This document shows, in pieces, positions 1-45,542 of a DNA stretch of 45,542 bases. The DNA is from Oscillospiraceae bacterium (lineage in GTDB: Bacteria; Bacillota; Clostridia; Oscillospirales; Oscillospiraceae). How positions within the stretch are numbered: the first letter of the stretch is position 1; each line of letters opens with the position of its first letter. A model generated the notes under the pieces. That model did no database searches. It saw only the letters and a program-made list of their open reading frames with translations, and was not told the DNA's origin. Both the position numbers and the translations under genes were made by a program. The stretch lies in the NCBI GenBank assembly GCA_017430985.1, contig JAFRLZ010000027.1, positions 1 through 45,542 of the forward strand. Reading direction: 5' to 3'.

Positions 1-3
1 CTC

Positions 4-32
4 TTGATTTTCCGCCGGAAGCAGAGTATACT
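4..32 (+). promoter_or_regulatory. Sigma-A type promoter of tRNA-Leu
   Basis: A TTGATT -35 hexamer at 4-9 and a TATACT -10 hexamer at 27-32 are separated by 17 bases. They lie 22 bases before the mature 5' end of the tRNA, a suitable distance for a stable RNA promoter. Seen in sequence only. Confidence 0.6.
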
Positions 33-54
33 TCATCTACACGTTCATCAGCAC

Positions 55-140
55 GCCGGTGTGATGGAATGGTAGACGTGACGGACTCAAAATCCGTTGG
101 TGGCGACACCGTGTGGGTTCGAGTCCCACCACCGGCACCA
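55..140 (+). tRNA. tRNA-Leu (anticodon CAA)
   Basis: Type II tRNA with the CCA end encoded. The acceptor stem is GCCGGTG (55-61) with CACCGGC (130-136), the discriminator is A137 and CCA is 138-140. The anticodon stem ACGGA/TCCGT encloses the loop CTCAAAA, which puts CAA at 88-90 and reads UUG leucine codons. The long variable arm folds as GGTG-GCGA-CACC, and the T-arm is GTGGG-TTCGAGT-CCCAC. Several spurious reading frames cross it on both strands. The downstream 290 bp hold a second copy of its 3' 25 bases. Confidence 0.97.
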
Positions 141-144
141 CGTC

Positions 145-209
145 AAAACAAGGCCGCAAGGTCATGTGGCGGCACAAGCACCGCCACATCGACCGGCGAC
201 CTTGTTTTT
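145..209 (+). terminator. Branched hairpin terminator after tRNA-Leu
   Basis: AAAACAAGG (145-153) pairs with CCTTGTTTT (200-208). Inside it a perfect 9-bp stem ATGTGGCGG/CCGCCACAT forms, plus GGTC/GACC. The 3' arm ends in a run of five T. This is the probable end of the tRNA-Leu transcript. Confidence 0.7.
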
Positions 210-215
210 CCTTTT

Positions 216-250
216 CCGTCGCAAACCCACTCCGTTGGGCTTTGCGACGG
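216..250. other. Hairpin in tRNA-Leu downstream region
   Basis: A 10-bp perfect stem CCGTCGCAAA/TTTGCGACGG with extra inner pairs. It lies between the tRNA terminator and the next long hairpin. No coding sequence is supported here; function unknown. Confidence 0.55.
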
Positions 251-278
251 GATCGGTTCGAATTTGGATTGCCCCGGA

Positions 279-323
279 GTACCAAAGAGAAGCACCCCTT
301 CGAGGGGTGCTTCTCTTTGGTAC
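279..323. terminator. Long near-perfect hairpin (20 bp stem)
   Basis: GTACCAAAGAGAAGCACCCC pairs with GGGGTGCTTCTCTTTGGTAC around a TTCGA loop. The pyrimidine-rich CTTCTCTTT side makes it terminator-like, but there is no T run after it. It is the hairpin immediately before the tRNA-tail element. Confidence 0.6.
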
Positions 324-331
324 TCAATAAA

Positions 332-430
332 GGGACTCGAACCCGAGGGCACTTGGCAGCATGCCGGGGGCATGATGCAACCCGAGGCGGCCTGCCCCGC
401 AGGGCAGGTCGAGTCCCACCACCGGCACCA
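332..430 (+). repeat. tRNA-Leu tail element: antisense T-arm, hairpins, and 3' tRNA copy
   Basis: Positions 332-344 are the exact reverse complement of the tRNA-Leu T-arm (115-127). Positions 406-430 copy the tRNA 3' end (116-140) with 23 of 25 bases identical, including CCA. GGGACTCGA (332-340) therefore pairs with TCGAGTCCC (409-417) and closes a domain holding two inner hairpins: CATGCC-GGG-GGCATG near 360-374 and CCTGCCC-CGCA-GGGCAGG at 391-408. No protein is supported. It may be a structured RNA, a relic of site-specific integration, or a small mobile repeat. Confidence 0.7.
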
Positions 431-462
431 GAAAAAGGGCATCCGAAAGGATGCCCTTTTTC
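431..462 (+). terminator. Rho-independent terminator after the tail element
   Basis: GAAAAAGGGCATCC-GAAA-GGATGCCCTTTTTC is a 14-bp perfect stem with a GAAA tetraloop and a T run. It starts on the base after the copied CCA. A further GCCCGCC/GGCGGGC hairpin follows at 468-484. Confidence 0.8.
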
Positions 463-554
463 TGATGGCCCGCCTTTGGCGGGCTATGATCCGCTTCGCT
501 CAATTTTGGCAAGAGGGGCATACCCTCCCCTCTCGCGCTCACCCCATGCAGGCC

Positions 555-655
555 TGAAGCTTGGTTCGGATTTGGATGGCCCCCTGCTCCTTTTGGCATT
601 GGATCGGGACTCGAACGGGAGCGGGAGTGAATGGGGCGCCGGGGGCGCTCTTTTT
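555..655 (+). repeat. Degenerate second tail-element copy ending in a terminator
   Basis: Positions 563-583 match 255-275 at 19 of 21 bases. Positions 606-616 repeat the 11-base antisense T-arm core also present at 332-342. A GGCGCC-GGG-GGCGC hairpin with five T (635-655) closes the block. The order of parts matches the upstream block, so this looks like a decayed duplicate. The region 485-555 between them shows nothing codable. Confidence 0.5.
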
Positions 656-661
656 ACGCTG

Positions 662-690
662 TTGTCCGCTCTTGATGTTTGTGATAGAAT
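662..690 (+). promoter_or_regulatory. Promoter of the formamidase-like/GNAT operon
   Basis: TTGTCC at 662-667 and TAGAAT at 685-690 with a 17-base spacer, 37 bases before the chosen start codon at 727. Confidence 0.55.
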
Positions 691-726
691 GATCGTACAC
701 ATCCACGGATGAACGGAGCTTCTTTT

Positions 727-1347
727 ATGAAAATGATCGACATTTCGCAGGAGGTCTTCTCCTGCCGCGTGTTCCCGGGCGACCCGGCCCCGGCCGCGCA
801 GCGGCTGACGCGCATGGAAGACGGCGCGCTCTATAATCTCAGCGCCTTTTCGATGTGCGCTCACAACGGGACGCACGCGGACGCGCCCCTTCACTTCTGC
901 CGCGGCGGGAAGACGATCGACGAGCTCGGTCTCGCGCCCTTCGTCGGCCCCTGCTGCGTCGCCCGGCACGAGGGCGAGGTCGGCGCGGAGGACGCGGAAG
1001 GCATCCTGCGCGCCGCGGCAGAGCTGGGCTGTGCCGAGCGCATCCTGATCGCCGGGAAAGCCTGCGTTACCGCGGGAGCGGCGAGGGTCTTCGCGGAGGC
1101 GGGGATCCTGCTCCTCGGCAACGAGAGCCAGACGGTCGGACCCGAGGATGCGCCGGCGGAGGTGCATCTGATCCTGCTCGGGGCGGGCGCCGCGCTGCTC
1201 GAGGGGCTCGTGCTCGACGGCGTCGAAGCGGGTCGGTATTTCCTGAGCGCCGCGCCGCTCAAGCTCGGCGGCTTTGAGGGCGCTCCGTGCCGGGCCGTCC
1301 TGATCGAAGTGGACGGATCCGGCGAGACGGGAGGCGCACATGATTGA
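727..1347 (+). CDS. Cyclase / kynurenine formamidase-like hydrolase
   Basis: A 206-residue cytosolic protein of the cyclase family (PF04199), which includes bacterial kynurenine formamidase (KynB) and isatin hydrolase, manganese- or zinc-dependent hydrolases. The hallmark metal-binding motif is visible as HNGTHADAPLHF near residue 47. The reading frame can begin at 709, but GGAG at 714-717 lies 9 bases before ATG 727, while 709 has no ribosome site, so 727 is chosen. The stop overlaps the next start by 8 bases, so the two are translationally coupled. No tryptophan-degradation genes are nearby, so the substrate is open; many family members are annotated only as cyclases. Confidence 0.85.
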   Translation: MKMIDISQEVFSCRVFPGDPAPAAQRLTRMEDGALYNLSAFSMCAHNGTHADAPLHFCRGGKTIDELGLAPFVGPCCVARHEGEVGAEDAEGILRAAAELGCAERILIAGKACVTAGAARVFAEAGILLLGNESQTVGPEDAPAEVHLILLGAGAALLEGLVLDGVEAGRYFLSAAPLKLGGFEGAPCRAVLIEVDGSGETGGAHD

Positions 1348-2221
1348 GTTCAGGCATTACCGGGACGAGGACTATGAGGCCCTCTGCGCCTTTCTGATCG
1401 CGCTCAACCGGGACGACCGGCGGCATATCAACTGGAACTGGGCGCGGCTGGAGTGGATGATCGAGCATCCGGAGTTCGACAAGTCTCTGCGAGCGTCCAT
1501 CGGGCTGTGGGCCGAGGGCGGGAAGCTCGTCGGCGCGGCGATCTACGACATGTACTTCGGCGAGGCCTTCTGCGGCGTGCTGCCGGAGCACACGGCGCTG
1601 TACCCCGAGGTCCTGCGCTACGCGTACGAGGCTCTGAAGGACGAGGCCGGGCTTGCCCTCGCGATCTGCGGCGAGAGCGCGGAGGAGATCGCGGCGGCGA
1701 GATCGCTGGGCTTTGTCCTCACGGAACAGGCGGAGACGATCATGAGCCGGGCGCTGGACGCCCCGCTCTCCGCGCCGCTGCCGGAGGGCTTTTCCTTTGC
1801 GGAGCTCGACCCGAGGGCGGAGCCGCGCGCCTTCCAGTGGCTGATGTGGCAGGGCTTCGACCACGGAGCCGACCTCTCGGAATTCGAGGCGGATTTTGAG
1901 AAGACCATGCGCCTCGGGCTGAAGCCCCGCCCGCATTTTGACCCTCATCTGAGCGTGGCGGCGGTCGATGAGTCCGGGGAAAAGGTCTCCTACTGCTGCG
2001 TATGGTACGACGCGCGGACCGACTATGCCTATGTGGAGCCGGTCTGCACGATCCCGGCCCGGCGCGGCCGCGGCGTCACGCGGGCCGTCGTCTTCGAGGC
2101 GCTGGATCGGGCGCGGACGCTCGGCGCGAAGAAAGCCTATGTGATCTCGGACCTGGCTTTCTATGAAAAGCTCGGCTTTGAAAAGGAGCTGCGCTTTTCT
2201 TTCTATCGAAAAGAACAATAG
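1340..2221 (+). CDS. GNAT family N-acetyltransferase
   Basis: A 293-residue protein with two GNAT-like halves. The C-terminal half has the acetyl-CoA pyrophosphate-binding pattern RRGRGVTRAVV (about residues 240-250), followed by an alanine-rich helix and the typical AFYEKLGFEKE ending near 285. The N-terminal half (FRHYRDEDYEALCAFL) resembles a degenerate GNAT domain without a clear CoA loop, as in other tandem GNAT proteins. It overlaps the upstream formamidase-like gene by 8 bases, so the pair is one operon. Family membership is secure; the acceptor substrate cannot be read from sequence. Confidence 0.85.
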   Translation: MIEFRHYRDEDYEALCAFLIALNRDDRRHINWNWARLEWMIEHPEFDKSLRASIGLWAEGGKLVGAAIYDMYFGEAFCGVLPEHTALYPEVLRYAYEALKDEAGLALAICGESAEEIAAARSLGFVLTEQAETIMSRALDAPLSAPLPEGFSFAELDPRAEPRAFQWLMWQGFDHGADLSEFEADFEKTMRLGLKPRPHFDPHLSVAAVDESGEKVSYCCVWYDARTDYAYVEPVCTIPARRGRGVTRAVVFEALDRARTLGAKKAYVISDLAFYEKLGFEKELRFSFYRKEQ

Positions 2222-2223
2222 CC

Positions 2224-2252
2224 TTGCATTTGCTTTTTCCCTTTGATACTAT
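2224..2252 (+). promoter_or_regulatory. Promoter of the zinc-ribbon gene pair
   Basis: TTGCAT (2224-2229) and TACTAT (2247-2252) with a 17-base spacer, 60 bases before the GTG start at 2312. Confidence 0.55.
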
Positions 2253-2311
2253 GAGATCGGATAAGATCTGCGGTTTCCCGGTTTTGACGATATACAAAGG
2301 AGGAGATCATC

Positions 2312-3058
2312 GTGCTGCACTCTTTTACACGCAACCACAGCGACCTGTCCACGGACGCGGGTTTTCAGTTTGAGTTTTTCTGCGACTGCTGCGGCAACGG
2401 CTTCAAAAGCAGCTTTCTGGAATCCAGCACCTACGGGCAGAAAAAGCAGTCCGAGCGCGTGGGGCGTCTCGCCTCCACGATCGGCGGTTTTCTCGGCGGT
2501 AAAGCGAGCGACCTCGGCTGGGCGCTCGAGCGCGGCAGCGACTTTCTGAGCTCGCGCCTGGGCGATCAGTCTCCCGAATGGCGCAGAGAGCATGAAAAGG
2601 CCTTCGACGCGGCCCAGGCGGAGGTGCGCCCGCAGTTCCGCAGGTGCCCGTCCTGCAACCGCTGGGTCTGCTCGGACTGCTGGAACGAGGACGAGGGCCT
2701 CTGCACCGAGTGCGCTCCGCGCGAGGCCAGCTACGTCGCGCAGGCGCGCAGCCAGGCCATGCGCCGCAACATCGACGAGGCCGCCGAGACCGCGACCGTC
2801 TGGCAGGGCAAGATCGAGACGCGCACGACCGTCTGCCCGAAGTGCGGCAAGCCCGCCGGCAGCGGCAAGTTCTGCAACTACTGCGGCGCCCCGCTTGGCA
2901 CGCAGCGCTGCCCCAACTGCGGCGCGCAGGTCGCCCTCGGCCTGAAGTTCTGCGGCGAGTGCGGCTCGCCCATGCAGAAGAGCGGCAAGTGCCCGAGCTG
3001 CGGCTTTGAAAACGAGCCCGGCATGAAGTTCTGCGGCAACTGCGGCGGCAAGCTCTGA
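2312..3058 (+). CDS. Multi-zinc-ribbon protein of unknown function
   Basis: A 248-residue cytosolic protein starting at GTG behind a strong AAAGGAGGAG site. It carries paired CxxC motifs throughout: CDCCG near residue 24, CPSC/CSDC/CTEC around 110-135, then three double-cysteine ribbons in the last 80 residues (CPKCG..CNYCG, CPNCG..CGECG, CPSCG..CGNCG). These C-terminal repeats are of the zinc-ribbon_2/DZR type. A GxxxG-rich segment (GRLASTIGGFLGGKASDLGW) lies near 52-70. The stop overlaps the next start, so it is co-translated with a protein of unknown family. Zinc ribbons of this kind bind nucleic acid or act as scaffolds; the target is unknown. Confidence 0.8.
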   Translation: MLHSFTRNHSDLSTDAGFQFEFFCDCCGNGFKSSFLESSTYGQKKQSERVGRLASTIGGFLGGKASDLGWALERGSDFLSSRLGDQSPEWRREHEKAFDAAQAEVRPQFRRCPSCNRWVCSDCWNEDEGLCTECAPREASYVAQARSQAMRRNIDEAAETATVWQGKIETRTTVCPKCGKPAGSGKFCNYCGAPLGTQRCPNCGAQVALGLKFCGECGSPMQKSGKCPSCGFENEPGMKFCGNCGGKL

Positions 3059-3978
3059 TGAAGTACGGCGGACAGGTATCCGGGCGCGACGCGGAGCTCT
3101 CCGTCGAGCGCGAGGGGCTGCGGCTCGGCAGCCGCTTTGTGGACTTCGCGGACGTTTCGGCGCTGCGTCCGATCAACCACCGGGTCTTTGTCGACACGCT
3201 CTCCGGCGAGCAGATCGAGATCTCCATGCTCGGCTTCTCCTACGACGGCTTCTGGGAGGAGCTGACGGGCTGCTTCGGCAAACGGAGTCTGGAGGCCCTG
3301 TTCGTCGAGGAAGAGCAGCTCATGCTCTGCGAGGGCGAATACGTCCTGCCGGGCGAGAGCGGCCGCGCCGCGATCGCCCTGTACCCGGATGCGGTGTGCA
3401 TCCTCCCCCAGACCCGCTCCGCCGTGCGAATCCCGCTCTGCTACGCGCAGGAGCTCCGGCTGGACGGCTATCTGCTGACTATCGCCATGCGCTCCGGCTC
3501 GCGGTACACGGTGGGCCGGATGGGCTACGACACCAAGCCCTTCGCCGAGCGCGCCGAAAACTGCGCCGCGCGCGTGAAAAAGCAGCGCGCCCAGGCGCTC
3601 GCCGCCGTCCCCCTGGCGGAGCCCTTCACCGAAAAGGGCCTGTTCCGGACGAAGCAGGCCGAGCACTGCTGGAACGCCGCCTTTGGCCGCGGCGTGTGCG
3701 CCCTCGAGTTCTTCACCGGCGAGGACGCCGCGACCTACCTGTACCGCTTTTCGGAGCCGCGGGTGCTCTTCCTCGCGCAGCTCGAGGAGGCGGCGGAGGC
3801 CGTGGGCGAGCACCGGGAGATCATCTATCTGCCGGACGCGCAGATCGCGGAAAAGCCGCTCTACCGCATGGCGGTGGACCGCTCTCCCGCTGTGCGCTTC
3901 CTGCGCGAGCGCTCGGACGGGCGGCTGATCCACAGCGCCCATCACGCCGAGAGACTGCGGGAATACCTGCGGGGATGA
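3058..3978 (+). CDS. Conserved-looking hypothetical protein paired with zinc-ribbon protein
   Basis: A 306-residue soluble protein with no signal peptide, membrane segment or family motif that I recognise. It starts on the ATG inside the previous gene's stop (TGATG), which implies co-expression. The first 150 residues are rich in short beta strands (ELSVEREGLRL, SRFVDFADVSAL, QIEISMLG), in the style of PH-like or beta-sandwich domains used in protein contact. The second half repeats this (EHCWNAAFGRGV, LEFFTGEDAATYLYRF). I infer a structural partner of the zinc-ribbon protein. No function is claimed. Confidence 0.7.
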   Translation: MKYGGQVSGRDAELSVEREGLRLGSRFVDFADVSALRPINHRVFVDTLSGEQIEISMLGFSYDGFWEELTGCFGKRSLEALFVEEEQLMLCEGEYVLPGESGRAAIALYPDAVCILPQTRSAVRIPLCYAQELRLDGYLLTIAMRSGSRYTVGRMGYDTKPFAERAENCAARVKKQRAQALAAVPLAEPFTEKGLFRTKQAEHCWNAAFGRGVCALEFFTGEDAATYLYRFSEPRVLFLAQLEEAAEAVGEHREIIYLPDAQIAEKPLYRMAVDRSPAVRFLRERSDGRLIHSAHHAERLREYLRG

Positions 3979-3989
3979 TCGATCTCATT

Positions 3990-4022
3990 AGAAGAAGCCA
4001 GCTCAAAGAGCTGGCTTCTTCT
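3990..4022. terminator. Bidirectional terminator between 3978 and surE
   Basis: AGAAGAAGCCAGCTC pairs with GAGCTGGCTTCTTCT around AAA (15 bp), with T-rich and A-rich flanks. It sits between convergent genes and can serve both strands. Confidence 0.8.
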
Positions 4023-4029
4023 TTCGTTT

Positions 4030-4767
4030 CTATTCCGCCCAGACCATCGACCGCAGGCGGCCGACCGAGACGCAGCCCGCGACCAGCGCGGCCAGGTCCG
4101 TTCCCTCCGGGATCGCGGCGGGGTCGACGCGGCTGCCGTGCTGCCGGATGCGCAGCACGCCGTCCTCGCCGCGCTCGGGCCGAAAGCCGTCGGCATAGAG
4201 CTGCAGCGGCGCGACGCGGCGCTCGTACAGCACGCCCCTGAGCTCGGCCGCCGGGCAGCCGGGGAAATTCACGTTCCAGATCGCGCCGGGGCCCGGGTCC
4301 TTTGCCATGAGTTCCCTCGCAAGCGCCGGGAGCACGGCCTCCGCCGCCCCGTATTCCTCCGGGTATTCCACGGAGAAGGCGATCGCCGGAACGCCCTGCA
4401 TGACCGCCTCCATCGCGGCGGCCACCGTGCCGGAATAGGCCACGTCGTAGCCCGCGTTCCAGCCCCGGTTGATGCCCGAAAACACGAAGTCCGGGCGGAA
4501 GGGCAGCAGATGCCCCAGCGCCGTTTTCACACAGTCGGCCGGGGTGCCGCCGAGGCGCCACGCGCCCGCGACCGGAGCCGGGAAATCCTCCTCGAGCAGG
4601 GTCATGGCCTCGTACAGCGTCAGCCTGTGGGACATGGCGCTGCACGGACGGTCCGGCGCGACGACCCAGACCTCGCCGATCCCGGCGGCCATCGCCGCGA
4701 GCCTCCGGATGCCCTCCGCCTCGATCCCGTCGTCGTTGACGACGAGGATCCTCGGTTTGTCCGCCAT
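4030..4767 (-). CDS. surE: 5'/3'-nucleotidase SurE
   Basis: A 245-residue metal-dependent nucleoside monophosphate phosphatase that salvages nucleotides in the cytosol. The family start ILVVNDDGIEAEGI gives the metal-binding aspartates at residues 12-13. The CSAMSHRLT loop and the FSGINRGWNAGYDVAYSGTVAAAME segment with its metal-ligand asparagine are also present. The frame is open to 4821, but GGAAAGGGG lies 9 bases before ATG 4767, and upstream methionines lack such a site. It is a single gene facing a divergent two-component operon. Length is typical for the family. Confidence 0.95.
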   Translation of the reverse strand: MADKPRILVVNDDGIEAEGIRRLAAMAAGIGEVWVVAPDRPCSAMSHRLTLYEAMTLLEEDFPAPVAGAWRLGGTPADCVKTALGHLLPFRPDFVFSGINRGWNAGYDVAYSGTVAAAMEAVMQGVPAIAFSVEYPEEYGAAEAVLPALARELMAKDPGPGAIWNVNFPGCPAAELRGVLYERRVAPLQLYADGFRPERGEDGVLRIRQHGSRVDPAAIPEGTDLAALVAGCVSVGRLRSMVWAE

Positions 4768-4850
4768 GCCGCTCATCCCCTTTCCGACCGATATCCTACC
4801 ATATTTCCCGCCGCCTGTCATTAATTATTCTTAAGGGTTGAAAAAATGCA

Positions 4851-4878
4851 TTGAGAACTCGCCGCTTTGTGATACAAT
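4851..4878 (+). promoter_or_regulatory. Promoter of the two-component operon
   Basis: TTGAGA (4851-4856) and TACAAT (4873-4878) with a 16-base spacer. The start codon of the regulator lies 62 bases downstream. Confidence 0.65.
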
Positions 4879-4939
4879 AAAGTTGTTTGAGTATGACTTT
4901 TTTCGGCTGCCGCGCCGCGCGGCGGAAGGGAGAATATAC

Positions 4940-5629
4940 ATGTCCGCACAGTCTCATATCCTTATCGTAGACGACGATCCCGATATCCGCAAGGTCCTGC
5001 AACTGCTGCTGCAGCCGCAGTATACGCTCTCCGCGGCGGCGGACGGACCGACCGCGCTGGAGATCCTGAAGACGGAGACGGACGTCGACCTCATCATCCT
5101 CGACGTGATGATGCCCGGCATGGACGGCTATCAGACCTGCGACGCGCTGCGCGCCTTCAGCAACGCGCCGGTGCTGTTCCTCACGGCCAAGTCCGCCGAG
5201 CGCGACCGCCTCAGCGCCTACCGCAGCGGCGGCGACGATTTCCTGTCCAAGCCCTTCTCCCAGGAGGAGCTGCTGGCCAAGATCGGCTCTCTGCTGCGCC
5301 GCTACAAGGAATACCGCGGCAAGCCGGACGCCGCGCTGGCCATCGAAAACCTGGAGGTGGACTTCTCCGCCCGCAGCGTCGTGAGCAACGGGCGCCCCGT
5401 CGCCCTGACGGACACCGAATTTGCGATCCTGGAGCATCTGCTGCGCAACCGCGGCAGCACCGTCACCGCCCCGGAGCTGTACGAGGCCGTCTGGAAGGAA
5501 AAATTCCTCCCCGGCTCCGGCAACACCGTGATGGTCCATGTGCTGAACCTGCGCCGCAAGATCGAGGAGAACCCCTCCTCGCCCAAGATCGTGCGCACCG
5601 TGTGGGGAAAGGGATATCAAATTGATTAA
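4940..5629 (+). CDS. OmpR/PhoB-family response regulator
   Basis: A 229-residue two-domain regulator. The receiver domain shows the acidic triad D11-D13, the phosphoacceptor D55 in LIILDVMMPGMDG, the switch threonine near 82 (FLTAK) and K104 in LSKPF. The C-terminal winged helix is of the OmpR type (LTDTEFAILEHLLRN ... VMVHVLNLRRKIE). The reading frame extends to 4838, but GGAAGGGA precedes ATG 4940 at good distance. The stop overlaps the start of the cognate kinase by 8 bases. The signal is unknown; the layout resembles VanR-type pairs, but no resistance genes are linked. Confidence 0.93.
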   Translation: MSAQSHILIVDDDPDIRKVLQLLLQPQYTLSAAADGPTALEILKTETDVDLIILDVMMPGMDGYQTCDALRAFSNAPVLFLTAKSAERDRLSAYRSGGDDFLSKPFSQEELLAKIGSLLRRYKEYRGKPDAALAIENLEVDFSARSVVSNGRPVALTDTEFAILEHLLRNRGSTVTAPELYEAVWKEKFLPGSGNTVMVHVLNLRRKIEENPSSPKIVRTVWGKGYQID

Positions 5630-6908
5630 GAAGCTTCTTCCCCGCTCGCTCAACGCCCGCATGCTGTTCAGCCAGCTGCTGGCGGCCTTCTGCGCGGCGC
5701 TGGTGTTCCTACTCGTCCACGCCGCCGGACGCTACGCGGTGGAGACCATCTACATGAGCCGCGCCAACGTCGGCTCCCGGCAGGCGGCGATCTATTCGGA
5801 GCTCAGCCGTTACGTCAAGCTCAACGAGATCGAGGGCAGCGACGCCGCCGCCGTCGCCAACTGGGCGCGCGCGCAGGGCAGCGTGAACATCCAGGTCTTC
5901 CCGGACGAGCTGAGCGAGAGCGACAGCGCCTATCTGCGCGCGCAGACGAGCCCGCAGTATGGCCGGCTCTATCCGATGATCTTCGCCGACGGGCGCTACA
6001 AGATCAGCATCGAGGACACCTCGGAGGAACGCGAGCTCTTCCTGTATGATATCCTCGCCGTCCTGCTCGCCGCGATCACTTATATCGTCATCCAGCTCAT
6101 CTACACCGGGCGGCTGACGCGCCGGATCGTCGCGCTCTCGCGCGAGGCGGCCGAGGTCAGCGCCGGGGACCTGGAAAAGCCGATCACCGCAAAGGGGCAG
6201 GACGAGATTGCCGCGCTGGCCCAGGACATGGACACCATGCGCCGCTCCGTGATCGAGCGCATGGGCAACGAAAAACGCGCCTGGGAGGCAAACTCCGAGC
6301 TCATCACGGCGATGTCACACGATATCCGCACCCCCATGACGAGCCTCATCGGCTATCTCGATCTCCTCAACGCCCGGGAGCTTCCGGAGGAGGAGCGCGG
6401 GCAGTACACCGCCTCCGCCTACGCGAAGGCCATGGAGCTCAAGGACCTGACGGACGAGCTGTTCCGCTACTTCCTCGTGTTCGGCCGCGCGGAGCTGGAG
6501 ATGGACAAGGAGCTTCTCGACGCGCGGCTGCTGCTCGAACAGCTGCTGGGCGAGGCGGAGTTCGATCTGCGCGAGGCGGGCTTCGACGTGCAGCGCGTGG
6601 ATCTGGAGAGCGAGGCCAGCATCTGCGCCGATCCGATGTACCTCAAGCGCGTGCTGGACAACCTCGTCTCGAACATCAAAAAGTACGCGGACAAATCCAG
6701 GCCCGTCATGTTTCTGTCGGAGCTGAAGGACGGACAGCTCAGCGTCTGCTTTTCCAACACGGTCAGCCGCTCGATGGACCGCGTCGAGAGCACCAAGATC
6801 GGCGTGCGCACCTGCGAGAAGATCATGGAGCACATGGGCGGCAGCTTCCTCACCCGCAGCGAGGACGGCCGCTACAGCGCCGAATTCTCGCTGCCTGTCC
6901 AACAGTAA
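5622..6908 (+). CDS. Membrane sensor histidine kinase (cognate of 4940 regulator)
   Basis: A 428-residue kinase starting at TTG behind AAAGGG and overlapping the regulator gene. The order is: membrane segment 1 (about 14-34), extracytoplasmic sensor loop (35-138), membrane segment 2 (about 140-162), HAMP linker, and HisKA box MSHDIRTPMTSL with H233. The ATPase N-box is DNLVSNIKKYA. No DxGxG (G1) box is seen; a TKIGVRTCEKIMEHMGG segment occupies the G2 region. Such shortened ATPase domains are seen in some VanS-like kinases of Firmicutes. It should phosphorylate the regulator encoded just upstream. Confidence 0.92.
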   Translation: MIKKLLPRSLNARMLFSQLLAAFCAALVFLLVHAAGRYAVETIYMSRANVGSRQAAIYSELSRYVKLNEIEGSDAAAVANWARAQGSVNIQVFPDELSESDSAYLRAQTSPQYGRLYPMIFADGRYKISIEDTSEERELFLYDILAVLLAAITYIVIQLIYTGRLTRRIVALSREAAEVSAGDLEKPITAKGQDEIAALAQDMDTMRRSVIERMGNEKRAWEANSELITAMSHDIRTPMTSLIGYLDLLNARELPEEERGQYTASAYAKAMELKDLTDELFRYFLVFGRAELEMDKELLDARLLLEQLLGEAEFDLREAGFDVQRVDLESEASICADPMYLKRVLDNLVSNIKKYADKSRPVMFLSELKDGQLSVCFSNTVSRSMDRVESTKIGVRTCEKIMEHMGGSFLTRSEDGRYSAEFSLPVQQ

Positions 6909-6921
6909 AAGCACATAAGAC

Positions 6922-6962
6922 AGAGCGAGCCGCCGGGGGAAACCCCGGCGGCGCGCTCTTTT
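6922..6962. terminator. Terminator between histidine kinase and CoA-transferase
   Basis: GCCGCCGGGG-GAAA-CCCCGGCGGC stem extended by GAGCG/CGCTC, followed by five T. It separates convergent genes. Confidence 0.85.
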
Positions 6963-6972
6963 TCATTCCGTT

Positions 6973-8280
6973 TCAGATCATGATCCCACGCTTTTTCGCC
7001 TCGAAGCGCAGCTCGTCCCGGAAATCGGGGTGCGCGATGGCGATCAGCGCCTTGGCGCGCTCGCTCAGGCTGCGGCCGCGCAGCTTTGCCAAGCCGTATT
7101 CCGTCACGATGTAGTCCACGTCGTTCTTGCTGGTGGTGACCACCGCGCCCGGCGTGAGGATGGACTTGATCTTGCTGATCGTCCCGCCCTTGGCCGTGGA
7201 GGGGAAAGCGATGAAGCTCTTGCCGCCCTTTGACTGGCAGGCGCCGCGCACATAGTCGATCTGCCCGCCGGAGCCCGAGATGTGCTTCGTGCCCACGCTC
7301 TCGGCGCAGACCTGGCCCCAGAGGTCGACCTCCAGCGCTGCGTTGATGGAGATCATGTTGTCGTTCCGGCAGATGACGGCCGGGTCGTTCACATAGTCCA
7401 CCGGCAGGATGGCGATGGCCGGGTTGTCGTCGATAAAGTCATAGATGCGTTTGGAGCCGAAGGCAAAGGTCGTCACGCTGACGCCCGGGTGCAGCTGCTT
7501 TTTGCTGTTGTTCACCGCGCCGCACTCGATGAGCTCCACCATGGAGTCGGTGAACATCTCGGTGTGGATGCCGAGGTCGTGCTTGCTCTTGAGCGCCGCG
7601 CCCACGGCGTCCGGGATCGCGCCGATGCCAAGCTGGATGCAGGCGCCGTCCGGGATCTGCTCGGCGATCAGGCCGCCGATGGTGAGGCTCGTCTCATCCA
7701 GCACCGTCGGTGGCAGCACCGGCAGCTCGCAGTCGTGCTCGACGATCGCGTCGACCCGGCTGATGTGGACCTGCCCGCCGCAGACGGCCCGCGGCTGGTT
7801 CCGGTTCACCTCCACAAAGACGCGCCTGGCCTTCTCCAGCATGGCCGCGGAATAGGAATTGACCGTGCCGAAGCTGAAATAGCCGTTTTTATCCATCGGG
7901 GAGACGGACACGCAGAACACGTCGTAGTCGTAATTGGCGCGGATCCGCTCGGGCAGGTCCCGGTAGTAGCCGGGGATGAAATCGGCGTAGCCGCCGTTGA
8001 TCGCCTTGCGCGCGCCGCCGGAAGAGAACCACGAAACGCCGTTGATGCTGCCGTTGAGACTGTCGTCGGCGTAGAAAGCGAAGGGATAGGCGTCCAGCAG
8101 GGTCTGCACCTTCACGCCGCGCAGCCCGCTTTCCTTGGCCCGCTCGCACAGGGCCGCCATGATCCCCGGCGTCTGCGAGAGCGCCGCGTCCATGCCGATC
8201 GTCCAGCCGTCCCGGACGAGCCCGGCCGCTTCCTCGGCCGTGATCCGTTTTTTCCGATACTCTTCGGTGTAGTCCGTCAT
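6973..8280 (-). CDS. Acetyl-CoA hydrolase/transferase family CoA-transferase (4-hydroxybutyrate/butyrate type)
   Basis: A 435-residue cytosolic enzyme that moves CoA between acyl groups, typically acetate and a C4 acid, in fermentation. The catalytic glutamate is E241 in GIHTEMFTDSMVEL. The oxyanion/CoA site signature QLGIGAIPDAV (216-226), the GSGGQIDYVRGA motif and the family ending AHPDFRDELR are present. Overall it resembles 4-hydroxybutyrate CoA-transferase and butyryl-CoA:acetate CoA-transferase. Which acid it uses cannot be decided from sequence alone. It starts 38 bases after the yabR-like gene in the same direction and may be read through from the sporulation/division cluster. Confidence 0.88.
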   Translation of the reverse strand: MTDYTEEYRKKRITAEEAAGLVRDGWTIGMDAALSQTPGIMAALCERAKESGLRGVKVQTLLDAYPFAFYADDSLNGSINGVSWFSSGGARKAINGGYADFIPGYYRDLPERIRANYDYDVFCVSVSPMDKNGYFSFGTVNSYSAAMLEKARRVFVEVNRNQPRAVCGGQVHISRVDAIVEHDCELPVLPPTVLDETSLTIGGLIAEQIPDGACIQLGIGAIPDAVGAALKSKHDLGIHTEMFTDSMVELIECGAVNNSKKQLHPGVSVTTFAFGSKRIYDFIDDNPAIAILPVDYVNDPAVICRNDNMISINAALEVDLWGQVCAESVGTKHISGSGGQIDYVRGACQSKGGKSFIAFPSTAKGGTISKIKSILTPGAVVTTSKNDVDYIVTEYGLAKLRGRSLSERAKALIAIAHPDFRDELRFEAKKRGIMI

Positions 8281-8318
8281 CTGTCTGTCCTCCCCGCTCC
8301 ACAGAGGGAGCGTCCTGT

Positions 8319-8753
8319 TTATTTGCGCCGGCGGCTGCGTGAGCGGTCGGCGTAGATCCGATTGTCCGCGATGCGGCTGTCGGATTCCTGCATGAATTTC
8401 TTCAGCCTGTCCTCAAAGGCCTGATCCGCCGAGGGCGGGTCGGCCGTCTGGACCGGGCTCGGACGCGGCGGAGCGCTCCGAACGCTCTGCGGGCGCGGCC
8501 GGGGAGCCTCGGGCTCCTCCGGCAGAGCCTTCTTGATCGAGAGGTTGATCTTCCCTTCCGGGCTGACGCTCAGGACCTTCACCCTGACCGTCTGGCCGAC
8601 CTGCACATATTCGCTGACATCGGCAACGTAGGCGTTGGCTACCTCCGAGATATGTACCAGCCCGCTCTTTCCGCCCTGGAGCGCCACAAAGGCGCCGAAT
8701 TTGGTGATGCCGGTCACCCGGCCTTCGAGTATTTCGCCTGTCTCCACTGCCAT
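8319..8753 (-). CDS. yabR: S1-domain RNA-binding protein, YabR-like
   Basis: A 144-residue protein. Residues 1-75 form one S1 RNA-binding domain (GEILEGRVTGITKFGAFVAL ... GLVHISEV ... VKVLSVSPEGKINLSIKK). Then come a proline-rich linker (about 78-108) and a basic tail ending RSRSRRRK. Bacillus YabR (about 128 residues) occupies the same place next to divIC, and the related general stress protein 13 associates with ribosomes. The position directly after the divIC-like gene supports the name. The exact RNA target is not known. Confidence 0.88.
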   Translation of the reverse strand: MAVETGEILEGRVTGITKFGAFVALQGGKSGLVHISEVANAYVADVSEYVQVGQTVRVKVLSVSPEGKINLSIKKALPEEPEAPRPRPQSVRSAPPRPSPVQTADPPSADQAFEDRLKKFMQESDSRIADNRIYADRSRSRRRK

Positions 8754-8781
8754 TGATCGTTCCTCTCTGTCTCTTGTCCGC

Positions 8782-9084
8782 TCAGTCGTCTTCTCCGTCT
8801 CCGCCGAAATAGAAAATGATCTCCCCCGGCCTCACAAGGCCGAGCTCCCGGCGCGCCCGCGCCTCCAGCTCCTCGGCGCTCTCGCCTTCGTCCAGCCGCG
8901 CGCTGAGCGCCGCGTGCTCCGCTTCCAGCGCCGTCTTTTCCGCTTCCAGGGAGGCGGCCAGCGCCTCGGTCTGCTCAAGGCGGATCTTCGCGGCGGAGAC
9001 GTGCGCCATCGCGTACAGCAGCAGCGCCGTCAACAGCAGCCGGACGAGCGTTTCACGCTGTCTGGCGGCCTCTTCCGCCTTCAT
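8782..9084 (-). CDS. divIC: Septum formation initiator, DivIC/FtsB family
   Basis: A 100-residue single-pass membrane protein of the divisome. Residues about 13-31 form the membrane segment (LVRLLLTALLLYAMAHVSA). A coiled coil rich in E, A and L follows (33-70), then the conserved EARARRELGLVRPGE element that closes FtsB/DivIC proteins. The start codon overlaps the stop of the yabQ-like gene (ATGA). Together with FtsL and DivIB/FtsQ it would activate septal wall synthesis. Order yabP-yabQ-divIC-yabR matches Bacillus subtilis. Confidence 0.9.
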   Translation of the reverse strand: MKAEEAARQRETLVRLLLTALLLYAMAHVSAAKIRLEQTEALAASLEAEKTALEAEHAALSARLDEGESAEELEARARRELGLVRPGEIIFYFGGDGEDD

Positions 9085-9500
9085 CTTCTATCACACTTTT
9101 TCATAATATAGCACTCTTTCCTTTTTTGAAAGTATTTTTTTCTCTTTTCATTAAAATTTTTCATGCTTTTTCCAAGGCTTTCCAATCCGCGGGCTGTCCC
9201 GGCCGCCGCCGCGTCGAAGAGGGGCAGAAAAACGGGGCTGAGCAGGTGCAGATAGACGAGAAAGCCAGCCAGCGCCGCGCCCAGCTCCCAGAGGCCGAGC
9301 CGCCCCTCTCCCGCGGACATGGCGAAGAGGAACAGCCCGATCCCCACGCACGAGGCGTACAGCAGATCGGTCAGCGCCGCCCAGGCCCGCCGCATGGCGC
9401 GACGCGGCGGCCGCAGCAGATCGTACAGCAGCCCCGCGCCCAGTCCCAGCAGCGCCGCGAGCAGCAGCGCCGCGGCCTGAGGGACGATCCCGCTCTCCAT
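9081..9500 (-). CDS. yabQ: Spore cortex biosynthesis protein YabQ-like
   Basis: A 139-residue membrane protein with about three hydrophobic segments (near 8-28, 42-62 and 70-90) and a basic C-terminus. The LGLGAGLLYDLLRPPRR segment fits the start of YabQ proteins, which are needed for cortex formation and sit in the forespore outer membrane. It is shorter than the B. subtilis protein (about 211 residues), mainly at the C-terminus. It starts on the base after the yabP stop and overlaps divIC, so identity rests on order as well as sequence. Confidence 0.85.
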   Translation of the reverse strand: MESGIVPQAAALLLAALLGLGAGLLYDLLRPPRRAMRRAWAALTDLLYASCVGIGLFLFAMSAGEGRLGLWELGAALAGFLVYLHLLSPVFLPLFDAAAAGTARGLESLGKSMKNFNEKRKKYFQKRKECYIMKKCDRR

Positions 9501-9785
9501 TCAGCCGAAGAGCCGCGACCAGAGCGAGCCGCCCGAGGCCGCTTCGTCGTAGCTCAGTTCCCGGATCCTTCCCCGCAGCTCGAGCTGTCCGGCGTCCAGA
9601 TCGATCTTGTCGATATGCAGCTCCTCGCCCCGCACCGTCAGCTCGCCCAGCGAGGTCGACAGCACCACCATGCTCTCGTCGAAGCCGGACACGTCCTCCA
9701 CGCCGCTCAGGCTCATGCGCTCCCGTCCGCTGATCGTCAGCGCGTGCTCCCTCTGCGGCAGGCGCGGCTGCTCTTCATAGGCCAT
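9501..9785 (-). CDS. yabP: Sporulation protein YabP
   Basis: A 94-residue small beta-rich protein of the YabP/YqfC family, made in the mother cell during sporulation. The family core is seen as HALTISGRERMSLSGVEDVSGFDE, then VVLSTSLGELTVRGEELHI and LRGRIRELSY. The frame is open to 9890, but GGAGG lies 8 bases before ATG 9785; the extra upstream residues do not resemble the family. It heads the yabP-yabQ-divIC-yabR cluster and marks the organism as a spore former. I could not place a convincing sporulation-sigma promoter upstream. Confidence 0.9.
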   Translation of the reverse strand: MAYEEQPRLPQREHALTISGRERMSLSGVEDVSGFDESMVVLSTSLGELTVRGEELHIDKIDLDAGQLELRGRIRELSYDEAASGGSLWSRLFG

Positions 9786-9910
9786 CGCCATCACCTCCCC
9801 TTCTACTATATGCGGACAAGCGCCCGCGCATGAGAAAAGATATGGCTTCGCGGTGCAAAACGCCTCTGCCGTCCTCTTAACACGCTTCACTTTTCACCAT
9901 AGAAAACCAC

Positions 9911-9939
9911 TTGCCTTTTTACGCGCTTTTCGGTAAAAT
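9911..9939 (+). promoter_or_regulatory. Promoter of the 893-residue oxidoreductase gene
   Basis: TTGCCT (9911-9916) and TAAAAT (9934-9939) with a 17-base spacer in an AT-rich divergent intergenic region. Strong codon bias in the gene suggests high expression. Confidence 0.6.
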
Positions 9940-9998
9940 ATATGTTGTTGATTTGCGGCGTTTTGACCGCTGAAATAAAAAAGTGGAGTGTGTGAAGA

Positions 9999-12680
9999 AT
10001 GGCTGAACTGAGACCCAAGATCGTAAAACTGTGCAAGGTCGTCGGCGGACTGACCGGCATGGTCAACAAGATCGACGAAAACGCCCCCGAGTATTACTCC
10101 CTCGCCAGCATCCTGACCGACGACGAGGCCGACGTCGCCGCCGCCGCCGGTCTGCGCCATGAGCGCACCGCCGAGTATCTGGCCAAGAAGGTCGGCAAGC
10201 CCGTTGAAGAAGTCCAGAAGATCGCCGAGCACCTGGCCTGGATCGGCGTGTTCCGCATCACCACGGATCCCACGGACGGGAAAGACCGCTTCTTCATGCA
10301 GATCTTCGCCCCGGGCATCATGGAGATGCTGGTCAACAACCAGACTCTGCTCAAGGAGCACCCCGAGATCGGCCGCGCCTTCGAGGAGTACACCCGCATC
10401 CGCATGCAGACCATGACCCCGATCCTCCCCAACGGCTACGGCCTCATGCGCGTCGTGCCGGTGGAGAGCGCGATCAAGGACATCCCCGACACCGACAAAT
10501 ACGACCACCTGTCCTACTACCTGGACAAGTACGACATCTTCTCCGTCTCCCCCTGCTCCTGCCGCGCCAGCCGCACCTCGCTGGGCGACGGCTGCGGCCA
10601 TCTCGACGAGGAGATGTGCGTGCAGATGGGCAAAGGCGCGGAGCACTACATCCGCACTGGGCGCGCCCGTCAGATCAGCCGCGAGGAAGCCTGGGAGATC
10701 ATCAAGCGCGCCGAGGAAAACGGTCTGATGCACGACATGCCCAACATCGAGGAGGCCGGCGAGAGCTCCGCTATCTGCAACTGCTGCTCCTGCGCCTGCT
10801 TCGGTCTGCGCGTGGGCCTCATGTTCGGCGCGCGCGACGTCATCCGCTCCAACTATGTGGCCGAGGTGGACGAGGCCAAGTGCGTTGCCTGCGGCCAGTG
10901 CGTCGAGAACTGCCCGGCCAACGCCCTCAAGCTCGGCCAGAAGCTCTGCACCGTCAAGCCGCTGGAGGTCCCCGGCTACACCAAGCTGTCCGAGACCTAT
11001 GACGGCAAGAAGGCCTGGAACGTCGACTACCGCACCAACCACGAGGACGTCATGGCCACCGGCACCGCCCCCTGCAAGACCGCCTGCCCCGCGCACATCG
11101 CCGTGCAGGGCTACCTGAAGCTGGCCGCGCAGGGCCGCTACACCGAGGCGCTCAAGCTCATCAAGAAGGAAAACCCGCTGCCCGCCGTCTGCGGCCGCAT
11201 CTGCAACAAGCGCTGCGAGGCCGAGTGCACCCGCGGCGACGTGGACGAGGCCGTCGCCATCGACGAGGTCAAGCGTTTCATCGCCGACCACGACCTCCAT
11301 GAAGAGACGCGTTACGTGCCGCCCATGGTCAACCAGATCGGCCGTCCCTACCCGCAGAAGATCGCCGTCATCGGCGCCGGTCCCGCCGGCATCAGCTGCG
11401 CCTACTACCTGGCCGAGAAGGGCTACCCCGTCACGGTCTTCGACCGCAACCCGGTCCCCGGCGGCATGCTGACCCTCGGCATCCCCAACTTCCGTCTGGA
11501 GAAGGACGTCCTCAACGCCGAGATCGACATCCTGCGCGAGATGGGCGTCGAGTTCAGGTGCGGCGTGGAGGTCGGTAAGGACGTGACCATCCAGCAGCTG
11601 CGCGACGAGGGCTACAAGGGCTTCTATCTGGCCATCGGCGCCCAGAAGTCCGCTCCTCTGAAGCTGCAGGGCGAGGAGCTCGAGGGCGTGTACGGCGGCG
11701 TGGACTTCCTGCGCGAGGTCAACCTCGGCGGCAAGCCCGAGATCGGGAAGAAGTGCGCCGTCGTCGGCGCCGGCAACGTCGCCATGGACGTGTGCCGCAC
11801 GGCCGTCCGCCTCGGCGCGGAGCAGACCTATGTGCTCTATCGCCGGAGCGAGGCCGAGATGCCCGCCGACCGCGACGAGTACAACGAGGCCGTGGAAGAG
11901 GGCGTGCAGTTCCGCTTCCTCTGCAATCCCGTGGAGATCCTCGGCGCCGACGGCAAGGTCTGCGCCGTGAAGGTCGAGCGCATGGCGCTCGGCGAGCCGG
12001 ACGAGAAGGGCCGCCGCAAGCCCGTGGGCACCGGCGAGTTTGAGACCATCGAGGTCGATTCCGTCATCGGCGCCATCGGCCAGGTCGTCGACTGGGGCAG
12101 CCTCGACGTGGGCGAGCTCAAGACCGACAAGAAGGGTCTGGCCCAGGCCGACAGCTTCACCTACCAGACCGCGCAGCCCGACATCTTCGTGGGCGGCGAC
12201 GTGTACACCGGCCCGAGGTTTGCCATCGACGCCATCGCCGCCGGCAAGGAGGCCGCCATCTCCCTGCACCGCTTCGTGCACGAGGGCCAGACGCTGACCA
12301 TGGGCCGCGACAAGCGCGAGTACCGCGCGCTCGACAAGTCGAACGTCCTCATCCCCGTGGGCGGCTTCGACACCGATCACCGTCAGGTCCCCGGCTACAA
12401 CCAGGCCAAGGCCAAGACCTTCTCCGACGCCCGCGTGACCTTCACCGAGGAGCAGGTCAAGAAGGAATGCGCCCGCTGCCTCGGCTGCGGCGCGACCAAG
12501 GTGGACGAGTACATGTGCATCGGCTGCGGCCTGTGCACCACCAAGTGCGCCTTCGACGCGATCCACCTCAAGCACGTCCGCAAGTGGCAGGCCGGCAAGT
12601 TCGAGACCATGCCGATCAAGGTCGCCGAGCATCTGGTCAAGAAGACCGGCAAGATCATCGGCAAGGCCGTCAAGGGCTGA
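9999..12680 (+). CDS. Fe-S/FAD/NAD(P)H oxidoreductase, GltD-like fusion (893 aa)
   Basis: A large cytosolic electron-transfer protein. Order: N-terminal helical/winged region (about 1-90); a cysteine-rich Fe-S domain with SPCSCR at 185-189 and CNCCSCAC at 260-267; a ferredoxin motif CVACGQCVENCP (295-306); the GltD N-terminal Fe-S domain (C359, C363, C398, C402, C406, C410); the FAD Rossmann GAGPAG (459-464); the NADPH Rossmann VVGAGNVAMDV; the FAD-binding GGDVYTGPRFAIDAI; and a C-terminal ferredoxin (CIGCGLCTTKC). The GltD/NfnB-type core transfers electrons between NAD(P)H and ferredoxin-like centres. No glutamate synthase large subunit is nearby. hypA follows after 3 bases. Codons are almost all C-ending. 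Partner and substrate unknown. Confidence 0.88.
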   Translation: MAELRPKIVKLCKVVGGLTGMVNKIDENAPEYYSLASILTDDEADVAAAAGLRHERTAEYLAKKVGKPVEEVQKIAEHLAWIGVFRITTDPTDGKDRFFMQIFAPGIMEMLVNNQTLLKEHPEIGRAFEEYTRIRMQTMTPILPNGYGLMRVVPVESAIKDIPDTDKYDHLSYYLDKYDIFSVSPCSCRASRTSLGDGCGHLDEEMCVQMGKGAEHYIRTGRARQISREEAWEIIKRAEENGLMHDMPNIEEAGESSAICNCCSCACFGLRVGLMFGARDVIRSNYVAEVDEAKCVACGQCVENCPANALKLGQKLCTVKPLEVPGYTKLSETYDGKKAWNVDYRTNHEDVMATGTAPCKTACPAHIAVQGYLKLAAQGRYTEALKLIKKENPLPAVCGRICNKRCEAECTRGDVDEAVAIDEVKRFIADHDLHEETRYVPPMVNQIGRPYPQKIAVIGAGPAGISCAYYLAEKGYPVTVFDRNPVPGGMLTLGIPNFRLEKDVLNAEIDILREMGVEFRCGVEVGKDVTIQQLRDEGYKGFYLAIGAQKSAPLKLQGEELEGVYGGVDFLREVNLGGKPEIGKKCAVVGAGNVAMDVCRTAVRLGAEQTYVLYRRSEAEMPADRDEYNEAVEEGVQFRFLCNPVEILGADGKVCAVKVERMALGEPDEKGRRKPVGTGEFETIEVDSVIGAIGQVVDWGSLDVGELKTDKKGLAQADSFTYQTAQPDIFVGGDVYTGPRFAIDAIAAGKEAAISLHRFVHEGQTLTMGRDKREYRALDKSNVLIPVGGFDTDHRQVPGYNQAKAKTFSDARVTFTEEQVKKECARCLGCGATKVDEYMCIGCGLCTTKCAFDAIHLKHVRKWQAGKFETMPIKVAEHLVKKTGKIIGKAVKG

Positions 12681-12683
12681 GCC

Positions 12684-13025
12684 ATGCACGAGCTGGGTCT
12701 TTGCGACGCCCTGCTGCGCATGGTGAAGGACATCTCCGTCAAGGAGGAGCTCACGCAGGTGGAAAAGATCACGCTGGAGATCGGCGAGCTCTCCGGCGTC
12801 GTCCCCGCCTACATGAGCGACTGCTGGACCGCGGTGGTGGACGGCACGCCGTTTCAGAACACGGCGCTCGTCATCGAGAGCGTGCCGGGGGTCGCCCGCT
12901 GCCTCGACTGTGAGGAGGAGTTCCGGATCGACCTCAAGAGCATGCGCTGCCCCTTCTGTCAAAGCGACAAGCTCATGCCGATCTCCGGTCAGGATATGAC
13001 GCTCAAGGAGATCGAAGCCTGTTAG
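12684..13025 (+). CDS. hypA: HypA-like nickel metallochaperone
   Basis: A 113-residue protein with the nickel-binding N-terminus MHE and a zinc site made of CLDC and CPFC pairs (about residues 73-97). HypA delivers nickel to NiFe-hydrogenase and in some species to urease. The gene starts 3 bases after the oxidoreductase and is surely co-transcribed with it. No hydrogenase or other hyp gene lies in the window. Either nickel enzymes are encoded elsewhere or the protein serves its unusual neighbour. The residues and length are typical. Confidence 0.88.
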   Translation: MHELGLCDALLRMVKDISVKEELTQVEKITLEIGELSGVVPAYMSDCWTAVVDGTPFQNTALVIESVPGVARCLDCEEEFRIDLKSMRCPFCQSDKLMPISGQDMTLKEIEAC

Positions 13026-13091
13026 CAGATCATTCGCCCGGGAGAGGTTCGTTGGGCCTTTCCCGGGTCAGTTTTCCCGGAGGATACGATC

Positions 13092-14108
13092 ATGGACGAA
13101 ATCGAAAGAGATCTGCCGGAGCTCGCGCTCCCGGCCGACGGAGATCCGAAAAAAGCCAGGCGGGACTTCAGCCGTCTCAGCTTTGCGCTGCTGGTCTTCC
13201 TGGTCGCCGCGTCGCTGCTGCAGGTCCTTTATTCCATTCTGGGTTCCCGCGTCAGCTTCCCGCAGGGCAGCTGGTTTTACTGGGTGGTCGGCTATATCGT
13301 GCCGATCTATGCGGTCGGCGTGCCCCTCGCGCTGCTCGTCATGCGCCGCGTTCCCGCCGTCCGGGCGGAGAGGCGCTCGCTGAGCCTCGGGAGTTTTCTT
13401 GTTTTCCTCCTGATGTGCTTTCCCATCATGTACGGCGGCAATCTGATCGGGACGATCCTGAGCTCCATGTTTTCCGGCGGCGCGGCGCAGAACCCGCTCG
13501 AGGGCATGGTATCCAAGCCCGGCGTGCTGCAGATCGTCGTGCTGGCCGTGCTGGCCCCGCTGTTTGAGGAATTCATCTTCCGCAGGCAGCTCATCGACCG
13601 CGCCGGCCGCTACGGCGAGAAGACGGCGATCCTGTTCTCCAGTCTGACCTTCGGGCTGTTCCACGGGAACCTGTATCAGTTCTTCTACGCCTTCGGCCTC
13701 GGCATGCTCTTCGCCTATATCTACACGCGGACGCGGAAGCTGCGCTACACGGTCGCCCTGCACATGATCATCAACTTCCTCGGCTCGGTCGTCGGGCCGT
13801 GGATCGTCTCCAAGGCCGCGCTCTCCTCCGAGATGCTCGAAGCTGCCGCGCAGGACCCCGCCTCGGCGGATCTCGGCGGCATGGCCCTGGTCAGTCTGTA
13901 CGGCTTTGCGATACTCGGGCTGTCCATCGCCGGGTTGGTGCTGCTGATCCGGCGGCGCCGCCGTTTCGTCTTTCAGCGCGCCGAGGAGGAGCTTCCAAAC
14001 GGCAGCGGCCCCAGAGCCGCCATCTTCAACCTGGGCTTCCTTCTGTTTGCCCTCACCTGTCTGGCCGTTTTCGTCTTCGCCCTGTTCGGGCGGGGGCTGC
14101 TCGGCTGA
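13092..14108 (+). CDS. CPBP family intramembrane glutamic endopeptidase
   Basis: A 338-residue polytopic membrane protein of the CPBP (CAAX/Abi) family. Conserved motifs are EEFIFRRQLID (about 161-171, with the catalytic glutamate pair), FGLFHGNLYQF (about 193-203) and HMIINFLGS (about 224-232). About eight hydrophobic segments are visible, with two more after a loop rich in charged residues (residues 288-300). A GGAGG site precedes ATG 13092. A hairpin between hypA and this gene (13036-13072) has only a short T run, so partial read-through is possible. Family members cleave prenylated or membrane peptides; the substrate is unknown. Confidence 0.88.
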   Translation: MDEIERDLPELALPADGDPKKARRDFSRLSFALLVFLVAASLLQVLYSILGSRVSFPQGSWFYWVVGYIVPIYAVGVPLALLVMRRVPAVRAERRSLSLGSFLVFLLMCFPIMYGGNLIGTILSSMFSGGAAQNPLEGMVSKPGVLQIVVLAVLAPLFEEFIFRRQLIDRAGRYGEKTAILFSSLTFGLFHGNLYQFFYAFGLGMLFAYIYTRTRKLRYTVALHMIINFLGSVVGPWIVSKAALSSEMLEAAAQDPASADLGGMALVSLYGFAILGLSIAGLVLLIRRRRRFVFQRAEEELPNGSGPRAAIFNLGFLLFALTCLAVFVFALFGRGLLG

Positions 14109-14130
14109 GGCCAAACAAAACATGCGGCAG

Positions 14131-14169
14131 ACCGGGCTGCGCGCCTCATGGCGCACAGCCCGGTTTTTC
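14131..14169 (+). terminator. Terminator after CPBP protease
   Basis: ACCGGGCTG pairs with CAGCCCGGT, enclosing GCGCC/GGCGC, followed by TTTTT. It abuts the promoter of the B12-regulated operon. Confidence 0.85.
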
Positions 14170-14198
14170 TTGTAGATCCTGCCAGATCGTGCTATACT
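14170..14198 (+). promoter_or_regulatory. Promoter of the cobalamin riboswitch operon
   Basis: TTGTAG (14170-14175) and TATACT (14193-14198) with a 17-base spacer, ending about 12 bases before the riboswitch core. Confidence 0.6.
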
Positions 14199-14209
14199 CT
14201 CTTTGCAAG

Positions 14210-14362
14210 CAATCGGCGCAGGTTCTGTCCGGGGCGCGAGCCCCGAGGCAGTCAACAGGGGAATCTGGGTGAAGCCGCCCGAAAAGGCGGCCATTCCCTC
14301 GCGAGGCCGTCACTGTGAAGCGGAGGCGATCACGCCTCCCGAAGTCAGAAGACCTGCCTGAA
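14210..14362 (+). ncRNA. Cobalamin riboswitch aptamer
   Basis: The conserved order of the cobalamin aptamer is present. CAGGT (14219-14223) pairs with ACCTG (14352-14356) as P1. Between them come GCAGTCAACAGGGGAAT, CTGGGTGAA, the GCCGCC/GGCGGC hairpin, the L5-like GTCACTGTGAAG, a GGAGGCG/CGCCTCC stem, and AAGTCAGAAGACCTGCCTG at the 3' end. Two hairpins follow before the gene: ACGGCGTCC-TTCG-GGGCGCCGT at about 14361-14382, and a GTACCG/CGGTAC stem ending near 14405. These are candidates for the expression platform. Ligand binding would be expected to lower expression of the downstream uptake genes. Confidence 0.93.
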
Positions 14363-14477
14363 CGGCGTCCTTCGGGGCGCCGTACCGTATGAAGTGCCGC
14401 GGTACCCGGCCAAAAGTTCTCTTTTGCTTCCTACGGTGTCCGATGTCGTGAGACAAAATAAGAAAGGAGAGATGCGT

Positions 14478-14876
14478 ATGAACAAAAAAACAAGAAACGT
14501 CATCATTGCCGTGGCCATTTTGCTTGTCGTGGTCATCGGCGCGCTGCTGATCTGGAACGCGAACAGACCGGCCGCCCAGGAGGGCGGCAAGGCCATCGTG
14601 CTGACGGTCGTTCACGGAGACGGCAGCCGGAAGGATTTCCCCATCCGAACAGACGCCGAAACGCTGCGGGCGGCCCTGGAGGAAGCGTCGCTGATCGAGG
14701 GCTCCGAGAGCGAATGGGGCCTCTACGTGCTGACCGTGGACGGTGAGACCGTCGACGAGGCGCAGGAGCAATGGTGGTGTCTGACCAAGGACGGCGAGAT
14801 GTCCGCGACCGGCGTGGACGACACTATGATCGCCGACGGCGACCACTATGAGTTCACCTTCACGACAGGCTGGTAA
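14478..14876 (+). CDS. DUF4430 membrane-anchored protein, B12-regulated
   Basis: A 132-residue protein with an N-terminal membrane anchor (residues 7-26, NVIIAVAILLVVVIGALLIW) and an extracellular DUF4430 domain. That domain is related to the C-terminal domain of transcobalamin and intrinsic factor. The pattern includes DGSRKDFPI, TLRAALEEA, GLYVLTVDGE and the closing YEFTFTTGW. AAGGAG sits 8 bases before ATG 14478; upstream methionines lack such spacing. It lies directly under the cobalamin riboswitch and overlaps an ECF substrate-binding component. I infer a surface corrinoid-capture protein. The anchor looks like a plain signal-anchor, without a lipobox cysteine. Confidence 0.85.
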   Translation: MNKKTRNVIIAVAILLVVVIGALLIWNANRPAAQEGGKAIVLTVVHGDGSRKDFPIRTDAETLRAALEEASLIEGSESEWGLYVLTVDGETVDEAQEQWWCLTKDGEMSATGVDDTMIADGDHYEFTFTTGW

Positions 14877-15390
14877 GCTCCCGGCAAAGGAGATCTGCCT
14901 GCTGGCCCTGATGGGCGCGCTGATCTTCGCCCTGAAGGCGGCGCTGGCCTCCCTGCCGAACATCAACGTCAACAGCGTGCTCATCATCCTGACGACGCTG
15001 TTTTTCGGCTGGCGGGCGCTGTACGCCGTCGCGGTCTATGTGGCGATGGAGGGGCTGATCTTCGGCGGCGGGATCTGGTGGTTCGGCTACCTCTACACCT
15101 GGCCGCTGCTCGTGGCCGTCGCCATGCTCTTCCGCAGAAACGACTCGGCCCTGATCTGGGCCGTGATCGCGGCGGTCTTCGGGCTCGTCTTCGGGCCGCT
15201 GATGTATCTCGAGTATTTCGCCATCAACGGCGGCTGGGAAATGTTCTTTACCATGTGGGTCGCCGGGATCCCCTACGATCTCGCGCACTGCGGCGGGAAC
15301 TTCGTGCTCACGCTCGTGCTCTATCGGCCCTTGTACAAGGTCATGGAGCGTTTTCTGGGCACGCCGGAAGCACACCAACGACAATCATGA
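14848..15390 (+). CDS. ECF transporter S component, probable corrinoid specificity
   Basis: A 180-residue integral membrane protein with about six hydrophobic segments. The first helix has the alanine/small-residue pattern typical of S components (EICLLALMGALIFALKAAL). The later segments contain the aromatic GGGIWWFGYLYTWP and end with FVLTLVLYRPLYKVM. It overlaps the DUF4430 gene by 29 bases and lies under the cobalamin riboswitch. That context points to a CblT/CbrT-like vitamin B12 or precursor transporter. No EcfA or EcfT gene is adjacent, so it would rely on a shared energising module encoded elsewhere. Confidence 0.85.
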   Translation: MSSPSRQAGKLPAKEICLLALMGALIFALKAALASLPNINVNSVLIILTTLFFGWRALYAVAVYVAMEGLIFGGGIWWFGYLYTWPLLVAVAMLFRRNDSALIWAVIAAVFGLVFGPLMYLEYFAINGGWEMFFTMWVAGIPYDLAHCGGNFVLTLVLYRPLYKVMERFLGTPEAHQRQS

Positions 15391-15398
15391 TAACGCGG

Positions 15399-15432
15399 CT
15401 GCGGCAGGGGCTCCCCTGCCGCAGTTCTTTTT
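15399..15432. terminator. Terminator between S component and clpC
   Basis: CTGCGGCAGGGG-CT-CCCCTGCCGCAG with a T-rich 3' flank. It lies between convergent genes. Confidence 0.85.
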
Positions 15433-15439
15433 CACCCGT

Positions 15440-17734
15440 TCACGTCTTCTTCCCGGCCGTCTGGCTCTTTTTCTCCTTCGGCGCCACGGCGAGCTTCACG
15501 CCCCCGGCCGCCGGGAAGGCCGCCAGCACGTCGCCGGGCCCGGCGCGGCCGTCGAGCAGCAGCTCGGCGGCCGCGTCCTCGATCTGCCGCTGCAGCATGC
15601 GGCGCAGCGGCCGCGCGCCGTTTTTCCGGTCGCTGCCCGCCGCGGCCAGCAGCCGCAGGCTGTCCTCCGGCACGAGAAGCGTCAGCCCCAGCTCCGCGAA
15701 GCGGCGCTGCAGCCGCCGCACGAGGCGCCGGGTGATGTCCAGCAGCTCGGGCTCCCCGAGGCTGCGGAACACGATCGTCTCGTCCACGCGGTTGAGGAAT
15801 TCCGGTCGGAACGTGCGGCGCAGCTCCTCCATCACGCGCTCGCGCAGCGCGTCGCCGCTCGCCGCGGCGCTGTCGAAGCCGAGCGCGGGGCGCGCCTCCG
15901 TGATCTGCCGCGCGCCGATGTTGGAAGTCATCACGATCACCGTGTTGCGAAAATCCACCAGGCGTCCGGCCGAGTCGCTCAGCCGCCCGTCGTCCATGAT
16001 CTGCAGCAGGATGCCCCACACATCCTCGTGCGCCTTTTCGATCTCGTCGAAGAGCACCACCGACCAGGGCTTCCGGCGCACCTGCTCGGTGAGCTGGCCG
16101 CCGTCCTCATAGCCGACGTAGCCCGGCGGCGCTCCGATCAGCCGGCTGACCGAGTGCTTTTCCATATATTCGGACATGTCCAGCCGGATCATCGCCTTTT
16201 CATCGCCGTAGACCGTCTCGGCCAGCGCGCGGCAGAGCTCCGTCTTTCCCACGCCCGTCGGGCCGAGAAAGAGAAAGGAGCCGACGGGGCGGTGCGGGTC
16301 CCTCAGGCCGACCCGCCCGCGCCGCACGGCGCGCGCCACCGCGCCGACGGCCTCGTCCTGTCCGACGATGCGCCGCTTCAGCTGTTCCTCCAGATGCCGC
16401 AGCCGCTCGCTCTCGTCCTCGGAGAGACCCGCCACGGGGATGTCCGTCCACAGCGAGACGACCTGCGCGACCGCGGCGGCCCCGACCGTCTTCTCCCCCG
16501 CCACATGCGCCGCGGCCGCGGCCTCGTCCAGCAGGTCAATGGCCTTATCCGGCAGGAAGCGGTCGCCGATATAGCGCACGGACAGCTCGTAAGCCGCCCG
16601 GAGCGCCTCATCCGTGAGGCTGACGCCGTGGTGCTTCTCCAGCGCCCGGCGTACCGAACGGAGCATCGTCATGGTCTTCTCCCGGTCCGGCTCCGCCACG
16701 CGCACCGGCTGGAAGCGCCGCTCCAGGGCCGGGTCCTTTTCAATGTGCCGCCGGTACTCCTCCGGCGTGGTCGCGCCGATGATCTGCACCTCGCCGCGGC
16801 CGAGGGCCGGCTTGAGGATGTTGGCCGCGTCGATGGAGCCCTCCGCGCTGCCCGCGCCGATCACGGTGTGCAGCTCGTCCACGAAGAGGATCACGTCGCC
16901 CGCGCGCTTGACGTCGCGCAGCACGGACTTGACGCGCTCCTCGAAATCGCCCCGGTACTTGGTCCCCGCGAGCAGCGCCGGGATGTCCAGCGATACGATG
17001 CGCTTGTTTTTCAGCTCCTCCGGCGCTTCCCCGCGCGCCAGCTGCAGCGCGAGGCCTTCGGCCACGGCCGTCTTCCCGACGCCGGGCTCGCCGACGAGAA
17101 CGGGGTTGTTCTTGCTGCGGCGCGCGAGGATCTGCACCGCACGGCGGATCTCCCCGCTGCGGCCGACCACCGGATCGATGCGCCCGGCGGCAGCCAGTTC
17201 CGTGAGGTCCCGGCTGTACTGATCCAGCACCCGCGTCTCCGTGCGGCGCAGGGTGCCGCGCGCCGTGCCGGTCTGCCCGCCGCGCTCGCGCTGAGGCGGG
17301 GCGCCGAAGGCGGCCATAACGTCCGTATACAGCGTATTCAGGTCCTGTCCCAGCTCGCTCAGGATGCAGGCCGCGCCGCAGTCGTCCTGCCGCAGCAGGC
17401 CGAGCAGCAGATGTTCGGTCCCGATGCTGGTCTGATGCAGGGCGGCGGCCTCCCCGGCCGCCAGCTCCACGGCGCGGCGCGCTCTGACCGAGAGCCCCTG
17501 CGGTGGCGGCGTCGGGCAGCCGTCGCCCAGGCTGCGGCGGACGCAGGACAGCAGCTCGTCTTCCTCCAGGCCGCGCCGCTGCAGGATCCGCGCGCCGAGC
17601 CCGCCCTCTTCCCGCAGGATCCCCAGCAGCAGGTGCTCGGTGCCCACGAAGCTGTGTCCCAGCTCCCCGGCGGCCCTGCGCGCCCGTTCTATGGCCATTT
17701 CCGCTCTCTGCGTGAACTTTTCGTTGCTTTTCAT
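15440..17734 (-). CDS. clpC: ClpC-type AAA+ unfoldase lacking the middle domain
   Basis: A 764-residue ATPase. Two Clp_N repeats (about 1-140, each with GTEHLLLG) are followed by AAA domain 1 (Walker A GEPGVGKT, Walker B VILFVDE) and AAA domain 2 (Walker A GPTGVGKT, Walker B VVLFDE). A D2-small domain follows with the ALGF loop, matching the (I/V/L)GF ClpP-docking motif. Between DKAIDLLDEAAAAAH and SLWTDIPV only about 16 residues occur, where ClpC normally has a UVR-type coiled middle domain. Start 17734 is preferred over 17761, which has no ribosome site; neither is strong. It should feed substrates to ClpP. No mcsA/mcsB/ctsR operon is attached. Confidence 0.9.
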   Translation of the reverse strand: MKSNEKFTQRAEMAIERARRAAGELGHSFVGTEHLLLGILREEGGLGARILQRRGLEEDELLSCVRRSLGDGCPTPPPQGLSVRARRAVELAAGEAAALHQTSIGTEHLLLGLLRQDDCGAACILSELGQDLNTLYTDVMAAFGAPPQRERGGQTGTARGTLRRTETRVLDQYSRDLTELAAAGRIDPVVGRSGEIRRAVQILARRSKNNPVLVGEPGVGKTAVAEGLALQLARGEAPEELKNKRIVSLDIPALLAGTKYRGDFEERVKSVLRDVKRAGDVILFVDELHTVIGAGSAEGSIDAANILKPALGRGEVQIIGATTPEEYRRHIEKDPALERRFQPVRVAEPDREKTMTMLRSVRRALEKHHGVSLTDEALRAAYELSVRYIGDRFLPDKAIDLLDEAAAAAHVAGEKTVGAAAVAQVVSLWTDIPVAGLSEDESERLRHLEEQLKRRIVGQDEAVGAVARAVRRGRVGLRDPHRPVGSFLFLGPTGVGKTELCRALAETVYGDEKAMIRLDMSEYMEKHSVSRLIGAPPGYVGYEDGGQLTEQVRRKPWSVVLFDEIEKAHEDVWGILLQIMDDGRLSDSAGRLVDFRNTVIVMTSNIGARQITEARPALGFDSAAASGDALRERVMEELRRTFRPEFLNRVDETIVFRSLGEPELLDITRRLVRRLQRRFAELGLTLLVPEDSLRLLAAAGSDRKNGARPLRRMLQRQIEDAAAELLLDGRAGPGDVLAAFPAAGGVKLAVAPKEKKSQTAGKKT

Positions 17735-17863
17735 GTCGGTCCCATCCGCCTCCGCTCCCATTATCCCGCGGCGGCCGCGCCAAAAGGCGCGAAGCGTCCC
17801 GCCGCTTTACAGGAAAGTATCGCCATTTTTTGCGGGAAATAACGAAAGGCCGTAAATTTCCGA

Positions 17864-17891
17864 TTGATTTTTGGAAATCTTGTGCTACAAT
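17864..17891 (+). promoter_or_regulatory. Promoter of the ferredoxin gene
   Basis: TTGATT (17864-17869) and TACAAT (17886-17891) with a 16-base spacer. A GGGAGG ribosome site follows near 17927. Confidence 0.6.
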
Positions 17892-17939
17892 GAGGCCGTG
17901 AGGACCCTTGCGGTTACATTACATACGGGAGGTATCATC

Positions 17940-18110
17940 ATGGCTTTTGTTATCACCGACGAGTGCCTGTCCTGCGGTTCCTGCGCGGCCCAGTGCCCGG
18001 CCGAAGCGATCGAGATGGGCGATCTGCACTACGAGATCGATCCCGACAAGTGCCTGGAGTGCGGTTCCTGCGCCGCCCAGTGCCCGGCTGAAGCGATCGT
18101 CTCCGAGTAA
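17940..18110 (+). CDS. 2[4Fe-4S] clostridial-type ferredoxin
   Basis: A 56-residue low-potential electron carrier. Two CxxCxxCxxxCP motifs are present: CLSCGSCAAQCP and CLECGSCAAQCP. The two halves are nearly identical, both ending AAQCPAEAI, and the match holds at DNA level, so the gene shows its ancestral duplication clearly. It has its own promoter and terminator, and codon use suggests high expression. It is a likely partner for pyruvate:ferredoxin oxidoreductase, hydrogenase or the large oxidoreductase at 9999, but none of these links is shown here. Confidence 0.95.
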   Translation: MAFVITDECLSCGSCAAQCPAEAIEMGDLHYEIDPDKCLECGSCAAQCPAEAIVSE

Positions 18111-18127
18111 TCAACTCAAACTCAACG

Positions 18128-18161
18128 AAAAACGGGACAGCGGATGCGCTGTCCCGTTTTT
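18128..18161 (+). terminator. Terminator after ferredoxin
   Basis: AAAAACGGGACAGCG-GATG-CGCTGTCCCGTTTTT, a 15-bp stem with a T run. Confidence 0.9.
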
Positions 18162-18178
18162 CATACGGAGGGACCATC

Positions 18179-18898
18179 ATGCCAGACCTCTTTCGACCCC
18201 TGTGGCCCGAAGGGCCTCTGTTCCGTCAGGCGGAGCATTTCCGCCTGAGCACGGACAGCGTCCTGCTCGCCGATTTCGTCCGTCCGGGCTCCGCCCGGCG
18301 CGGGATTGATCTCGGCTGCGGCTCGGGCGTCCTCTCGCTGCTGCTCCTGCTGCGCAGCGAGCGCCTGGACATGACCGGGCTGGAGCTGCTGCCGGAGGCA
18401 GCGGCGCTCGCGGAGGAAAATCTCGCCGCAAACGGGCTCGCCGAACGCGGCCGGGCGCTCTGCGTCGATCTGCGGCAGGCGCGCTCGCTCTTCCCGGCGG
18501 GCAGCTTTGACCTTGCGCTGTCCAACCCGCCCTATTTCGCGGCTGACGCCGGGCGCCTGCCGCCAGACCCGGGGCGCGCCGCGGCGCGCAGCGAACAGAG
18601 CTGCACGCTCTCCGAGCTGTGCGAGGCCGCCGCCTGGCTTGTGCGCAGCGGCGGGAGCTTTTCGCTGGTCCACAAGCCGGAGCGGCTCAACGAACTGCTG
18701 GGCTGCCTCTCCTCGCACGGGCTGGAGCCCAAGCGCCTGCGCCTCGTCTGCGACCGCGCCGACAGCGCGCCGAACCTCGTGCTCGTCGAGAGCCGGCGGG
18801 GCGGCCGGCCGGGGCTCGCCGTCGAGCCCTGCCTGATCCTGCGCGGAGCGGACGGCAGCGCGAGCGCGGAGCAGAAGCGCATCTACCATCTCGAATGA
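18179..18898 (+). CDS. trmN6: tRNA1(Val) adenine-37-N6-methyltransferase-like (TrmN6)
   Basis: A 239-residue SAM-dependent methyltransferase. The SAM-binding loop is DLGCGSG (44-50) and the N6-adenine catalytic motif is NPPY (116-119) preceded by DLALS. The opening LFRQAEHFRLSTDSVLLADF matches the TrmN6/YfiC family and its Gram-positive relatives (YabB). The expected reaction is methylation of A37 in a tRNA. In Bacillus the related yabB lies in the same broad sporulation/tRNA neighbourhood. A GGAGGG site precedes ATG 18179. The tRNA target is inferred from the family. Confidence 0.87.
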   Translation: MPDLFRPLWPEGPLFRQAEHFRLSTDSVLLADFVRPGSARRGIDLGCGSGVLSLLLLLRSERLDMTGLELLPEAAALAEENLAANGLAERGRALCVDLRQARSLFPAGSFDLALSNPPYFAADAGRLPPDPGRAAARSEQSCTLSELCEAAAWLVRSGGSFSLVHKPERLNELLGCLSSHGLEPKRLRLVCDRADSAPNLVLVESRRGGRPGLAVEPCLILRGADGSASAEQKRIYHLE

Positions 18899-18908
18899 TC
18901 TTTATACG

Positions 18909-18956
18909 GAAAAGCCGGGCCCCCGCCGCTGTTGCGGCGGGGACCCGGCTTTTTTA
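18909..18956 (+). terminator. Terminator after trmN6
   Basis: AAAAGCCGGG...CCCCGCCGC with GCGGCGGGG...CCCGGCTTTTTT forms a long stem with six T. The next 70 bases (to 19023) show nothing codable. Confidence 0.85.
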
Positions 18957-19023
18957 CGGCGCACGATAACGACGAGCATCGCAAGAATGATCTATGGGAT
19001 CAATCTCCATGCGATCATCATGA

Positions 19024-19269
19024 TCAAAACGCGCTTTTCAGCTTGGCCAGACAATCCGGACAGATGTTTTTGCCCTTGAAGCTGACGACTCCTCTGGCGT
19101 TATCACAAAAAATGCAGGTTGGCTGATATTTGCGGAGAATAATGCTTTCGCCGTCCACATATATTTCCAATGCGTCCTTTTCCGCGATATCCAGGGTGCG
19201 GCGCATCTCGATGGGCAGCACGATGCGACCAAGCTCGTCAACCTTACGGACGATACCTGTTGACTTCAC
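19024..19269 (-). CDS. AbrB/SpoVT-type transition-state regulator with zinc ribbon
   Basis: An 81-residue DNA-binding protein. The swapped-hairpin AbrB domain fills residues 1-45, with the near-invariant VKSTGIVRKVDELGRIVLP and the following DALEIYVDGESIILRKY. The C-terminal half has two CxxC pairs (CIFC and CPDC), a zinc-ribbon tail common in clostridial members. The frame is open to an ATG at 19302, but that lies before the transcription start predicted from the promoter, so GTG 19269 behind GGGGGA is chosen; it also gives the standard family N-terminus. It probably controls stationary-phase or sporulation genes. Confidence 0.92.
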   Translation of the reverse strand: MKSTGIVRKVDELGRIVLPIEMRRTLDIAEKDALEIYVDGESIILRKYQPTCIFCDNARGVVSFKGKNICPDCLAKLKSAF

Positions 19270-19303
19270 TGCTTTGTCCCCCAATCTCCGTTCAGATGGC
19301 ACT

Positions 19304-19331
19304 ATTATATCGCATAATTTGACGAATGCAA
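19304..19331 (-). promoter_or_regulatory. Promoter of the AbrB-type regulator
   Basis: On the minus strand, TTGCAT (19331-19326) and a consensus TATAAT (19309-19304) with a 16-base spacer. It places transcription start near 19297 and settles the translation start at 19269. Confidence 0.7.
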
Positions 19332-19363
19332 TTGTTTTTTGCTCAATGTAAAAAACATTTTAC

Positions 19364-19387
19364 AATTTCAGCTGTAATTTCAGCTGT
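19364..19387. repeat. Perfect 12-bp tandem repeat upstream of spmA
   Basis: AATTTCAGCTGT occurs twice head-to-tail (19364-19375 and 19376-19387), each holding the palindrome CAGCTG. An inverted repeat TGTAAAA/TTTTACA lies just upstream (about 19348-19363). Together they could be an operator array between the divergent AbrB-type regulator and spmA. Confidence 0.6.
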
Positions 19388-19413
19388 ATTTTTATTCGGA
19401 GGATGCATCAAAA

Positions 19414-19980
19414 ATGGATATTGCACTGCTGCTTTTGCTGTGTCTCTCCACCTTGTTCGCGCTTTTGACGGGGCGGGCGGCGGAAGCGGGATCGGCCGTG
19501 CTGGACGGCGCGCGGGCGGCCGTCTCCTTCGCGCTGGAGCTCTGCGGCGCGCTGTGCCTCTGGAGCGCGGCGATGGAGCTTCTGGAGCGCGGCGGGTGGA
19601 GCGCGCGGCTCGCAAGCGCTCTGCGGCCTCTGCTCCGGCGTCTCTTCCCCGTCTCGACCGGGCACGGGGAGATCCTCGAGGCCCTGAGCGAGAACCTCAG
19701 CGCCAACCTCCTCGGGCTCGGCAACGCCGCGACGCCGGCCGGGATCCGCGCCGCGCGGGGCATGGCCCGCCTCGGCGGCGAGGGCCGGGACGAGCTGTGC
19801 ACGCTGGTCGTCCTCAACACGGCGTCCCTGCAGCTTTTGCCGACCACGATCGCCTCCGTCCGCGCGTCCTTCGGCGCGAGCTCCCCCTTTGACATCCTGC
19901 CCGCCGTGTGGATAAGCTCGCTTCTCTCCGTCTGCGCCGGGCTGGGCGCGGCCCGCCTGCTGCGCGCTCTCTGCCGGTGA
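19414..19980 (+). CDS. spmA: Spore maturation protein A
   Basis: A 188-residue membrane protein with about five hydrophobic segments. It belongs to the SpmA half of the nucleoside-recognition (Gate) domain family. The middle shows the family core ENLSANLLGLGNAATPAGI, followed by TLVVLNTASLQLLPTTIASVR. SpmA with SpmB is needed for full spore core dehydration and heat resistance. GGAGG is 11 bases before ATG 19414, a little long. The stop overlaps the GTG start of spmB. Confidence 0.93.
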   Translation: MDIALLLLLCLSTLFALLTGRAAEAGSAVLDGARAAVSFALELCGALCLWSAAMELLERGGWSARLASALRPLLRRLFPVSTGHGEILEALSENLSANLLGLGNAATPAGIRAARGMARLGGEGRDELCTLVVLNTASLQLLPTTIASVRASFGASSPFDILPAVWISSLLSVCAGLGAARLLRALCR

Positions 19981-20498
19981 AGGCGCTGCTGGATCTTTTC
20001 CCCGCGCTGCTGCTCTGCATCCTGTGTCTCTGCGCCCGGGGCAGGGGCGTCGAGCTCTACGCGGCCCTGACGGCGGGCGCGAAGAAGGGCCTGCGGCTGA
20101 CGGCGGAGCTCCTCCCCGCGCTGACGGTGCTCTTCGCGCTCATCTGGCTGCTGCGCGCCTCCGGCCTCCCGGAGCTGCTGGGGCGGCTGCTCGCGCCGCT
20201 GCTGTCGCGCCTCGGCGTGCCGGAGGACACGGTCTTGCTGATGCTGCTGCGCCCGCTGTCCGGCAGCGGCGCGCTGGCCGCCGCCTCGGAGATCATCGGG
20301 CGCAGCGGCGCCGACTCCCTCGCCGGACGCACGGCCGCGGTGATGCTCGGTTCGAGCGAAACGACGCTCTATGTGACGGCCGTGTATTTCAGCGCCGCCG
20401 GGGTCAAAAACACCCGCTGGACGATCCCGGCCGCTCTCTGCGCCGACCTGGTCTGCTTCCTCTCCTCCGCGTGGATCTGCCGCCTGCTCTGGGGATAG
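19977..20498 (+). CDS. spmB: Spore maturation protein B
   Basis: A 173-residue membrane protein starting at a GTG that overlaps the spmA stop (GTGA). The frame is open further upstream, but only within spmA. The family core is clear in LRPLSGSGALAAASEIIG, the GSSETTLYVTAVYFSAAGVK segment and the closing hydrophobic helix. Partner of SpmA in spore maturation. Expression should follow spmA through translational coupling. Confidence 0.93.
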   Translation: MKALLDLFPALLLCILCLCARGRGVELYAALTAGAKKGLRLTAELLPALTVLFALIWLLRASGLPELLGRLLAPLLSRLGVPEDTVLLMLLRPLSGSGALAAASEIIGRSGADSLAGRTAAVMLGSSETTLYVTAVYFSAAGVKNTRWTIPAALCADLVCFLSSAWICRLLWG

Positions 20499-20502
20499 CC
20501 CC

Positions 20503-20531
20503 TTGGCAAAAGGCGGAAAAGGTGATAGAAT
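20503..20531 (+). promoter_or_regulatory. Promoter of the YitT-family gene
   Basis: TTGGCA (20503-20508) and TAGAAT (20526-20531) with a 17-base spacer, 34 bases before the start codon. Confidence 0.55.
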
Positions 20532-20564
20532 GCGGTCAGAAACTCAGCTGCGGAGAAGAAGGAT

Positions 20565-21422
20565 ATGAAGTCGATCAAAGTAAAGGAGCTCGCGCTCGAC
20601 CTGCTGTTTGCCGTCGTCGGCTCGGCGCTGGTGGGCGCGGCCATCTCGATCTTTACCGTTCCCAACGACATCGCCCCGGGCGGCGTCTCCGGTCTGGCCA
20701 CGGCGCTGGCCTATATCACGCCCATCCACGTCAGCGTGTGGAACCTGATCATGAACGTGCCGCTGCTGCTCGGCGCGTGGAAGCTGCTGGGACGCCACTC
20801 CCTGATCTTCACGCTCATCTCGACGGCGCTGCTGTCGCTGTTTATCGAGCTGTTCGACATACTCCTCCCCGGCTATACCAACAACGTCCTGCTGGCCTCC
20901 GTTTTCGGCGGCGTGCTCTCCGGCCTCGGCGTCGGCATCCTGTTCCTGCGCGGGCTCAGCACCGGCGGCACGGACCTGGCGGCGCTCATGCTGCACAAGG
21001 CCTTCCCCAACGTGCCGAACGGCACGCTGCTTTTGCTGCTGGACGCCACGGTCGTCGTGATCGCCGTCTGCATCTTCCGGGACATCGAGGTCGCGCTCTA
21101 TTCCACGATCACGATCTACGTCTCCTCCAAGGTCATCGACGCGCTGGCGCAGGGCGTCGACTACGCCAAGGTCATCTACGTCATCACCTCCGAGGGCGAA
21201 AAGGTCAACGCCGCGCTGTGTGAGCATACCGACCGCGGCACCACCGTGATCCCGGCTTTCGGCGGCTACACGAAAAACAATAAGCAGGTCATCATCACCG
21301 TGACGCGCCGCAACGTCCTCTCGCAGACGCTGCGCGTCATCAAGCAGGCCGATCCCCGCGCCTTCACCTTCGTCACCGACTCGACCGAGGTGCACGGCGA
21401 GGGCTTCAAGCTCGACGAATAA
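20565..21422 (+). CDS. YitT family membrane protein (DUF161/DUF2179)
   Basis: A 285-residue protein with five to six membrane segments in the first 190 residues. It carries the YitT hallmarks PNDIAPGGVSGLATAL (about 32-47) and FLRGLSTGGTDLAAL (about 126-140). The cytosolic C-terminal DUF2179 domain runs from about 205 to the end (VIYVITSEGEKV ... GGYTKNNKQVIITVTRR ... DPRAFTFVTDSTEVHGEGF). Function of the family is not established; transport or sensing is suspected. It has its own promoter and a GAAGGA site before ATG 20565. Confidence 0.9.
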   Translation: MKSIKVKELALDLLFAVVGSALVGAAISIFTVPNDIAPGGVSGLATALAYITPIHVSVWNLIMNVPLLLGAWKLLGRHSLIFTLISTALLSLFIELFDILLPGYTNNVLLASVFGGVLSGLGVGILFLRGLSTGGTDLAALMLHKAFPNVPNGTLLLLLDATVVVIAVCIFRDIEVALYSTITIYVSSKVIDALAQGVDYAKVIYVITSEGEKVNAALCEHTDRGTTVIPAFGGYTKNNKQVIITVTRRNVLSQTLRVIKQADPRAFTFVTDSTEVHGEGFKLDE

Positions 21423-21438
21423 ACCCGATATACGGCAA

Positions 21439-21471
21439 AACGCAGAGCCATCCGGCTCTGCGTTTTTTCTT
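21439..21471. terminator. Bidirectional terminator, YitT gene and argS
   Basis: AAAACGCAGAGCC-ATCC-GGCTCTGCGTTTT with T and A runs on either side. It separates convergent genes. Confidence 0.9.
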
Positions 21472-23213
21472 TACATTTTCTCCGGGGCGGAGACGCCGAC
21501 GATGCCGAGCGAGAGCGCGATCACGCGCCGCACGCAGTCGGCGAGGAACAGTCTGGCTTCCAATACGCCAGGCTCGGCGCCCTTGATGCGGCAGACCGTG
21601 TAGAACTTGTGGAAGCGCGCGGCCAGCTCCGTCACATAGCGGTTGATGCGGCTGGGGTCCAGCGCGAGCGCCGCCTGGCGGATCTCCTCCGGAAGCCCGG
21701 CGAGCTGCTTGATGAGCTCCCGCTCCTCCGGCGTCGAGAGGAGCGCCGCGTCGACCGCGTCGGCCGCCGGGACGGCGTGGCCGTCCTCGGCCAGAGCGGC
21801 GATCATCGAGCAGATGCGCGCGTGGGCGTACTGCACATAGTAGACGGGGTTTTCGCTGTCCTGCCGGACGGCGAGCGCGAGGTCGAACTCCACCGCCGAC
21901 TCCGGGCGGGAGTTGAAGAAGTAGCGCGCCGCGTCCACGGGGATCTCGTCGAGAAGGTTCGTCAGCGAGATCGCCTTGCCCGTGCGCTTGGACATGCGCA
22001 CCGGCTGCCCATCATAGAGCAGCTTGACGAGCTGCATCAGCACGATCTCGAGCCGGTCGCCGTCGAGCCCGAGCGCGTCGAGCGCGCCCTTGAGCCGCGC
22101 CACATGGCCGTGGTGATCGGCGCCCCAGACGTTGATCGCCCGGTCGAAGCCGCGCTGTTCGAGCTTGTTGCGGTGGTAGGCGATATCGGCGGCGAAGTAG
22201 GTGTAGAAGCCGTTGGCGCGGCGCAGCACGTCGTCCTTGAGCTCGAGCTTTTCGATCTCGGCCTCGCTCTTGCCCTCGCGCGCCAGACGCTCTCGCAGGA
22301 TCTGCGCGGTGCGCAGCCAGAGCGCGCCGTCCTTCTCATAGGTGTAGCCGCGCTCGGTCAGCAGCGCGACGGTTTCCTCCACATAGCCGCTCTCATGGAG
22401 CTCCGACTCGAAGAACCACTTGTCGTACTCGATCCCGTAGCGGCGCAGATCGGCCTGCATCTTCGGGATGTTCCGCTCGAGCCCGTAGGCGGCCATGGCC
22501 GCGTGGCGCTCGGCCTCGCTTTTGTTCAGGAACTTGTCGCCGTGGAGCTCATAAAAGCCCTCGGCCAGCTCCCGGATATCGTCGCCGTGGTAGCCGTCCT
22601 CGGGGAACGCGACCGCGTCCTCGCCCAAAATGCGCTGGCGGTAGCGCGCGTCGATGGAGGCGGCGAACTTCTCGATCTGGTTGCCCGCGTCGTTGACGTA
22701 GAACTCGCGCCAGACCTCGTAGCCCGCGCGGTCGAGCACGCTTGCGATCGCGTCGCCCAGCACGCCGCCGCGGGCGTTGCCCATGTGCATGGGGCCGGTG
22801 GGGTTGGCGGAGACGAACTCGACCATGACCTTCTCGCCGCGACCGAGCTCGACGCAGCCGTAGTCCTCGCCCTCCTCGGCGACCGTGCGCAGCACGTCGC
22901 CGTACCAGCGCCCGCCCAGGCGGAAGTTGATAAAGCCGGGGCCGGCCACCTCGACCGAGTCGAACCAGCTGCCCTCGAGCTGCAGATTTGCCGTGAGCGC
23001 CTCGGCGATCTTCCGCGGCGCCATGCGCAGGGCGCGCGCGCCGGTCATGGCGTGGTTGGCGGCAAAGTCGCCGTTCGACACATCCTTGGGGATCTCCACC
23101 GTGCCGCTGAGCGTCGCGCCGGCGGGCAGAGCGCCCTGCTCGGCCGCGGCCTCGTAAGCGCGCTGCAAAAGGCCCTCGATCTGCTCTTTCGCCTGCTCGA
23201 TCCGATTAGCCAT
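21471..23213 (-). CDS. argS: Arginyl-tRNA synthetase
   Basis: A 580-residue class I synthetase that charges tRNA-Arg in the cytosol. The HIGH-type signature is ANPTGPMHMGNARG (about 136-149). The KMSKS counterpart is VRMSKRTGKAISL, with the second lysine replaced as is common in ArgRS. The N-terminal additional domain (1-110) and the C-terminal DALR anticodon-binding domain with YVQYAHARICSM are present. Length is normal. It overlaps the ywiB-like gene by 8 bases and ends the murI-ywiB-argS operon. Confidence 0.97.
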   Translation of the reverse strand: MANRIEQAKEQIEGLLQRAYEAAAEQGALPAGATLSGTVEIPKDVSNGDFAANHAMTGARALRMAPRKIAEALTANLQLEGSWFDSVEVAGPGFINFRLGGRWYGDVLRTVAEEGEDYGCVELGRGEKVMVEFVSANPTGPMHMGNARGGVLGDAIASVLDRAGYEVWREFYVNDAGNQIEKFAASIDARYRQRILGEDAVAFPEDGYHGDDIRELAEGFYELHGDKFLNKSEAERHAAMAAYGLERNIPKMQADLRRYGIEYDKWFFESELHESGYVEETVALLTERGYTYEKDGALWLRTAQILRERLAREGKSEAEIEKLELKDDVLRRANGFYTYFAADIAYHRNKLEQRGFDRAINVWGADHHGHVARLKGALDALGLDGDRLEIVLMQLVKLLYDGQPVRMSKRTGKAISLTNLLDEIPVDAARYFFNSRPESAVEFDLALAVRQDSENPVYYVQYAHARICSMIAALAEDGHAVPAADAVDAALLSTPEERELIKQLAGLPEEIRQAALALDPSRINRYVTELAARFHKFYTVCRIKGAEPGVLEARLFLADCVRRVIALSLGIVGVSAPEKM

Positions 23214-23652
23214 ATCTCTCTTCTCCTGTCATTTCAGTCACTTTCAGATGGAAGCGGTTGCGCACCGCCACGGTGTGCTCCAGATCGAGCACATAGTCGA
23301 GCTCCGCGTCGCCTCCGTGTTCGTTGAAGTCGGCGCGCAGCCGGTGGGTGTTCATGCGCACGTCGGCCATGCCGAAGGGCGTCTGATACTGGAAGGTGTT
23401 GCGCTTGCCCTCGCGAAACTCCATCCGGCTCGTCACGGTCCCCTCGCGGTCCACCACGATCTCAAGCGGTGAGATCGCCACGCTGGTGCGGGTGCCGGGC
23501 AGGCCGGTCACCGCGCTCTCCCAGTAACTCAGGCGGCCCACGCCGTCTTCAAAGCGGTAGGTGCCGTCCGTGCTGAAGTCAAAGCTCTCCGAGTCGTCCC
23601 GGTCATAGGCGTGGACGCTGTGGAGCTCGATGATGACGTTTTTTTCTTCCAT
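23206..23652 (-). CDS. ywiB: DUF1934 beta-barrel protein, YwiB-like
   Basis: A 148-residue protein of the DUF1934 family, a small calycin-like beta barrel. Visible strands include NVIIELHSVHAYD, GTYRFEDGVGRLSYWES, FQYQTPFGMADVRMNTHRL and the LDLEHTVAVRNRFHLKVTE end. B. subtilis ywiB also lies just before argS, so gene order supports the name. Function unknown. Only two bases separate it from murI and it overlaps argS, so all three are translated from one message. Confidence 0.88.
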   Translation of the reverse strand: MEEKNVIIELHSVHAYDRDDSESFDFSTDGTYRFEDGVGRLSYWESAVTGLPGTRTSVAISPLEIVVDREGTVTSRMEFREGKRNTFQYQTPFGMADVRMNTHRLRADFNEHGGDAELDYVLDLEHTVAVRNRFHLKVTEMTGEERYG

Positions 23653-23654
23653 GT

Positions 23655-24455
23655 CTATGCCTCCATGGGGGGCAGGGCCTCCGCCTCGGGCGTGATCTCT
23701 TCCCCCAGCAGCAGCGGAGCGAGCGCCGTGAAAAGCGCCAGGTCGCCGCTTGTCAGGCAGCGGAGCGTCCCGCCGCCTCTGTTTTCGCTGCCGCGCAGCC
23801 GTTCGGCCGCGCTCACTGCGGCGCAGGCCGAGGCCTCCACGAGCCGCACCCCGCCGCCGAGGCAGGCGCGGATCGCCGGCGCGATCAGGCCGTAATGCGT
23901 ACAGCCGAGCAGCAGCGTCCCGATCTCTCTCTCCCGCAGCGGGGCGAGGTAGCGCTCCGCAGCCGCCGCCACGTCCGGGTCGTCCGGGCGGATATGGCCG
24001 CTCTCGATGAGCGGGACGAAATCCGGGCAGGCGACGGAGAGGACCTCCCGTCCGGGGCAGGCCGCGCGCAGCGCGGCGGCAAAGGCCCCGGCGCGGACCG
24101 TGGCCTCCGTGGCGATCACGCCGATCGCTCCGGCCCCTCCGGCGGCGCGGATGGCTTCCACCGGCGCTTCGATCATGCCGATCACCGGGACGGGCGCGGC
24201 GCGCAGCACCTCGGCCGCGTTCGACGAGACCGTGCCGCAGGCTGCGACGATGAGCTTGACGCCCTGCGCGAGCAGCAATTCGACGTCCTGCCGCGCCATC
24301 CGGCGCAGCTGCTCGGCCGGGCGCGAGCCGTAGGGCGCGCGGCCGTTGTCCGCGAAGAAGACGATGTCCTCCTCCGGCAGCAGGCGGCGCAGGGCGCGCA
24401 CGGCCGTCAGGCCGCCGAAACCGGAGTCGAAGACGCCGATCGGTCTGTTATCCAT
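23655..24455 (-). CDS. murI: Glutamate racemase family protein with altered CNT motif
   Basis: A 266-residue enzyme that would supply D-glutamate for peptidoglycan. The family motifs are IGVFDSGFGGLTAVR (6-20), FFADNGRAPYGSR (33-45), first catalytic cysteine C73 and second C185 in LLGCTHYGL. The usual ACNTAS at the first cysteine reads ACGTVS, so the conserved asparagine is glycine. Both cysteines and threonine 75 remain. The frame is open far upstream, but GGAAAGGGG 9 bases before ATG 24455 and family similarity fix the start. It heads the murI-ywiB-argS operon. A related amino-acid racemase is an alternative. Confidence 0.87.
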   Translation of the reverse strand: MDNRPIGVFDSGFGGLTAVRALRRLLPEEDIVFFADNGRAPYGSRPAEQLRRMARQDVELLLAQGVKLIVAACGTVSSNAAEVLRAAPVPVIGMIEAPVEAIRAAGGAGAIGVIATEATVRAGAFAAALRAACPGREVLSVACPDFVPLIESGHIRPDDPDVAAAAERYLAPLREREIGTLLLGCTHYGLIAPAIRACLGGGVRLVEASACAAVSAAERLRGSENRGGGTLRCLTSGDLALFTALAPLLLGEEITPEAEALPPMEA

Positions 24456-24492
24456 GAGCACGCACCCCTTTCCCTGCTGCATTAACTTAGAT

Positions 24493-24521
24493 ACTATACC
24501 AAATTCTCCCCCGCATGACAA
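24493..24521 (-). promoter_or_regulatory. Promoter of murI-ywiB-argS
   Basis: On the minus strand, TTGTCA (24521-24516) and TATAGT (24498-24493) with a 17-base spacer, 38 bases before the murI start. Confidence 0.7.
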
Positions 24522-24550
24522 GCAAAACTTTGTCGCGCCGGATTTGCAGA

Positions 24551-24579
24551 TTGATGTTTTCCCCGCTGTATGATACACT
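24551..24579 (+). promoter_or_regulatory. Promoter of trmB-exoA-dusB
   Basis: TTGATG (24551-24556) and TACACT (24574-24579) with a 17-base spacer. Transcription would start near 24586, so the ATG at 24580 cannot be the start of trmB. Confidence 0.65.
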
Positions 24580-24603
24580 ATGCCACGGAGTGTGAAAAAA
24601 CCT

Positions 24604-25314
24604 ATGCGAATGAGAAAAAGACACAACCTCGCCCCGCGCATGGAGCGCTGCGCCGCGGTGCTGCTCGAAGAGCCCGAGGCTCTGCGCGGCCGCTGGCTGG
24701 AGGCCTTCCCCGCGCGCTCGCGGCTGGAGCTGGAGCTCGGCTGCGGCAAGGGCCGCTTTACCGCCGATACGGCCGCCGCCTCGCCCGAAACGCTGCTGGT
24801 GGCGGTGGAAAAGGTGCCGGACGTGATGGTGCTGGCCATGGAGCGCTGCCTGAAGCGGAAGCTTGAAAACGTACGCTTTATGGACCGGGACGCGGCCAGG
24901 CTGCCGCTGCTCTTCGCCCCCGGCGAGGTCTCTCGGATCTACATCAACTTCTGCGACCCCTGGCCCAAGAGCCGGGACGCGAAATTCCGCCTGACCGCCC
25001 CCGCCTTTCTGCGCCTCTATGCCGACGCGCTGCCCCTCGGCGGGCAGATCTGGTTCAAGACCGACAACACCCCGCTTTTCGCCTGGTCGCTGCAGCAGTT
25101 CGAGGCCGAGGGCTGGGCGCTCTCCGAGCGGACGGACGACCTGCACGCAAACGGCCCCGTCGGCGTGATGACCGACTATGAGGCCCGCTTCTACGAGGCG
25201 GGCGTGCCCATCCACCGCCTGGTCGCCACGCGCACGCCGGACACGAAAACGACCGCCGCCGGCCCGGTGCCCCGTCTGCGCGACGCCGCGCTGGACGACG
25301 CGCGGGGAAAATGA
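24604..25314 (+). CDS. trmB: tRNA (guanine-46-N7)-methyltransferase
   Basis: A 236-residue SAM enzyme that makes m7G46 in the tRNA variable loop. The SAM loop is LELGCGKGRF (about 45-54). The family signature INFCDPWPKSRDAKFRLT varies slightly from the usual DPWPKKRH form. The C-terminal FKTDN and TDYEARF motifs are present. The frame is open from ATG 24580, but the promoter -10 box overlaps that codon. MRMRKRHNLAP from ATG 24604 matches the usual N-terminus. The gene is followed after 11 bases by exoA. Confidence 0.93.
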   Translation: MRMRKRHNLAPRMERCAAVLLEEPEALRGRWLEAFPARSRLELELGCGKGRFTADTAAASPETLLVAVEKVPDVMVLAMERCLKRKLENVRFMDRDAARLPLLFAPGEVSRIYINFCDPWPKSRDAKFRLTAPAFLRLYADALPLGGQIWFKTDNTPLFAWSLQQFEAEGWALSERTDDLHANGPVGVMTDYEARFYEAGVPIHRLVATRTPDTKTTAAGPVPRLRDAALDDARGK

Positions 25315-25325
25315 AGGAGACAGCC

Positions 25326-26081
25326 ATGAAATTTATTTCCTGGAATGTGAACGGCCTGCGCGCCGTGATGAAAAAAGGCTTTGAGGAGATCTTCCGGGAG
25401 CTGGACGCGGATTTCGTCTGCCTGCAGGAGACGAAGCTGCAGGCCGGGCAGATCGAGTTGGCCTTCCCCGGCTACGAGAGCTATTGGAGCTACGCCGACA
25501 AAAAAGGCTATTCCGGCACCGCGATCTTTACTAAGCACACGCCGCTGTCCGTGCGCTGTAATCTCGGCTTGCCCGAGCACGACACCGAGGGCCGCGCCGT
25601 GACGTTGGAGTATGAGGACTTCTTCCTCGTGTGCGTCTATACGCCCAACGCGCAGGACGGCCTGCGGCGGCTGGACTACCGCATGCGCTGGGAAGACGAC
25701 TTCCGCGCCTATCTCTGCGCGCTCGACCGGCAGAAGCCGGTGATCGTCTGCGGCGACATGAACGTCGCGCATGAGGAGATCGACCTGAAAAATCCGAAGT
25801 CGAACGTCGGCAACCCCGGCTTCTCCGACGAGGAGCGCGCGAAGTTCACGGAGCTGCTCGCCGCCGGCTTCACCGACTCCTTCCGCTTCCTCTACCCCGA
25901 CCGGCGGGACGCCTATTCCTGGTGGAGCTACCGCGCCGCCGCGCGCGAGCGCAACGTCGGCTGGCGCATCGACTATTTCGTGGTGTCCGACCGCTTGCAG
26001 CCGAACATCAAGGAGGCCTTCATCCTGCCCGAGGTCATGGGCTCGGATCACTGCCCGGTGGGGCTGGAGCTGACATGGTAA
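25326..26081 (+). CDS. exoA: Exodeoxyribonuclease III / AP endonuclease
   Basis: A 251-residue Mg-dependent enzyme that cuts DNA at abasic sites and trims 3' ends. Motifs in order: SWNVNGLRA (5-13), FVCLQETKL with the metal-binding glutamate (about 35-43), CGDMNVAHEEIDL (about 143-155), RIDYFVVSDRL, and the closing GSDHCPVGLEL with catalytic histidine. AAGGAG lies 6 bases before ATG 25326, which is preferred over the in-frame ATG at 25311. Its stop overlaps the dusB start. Length and motifs are fully typical. Confidence 0.96.
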   Translation: MKFISWNVNGLRAVMKKGFEEIFRELDADFVCLQETKLQAGQIELAFPGYESYWSYADKKGYSGTAIFTKHTPLSVRCNLGLPEHDTEGRAVTLEYEDFFLVCVYTPNAQDGLRRLDYRMRWEDDFRAYLCALDRQKPVIVCGDMNVAHEEIDLKNPKSNVGNPGFSDEERAKFTELLAAGFTDSFRFLYPDRRDAYSWWSYRAAARERNVGWRIDYFVVSDRLQPNIKEAFILPEVMGSDHCPVGLELTW

Positions 26082-27046
26082 AGATCGGGAACGTCGAGCT
26101 CGCCGGGCGCGTCACGCTCGCGCCCATGGCCGGCGTGACGGACTTCGCCTTCCGCCGCCTCTGCCGCGAGCAGGGCGCGGCGCTGACGACCTCGGAGATG
26201 GTGTCCGCCAGGGCTCTGGTCTACCGCGACGAGAAGACGAAGGCTCTGCTGTACCGCCCGGAGGACGAGCGTCCCTTCGCCGCGCAGATCTTCGGCCACG
26301 AGCCGGAGGTCATGGCCGAGGGCGCCGCGCTGGCGCTGGAGCTGAGCGGAGCGGACATTCTGGATATCAACATGGGCTGCCCGGTCGGCAAGATCGTCAA
26401 GGGCGGCGACGGCTCCGCGCTCATGCGCGACCCGGAGCTCGCCGGGCGCATCGTCGAGGCCGTGGTGCGCGCGGTGGACAGGCCCGTGACCGTCAAGTTC
26501 CGCAAGGGCTGGGACGGCGGCAGCGTCAACGCCGTGGACTTCGCGCGCGTGCTGGAGCAGGCGGGCGCCGCGGCGCTGGCCGTGCACGGGCGCACGCGCG
26601 TGCAGATGTACGCGGGCAAGGCCGACTGGGACGTCATCCGCGAGGTGAAAGCCGCGGTGTCGATCCCCGTCGCGGCCAACGGCGATGTTTTCAGCGGCGC
26701 GGACGCCGCGCACATCCTGCGCTATACCGGCTGCGAGCTGGTCATGATCGGCCGGGGCTGCCTCGGCGACCCCTGGCTTTTTGCCCGCGCCGACGCGGCC
26801 GTCGAGGGCAGACCGGAGCCTCCCCTGCCGCCGCTGGCGGAGCGCATGGACGCGGCCGTGCGGCAGATCCGCGCGCTGGCGGAGGTCAGCGGCGAGCGCG
26901 CCGCCTGCCTGGAGGCGCGGCATCATCTGCCCTGGTATCTCCACGGCGTGCCTTACGCCGCCGGATACCGGGCGCAGCTCGTCCATGTGGAGACGCTGGA
27001 CGACATCGACCGCATCGTAAAAGACGTCAAGCGCGATCTGCGATAA
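26075..27046 (+). CDS. dusB: tRNA-dihydrouridine synthase, DusB-like
   Basis: A 323-residue FMN enzyme that reduces uridines in tRNA. The opening LAPMAGVTDFAFRRLCREQGA is the family signature. The catalytic cysteine is in DINMGCPVGKIVKGGDGSALM (about 100-120). The FMN-phosphate region MIGRGCLGDPWLF and the helical C-terminal tRNA-binding domain follow. The frame runs upstream inside exoA, but similarity begins exactly at ATG 26075, which overlaps the exoA stop. Third gene of trmB-exoA-dusB. Confidence 0.95.
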   Translation: MVKIGNVELAGRVTLAPMAGVTDFAFRRLCREQGAALTTSEMVSARALVYRDEKTKALLYRPEDERPFAAQIFGHEPEVMAEGAALALELSGADILDINMGCPVGKIVKGGDGSALMRDPELAGRIVEAVVRAVDRPVTVKFRKGWDGGSVNAVDFARVLEQAGAAALAVHGRTRVQMYAGKADWDVIREVKAAVSIPVAANGDVFSGADAAHILRYTGCELVMIGRGCLGDPWLFARADAAVEGRPEPPLPPLAERMDAAVRQIRALAEVSGERAACLEARHHLPWYLHGVPYAAGYRAQLVHVETLDDIDRIVKDVKRDLR

Positions 27047-27141
27047 AGGATGGGAGCCGTAGGGCAGTCAGGGCTTCCCCTTGAGGGGAAGGCTTTGGTA
27101 TTCTCCCGTTTATAAACCTGCACAGAAAGGGCGGTGAGGCC
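27047..27141. other. Intergenic with small hairpin before the sigma factor
   Basis: Contains CTTCCCCTTGAGGGGAAG, an 8-bp hairpin at about 27084-27101. I find no convincing sigma-A or ECF-type promoter in the remainder, though the following sigma gene would be expected to be autoregulated. Confidence 0.4.
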
Positions 27142-27762
27142 ATGACCCGCGAGCAGGAGGAAACATGCATCCGCCAGATCCTCAACGGCGACGTCAACGC
27201 CTTCGAGGGGCTGGTCACAGCTTACGAAAAAAACGCCTATAACCTGGCGCTGCGTATGCTTGGCGATCCGCAGGACGCCGAGGACGTGACGCAGGAGGCC
27301 TTTCTGAAGGCCTATCAGTCCCTGTCGAGCTTCCGGCTGGACAGCCGCTTTTCCGTGTGGCTGTACCGCATCGTCTCCAACCTCTGCCTGGATCAGCTGC
27401 GCCGCCGGCAGCGCCGGCCGGAGCAGTCCCTCACCGTGGAGAACGACGAGGGCGAGGAAGCGCAGCAGGACGTTCCGGACGAGAACTTCTCGCCCGAGGC
27501 CCTGCTGGAGCGCAAGCTGACGCGCGAGGCCGTGCGCCGCGGCCTGGACGCCCTGCCGGACGAGCAGCGGCAGATCCTGCTGCTGCGCGAGCTGGAGGGC
27601 ATGAGCTACGAAGAGATCGGCCAGGCGCTCTCGCTGGAGCCGGGCACGGTCAAGTCCCGCATCTTCCGGGCGCGCAAGCGTCTTTGCGTCTGGCTGCTCC
27701 GGGACGGGAACCTTCCCGACGCGTTTTCGTCTAAGCAAGAGGAAGGAGGTGTCGCCCGATGA
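27142..27762 (+). CDS. ECF-type RNA polymerase sigma factor
   Basis: A 206-residue sigma-70 family factor with only regions 2 and 4. Region 2 shows FEGLVTAYEKNAYNLALRML, DAEDVTQEAFLKAY and FSVWLYRIVSNLCLDQLRRR (about 21-88). Region 4 shows LPDEQRQILLLRELEGMSYEEIGQAL and LEPGTVKSRIFRARKRL (about 142-185). An acidic linker separates them. The stop overlaps the start of a zinc-finger anti-sigma gene, the classical ECF arrangement, as in SigW-like systems. The stress sensed is unknown. Confidence 0.93.
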   Translation: MTREQEETCIRQILNGDVNAFEGLVTAYEKNAYNLALRMLGDPQDAEDVTQEAFLKAYQSLSSFRLDSRFSVWLYRIVSNLCLDQLRRRQRRPEQSLTVENDEGEEAQQDVPDENFSPEALLERKLTREAVRRGLDALPDEQRQILLLRELEGMSYEEIGQALSLEPGTVKSRIFRARKRLCVWLLRDGNLPDAFSSKQEEGGVAR

Positions 27763-28649
27763 GGAGCTGCAGCGAATATCAGGAATTGATCAGCCGTCTG
27801 CTGGACGAGGATCTGTCCGCCGACGAGCAGGCCGAGCTCGAGCGGCACGTCTCCGGGTGCGCGGAATGCCGCGCCATGCTCGACGCCTTCCGTTCCCTGT
27901 CCGGCGCGCTCGCGGAGGATCTTGAGGAGGTCCCCGCCGGGCTGCACGAATCCATCATGGCCGACGCGCGGCGCGAAGCGCTGCGCCGCCGGCAGGCGCC
28001 GAAGCGCGTGCGCCGTTTCCTGGCGATGGCCGCCTGCGCCGCGCTGGTCATCCTCGCGGCCGCGGCGAACCTGCCGAAGCTGCAGCATGACGCCGCCATG
28101 CTCGCCGCCCCGAAGGAGGCCGCGAGCACCGAAACGGCGTATCTTGAGGCGGCCGACGAGACCACGGCCGAAGCTCCCGCCGAGGAGCCGGCCGAGGCCG
28201 AGCCCGCCGCGTCGGCTTCCGACCGCGGCGAGCAATACGCGGCGGACGACGCGGCAGCTTATGCCGGAGCCGTCGAGGAACCCAACATGCCCGAACCCAA
28301 ACCCGAACCCGTTCCCGAATCCGAAGCGGCGCTCCCCGCCGAGGCGATGCCCGAACCGGAGCCCGGATCCTTGCCCATACTGGGATACGAGCTGCCTTAT
28401 CCGGAACCGCTGCCGGAGCCGTACAATGCGCTCCCCGAACCGGCGGCGCCCGAGCCGTACGCAGCGGCCGCGCCGGATCCGGACCCCGCGCCGAAGGCTG
28501 CGGCGATCGAAGAGGCCGCGCCGGGGGCGGCGCCCGGAGCCGTGATCGAGCACAGGGTCCTTTTCCGGGTTCTTTTCCTGATCGGCCTGCCCCTGTCCGG
28601 AGCCGTGGTGCTTCTGCTTTTCCTCAAGCCCTGGAAAAAGCACAAATAA
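27759..28649 (+). CDS. Zinc-finger anti-sigma factor with two membrane segments
   Basis: A 296-residue partner of the ECF sigma factor. The N-terminal ZAS domain shows HVSGCAEC (H30, C34, C37), which binds zinc and the sigma factor. The first membrane segment is at about 87-104. A long outer region (105-262) is very rich in Pro, Glu and Ala, with repeated PEP/PEPxP units at 275-410 codons' worth of low-complexity sequence from about residue 176 on. A second hydrophobic segment (about 268-289) ends in a KPWKKHK tail. Most anti-sigmas have one membrane pass, so a looped, wall-spanning sensor anchored at both ends is inferred. Confidence 0.88.
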   Translation: MRSCSEYQELISRLLDEDLSADEQAELERHVSGCAECRAMLDAFRSLSGALAEDLEEVPAGLHESIMADARREALRRRQAPKRVRRFLAMAACAALVILAAAANLPKLQHDAAMLAAPKEAASTETAYLEAADETTAEAPAEEPAEAEPAASASDRGEQYAADDAAAYAGAVEEPNMPEPKPEPVPESEAALPAEAMPEPEPGSLPILGYELPYPEPLPEPYNALPEPAAPEPYAAAAPDPDPAPKAAAIEEAAPGAAPGAVIEHRVLFRVLFLIGLPLSGAVVLLLFLKPWKKHK

Positions 28650-28655
28650 ATGAAT

Positions 28656-28711
28656 GGGACGGGGGACGGTTCTGCGTTCCGGGAGTGGGACGCGGAACCG
28701 TCCCCTGTCCC
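28656..28711. repeat. REP-like palindrome, also a terminator
   Basis: GGGACGGGGGACGGTTC (28656-28672) pairs with GAACCGTCCCCTGTCCC (28695-28711) at 16 of 17 positions. The inner GCGTTCC/GGGACGC stem extends it. ATTTT follows. A single arm of the same kind (GGGACAGGGGAC) occurs at 31955-31966. This looks like an interspersed palindromic repeat used as the terminator of the sigma/anti-sigma operon. Confidence 0.65.
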
Positions 28712-28722
28712 GCATTTTCCCC

Positions 28723-28751
28723 TTGTACAGCACGGAGTTTCGTGATATAAT
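28723..28751 (+). promoter_or_regulatory. rex: Promoter of rex with possible Rex operator
   Basis: TTGTAC (28723-28728) and consensus TATAAT (28746-28751), 17-base spacer. The stretch 28744-28761 overlapping the -10 box matches 13 of 18 positions of the clostridial Rex site TTGTTAATTAATTAACAA, with the right half nearly complete. Autoregulation is plausible but not shown. Confidence 0.65.
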
Positions 28752-28811
28752 TAACTAACAATTTATGACAGGCAAGGCCCGCACTCGCTGTCGGGATAAG
28801 GAGAGATAGCA

Positions 28812-29486
28812 TTGAAGCGTGTGAAAGTATCCAACAACGTCATCCGTCGTCTGCCCCGCTATCTGCGCAAGCTGGACGAACTGAGCGAGCACGGCGTCAG
28901 CCGGATCTCCTCGTTTGATCTCGGTCAGCAGCTGGGGCTCACGCCCTCGCAGATCCGCCAGGATTTCAGCTGCTTCGGCGAATTCGGTCAGCAGGGCTAC
29001 GGGTACAATGTGGCCGCGCTGCGCTCTCACATCGCCTCGATTCTCGGCATGGACCGGGATTTCCAGGCGGTCCTGATCGGCGTCGGCAACATCGGCCGCG
29101 CGCTGATGGACAACTTCTGCTTCAGCGAATGGGGCTTCAGGCTCCTCTCCGCCTTCGACATCAACCCCGCGCTGATCGGCACGGAATTCAAGGGCGTTCC
29201 CATCCGCAGCATGGACGAGCTGGACGGCTTTTTGGCCGAGAACCACGTCGACATGGCCGTTCTCGCCGTCCCGAAGGACGCCGCCATCCCCGTGACGGAG
29301 CGCCTGACGGCCAACGGGATCAGCGCCATCTGGAACTTCACCAACGTCGAACTCACCGAGCCGAGCAGCGACATGCTCGTGGAAAACATCCACTTCTCCG
29401 ACAGTCTGCTGTCCCTCAGCTACTACATCGCCGAGCGCAACGACGAGGAGGCCGCCCGCGCCGCCCGCGAGGGGCGGAAGCTCTGA
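28812..29486 (+). CDS. rex: Redox-sensing transcriptional repressor Rex
   Basis: A 224-residue dimeric repressor that senses the NADH/NAD+ ratio and controls fermentation genes. The N-terminal winged helix has RRLPRYLRKLDEL and TPSQIRQDFSCFGEFGQQGYGY (about 12-65). The Rossmann domain has the NADH loop LIGVGNIGRAL (about 88-98) and a C-terminal swapped helix (SDSLLSLSYYIAER). The start is TTG 28812 behind AAGGAGAG. It has a consensus promoter with a candidate Rex site. Likely targets are butyrate, lactate or alcohol pathway genes; none is shown in this window. Confidence 0.96.
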   Translation: MKRVKVSNNVIRRLPRYLRKLDELSEHGVSRISSFDLGQQLGLTPSQIRQDFSCFGEFGQQGYGYNVAALRSHIASILGMDRDFQAVLIGVGNIGRALMDNFCFSEWGFRLLSAFDINPALIGTEFKGVPIRSMDELDGFLAENHVDMAVLAVPKDAAIPVTERLTANGISAIWNFTNVELTEPSSDMLVENIHFSDSLLSLSYYIAERNDEEAARAAREGRKL

Positions 29487-29511
29487 GCGCGACCGGACCG
29501 ACCACGCTTTT

Positions 29512-29540
29512 GAAAGGCTTCCGAAAGGAAGCCTTTCTCC
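29512..29540 (+). terminator. Hairpin after rex
   Basis: GAAAGGCTTCC-GAAA-GGAAGCCTTTC, 11-bp stem with a weak T-rich tail. It lies 22 bases before the next start, so termination may be partial. Confidence 0.6.
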
Positions 29541-29558
29541 TATGAGGAAGAAAAGACC

Positions 29559-30197
29559 ATGAACTTCGACGGCATCCTCTTCGATCTCGACGGCACGCTG
29601 TGGGACAGCTGCCGCTCCGTGGCCGAGAGCTGGAACCTGAGCCTGGACCGGCTGGATCGCGGCGCCCCGCGCTTTCGCGCCGGGGACGTGCGCGCCATCA
29701 TGGGCATGACGGAGGCGCAGATCTGTAAAACGCTCTTCGGCGGCTTCGGCGCGGAAGCGGCCGCCGTCTGCCGGCGCTGCCTGCTCGAGGAAGGGCCCTA
29801 TCTGCAGCAGCACGGCGGAGAACTCTACCCCGGCGTCGACGCGCTGCTGCGAAAGCTCTCCGGCCGCGTGCCGCTGTTCATCGTCAGCAACTGTCAGAGC
29901 GGTTATATCGAGAGCTTTCTGGACTTTACCGGTCTGCGCGGCTGCTTCACGGCCACGCGCTGCGAGGGGGGCAACGGTCTCGGCAAGGCGGAAAACATCC
30001 GCCTGCTCTGCCGGGACTTCGCGCTGGCCCGGCCGGTCTATATCGGCGACACCGTGATGGACGAGCGCGCCGCCGCCGAGGCCGCTTGCCCGTTCATCCA
30101 TGTGCGCTACGGCTTCGGCAGCGCGGAGGCGCCGCTGGCCGCCGCGGACAGTCCCGCCGCCCTGTACGCTCTTTTGGAAGGAGAACACCATGTCTGA
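29559..30197 (+). CDS. HAD superfamily phosphatase, phosphoglycolate phosphatase-like
   Basis: A 212-residue HAD hydrolase with an alpha-helical cap of subclass I. Motif I is FDLDGTLWD (about 7-15), with both catalytic aspartates. Motif II is FIVSNCQSGY, the motif III lysine is in GLGKAENIRLL, and motif IV is YIGDTVMDERAA. Substrate could be phosphoglycolate, a sugar phosphate or a nucleotide; sequence alone does not decide. A GAGGAAG site precedes ATG 29559. It overlaps the mnmE start by 8 bases. Confidence 0.88.
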   Translation: MNFDGILFDLDGTLWDSCRSVAESWNLSLDRLDRGAPRFRAGDVRAIMGMTEAQICKTLFGGFGAEAAAVCRRCLLEEGPYLQQHGGELYPGVDALLRKLSGRVPLFIVSNCQSGYIESFLDFTGLRGCFTATRCEGGNGLGKAENIRLLCRDFALARPVYIGDTVMDERAAAEAACPFIHVRYGFGSAEAPLAAADSPAALYALLEGEHHV

Positions 30198-31548
30198 TAC
30201 CATCGCCGCCATCGCCACCGGCGCACAGATCTCCGCGATCGGGATCGTCCGGCTCTCCGGGCCGGAGACGATCGCCATCGTCGACAAGGTCTTCGTCCCG
30301 CTCGCCGGCAAGCCCATGTCACAGCGAGCCGACCGCAGCCTCGTCTACGGCAGCCTGATCGACCGCAAGGGCGAGCTGCTGGACCTGTGCCTGTGCACCG
30401 TCAGCCGCGCGCCGCACAGCTACACGGGCGAGGACACCGCCGAGCTGCAGTGCCACGGCTCCCCCATCGTGCTGCGCGCGGCGCTGGACGAGCTGTTCGC
30501 TTACGGCGCGCGGCAGGCAGGGCCTGGCGAATTCACCAAGCGCGCCTTCCTCAACGGCTGTCTGGAGCTCACCGCCGCCGAGGCCGTGGTCGATCTGATC
30601 GACGCCGAGACGGTCGAGAGCGCGAAGAACGCCGCCGGGCAATTGAGCGGCGCGATCGGGCAGAAGATCGAGGCGATCTATGCCGCGCTGACCGACATCA
30701 GCTCCCACTACCACGCCGTGCTGGACTATCCCGACGAGGATATCGAGGATTTCCGCCTGGCCGACTACCGCGGGACGCTGGAGCGCTCCGAGACGCAGCT
30801 GCGCGCGCTGCTGGCGACCTTCGAGCGCGGCAAGCTCATGAACGCCGGTCTGCCCACCGTGCTCATCGGCCGCCCCAACGCGGGCAAGAGCTCGCTTTTG
30901 AACGCGCTGCTGGGCTATGACCGCGCCATCGTCACGGCCGTGCCCGGCACCACGCGGGACACGATCGAGGAAAAGCTGCGCGTCGGCAAGCTCACGCTCC
31001 GCCTGGTGGACACCGCCGGCATCCGCGAGACCAACGACGAGATCGAGCGTCTCGGCGTACAGCGCAGCCGCGCCGCCGTGGAGCGCGCCGAACTCGTGCT
31101 GGCCGTGATCGACGGCAGCGAACCGCTGACGGAGGAGGACGCCGAGGTCCTGCGCCGCGCCGAGGCCGCGCCGAAGGCGCTGATCGTGCTGTCCAAGCGC
31201 GACCTGCCCGCCGCTGTGACCGAGCTGCCGACCCGGCTGCCCGTGCTGCCGGTCAGCGCGCTGACCGGCGACGGGCTCGATGAGCTGCAGAAAGCTATCG
31301 AGGCGCTCTATCCCCTACCCGCCGTGCCCGCCGGGGAGATCCTCACGAACGCCCGCCACGCCGAGGCGGTCTCCCGCGCGCTGGACGCGCTCGGCGCCGC
31401 GCGCCTCGCGCTGGACGCCGGCTATATGCCGGACGCGGTGCTGACCGAGCTGGAGGAGGCGCTGGGCGCTCTGGGCGAGCTGAGCGGCCGCACCGTCCGC
31501 GAGGACGTGACCGAGCGCATCTTCTCGCGCTTCTGCGTGGGGAAATAG
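30190..31548 (+). CDS. mnmE: tRNA modification GTPase MnmE
   Basis: A 452-residue GTPase that, with MnmG, modifies wobble uridines of tRNA using a folate one-carbon unit. The N-terminal folate-binding domain begins MSDTIAAIATG. The central helical domain is interrupted by the G domain with GRPNAGKSS (G1), GTTRDT (G2), DTAGIR (G3) and LSKRDL (NKxD-like G4). The C-terminal CVGK carries the functional cysteine. AAGGAG before ATG 30190 fixes the start inside an open frame beginning at 30100. mnmG is not in the window. tRNA-Ser follows 62 bases later. Confidence 0.96.
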   Translation: MSDTIAAIATGAQISAIGIVRLSGPETIAIVDKVFVPLAGKPMSQRADRSLVYGSLIDRKGELLDLCLCTVSRAPHSYTGEDTAELQCHGSPIVLRAALDELFAYGARQAGPGEFTKRAFLNGCLELTAAEAVVDLIDAETVESAKNAAGQLSGAIGQKIEAIYAALTDISSHYHAVLDYPDEDIEDFRLADYRGTLERSETQLRALLATFERGKLMNAGLPTVLIGRPNAGKSSLLNALLGYDRAIVTAVPGTTRDTIEEKLRVGKLTLRLVDTAGIRETNDEIERLGVQRSRAAVERAELVLAVIDGSEPLTEEDAEVLRRAEAAPKALIVLSKRDLPAAVTELPTRLPVLPVSALTGDGLDELQKAIEALYPLPAVPAGEILTNARHAEAVSRALDALGAARLALDAGYMPDAVLTELEEALGALGELSGRTVREDVTERIFSRFCVGK

Positions 31549-31567
31549 CTCTCCGCGTAGGTTTTGC

Positions 31568-31597
31568 TTGACAAGCCTCCCTTCGCTATGGTAGTAT
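31568..31597 (+). promoter_or_regulatory. Promoter of tRNA-Ser
   Basis: Perfect TTGACA (31568-31573) and TAGTAT (31592-31597), 18-base spacer, 13 bases before the mature tRNA. Confidence 0.65.
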
Positions 31598-31610
31598 AGC
31601 GAAGCGGTCT

Positions 31611-31703
31611 GCAGAAGTACCCAAGAGGCCGAAGGGGCTCCCCTGCTAAGGGAGTAGGGTGTCTAAAAACGCCGCGAGGGTTCAAATCCCTCCTTCTGCG
31701 CCA
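31611..31703 (+). tRNA. tRNA-Ser (anticodon GCT)
   Basis: Type II tRNA with encoded CCA. Acceptor stem GCAGAAG (31611-31617) pairs with CTTCTGC (31693-31699), discriminator G31700, CCA 31701-31703. Anticodon stem CTCCC/GGGAG encloses CTGCTAA, placing GCT at 31645-31647 for AGC/AGU codons. A long variable arm (about 31655-31674) and T-arm GAGGG-TTCAAAT-CCCTC are present. The last 25 bases occur again at 31907-31931. Confidence 0.97.
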
Positions 31704-31743
31704 TGAAAACAACCCCCATCCGACGGATGGGGGTTGTTTTCAT
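31704..31743 (+). terminator. Terminator after tRNA-Ser
   Basis: TGAAAACAACCCCCATCC-GAC-GGATGGGGGTTGTTTTCA, an 18-bp perfect stem starting on the base after CCA. The 3' side holds TTGTTTT. Confidence 0.85.
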
Positions 31744-31750
31744 ATGGTGA

Positions 31751-31931
31751 AGCGGAGGGGGGTTGAACGCCGAGCGCCCACCGGGCGCGAGGGAATTGCG
31801 GGCTCCCGCCGCCGGCGGCGGATGCAGGGAGACAGCAATTACCGCAGCGGTCGAAAAACCGGAGGGAAAGCGTAAGCCCGAACGGTTTTTCGGGCACCGC
31901 AAGGCGGATCAAATCCCTCCTTCTGCGCTAT
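31751..31931 (+). repeat. tRNA-Ser tail element: antisense-like T-arm, hairpins, and 3' tRNA copy
   Basis: Positions 31907-31931 copy the tRNA-Ser 3' end (31679-31703) at 23 of 25 bases, ending CTA instead of CCA. GGAGGG...TTGAAC at 31754-31768 approximates the reverse complement of the T-arm and can pair with TCAAATCCCTCC of the copy. Inner stems: GCGCCC-ACC-GGGCGC (about 31774-31788), AATTGC/GCAATT (31794-31799 with 31835-31840), and a perfect 10-bp stem CGAAAAACCG/CGGTTTTTCG (31852-31861 with 31883-31892). No protein is supported. Same architecture as the tRNA-Leu locus. Confidence 0.7.
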
Positions 31932-32174
31932 TAAAGAAACTTCTTTTGTTCAACGGGACAGGGGACAATTTTGTCGCCTTCACTTCTTGAAAAGCACGAA
32001 AGCATGTGCCAGCACGTTTTTTCAAAAAAGAAAGCCAGATCTGATATCCGACGTTTTCAGACGGAGAATAATACTGCAGGTAGAGAAAAAACCATCATTT
32101 TAGTACGAGCGGTGTGTGTACATCGCTCTATTTTCGTTGTACAATAAAAGCACAAAGCAAGGGAGGCCGAGAGC
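31932..32174. other. Intergenic before the XRE-TldD-TldE operon
   Basis: Holds one arm of the GGGACAGGGGAC repeat (31955-31966), an AT-rich stretch, and an inverted repeat GAGCG...CGCTC (about 32107-32128). A TACAAT -10-like box lies at 32140-32145 with no good -35. I see no real gene here. Confidence 0.45.
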
Positions 32175-33239
32175 ATGGAGATGAAGCTTGCCGAAAACAT
32201 CCGCTCGTTCCGCAAGGCGCGGAAGCTGACGCAGGAGCAGCTTGCCGAGGTCCTGGGCGTGACGCCCGGCGCCGTCTACAAGTGGGAGGCGGGGCTGTCG
32301 ATACCGGATCTTACGCTCATTATGGAGCTGGCGGACTTTTTCGACGCCTCCGTGGACGTTCTTCTGGGCTACCAGATGAAGGACAACCGATTGAAAGAAA
32401 CGCTGGCGCGGCTGAAGAAATGCCTGCACAGCAAGGATCCCGCAGGGCTCAACGAGGCGGAGAAGGCCTTGAAGAAATACCCGAACAGCTTTGATATCGT
32501 ATATATAAGCGCCGCACTGCACGGATCGTTCGGCCTTGAAAGCGGGAAAAAGGAGCATGCGCAGCGGGCGCTGGAGCTTCTCAACGAATCGCTTCTGCTG
32601 CTTCCGCAGAACGAGGACCCCGAGATCGGCGAGCTGACGATCTACGGCGCGATGGCGAACGCGCATGCGATGCTGGGCGAGGATCAAAAAGCGCTGGAGC
32701 TTCTGAAGCAGCACAACGTCGGCGGATATTTCTGCGACCGGATCGGGCTGATGCTGACCAACGACAGCGGGACGGACGAGGCGGTCCCGTATCTTTCGGA
32801 GGCGCTTATCCTCCATGTGACCGCGCTTGTCCGTACGGTCGTGGGGTATCTGAACGTCTACATGAACCGGGGCGATTTTTCCTCGGCAGAGGAGATCCTG
32901 CGCTGGTGCACCGGTGTTCTCTCGGGACTGCGGAGACCGGAAACGCCGAGTTATCTCGACAAGGTCAACTGCCCGTATTTCGCCTGCATGGCGTTTGCGC
33001 AGTATAAAACAGGCGATGCGGACGCGGCGCGCGCGTCCCTCGTATCCGCAAAAACGATCGCCGAGGCGTTCGACGCCGCGCCGAACTACGACTCGGAAGC
33101 CGTGCGCTTCGTCGAGCACCCGGAAGAGATGAGCGCGTACGACGATCTCGGCGCGACGGCGATGCAGAGTGTCGAGGCCGTGATCGGCAGCTTTGAGGAC
33201 GAAGCGTTTTCCGCCATGTGGAAAGCGATCAAGGAATAA
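32175..33239 (+). CDS. XRE-family regulator with TPR-like helical domain
   Basis: A 354-residue protein. The N-terminal helix-turn-helix (about 4-58) is of the Cro/CI type: IRSFRKARKLTQEQLAEVLG followed by AVYKWEAGLSIPDL. The remaining 290 residues are paired amphipathic helices resembling tetratricopeptide repeats (AEKALKKYPNSFDIVYISAA, AQRALELLNESLLLLPQ, ALELLKQHNV). This plan resembles peptide-sensing RRNPP-type regulators, though many XRE-TPR proteins are not pheromone receptors. GGGAGG precedes ATG 32175. The gap to tldD is 22 bases, so it probably controls its own operon. Confidence 0.87.
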   Translation: MEMKLAENIRSFRKARKLTQEQLAEVLGVTPGAVYKWEAGLSIPDLTLIMELADFFDASVDVLLGYQMKDNRLKETLARLKKCLHSKDPAGLNEAEKALKKYPNSFDIVYISAALHGSFGLESGKKEHAQRALELLNESLLLLPQNEDPEIGELTIYGAMANAHAMLGEDQKALELLKQHNVGGYFCDRIGLMLTNDSGTDEAVPYLSEALILHVTALVRTVVGYLNVYMNRGDFSSAEEILRWCTGVLSGLRRPETPSYLDKVNCPYFACMAFAQYKTGDADAARASLVSAKTIAEAFDAAPNYDSEAVRFVEHPEEMSAYDDLGATAMQSVEAVIGSFEDEAFSAMWKAIKE

Positions 33240-33261
33240 CAGAACGGACAGGAGGAACAAC

Positions 33262-34599
33262 ATGATCCAGTTTCGAGACGGATTTTACGCCGACGTGCGC
33301 ATCGAGGACCGCAGCCGCACCGTCATCTCTTACAAGGCGGGCGCGCTCGAGGAGATGCGGAACCGCGTGGAAAAGCAGGCGTTTTTGCGCGTGTACGACG
33401 GCAAACTCTGGTACTACGCGTCCGTGACGGACGTCGACCATCTGCAAAAAGCGCTGGACGGGCTCTACGCCGCGGCGACGGCAAATCCGAATATCGCGGA
33501 CGATCCGATCGTCAGGCGCTTTGAACGAAACCGGGACAAGATCGCAAGCTTTGCGGACTGCTCGGTCCGCGACATCCCGCTGAAGGAAAAGCAGGCGCTG
33601 CTTCTTTCATACCTGCCGATCCTCTCGGAGGACCCCTGCGTGACGCTGCCGGAGGGCTCGTACCTTGACCGAAACAGCAGCTTCCGCTTCCTGTCCAGCC
33701 TCGGCGCGGACGTCGAATACGATTATCAGACCTGCGGACTGGCGTTCAGCTTCAGCATGGCGGAGGGCGAGAAGAAGTTCTCCGGCCACTGGCAGAAGGG
33801 TGTAACGCACTTCGACGAGCTCAAAGGCATCGGAGAGGCGCTGCGCGCGGCGGTCAAGGAGCAGGCGTACTTCCTCCGCAATTCCGTGCCGGTCGACCCG
33901 GGCAAGGTCCCGGTCGTGCTGTCGCCGGAGGCTGCGGGCGTGTTCGCGCACGAATCCTTCGGGCACAAGTCCGAATCGGACTTCATGCTGTCCGACGAGT
34001 CCATGAAGGCGGAATGGCAGCTCGGCAAGACGGTGGGCTCGTCGATCCTGTCGATCGTGGAATGCGGAAGCGTCCCGGGCTGCGGCTTCGTCCCGTACGA
34101 CGACGAGGGCACCAGGGCGAAGAAGAACTATCTGGTCAAAAACGGCGTGCTTGCGGGCAGACTGCACAATGCGATGAGCGCGGCGGCGCTTGACGAGGGG
34201 CTGACCGGCAACGCGCGAGCCATCGACTGCAATTTCGAGCCGATCGTCCGCATGACGACCACATACATCGAGGGCGGGGACCTGAGCTTCGACGAGCTGA
34301 TCGCGCCGATCGAAAAAGGCTATTACATCAAAACGATCAACCACGGCAGCGGCATGAGCACGTTTACGATCGCGCCGAGCCTCGCCTACGAGATCGAAAA
34401 CGGCCGCTTGGGCAAACCGGTGCAGATCAGCGTCATCACGGGCTCCGTGTTTGAAACGCTCGGGCTGATCGACGGACTCACGAAGGACGTCGAACTGCTT
34501 TCGTTCGTCACAGGCGGCTGCGGAAAGATGGAGCAGCTGGGGCTTCCGGTCGGGTTCGGCGGTCCGTTCGTGCGGATCTCGGCCATGAACGTACAGTGA
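33262..34599 (+). CDS. tldD: TldD-family metalloprotease subunit
   Basis: A 445-residue zinc metalloprotease subunit. The active site HESFGH (H230, E231, H235) fits the TldD HExxxH motif. The glycine-rich segments around it and the closing GGCGKMEQLGLPVGFGGPF are family features. In the TldD/TldE heterodimer this subunit holds the zinc. The complex degrades unfolded peptides and matures or inactivates small peptides such as microcin B17 and CcdA. GGAGG sits 7 bases before ATG 33262, within a frame open from 33193. tldE follows 11 bases later. No peptide substrate gene is visible nearby. Confidence 0.92.
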   Translation: MIQFRDGFYADVRIEDRSRTVISYKAGALEEMRNRVEKQAFLRVYDGKLWYYASVTDVDHLQKALDGLYAAATANPNIADDPIVRRFERNRDKIASFADCSVRDIPLKEKQALLLSYLPILSEDPCVTLPEGSYLDRNSSFRFLSSLGADVEYDYQTCGLAFSFSMAEGEKKFSGHWQKGVTHFDELKGIGEALRAAVKEQAYFLRNSVPVDPGKVPVVLSPEAAGVFAHESFGHKSESDFMLSDESMKAEWQLGKTVGSSILSIVECGSVPGCGFVPYDDEGTRAKKNYLVKNGVLAGRLHNAMSAAALDEGLTGNARAIDCNFEPIVRMTTTYIEGGDLSFDELIAPIEKGYYIKTINHGSGMSTFTIAPSLAYEIENGRLGKPVQISVITGSVFETLGLIDGLTKDVELLSFVTGGCGKMEQLGLPVGFGGPFVRISAMNVQ

Positions 34600-34610
34600 G
34601 GTGAAACACG

Positions 34611-35828
34611 ATGGAAAAAGAATTCATCAAAGAAACACTGCACAGCGTCACGCTGAACGTCACCGCGGGCAGGATCGACAGCTACCGCGAGATCGAGAAG
34701 ACGACCGGCACCGTCCGCGTCTATGAAAACGGCTGCATCGGCGTCGCGGGGTGCTTGGGCGAGCCGGACGAGGAGAAGCTTACCGAACAGGCAAAGGAAG
34801 CGCTCTCCTTCGGGATCCCGTACCCCTGTAAGCTTGAAGATGCTTTGGAGATCGAAGAGCGCGACGAAGAAGAGATCCTTCCCATCCCGGAACTGATCCC
34901 GACGATGCAGGACTTTCTCGACCGACTCGGCGCCCTGTGCCCGAAGTTTGCGTTCTCGCACAAGATCAATCTCGCGGACAGCTTCATGGAATACCGCAAT
35001 TCCCGGGGCCGTCATCTTGTCAGCGCGGGCAGAAGCTTCAGCATCGAGCTGATCGCGCAGAACCGCGGCTCCGGCAACCTGTTCGACACGTTCTTCATCT
35101 GGTCGGGCAAGCACTTCGATCCGGACGCGGTGCTCGCGTATTTCAAGGAGCAGTATGACGCGTTCTTCACGCCCGCGGATCTCGAAGCGGGTCGTTACCC
35201 CGTCGTCACATTCGCGGAGGAGCTGTTCAGCCCATCCTTGCGGCACTTCGTCGGCGATCTGTACGCGGCGGGCGCGTCGCTTCTGAGCGGCAGGCTCGGG
35301 GAAAAGGTCTTTTCCGACAAGCTGACCCTGCGCGACGACCTGAACCCGAAGACGGCGAACGGCGCCTGCTTCTTCGACGCCGAGGGATGCGTTGCGGAAC
35401 AGTACCGCCCGACGCTGATCGAAAACGGCGTGCTGAAAGCGCTCCTGACCACGAAGAAAACCGCAGAGCTGTACGGACTTCCGAATTCCGGCAATGCGAA
35501 CGCGCCGTACGACGGCGTGCCGGGGATCGGCTTCCGTATGCTGTATCTCGAACCGACCGCGAAGACGCTTTCGGAGCTCGTGCCCGGCAAGGCGATCCTC
35601 ATGGTCATCGCCTCCGGCGGCGACATGACGCCCGAAGGACACTTCGCGACGCCCGTGCAGATGGCATACCTTTTGGAGGACGGCAAGATCAAGGGCCGCC
35701 TTCCGGAACTCAACATCGGCGGCGACTTCTTCGATATGCTCGGCAAGGACTACGTCGGCACGGTCCGCGACGTCCCGTACAGGAACAGCAGCCTGACGGC
35801 GGTCATGATGGACGTGACAAAGAGCTGA
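34611..35828 (+). CDS. tldE: TldE/PmbA-family subunit
   Basis: A 405-residue partner of TldD. It lacks the HExxxH motif, as expected for TldE, and shows the PmbA core (RGRHLVSAGRSFSIELIAQN, LRDDLNPKTANGACFFDAEG, GCVAEQYRPTLIENGVLKALL and GDMTPEGHFATPVQMAYLLEDGKI). AGGTGAAAC precedes ATG 34611. It would form a heterodimer whose cleft limits access to unfolded peptides. It completes the three-gene XRE-tldD-tldE operon. Confidence 0.9.
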   Translation: MEKEFIKETLHSVTLNVTAGRIDSYREIEKTTGTVRVYENGCIGVAGCLGEPDEEKLTEQAKEALSFGIPYPCKLEDALEIEERDEEEILPIPELIPTMQDFLDRLGALCPKFAFSHKINLADSFMEYRNSRGRHLVSAGRSFSIELIAQNRGSGNLFDTFFIWSGKHFDPDAVLAYFKEQYDAFFTPADLEAGRYPVVTFAEELFSPSLRHFVGDLYAAGASLLSGRLGEKVFSDKLTLRDDLNPKTANGACFFDAEGCVAEQYRPTLIENGVLKALLTTKKTAELYGLPNSGNANAPYDGVPGIGFRMLYLEPTAKTLSELVPGKAILMVIASGGDMTPEGHFATPVQMAYLLEDGKIKGRLPELNIGGDFFDMLGKDYVGTVRDVPYRNSSLTAVMMDVTKS

Positions 35829-35945
35829 CCGGCATTTTTGTACTTGCCTCGCCCCTGAAAGCGGAAAAACCGGACCGTTCTCAGTCCGGGGCCCCTGTTC
35901 GGCGAGGGCTTTCCCTTTCTGTGGATTGCCGCACGTTCCCGCACA

Positions 35946-35984
35946 AAAAAAGAATTCCTCATCGGCGGATGAGGAATTCTTTTT
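35946..35984 (+). terminator. Terminator after tldE
   Basis: AAAAAGAATTCCTCATC-GGCG-GATGAGGAATTCTTTTT, a 17-bp perfect stem with T run, usable from both strands. The 117 bases between tldE and it hold no start codon with a ribosome site. Confidence 0.9.
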
Positions 35985-36036
35985 GCTTTCGTACGGGCAG
36001 GCCCGCTCCCGCGAGCCGCCGGGCCCTGCAATCAGC

Positions 36037-38022
36037 TCAGTGGTCCTCCTTGACCGCGCCGTCGCGGTAGGCGGCCAGGAGCAGCATCAGATCGTCGATG
36101 CGTTTCTGCAGATTCTGCCCGATATCGGTCTCCCGGATCTTCTGCCGGTCCTCCATGCGCTCGAAGAGGTTGGTCGAGGAGGAGATATCATAGTTCTCGC
36201 GGATGGCGCGCTCCCGGCCGACGAAGGGCTGGTGCGCCACGATGCGCAGGGAACGGGAATTGTAGATCAGCGTGTAGCCCGCGATACCGGAGGTCGGCTG
36301 GTAGGCCTTGCAGAAGCCGCCGTCGATGACGATCAGCTTGCCGCCGCCCTTGATGGGGCTCTCGCCCTTGCGCGCCTTGACCGGCACATGGCCGTTGATG
36401 ATATGGCAGTGCGGGCCCTCGAGGCCGAATTCCTTCAGGATCCTGTCGCACACCTCCGGGTCCTCGTAGAGCGTGTAGTAGGCGTTTTTCGGCTCGCTCC
36501 AGGCGCTCTCGTCCGCGATCAGACGGCGCTCGAAGGTGGTCATGCGGTCGCGCCCGAAGATGGGGCTGTTGCGCCCGGCCCAAAGGAACCACAGGAAGTC
36601 CATGCCCAGCTCCCGCGCCGCCGTGCTGGGCTTGTAGTAGTAGGCCTGGCGCGCGGCCACGTCGCAGTAGTCCAGAAAAGCCTTGCCGCGGCGCTCGACG
36701 CCGTCCAGACAGAAGCTGAGGAACTCGCCCTTCTCATCCATCGGGATGCAGCCGTGGAAGAGCAGATTGCCGTTGTAGATCTTGTAGATGCTGCCCTTGG
36801 AATACAGGAAGCGCACATGGCGCTGCAGCTTCTCGCTGTGCCGGAAGGAGGCGGTGAGCTGATCGATCACGGCGTTTTCCTCGGGCGTGAGCGTGTAGGG
36901 GTCGGCGGGATCGACTGTCGGGAAGTCCGTGTCCTCGAGCGGATAGGTCACGCCGCCGATGGTGACGCACTTGTTCTCGTAGTCGATCTTGTCGAGCAGC
37001 AGACGGTCTTCCATGCCGTACTCCGGGTGACGGAGGATCTTCTGCCCCTCCAGCTTGAAGAGGATGACCGTGATGGCCTTGTGCATGCGCGCCGAGAGGA
37101 GCCGCTCCTTCTCGGTGACGCTCTCCGCGTCGTCGCCGGTGAGCTTGACCGCAAAGCGGGACACGTCGTGCCGCTTGTAGGCCTCGTTTGCGAAGACCGA
37201 GAGCGGGCGCAGGGAAATGCCGTAGCCGGTCTCCACGACCTCGAGATTGTTGTAGTGGATGGAATTCGCGAGCACCGTGGCCACGAGCGTGCGGCTGCCG
37301 GAGGCCGCACCCATCCAGAGGATGTCGTGGTTGCCCCATTGGATGTCCACGCTGTGGTGCTTGAGCAGCGAGTCCATGATGACGTCCGCCCGGGGGCCGC
37401 GGTCAAAGATGTCGCCCACCAGATGCAGATGGTCCACCGCCGCCCACTTGATGAGCTCGCAGACCGCGGCGATGAAGTCCGGCGCCTGGCCGATCTCGAT
37501 GATGGTGGAGATGATGTTCTCAAAATAGTCCTTCTTGTCGACTTCCTCGCCGTGGGTGTAAAGGAGCTCCTCCAGGATATAGGCGAAGTCCTTCGGCAGC
37601 GCCTTGCGGACCTTGGAGCGGGTATAGCGCTCGGATACCAGCCGCGCCAGGGCGATCAGCCGGTGCAGCGTGATGCGGTACCACTCGTCCAGATCCCTGA
37701 TCTGCGGCTTGAGCTGCTCGAGCTTTTCCTCCGGGTAGTAGATCAGCGTGGCGAGCTGTTCCCGCTCGGAGCGGGGGATGCTGTCGGCAAAAAGCAGGTC
37801 GATGCGCTCCCGCACCACGCCGGAGCAGGAGTTGAGGATGTGCAGAAAGGCCTCGTGTTCTCCGTGCACGTCGGAGATGAAATGCTCGCAGCCCTTGGGC
37901 AAGTTCATGATCGCCTGCAGGTTGATGATCTCCGTGCCCGCAGCGCGCACCGTGGGATACATGCGGGAGAGCATGGTCAGATAGCGCAGCTCCTCCTGGG
38001 TGTAGCTCCTGTGCTGATTCAT
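36037..38022 (-). CDS. fbp: Fructose-1,6-bisphosphatase, class III
   Basis: A 661-residue gluconeogenic enzyme that hydrolyses fructose-1,6-bisphosphate. It is the Firmicutes-type class III enzyme built on a metallophosphatase core. Metal-binding motifs: FISDVHGEH (about 48-56), LVGDIFDRGPRAD (about 200-212) and WGNHDILWMG (about 229-238). The later INGHVPVKARKGESP carries a further histidine ligand. GAGGAGG precedes ATG 38022. It is monocistronic, with a candidate TATACT box 5' of it. Length fits the class (about 640-670). Confidence 0.96.
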   Translation of the reverse strand: MNQHRSYTQEELRYLTMLSRMYPTVRAAGTEIINLQAIMNLPKGCEHFISDVHGEHEAFLHILNSCSGVVRERIDLLFADSIPRSEREQLATLIYYPEEKLEQLKPQIRDLDEWYRITLHRLIALARLVSERYTRSKVRKALPKDFAYILEELLYTHGEEVDKKDYFENIISTIIEIGQAPDFIAAVCELIKWAAVDHLHLVGDIFDRGPRADVIMDSLLKHHSVDIQWGNHDILWMGAASGSRTLVATVLANSIHYNNLEVVETGYGISLRPLSVFANEAYKRHDVSRFAVKLTGDDAESVTEKERLLSARMHKAITVILFKLEGQKILRHPEYGMEDRLLLDKIDYENKCVTIGGVTYPLEDTDFPTVDPADPYTLTPEENAVIDQLTASFRHSEKLQRHVRFLYSKGSIYKIYNGNLLFHGCIPMDEKGEFLSFCLDGVERRGKAFLDYCDVAARQAYYYKPSTAARELGMDFLWFLWAGRNSPIFGRDRMTTFERRLIADESAWSEPKNAYYTLYEDPEVCDRILKEFGLEGPHCHIINGHVPVKARKGESPIKGGGKLIVIDGGFCKAYQPTSGIAGYTLIYNSRSLRIVAHQPFVGRERAIRENYDISSSTNLFERMEDRQKIRETDIGQNLQKRIDDLMLLLAAYRDGAVKEDH

Positions 38023-38161
38023 ACGGGTATCCTCCTCTTTCGGTCGTTGTTATCTGTTTTCAGTATAACGCCTTTCGACGATAAAAGAAAGAGCTTTCTT
38101 GCGTTCGCGCCGCGGCCTGTGATATCATAAGAGCACCTTCATCAGAAAGGATGACCCGACC

Positions 38162-38824
38162 ATGACCACTCTGGAAGCCATCGACGCGCGGCACTCCGTA
38201 CGCGCTTATCTGAAGCAGCTGATCCCGCAGGACGTCCGCGAGCGACTGGATGCCTTTGCCGCCGCCTGCAACGAGGAGAGCGGGCTGCGCATCTTTCTCC
38301 GCTACGACGACCCGGAGGGCTTTGACTCCCGGCTCGCGCACTACGGCAGCTTCCGCGAGGTGAACAATTACATCGTCCTCGCCGGGCGGAAGGGGCCGGA
38401 TTTCGACTATCTCTGCGGCTACTACGGTGAAAAGCTCGTGCTCTTCGCCCAGCAGCAGGGGCTCAACAGCTGCTGGACCGCGCTGACCTTCAACAAAAAG
38501 CGCGTCCGCGAGCTGCTGGCGGAGGACGAGACGCTCTGCATGGCGATCGCGCTCGGCTACGGACAGACGCAAGGCGTGCAGCGCCGGAGCAAAAGCATCG
38601 GCGACGTGACCGAGGGCGAGGCGGCGCGGCCGGACTGGTTCACGGCCGGCGTGGAGGCCGCGCTGAAGGCGCCCACCGCCGTCAATCAGCAGAAATTCGC
38701 CTTTTCGCTCGTTGACGGCGAGCCCTTCGTCCGCATCAAGGGCATCGGCAGCTGTACGAAGGTCGACCTGGGGATCGTCGCCTGTCATTTTGAGCTGGCG
38801 TCCGGACATAAGGTACGGCACTGA
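38162..38824 (+). CDS. Nitroreductase family protein
   Basis: A 220-residue FMN-dependent enzyme of the nitroreductase fold, in the subgroup typified by the putative TM nitroreductase family. FMN-contact motifs: AIDARHSVRAY near the N-terminus (about 6-16), APTAVNQQKFAF near 174-185, and LGYGQTQGVQRRSKSIG (about 136-152). It would use NAD(P)H to reduce nitro, flavin or enone compounds; the physiological substrate is unknown. A -35/-10 pair TTGCGT/TATCAT with an 18-base spacer lies upstream (38099-38128). Confidence 0.87.
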   Translation: MTTLEAIDARHSVRAYLKQLIPQDVRERLDAFAAACNEESGLRIFLRYDDPEGFDSRLAHYGSFREVNNYIVLAGRKGPDFDYLCGYYGEKLVLFAQQQGLNSCWTALTFNKKRVRELLAEDETLCMAIALGYGQTQGVQRRSKSIGDVTEGEAARPDWFTAGVEAALKAPTAVNQQKFAFSLVDGEPFVRIKGIGSCTKVDLGIVACHFELASGHKVRH

Positions 38825-38834
38825 TGACGGAACA

Positions 38835-38880
38835 AAACAGAGAGCCGGAAGAGCTTTCGCTCCTCCGGCTCTCTGTTTGG
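38835..38880. terminator. Bidirectional terminator between nitroreductase and PF06541 remnant
   Basis: AAACAGAGAGCCGGA pairs with TCCGGCTCTCTGTTT around an inner GAG-CTTTCG-CTC, with T-rich and A-rich flanks. Confidence 0.85.
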
Positions 38881-38882
38881 CC

Positions 38883-39101
38883 TCACAGGCGTTTTTTGAT
38901 CTCCTCCAGCGCCGCGAGCAGGAACAAAATGCACAGCCCGCAGCCGTAGAGCGGCACTTAGGGTCCGACGCAGAAACCCGGGTTGATCCACTTGTGCTCG
39001 GGATTGGAGCGCGAGAAGAACTTGCGGAAAAGCAGCTCCAGCACCCAGCCGAAGACTGAGCCGATAAAGAACAGATACGCCAGCGTCAGAAACAGACTCA
39101 T
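38883..39101 (-). pseudogene. Broken PF06541 (putative ABC-transporter type IV/CmpB) membrane protein
   Basis: Reading from ATG 39101 gives a 47-residue peptide (SLFLTLAYLFFIGSVFGWVL ... KWINPGFCVGP), then TAA at 38958-38960. The frame goes on with VPLYGCGLCILFLLAALEEIKKRL to TGA at 38883. In this family GFCVGP is normally followed by Y-L-P-L-Y-G, so a tyrosine codon (TAC or TAT) has become TAA. The family is usually 150-250 residues, so the 3' part is also lost. It lies 10 bases after the hemolysin III gene with a possible AGGTGA site. A pseudogene is the simplest reading. Confidence 0.75.
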
Positions 39102-39110
39102 ACCGATCAC

Positions 39111-39770
39111 CTACAGCAGATATTGATAGACCGACCAGAAATGGAAAAAGGTGCCCAGAAGGCAGAAGACGTGGAAAACGCTGTGGCGCCAGCGTTTTTT
39201 CGCGCCGAGCGCATAGAGCACCGCGCCGATCGAGTACAACACGCCGCCGAGGATCAGGCAGAGCAGCCCCCGCGCGCCCATGCTGCGCAGCAGCGCGCCG
39301 AGGCCGAGCAGGATCGACCAGCCGCTGCCGAGCTCGCAGAGCACCGCGGCGGCCTGGAAGCGCTCCAGGTCGATCGCCGTGAGTGCGACGCCGAGCACCG
39401 TGAAGAAGGCGACGACGCCGAAGAGCGTCCAGCCGGCAGCGCCGCCCACGCCGAGCAGCGAGACAGGCACATAGGTGCCGAAGACCAGCAGGAACACGTT
39501 GCAGTGATCCAGCACGCGCAGCACCCTCTTGCCCGGCGTTCTCGGCGAGAGCGCGTGGTAGAGGCAGGACATGGTGTAGAGCAGGATCATCGACGCGCCG
39601 AACAGCGCCGCCGTCGTCACCGCGAGCGCGCCCTGCGCGCGCACGAGCAGCAGCACGAGCCCCGCGACGCTGAGCAGCGCGCCCAGGCCGTGCGAGACGG
39701 CGTTGAAGATCTCCTCGCCGAGCGTGTAGTCCGGGATGCCGGACTTTCTTTTTCCCCTCTTCCGCTCCAT
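39111..39770 (-). CDS. Hemolysin III / PAQR-family membrane protein
   Basis: A 219-residue seven-helix membrane protein of the PAQR/YqfA/HlyIII family. Conserved metal-site histidines lie in NAVSHGLGALLS (about 24-35), TMSCLYHALSP (about 66-76) and the final WRHSVFHVFCLLGTFFHFW helix (about 193-211). GAGEEIFN-like residues precede the first helix as usual (YTLGEEIFNAVSHG). Despite its name, members are probable lipid-modifying hydrolases rather than toxins. A GGGGGA site precedes ATG 39770. Confidence 0.9.
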   Translation of the reverse strand: MERKRGKRKSGIPDYTLGEEIFNAVSHGLGALLSVAGLVLLLVRAQGALAVTTAALFGASMILLYTMSCLYHALSPRTPGKRVLRVLDHCNVFLLVFGTYVPVSLLGVGGAAGWTLFGVVAFFTVLGVALTAIDLERFQAAAVLCELGSGWSILLGLGALLRSMGARGLLCLILGGVLYSIGAVLYALGAKKRWRHSVFHVFCLLGTFFHFWSVYQYLL

Positions 39771-39788
39771 ATTCTCCCCCTGTGAAAG

Positions 39789-39816
39789 ACACAGGGAGGC
39801 GTGCGCCTCCCTGTCC
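39789..39816 (-). terminator. Terminator after the recombinase-like gene
   Basis: ACAGGGAGGCG-TG-CGCCTCCCTGT with a TCTTT tail on the minus strand. Confidence 0.7.
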
Positions 39817-39835
39817 TGATCCGAGCGCGGAACGC

Positions 39836-40582
39836 TCAGTTCTCTTCCATCATCTTTTTGAGCTCCTTGGTCTCGGCCTCGACGTCCTTCTTCATCTGCC
39901 TGACGGCGTCGCGGTGCTCGCTCTCGGCACGGATGCGGTCCTTGCGCAGCTCTTTCTCCACGTCGTGGACCTCCAGCTTTTCGTCCGCGGCCTTCTTGAC
40001 CTCCTTGGCCTCGGCCTTGACCTGCTTTTTCAGCTCGTCCAGATCGCGGCGGCTCTGCCTGGCGGCCTCCTTGATCTCTTCCTTCAGTTCCTGCTCCACT
40101 TTCTTATAGTCTTTCATTTTTAGTTCCTCCCGTTCTTTGATGCGGCGGTAGAAGGTGTTCGGCTTCAGATCCAGCCGCGCCATGGCCTGGCGGGCGCTGA
40201 TCTGCCCGCTCTGCCAGAGCTGAACGACGGACTCGAACAGTCCTTCGTCGACGGCGATGGGCTTTCTGCCCTTATTCTTTCCCTCTTCTTTGGCTTTCTC
40301 GACGCCCTCGCGGCGTTTTTCTGACCGCTCGGCGCTCTCCATCGCGCTAAGCGCGCGGCAGAAAGCGAAAAACGCCTCGCGCTGTGCGGCGCGCGTGTCG
40401 ATCCCTTCCTGCGCGCTTGCGAAATCCGCGCCGCGCTCGTGGATGGCCTGCAGCGCCGCGAGCAGCTCCCTTTCATTTTTCGCCGCGGCAGCGAGCGAGT
40501 CGACGAGCACGCAATCGCCGGGCGCGAGCGCTTCAAGCGCGCAGCGCAGTTCTTCCCGGTCGGCGCAGCGTATCAGACTCAT
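39836..40582 (-). CDS. Serine-recombinase-derived DNA-binding coiled-coil protein
   Basis: A 248-residue protein in three parts. Residues 8-90 align in pattern with the second half of a resolvase catalytic domain (GDCVLVDSLAAAAKNERELLAAL, GADFASAQEGIDTR, FCRALSAMESAERSEKRREGVEKA). The N-terminal strand with the catalytic serine is absent and the usual DRLGR is SLAAA. Residues 127-149 form a resolvase helix-turn-helix (ISARQAMARLDLKPNTFYRRI). Residues 156-246 are a highly charged K/E coiled coil. It should bind DNA but not recombine it. GGAGG precedes ATG 40582. A 10-bp inverted repeat sits in its promoter region. Confidence 0.82.
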   Translation of the reverse strand: MSLIRCADREELRCALEALAPGDCVLVDSLAAAAKNERELLAALQAIHERGADFASAQEGIDTRAAQREAFFAFCRALSAMESAERSEKRREGVEKAKEEGKNKGRKPIAVDEGLFESVVQLWQSGQISARQAMARLDLKPNTFYRRIKEREELKMKDYKKVEQELKEEIKEAARQSRRDLDELKKQVKAEAKEVKKAADEKLEVHDVEKELRKDRIRAESEHRDAVRQMKKDVEAETKELKKMMEEN

Positions 40583-40604
40583 GCGAACACCTCCTCTGTC
40601 GTTG

Positions 40605-40640
40605 TGCCCTTACCTTAGCACAGTCCCAAAAGTGTGTCAA
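40605..40640 (-). promoter_or_regulatory. Promoter of the recombinase-like gene
   Basis: On the minus strand a consensus TTGACA (about 40639-40634), 17-base spacer and TAAGGT (about 40616-40611). The -35 box is part of the inverted-repeat arm at 40631-40640, so a protein bound there would block the promoter. Confidence 0.65.
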
Positions 40641-40699
40641 TAGGTTTTCCCTTAATTTTGCAACATTTCATAATTTATTAATACTGTTTTTGACACACT
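40631..40699. repeat. 10-bp inverted repeat around an AT-rich core
   Basis: AGTGTGTCAA (40631-40640) and TTGACACACT (40690-40699) are perfect inverted copies 49 bases apart. The core is strikingly AT-rich for this genome. It may be an operator or resolution-site relic for the neighbouring recombinase-derived protein. Confidence 0.6.
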
Positions 40700-40711
40700 A
40701 CTTGTCCACGT

Positions 40712-40750
40712 CAAAAAAAGCGCCGTCCCCCGAGGGGCCGGCGCTCTTTT
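40712..40750 (-). terminator. Terminator after pyk
   Basis: On the minus strand GAGCGCCGGCCCC-TCG-GGGGACGGCGC followed by seven T. Confidence 0.85.
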
Positions 40751-40762
40751 CAAAAGGCGATG

Positions 40763-42178
40763 TTATCTGACCGTTTCGATCCGGATCACGTTGGTGTTGC
40801 CGCTCGCGCCGCTGGTGTCGCCGCCGGTCATGACGACGGTGTCGCCCTTCTGCAGGCCCAGTGTGTCCCGCGCGGCACGCAGTGCATAGTAGTACAGCAC
40901 GTCCATGCTCGGGAACTGCTCGGTCAGCACCGGGACGACACCCCAGGAGAGGGCGAGCTTGTACCAGGCCTTCCTGCCGGTGGCAAAGCCCAGGATCGTG
41001 ATCGGCGCGCGGAAGCGCGAGACCATGCGCACCGTCAGGCCGCTGAGCGAGGTGACGACGATGGCCTTGGCGTCAAGGTCGATGGCCATGGTGCAGGCCG
41101 CGTGCGAGATCGCGTCCACGCGGTTGTGGATGTGGAAGGTCTGCGTCTGGAAAAGCGTCTTGTAGTCGATATGCCGCTCCGTCTCCTCGGCGATCTCGCC
41201 CATGACGCGCAGCGCCTCCACGGGGTATTTGCCCGCGGCGGACTCGCCGGAGAGCATCACGGCGCTGGTGCCGTCGTAGACGGCGTTGGCCACGTCGCTG
41301 ATCTCGGCGCGGGTCGGCCGGGGATTTGAGATCATGCTCTCGAGCATCTCGGTCGCGGTGATGACGCGCTTGCCGAGCATGCGGCATTTGGTGATGAGAT
41401 ATTTCTGGATAGCGGGCAGCTCGGTGAAGGGCACCTCGACGCCCAGATCGCCGCGGGCGACCATGACGCCCTCGCAGACGGTGCAGATCTCGTCGATGTT
41501 GTCCACGCCGGACTGGTTCTCGATCTTGGCGATCACGTCGATATCCGCGCCGCCGTGCTCGGCCAGGAAGCCCTTGAGGTCCAGCAGGTCCTGCTTGCAG
41601 GAGACGAAGGAGGCCGCCACGTAGTCGACGTCGTTTTCGATGCCGAAGAGCAGGTCGGCCTTGTCCTGCTCGCTGAGGAATTTCTGGCGCAGCACCTTGC
41701 CGGGAAAGCTCATGCTCTTGCGGTCCGAGAGCACGCCGCCGGTGATCACGCGGCAGCGGATCTCCGTGCCCTCGATCGCCTCGACCTCAAAGATCACCAG
41801 CCCGTTGTTGACCAGGATCCGGTCGCCCACGGCCAGATCGTCGGCCAGGCCCTTGTAGCTGACGGAGACGATGTGCTCGTCTCCCTCCAGCTCGCGGGTG
41901 GTGAAGGTGAAGGCGTCGCCGTCGCGCAGGCTGATCTTCCCGTCCTTAAAGGTGCGGATGCGGTATTCCGGGCCCTTGGTGTCCAGCATGATGGCGATGG
42001 GCAGGTCCAGCTCCTCCCGCACGGCCTTGATCATGTCGATCTTTTTTTGGTGCTCCTCATGGGTCCCGTGGGAAAAGTTCAGCCTCGCCACGTTCAGCCC
42101 CGCCAGGCACATTTTCCGGAAAACGGCGGGGTCCTCGCTGGCCGGACCGATGGTGCAGATGATCTTTGTCTTTCTCAT
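40763..42178 (-). CDS. pyk: Pyruvate kinase
   Basis: A 471-residue glycolytic enzyme converting phosphoenolpyruvate and ADP to pyruvate and ATP. Motifs: KIICTIGPAS (5-14), ARLNFSHG (about 31-38), MLDTKGPEYR (about 64-73), the active-site IAKIENQSGVDN lysine/glutamate (about 221-232), ARGDLGVEVP (about 243-252) and TATEMLESM. It lacks the extra C-terminal PEP-utiliser domain found in Bacillus. GGAAGGAG before ATG 42178 fixes the start. A weak hairpin (about 42208-42241) separates it from glmM, so it may be partly co-transcribed with the amino-sugar operon. Confidence 0.97.
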   Translation of the reverse strand: MRKTKIICTIGPASEDPAVFRKMCLAGLNVARLNFSHGTHEEHQKKIDMIKAVREELDLPIAIMLDTKGPEYRIRTFKDGKISLRDGDAFTFTTRELEGDEHIVSVSYKGLADDLAVGDRILVNNGLVIFEVEAIEGTEIRCRVITGGVLSDRKSMSFPGKVLRQKFLSEQDKADLLFGIENDVDYVAASFVSCKQDLLDLKGFLAEHGGADIDVIAKIENQSGVDNIDEICTVCEGVMVARGDLGVEVPFTELPAIQKYLITKCRMLGKRVITATEMLESMISNPRPTRAEISDVANAVYDGTSAVMLSGESAAGKYPVEALRVMGEIAEETERHIDYKTLFQTQTFHIHNRVDAISHAACTMAIDLDAKAIVVTSLSGLTVRMVSRFRAPITILGFATGRKAWYKLALSWGVVPVLTEQFPSMDVLYYYALRAARDTLGLQKGDTVVMTGGDTSGASGNTNVIRIETVR

Positions 42179-42251
42179 GGCGCGCTCCTTCCTTTCGGCT
42201 GCGGCTTTCAAAAGGGCCGAAGCCTGCGCGGCAGACCCCGGCCCGAGTGTA

Positions 42252-43598
42252 TTATGCCATATGTCCCTTGGCGCGGATCACGTCGATGACGGAATCCACG
42301 TACTTCTCGCACTCTTCCTTCGTGCCGGCCTCGACCATGACGCGGATCACGGGCTCCGTGCCGCTCTCGCGCACGAGGATGCGGCCGGTGTCGCCGAGCT
42401 CGTCGGCGACCTTTTTCACCGCCGCCTGCACGTCGGGGTCGTTCTGCGCTTCGGGCTTCGACTTCACCCGGACGTTCTTGAGCACCTGCGGGTAGAATAC
42501 GACGGGGGCCGCCAGCTCGCTCATGGGCTTCTCCTTCGCGAGCATGACCTCCATCAGCTTCAGCGAGGTCAGGATGCCGTCGCCGGTGGTCTCGTACTTG
42601 AGGAAAATGGTGTGGCCGCTCTGCTCGCCGCCGATGCGGTTGCCGGTCTGCACCATGTTCTCATAGACGTACTTGTCACCCACCTTGGTCTTCTCGTACT
42701 CGATGCCGACCTTGTCGAGCGCCTTATAGAGGCCGAAGTTCGACATGACGGTGGTCACGACCTTGTTGTTCAGGAGCTTGCCGCGCTCCTTCATATACAG
42801 GCCGTAGATATACAGGGTGTGGTCGCCGGTGACGAGGTTGCCCTTCTCGTCCACGCAGAGGCAGCGGTCCGCGTCGCCGTCGTAGGCGAAGCCGATATCC
42901 AGCCCCTTCTCCACGACGAACTGCTGCAGATGCTCGATGTGCGTGCTGCCGCAGTCGGTGTTGATGTTGTAGCCGTTCGGCTCGTCGTTCATCACATAGG
43001 TCTTCGCGCCGAGCGCGTCGAACACAGCCTTCGCGATCTGCCAGGCCGCGCCGTTGGCGACGTCGAGACCGACCTTCTTGTCCTTGAAGCTGTACTTGGA
43101 CATGGAGATGAGGTGGCCGATGTAGCGGTTGCGCCCGGCCACATAGTCGACCGTGCGGCCGATCTGCTCCCGCTCGGCCGTGGGGACCTCGAGCTTGCCG
43201 TCGAGATAGTCCTCGACCTTGAGGATGGTCTCCTCGTCCATCTTCTCGCCGTTGGAGTTGAGGAGCTTGATGCCGTTGTCATAGAAGGGATTGTGCGAGG
43301 CGGAGATCATGATGCCGCAGTCGAAGTCGTCCACGCGCGTGATGTAGGCGACGGAGGGCGTCGTCGTGACGTGCATGATGTAGGCGTCCGCGCCGCTGGC
43401 CATGAGACCGGTGCAGAGCGCATACTCGAACATGTAGCTCGAGCGCCGGGTGTCCTTGCCGATGACGACCTTGGCCTTCCTGCCCTCGCGCGCGCCGTAG
43501 TACCAGCCGAGGAAGCGGCCGATCTTGACCGCGTGCTCAAAGGTGAGGTCCTTGTTGGCTTCGCCGCGGAAGCCGTCCGTTCCGAAATATTTACCCAT
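42252..43598 (-). CDS. glmM: Phosphoglucosamine mutase
   Basis: A 448-residue alpha-D-phosphohexomutase that interconverts glucosamine-6-phosphate and glucosamine-1-phosphate on the way to UDP-GlcNAc. The opening YFGTDGFRG, the phosphoserine loop ISASHNPFYDNGIK (S101), the metal loop AYDGDADRC (about 239-247), the sugar-binding GGEQSGH and the phosphate-binding RESGTEPVIRV are all present. It starts on the base after the stop of the acyltransferase gene. Third gene of the glmS-ribozyme operon. Related phosphomannomutases are possible, but the context supports GlmM. Confidence 0.93.
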   Translation of the reverse strand: MGKYFGTDGFRGEANKDLTFEHAVKIGRFLGWYYGAREGRKAKVVIGKDTRRSSYMFEYALCTGLMASGADAYIMHVTTTPSVAYITRVDDFDCGIMISASHNPFYDNGIKLLNSNGEKMDEETILKVEDYLDGKLEVPTAEREQIGRTVDYVAGRNRYIGHLISMSKYSFKDKKVGLDVANGAAWQIAKAVFDALGAKTYVMNDEPNGYNINTDCGSTHIEHLQQFVVEKGLDIGFAYDGDADRCLCVDEKGNLVTGDHTLYIYGLYMKERGKLLNNKVVTTVMSNFGLYKALDKVGIEYEKTKVGDKYVYENMVQTGNRIGGEQSGHTIFLKYETTGDGILTSLKLMEVMLAKEKPMSELAAPVVFYPQVLKNVRVKSKPEAQNDPDVQAAVKKVADELGDTGRILVRESGTEPVIRVMVEAGTKEECEKYVDSVIDVIRAKGHMA

Positions 43599-44261
43599 TC
43601 AGTCAGCCCTCTTTTCCACGATGACCCCGTTGTCCTTGTAGATGCTGTTCTCCGGCACGACGCCGCGCACACAGGAGGTGGGGTAGATGTTGCTGTGCCG
43701 CCCGACCACGGTGCCGGGGTTGCAGACGCTGTTGCAGCCGACCTCGACATAGTCGCCCAGCATGGCGCCGAACTTCTTGATGCCGGTCTCGATCTGCTCC
43801 GTGCCGTTGTGGACAACGACGAGCTTCTTGTCGCTCTTGACGTTGGAGGTGATGGAGCCCGCGCCCATGTGGCTGTAATAGCCGAGGATGGAGTCGCCCA
43901 CATAGTTGTAGTGCGGCGTCTGCACGTGATCGAAGAGGATCACGTTCTTGAGCTCCACGGAGTTGCCGACCACGCAGCCCGCGCCGACGAGCGCCGAGCC
44001 GCGGATGAAGGCGCAGTGGCGCACCTCCGTCTCCGGTCCGATGATGCAGGGCGCGCCGAGATACGCCGAGGGGAAGACCTTCGCCGTTTTGTGCACCCAG
44101 ACGTGCTCCGAGACCTCCTCATAGTCCTCGCCCAGGGTGGGGCCGAGCGCGAGGATCATGTCCTTGATGCCCTTGAGCGCCTCCCAGGGATACGTGAACT
44201 GCAGCAGATAGTCTTTGGCCAGGGTATGCTCAAGGTCAAAGAGATCTGTGATCTTGTACAT
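43599..44261 (-). CDS. Left-handed beta-helix acyltransferase, GlmU C-terminal-like
   Basis: A 220-residue protein with a short helical start (1-50) and then hexapeptide repeats forming a left-handed beta helix (about 55-210). Examples are VFPSAYLGAPCIIGPETEV, VGAGCVVGNSVELKNVIL and NSVCNPGTVVGRHSNIYP. The segment HNYVGDSILGYYSHMGAG-like (YNYVGDSILG, GAGSITSNVKSD) resembles the acetyltransferase site of GlmU and of UDP-GlcNAc pyrophosphorylase-like proteins. Placed between nagB and glmM, it probably acetylates glucosamine-1-phosphate. There is no uridyltransferase domain. The reaction is inferred from context. Confidence 0.82.
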   Translation of the reverse strand: MYKITDLFDLEHTLAKDYLLQFTYPWEALKGIKDMILALGPTLGEDYEEVSEHVWVHKTAKVFPSAYLGAPCIIGPETEVRHCAFIRGSALVGAGCVVGNSVELKNVILFDHVQTPHYNYVGDSILGYYSHMGAGSITSNVKSDKKLVVVHNGTEQIETGIKKFGAMLGDYVEVGCNSVCNPGTVVGRHSNIYPTSCVRGVVPENSIYKDNGVIVEKRAD

Positions 44262-44262
44262 C

Positions 44263-45054
44263 TTACAGTCTCTCCTTCCTCTCGATATCCAGGAAATACT
44301 TGTAGGTGTCCACGGTCAGCTCGCCGCAGGCGGCCTCGTCACAGGCGATGATGGCGTTTTTGTGGAGCTGCAGAGCTGAACAGGTCCACTTCTGGCTGAC
44401 GCCGCCCTCGACCGTCGCGGCCAGGGCGCGGGCCTTATTGTGGCCGTTGATGAGGATGAGGACTTCCCTGGAGTCGGTCACCGTGCCGACGCCGACGGAG
44501 AGGGCCTGCACGGGCACCTTCTCGGGGTCGCCGCCGAAGAAGCGGGAGTTGACGATGCGGGTATCCGTCGTCAGGTCGCGCACGCCCGTGCGGGAGGACA
44601 GCGAGGTGTAGGGCTCGTTGAAGGCGATGTGCCCGTCCACGCCGATGCCGCCCATGAAGAGGTCGATGCCGCCGTAGGAGGCGATCTTCGCCTCGTAGCG
44701 GGCGCACTCGCCCTCGGGGTCGTCGGTCATGCCGTTGAGGATGTTGATGTTCTCCGGCTTCATGTCGACCAGGTGGTCAAAGAAGTTGTCGTGCATGAAG
44801 TACCAGTAGCTCTGGTCATGCTCGCGGGGCAGGCCGAGATACTCGTCCATGTTGAAGGTCACGACGTTGGCAAAGGACAGCTCGCCCGCCTGGTTCTGCC
44901 GTACCAGCTCTTTATAGACACCGATGGGGCTCGACCCCGTCGGCAGACCGAGCACGAAGGGGCGATCCTCCTTGTGCGCGCGGATCTTGCCGGCGATATA
45001 GTCCGCCGCCCACTTGGACATTTTTTCGTAGGTATCCTGAATAACAACTCTCAT
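44263..45054 (-). CDS. nagB: Glucosamine-6-phosphate deaminase/isomerase, NagB-like
   Basis: A 263-residue enzyme linking fructose-6-phosphate plus ammonia with glucosamine-6-phosphate. Active-site residues match the family: LGLPTGSSP phosphate loop (35-43), D70-E71 in FNMDEYLGL, and D140, H142 and E147 in [11 protein letters not shown]. The usual role is catabolic deamination. Here it is the first gene after a glmS ribozyme and is followed by an acyltransferase and glmM, so the amination direction (as described for archaeal GlmD) is a reasonable inference. AAGGAG lies 8 bases before ATG 45054, within a frame open to 45207. Confidence 0.94.
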
Positions 45055-45109
45055 GGTATTTCTCCTTTTGCATCGAATCAGCGACGGGAAAGCCTCTGTT
45101 ACAGTGTTG

Positions 45110-45240
45110 ATTCTGCTTTTTGCTCTCTCCCTGACGGCCCGCTGCGCCCCGCGCATCCGCGGAGCTTGGCCGTGGCGGCATCCGCCGAGTCTTTCGACAA
45201 CCGCCAACCCTCGTCGACCGTATCGGTCCTGGCGCTAACA
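45110..45240 (-). ncRNA. glmS ribozyme (glucosamine-6-phosphate-responsive self-cleaving RNA)
   Basis: Minus strand. The cleavage context TTA^GCGCC places the cut between A45236 and G45235. Conserved core follows: GGTCGACGAGGG (about 45219-45208), GTCGAAAGACTCGGCGGATGCC (about 45198-45177) with the GGCGG/CCGCC pairing of P2.1, then a P3-like stem ACGGCC/GGGCCGT, and the purine-rich AGAGCAAAAAGCAGAA at the 3' edge. All are hallmarks of the Bacillus glmS ribozyme. It sits 56 bases before nagB rather than glmS. Cleavage with glucosamine-6-phosphate would destabilise the nagB-acyltransferase-glmM message. Confidence 0.95.
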
Positions 45241-45337
45241 GCTTCCCCCAAGCCTCCTTCACGGGAACACTGTTTTACTGTGCGGCAGCACGGGCAGGCG
45301 GCGCGCATTTTGCGCAAGGCTTCCCAATGCTACAACA
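45241..45337 (-). promoter_or_regulatory. 5' leader upstream of the glmS ribozyme
   Basis: About 97 transcribed bases precede the cleavage site. AAGCCT/AGGCTT (near 45324-45318 and 45256-45251) can pair, enclosing TTGCGC...GCGCGC. No coding region is supported. It would be removed upon ribozyme cleavage. Confidence 0.5.
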
Positions 45338-45343
45338 TTTTGT

Positions 45344-45372
45344 ATTATAGCAGAACGGCAGTCCGAATGCAA
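45344..45372 (-). promoter_or_regulatory. Promoter of the glmS-ribozyme/nagB operon
   Basis: Minus strand TTGCAT (45372-45367) and consensus TATAAT (45349-45344), 17-base spacer. Transcription would start near 45337, giving a leader of about 280 bases before nagB. Confidence 0.75.
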
Positions 45373-45399
45373 GATACTTGCATACAAACGAAAAAAGCA

Positions 45400-45418
45400 C
45401 ATTGTAGGGTTTACAATG
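45400..45418. promoter_or_regulatory. Small inverted repeat, possible operator
   Basis: CATTGTA-GGGTT-TACAATG is a 7-bp perfect inverted repeat in the spacer between the nagB promoter and the right-edge reading frame. No regulator is identified. Confidence 0.35.
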
Positions 45419-45444
45419 ATGTGTGACAGTAGGAGAAAAAAAGA

Positions 45445-45519
45445 ATAGCGAATAGGAGCGGCCTGTATTATGGTTGAGTTGTCCAGACAAAACCGAAAGG
45501 CAGGCACCCTATTCGCTAT
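45445..45519 (+). promoter_or_regulatory. Fold-back hairpin covering a start codon
   Basis: ATAGCGAATAGG (45445-45456) is the perfect complement of CCTATTCGCTAT (45508-45519). GCCTG/CAGGC (about 45461-45465 with 45501-45505) extends the stem inwards. The 3' arm runs into the ATG at 45518-45520. Such a structure would hide that start in read-through transcripts, a known protective device of insertion sequences. Confidence 0.55.
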
Positions 45520-45542
45520 GGATAAGATAACACAAACCGCCC
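45470..45542 (+). CDS. Partial open frame at right edge, possible transposase start
   Basis: An open frame enters from ATG 45470 (MVELSRQNRKAGTLFAMDKI...) or from the in-frame ATG 45518 (MDKITQTA...) and runs off the window. The MDKITQTA opening gives me the impression of the start of DDE transposase/integrase genes in gut Clostridia, but only eight residues from 45518 are visible. A fold-back hairpin over the second ATG is in keeping with an insertion sequence. AGGAG near 45453 could serve the first ATG. Assignment is tentative. Confidence 0.35.
   Translation, partial: MVELSRQNRKAGTLFAMDKITQTA

Follow-up and report, generated by a model that had tools for sequence, protein, structure and literature searches.

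The DNA analysed here, referred to as the window, is a stretch of 45,542 nucleotides from an Oscillospiraceae bacterium (GenBank assembly GCA_017430985.1, contig JAFRLZ010000027.1), designated contig C35 of its draft genome G000 (1.81 Mb in 93 contigs, 80.9% complete). A tRNA-Ser(GCT) gene, recognised by ARAGORN and by Rfam model RF00005, occupies positions 31611-31703 of the plus strand and is followed on the same strand by a repeat-like unit, the whole locus spanning 31611-31958. Immediately 3′ of the gene an inverted-repeat search located a terminator-type hairpin, T1 (31703-31743), with perfect arms of 20 nt, the left one A-rich and the right one T-rich. Next comes an antisense copy of the tRNA 3′ tail, running from the CCA end to the T-loop (31745-31768) and identical, ungapped, in 16/24 positions to the reverse complement of the last 24 tRNA bases; it forms the 5′ strand of a predicted stem, P1. 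The interior comprises a small GC hairpin predicted by folding (31774-31788, GCGCCC/GGGCGC) within a CCGAGCG..CGAGGG motif, and two hairpins of what we call a family-2 core: hairpin A (31794-31840; fold and copy comparison), with the base AATTGC..GCAATT and arms that vary among copies, and hairpin B (31842-31907, CCGCAGCGGTCGAAAAACCG..CGGTTTTTCGGGCACCGCAAGGCGG; fold and repeats). The 3′ strand of P1 is a sense copy of the tRNA-Ser tail that starts in the T-loop (31909-31930); 20 consecutive bases (31909-31928) are identical to the tRNA and CTA replaces CCA. The repeat can be followed beyond the tail, with 86% identity between 31906-31940 and 31679-31713. Sequence T2 (31930-31958), judged by eye to be the start of the former terminator region of tRNA-Ser, completes the locus. 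In the predicted fold the antisense segment pairs with the tail copy, the unit having a z-score of -4.36 and none of 200 shuffles being equally stable. The original prediction, made from the sequence alone, had described a 23/25 copy of the tRNA-Ser 3′ end at 31907-31931, an upstream approximation of the antisense T-arm and a perfect 10-bp stem (31852-31861/31883-31892); all were found as claimed, the stem lying within hairpin B.

The second RNA gene of the window with such a unit is tRNA-Leu(CAA) (55-140, plus strand, ARAGORN). Its unit, also on the plus strand, is preceded by a hairpin with perfect 23-nt arms (277-325) and followed by a terminator-type hairpin (426-467), both found by the inverted-repeat search. 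It matches R1, a covariance model of the core of family-1a units, at 328-420 with 110.7 bits, being itself among the 20 sequences used to build R1, and contains the antisense T-arm of tRNA-Leu as the 5′ strand of P1 (332-344, 13/13) and a tail copy from T-loop to CCA (409-430, 22/22); the z-score of its predicted fold is -8.87. The inner sequences of the Ser and Leu units differ, as had been noted originally, the former having a family-2 and the latter a family-1 core. Behind the Leu locus, positions 563-621 hold an additional partial unit without a tail copy, in which GGTTCGGATTTGGATGGCCCC and GGGACTCGAACGGGAG repeat pieces at 255-275 and 332-347. Near the other end of the window, on the minus strand, lies a glmS ribozyme (RF00234, 56 bits, 45076-45247).

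All units that were read out have the same order of elements: tRNA ending in CCA, hairpin T1, antisense segment, core, tail copy and next hairpin. The tail copy runs from T-loop to CCA and the unit is protein-free; the copy starts at position -22, in the T-loop, in 31/51 units and reaches the CCA end in 34/51. Family-1 units measure 133-157 bp in 25 of 26 cases, their cores having three helices besides P1. Family-2 cores are a dispersed repeat, whose copies in the own genome also occur away from tRNAs, two of them in tandem. With a copy score of at least 18 as threshold, copies were found behind tRNAs of 23 anticodons, at 82/183 distinct tRNA loci of a set biased by the many loci fetched for their units, and two or more copies were present at 12 of these 82.

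For a survey of the own genome, 31 tRNA matches were reduced to 29 loci with at least 100 bases downstream, and other tRNA genes were masked. Nine of the 29 (Arg-ACG, Thr-GGT, Gln-CTG, Pro-CGG, Glu-TTC, Leu-CAA, Ser-TGA, Val-CAC and Ser-GCT) carry a copy of their own tail within 600 bp downstream with scores of 20-29; the remaining 20 score at most 11, so that the distribution is bimodal. Upstream of the genes, none of 27 tRNAs had an own-tail match scoring 15 or more, which rules out chance similarity. In a first version of the test, with tRNA genes unmasked, tails compared with the regions downstream of other-anticodon tRNAs (174 pairs) gave a 99th percentile of 14.3 and a maximum of 28. The Arg-CCG gene is followed by an 18/18 antisense segment with an only partial tail, and the tmRNA gene on contig C69 (locus L210) by a unit with a 22/22 tail. 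The observation at tRNA-Ser is thus one case of a large, regular system, with units following tmRNA and tRNAs of many types, both in this genome and in related ones. The suspicion that two loci 31 kb apart reflected a system rather than chance was borne out, and the possibility that no other tRNA locus in the clade would show copies did not come true. Contigs break at tRNA-Leu and tRNA-Arg loci (the ends of C67 and C93 of G000 and the window start), C67 terminating one base past a tRNA-Leu copy; units thus break contigs at tRNA genes, and draft assemblies may undercount them.

Model R1 matched 61/101 genomes of the genus at E 0.01, with no match in 40/101. This count replaces an earlier 76/101 for family 1; that figure and a count of 63/101 were set aside, as they include genomes matching by the tRNA tail alone, and a recount within the 63/101 table left 44/101 genomes with a best E below 1e-10. 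Across the family, matches were obtained in 48/300 genomes and 28/106 genera at E 1e-4, a lower bound because only 14 candidates per genome were scored. Among 108 R1 matches examined, 77 had their own 22-nt tail (score of at least 15) within 480 bases upstream, and an RNA gene could be assigned to 66 of these, tmRNA by a sequence motif. At 80 mnmE loci of relatives, most of them labelled Oscillospiraceae, Clostridiales or Ruminococcaceae, there was no R1 match; the closest mnmE protein among named genomes, from an uncultured Clostridia bacterium, is 84% identical.

Cores are shared between units of different RNA genes. In an analysis of 100 labelled units (about 18 of them labelled by hand according to the tail), the closest core from another genome belonged to another RNA type for about 75% and to the same type for 24.7%, compared with 8.1% after shuffling; among cores behind other RNA types, the closest one came from the same genome in 13.0%, compared with 2.4% after shuffling. 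Genome G111 has near-identical cores behind Gln, Tyr, Pro-CGG and Pro-GGG, and in G183 one helix is common to the Leu, Arg, Gln and Lys units and another to the Ser-GGA, tmRNA and Pro-TGG units. Cores therefore move from one RNA type to another while showing some preference for their own.

The arms, in turn, follow the local RNA. In 47 of 50 units (51 found, minus a chance match at L004) the sense tail copy is strictly closer to its own RNA than to any RNA with another anticodon, so that copies do not fit unrelated tRNAs equally well and a generic T-arm similarity is ruled out. Of the three exceptions, one has copied a tRNA segment that falls outside the 26-nt comparison; the other two lie behind a tRNA-Ser-TGA 3′ half and tie with tRNA-Ser-TGA. 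The antisense arm is less specific, ranking its own RNA first in 21/50 units with ties allowed and strictly first in 11 (median rank 2). In an alignment of 20 family-1a units the stems covary with RNA identity, a possibility raised with the first observation: the most variable P1 column pair, 9-86, is UA in 8, CG in 5, GC in 5 and AU in 2 units, hence paired in 20/20, and 64 double-change cells were observed against 16.2 after shuffling, with 98.7% paired and G-U in one cell. G-U accounts for 25/3313 standard pairs (0.75%) over 113 distinct model matches, in a model-made alignment that contains a few weak opposite-strand matches; in the tRNAs of the same loci it accounts for 29/710 acceptor and 58/499 T-stem pairs. 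Free-energy folds gave about 5-6% G-U in units and in T1 hairpins alike, units being not lower; because such folds add G-U pairs, the comparison of consensus pairs alone is informative here. Nearly all changes in the stems are double Watson-Crick changes, and this pattern, nearly devoid of G-U, suits pairing or correction at the level of DNA.

Such tailoring extends beyond RNA genes. Of 95 loci orthologous to a methyltransferase gene on contig C41 of the own genome, 30 were fetched, and some genomes have a family-2 unit at the stop codon of this gene. By eye, the 5′ arm of its first hairpin consists of the last codons and the stop and the 3′ arm of their reverse complement, for example GAAAGCTGA with TCAGCTTTC and GAAAGATGA with TCATCTTTC, and the unit is absent at some loci, e.g. 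L294 and L301. Among species the arms change with the last codons and stop (G000:C41:47922-48023 and L286-L315), and some loci hold tandem copies. Elsewhere in the own genome, two tandem family-2 units stand right after a gene end (G000:C2:6270-6486), each starting with a AATTGTGACCG copy.

The point of insertion could be read from a comparison of Ser-GCT loci. Twenty were examined; eight carry a copy and 12, mnmE-linked, do not, one of the latter having only 18 bases downstream. In the unit-free locus L081 the sequence TCAAAGAAACCTCTTTTGTCTACCA lies directly 3′ of the tRNA, and the same sequence follows the last tail copy in L042 and L043; the unit therefore separates the tRNA from its older terminator. 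By eye, T2 of the window resembles the sequence at the empty site and that 3′ of the L042 and L043 tail copies. A direct repeat of the RNA 3′ end is thus found at both ends of the insertion, in the own-tail copies and by reference to L081. Units also accumulate in tandem arrays, such as three at the Leu gene of L151, the first two identical. L043 has two units ahead of the older terminator, the distal tail copy being the more decayed, and among 43 copies starting near the T-loop proximal ones score higher (mean 20.3, n = 30) than distal ones (18.8, n = 13; one-sided p 0.038, not corrected for shared ancestry). A direct duplication of tail plus terminator was detected in 19/75 units above the 99% null value of 18, 15 of them above the null maximum of 26. 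The duplicated block starts exactly at both CCA ends in 16 of the 19 and covers the terminator; it extends towards the antisense segment in L327 and L334, and in L273 it is identical in 39/39 nt. In the other 56/75 units T1 does not resemble the post-tail sequence, though tails are often exact; fresh duplications are hence a minority, and dissimilar T1 hairpins beside exact tails fit a T1 brought along by the element from another allele.

On balance we lean towards the view that these units are a family of non-coding, non-autonomous mobile DNA cassettes inserting at the 3′ ends of tRNA and tmRNA genes. It is quite probable that they are mobile or recombining cassettes of some form; one driven by an enzyme is put forward tentatively, and one driven by homology and template switching is possible, if doubtful. 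Strand exchange within the T-loop, a known integrase subsite (PMC4383910, PMC3146451), would place the junction where it is seen. The incoming element would supply the RNA gene with a replacement tail and terminator while pushing the old ones downstream, the gene staying in working order. With the antisense arm and the tail forming P1, one DNA strand could fold into a duplex mimicking the end of the T-arm, by analogy with a folded attC site. The cassette may be moved in trans by an integrase of the T-loop type, or simply by recombination between the tail repeats, and template switching at hairpins during DNA synthesis could keep the arms complementary and adjust them to a new RNA. Neither an excised form nor movement was seen.

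Searches for a mobility enzyme covered Y1 transposases, integron integrases, reverse transcriptases, IS110 and tyrosine recombinases, and none of these was shared by all the unit-rich genomes tested. Integron integrase IntI (TIGR02249) was above the cut-off in 0/9 such genomes, matches below it occurring in 8/9 and in all 14 controls. The IS110/IS1111 DEDD recombinase (PF02371) was likewise found in 0/9 and reverse transcriptase RVT_1 in only 5/9, being absent from G000, G077, G025 and G018; the own genome, 81% complete, has no match to the Y1-type transposase (PF01797). Tyrosine recombinases were present in 9 of 10 genomes searched, the exception being G111, which is 95% complete and has nine model matches. 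The missing common enzyme and the case of G111 make a resident tyrosine recombinase less likely; they favour a helper that came and went, a serine recombinase, or homology and template switching on their own. When the loci that had been fetched were scanned by motif for a parent element, integrases turned up near two units, both in islands with a different junction. The units had no phage match, the Leu unit no match in plasmids, and one exact 18-base pattern none in viral contigs. By these tests the unit belongs neither to the integrons nor to the IS110 elements, and is no RAYT/REP pair or known Rfam RNA.

The lack of a shared enzyme also agrees with an explanation that dispenses with a dedicated mobile element, namely template switching and slippage during replication. 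Terminator hairpins near tRNA ends would make the polymerase fold back, copy the tail in antisense and then return to sense; arrays would grow by slippage between tail repeats, quasipalindrome correction would keep the stems perfect, and tRNA alleles would carry units between species by ordinary recombination. Template switching can create and maintain hairpins and is a route to double changes (PMC8794818), which accords with the near absence of G-U among the double Watson-Crick changes; in L042 the T1 hairpin continues unbroken into a segment exactly antisense to the final 14 bases of the tail, and hairpin arms track the end of a protein gene as well. Local copying does not, however, produce homologous cores behind different RNAs in 28/106 genera, and in young-looking insertions such as that of L273 it is the antisense that is imperfect and the tail and terminator that are perfect. 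We regard template switching without an element as unlikely.

It is improbable that the unit acts as an RNA or terminator module, in which a read-through transcript of P1 and core would modulate 3′ processing, termination or turnover of the tRNA or tmRNA, for example as a decoy acceptor/T-arm. Such a role would account for the conserved, covarying structure and for the many tail copies that extend to CCA, but T1 lies upstream of P1 and core, so that the structure would be transcribed only by read-through, and the G-U rate of the units is far below that of tRNA stems. The distribution is patchy too, both among genomes of the genus (61/101) and within a single one (9/29 tRNAs), and at gathering score Rfam returned only tRNA and glmS in the window and only tRNA at six unit loci, a search of the two window loci in E-value mode adding nothing over gathering besides tRNA.

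Decay of ordinary integrative islands or prophages to attR scars, their content lost, is very improbable: tRNA 3′ ends are usual integration sites where 3′ fragments are left behind (PMC4383910, PMC9897764) and integrase-bearing islands do adjoin some units, but these islands start in the anticodon region, not the T-loop (L235, L220, L265), and independent decay would not yield a core of fixed size with a tRNA-matched antisense behind many RNAs. In L235, L265, L162 and L220 units stand behind tRNA 3′ ends or 3′ halves without a 5′ half; L235 and L265 have integrase genes upstream, and L162, by eye, the apparent terminal part of a serine recombinase gene. It seems that islands entered these tRNAs and displaced older units. 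DNA-level targeting of att scars, considered for loci where tRNA 3′-half fragments are followed by units (L155, L161, L162, L220, L235 and L265), was abandoned because islands entering the tRNA upstream of older units explain the fragments.

Several known systems resemble the proposed cassettes in part. REP/BIME, ERIC and BOX repeats are short, non-coding, palindromic and dispersed. The units are similarly short and palindromic, and the family-2 core also occurs away from tRNAs, but unlike those repeats they are placed precisely behind RNA genes, have tRNA-specific arms and come with no RAYT-type Y1 in the own genome. In Escherichia coli the 178-bp tyrT repeats, or rtT, stand in tandem downstream of a tRNA gene and each holds a copy of its 3′ end; to our knowledge they are confined to a single locus and no core is shared between different tRNAs. 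Dehalococcoides islands at ssrA insert in the T-loop with a 20-bp repeat of the RNA 3′ end (PMC3146451), and share with the units this insertion point, a direct repeat of about 20 bp and tandem accumulation behind one RNA gene; the islands, however, are kilobases long and have a serine recombinase module (PMC3146451), whereas the units are about 150 bp, non-coding, and have a tRNA-matched antisense and a conserved core. Integron cassette arrays are also tandem, each unit ending in its insertion site, and attC is likewise a palindromic site whose structure is kept while its sequence varies (PMC2727003), comparable to the palindromic, structure-conserved P1-core-P1′ of the units; the site of the units, 93 nt, is within the attC range of 57-142 (PMC2727003). 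Unlike integrons, the unit-rich genomes have no IntI above cut-off, the units have no cargo gene, their junction is the tRNA T-loop and their arm sequence follows the tRNA; R boxes of the GTT/AAC type were not noticed. No description of such units was found in the titles and abstracts listed by searches of the open-licence literature.

With some hesitation we propose that the cassettes may be a new kind of mobile DNA, minimal and gene-free, using tRNA and tmRNA genes as integrons use attI, with arms re-tailored to the tRNA entered and the host always given a fresh tail and terminator, so that insertion would cost little; arrays would then be a dated record of insertions, and in family 2 this machinery may also act on protein genes, at their stop codons. 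Bacterial mobile DNA lands most often at the 3′ ends of tRNA genes, and the elements known to do so are kilobases long and bear integrases (PMC4383910). If units of about 150 bp, gene-free and common in a gut and rumen family, use the same ends, they would show how little DNA suffices, one core serving many tRNAs through changed arms. Young and old units adjoin and their direct repeats are readable, so that the mechanism is open to test by strain comparison or a plasmid assay. A further hairpin, CGTCGTCGCAAGC..ATATCGCTTGCGACGAC, recurs at RNA ends, after the tail copy in L027, L066, L165 and L166 and after the tRNA in L011, and is perhaps another repeat family.
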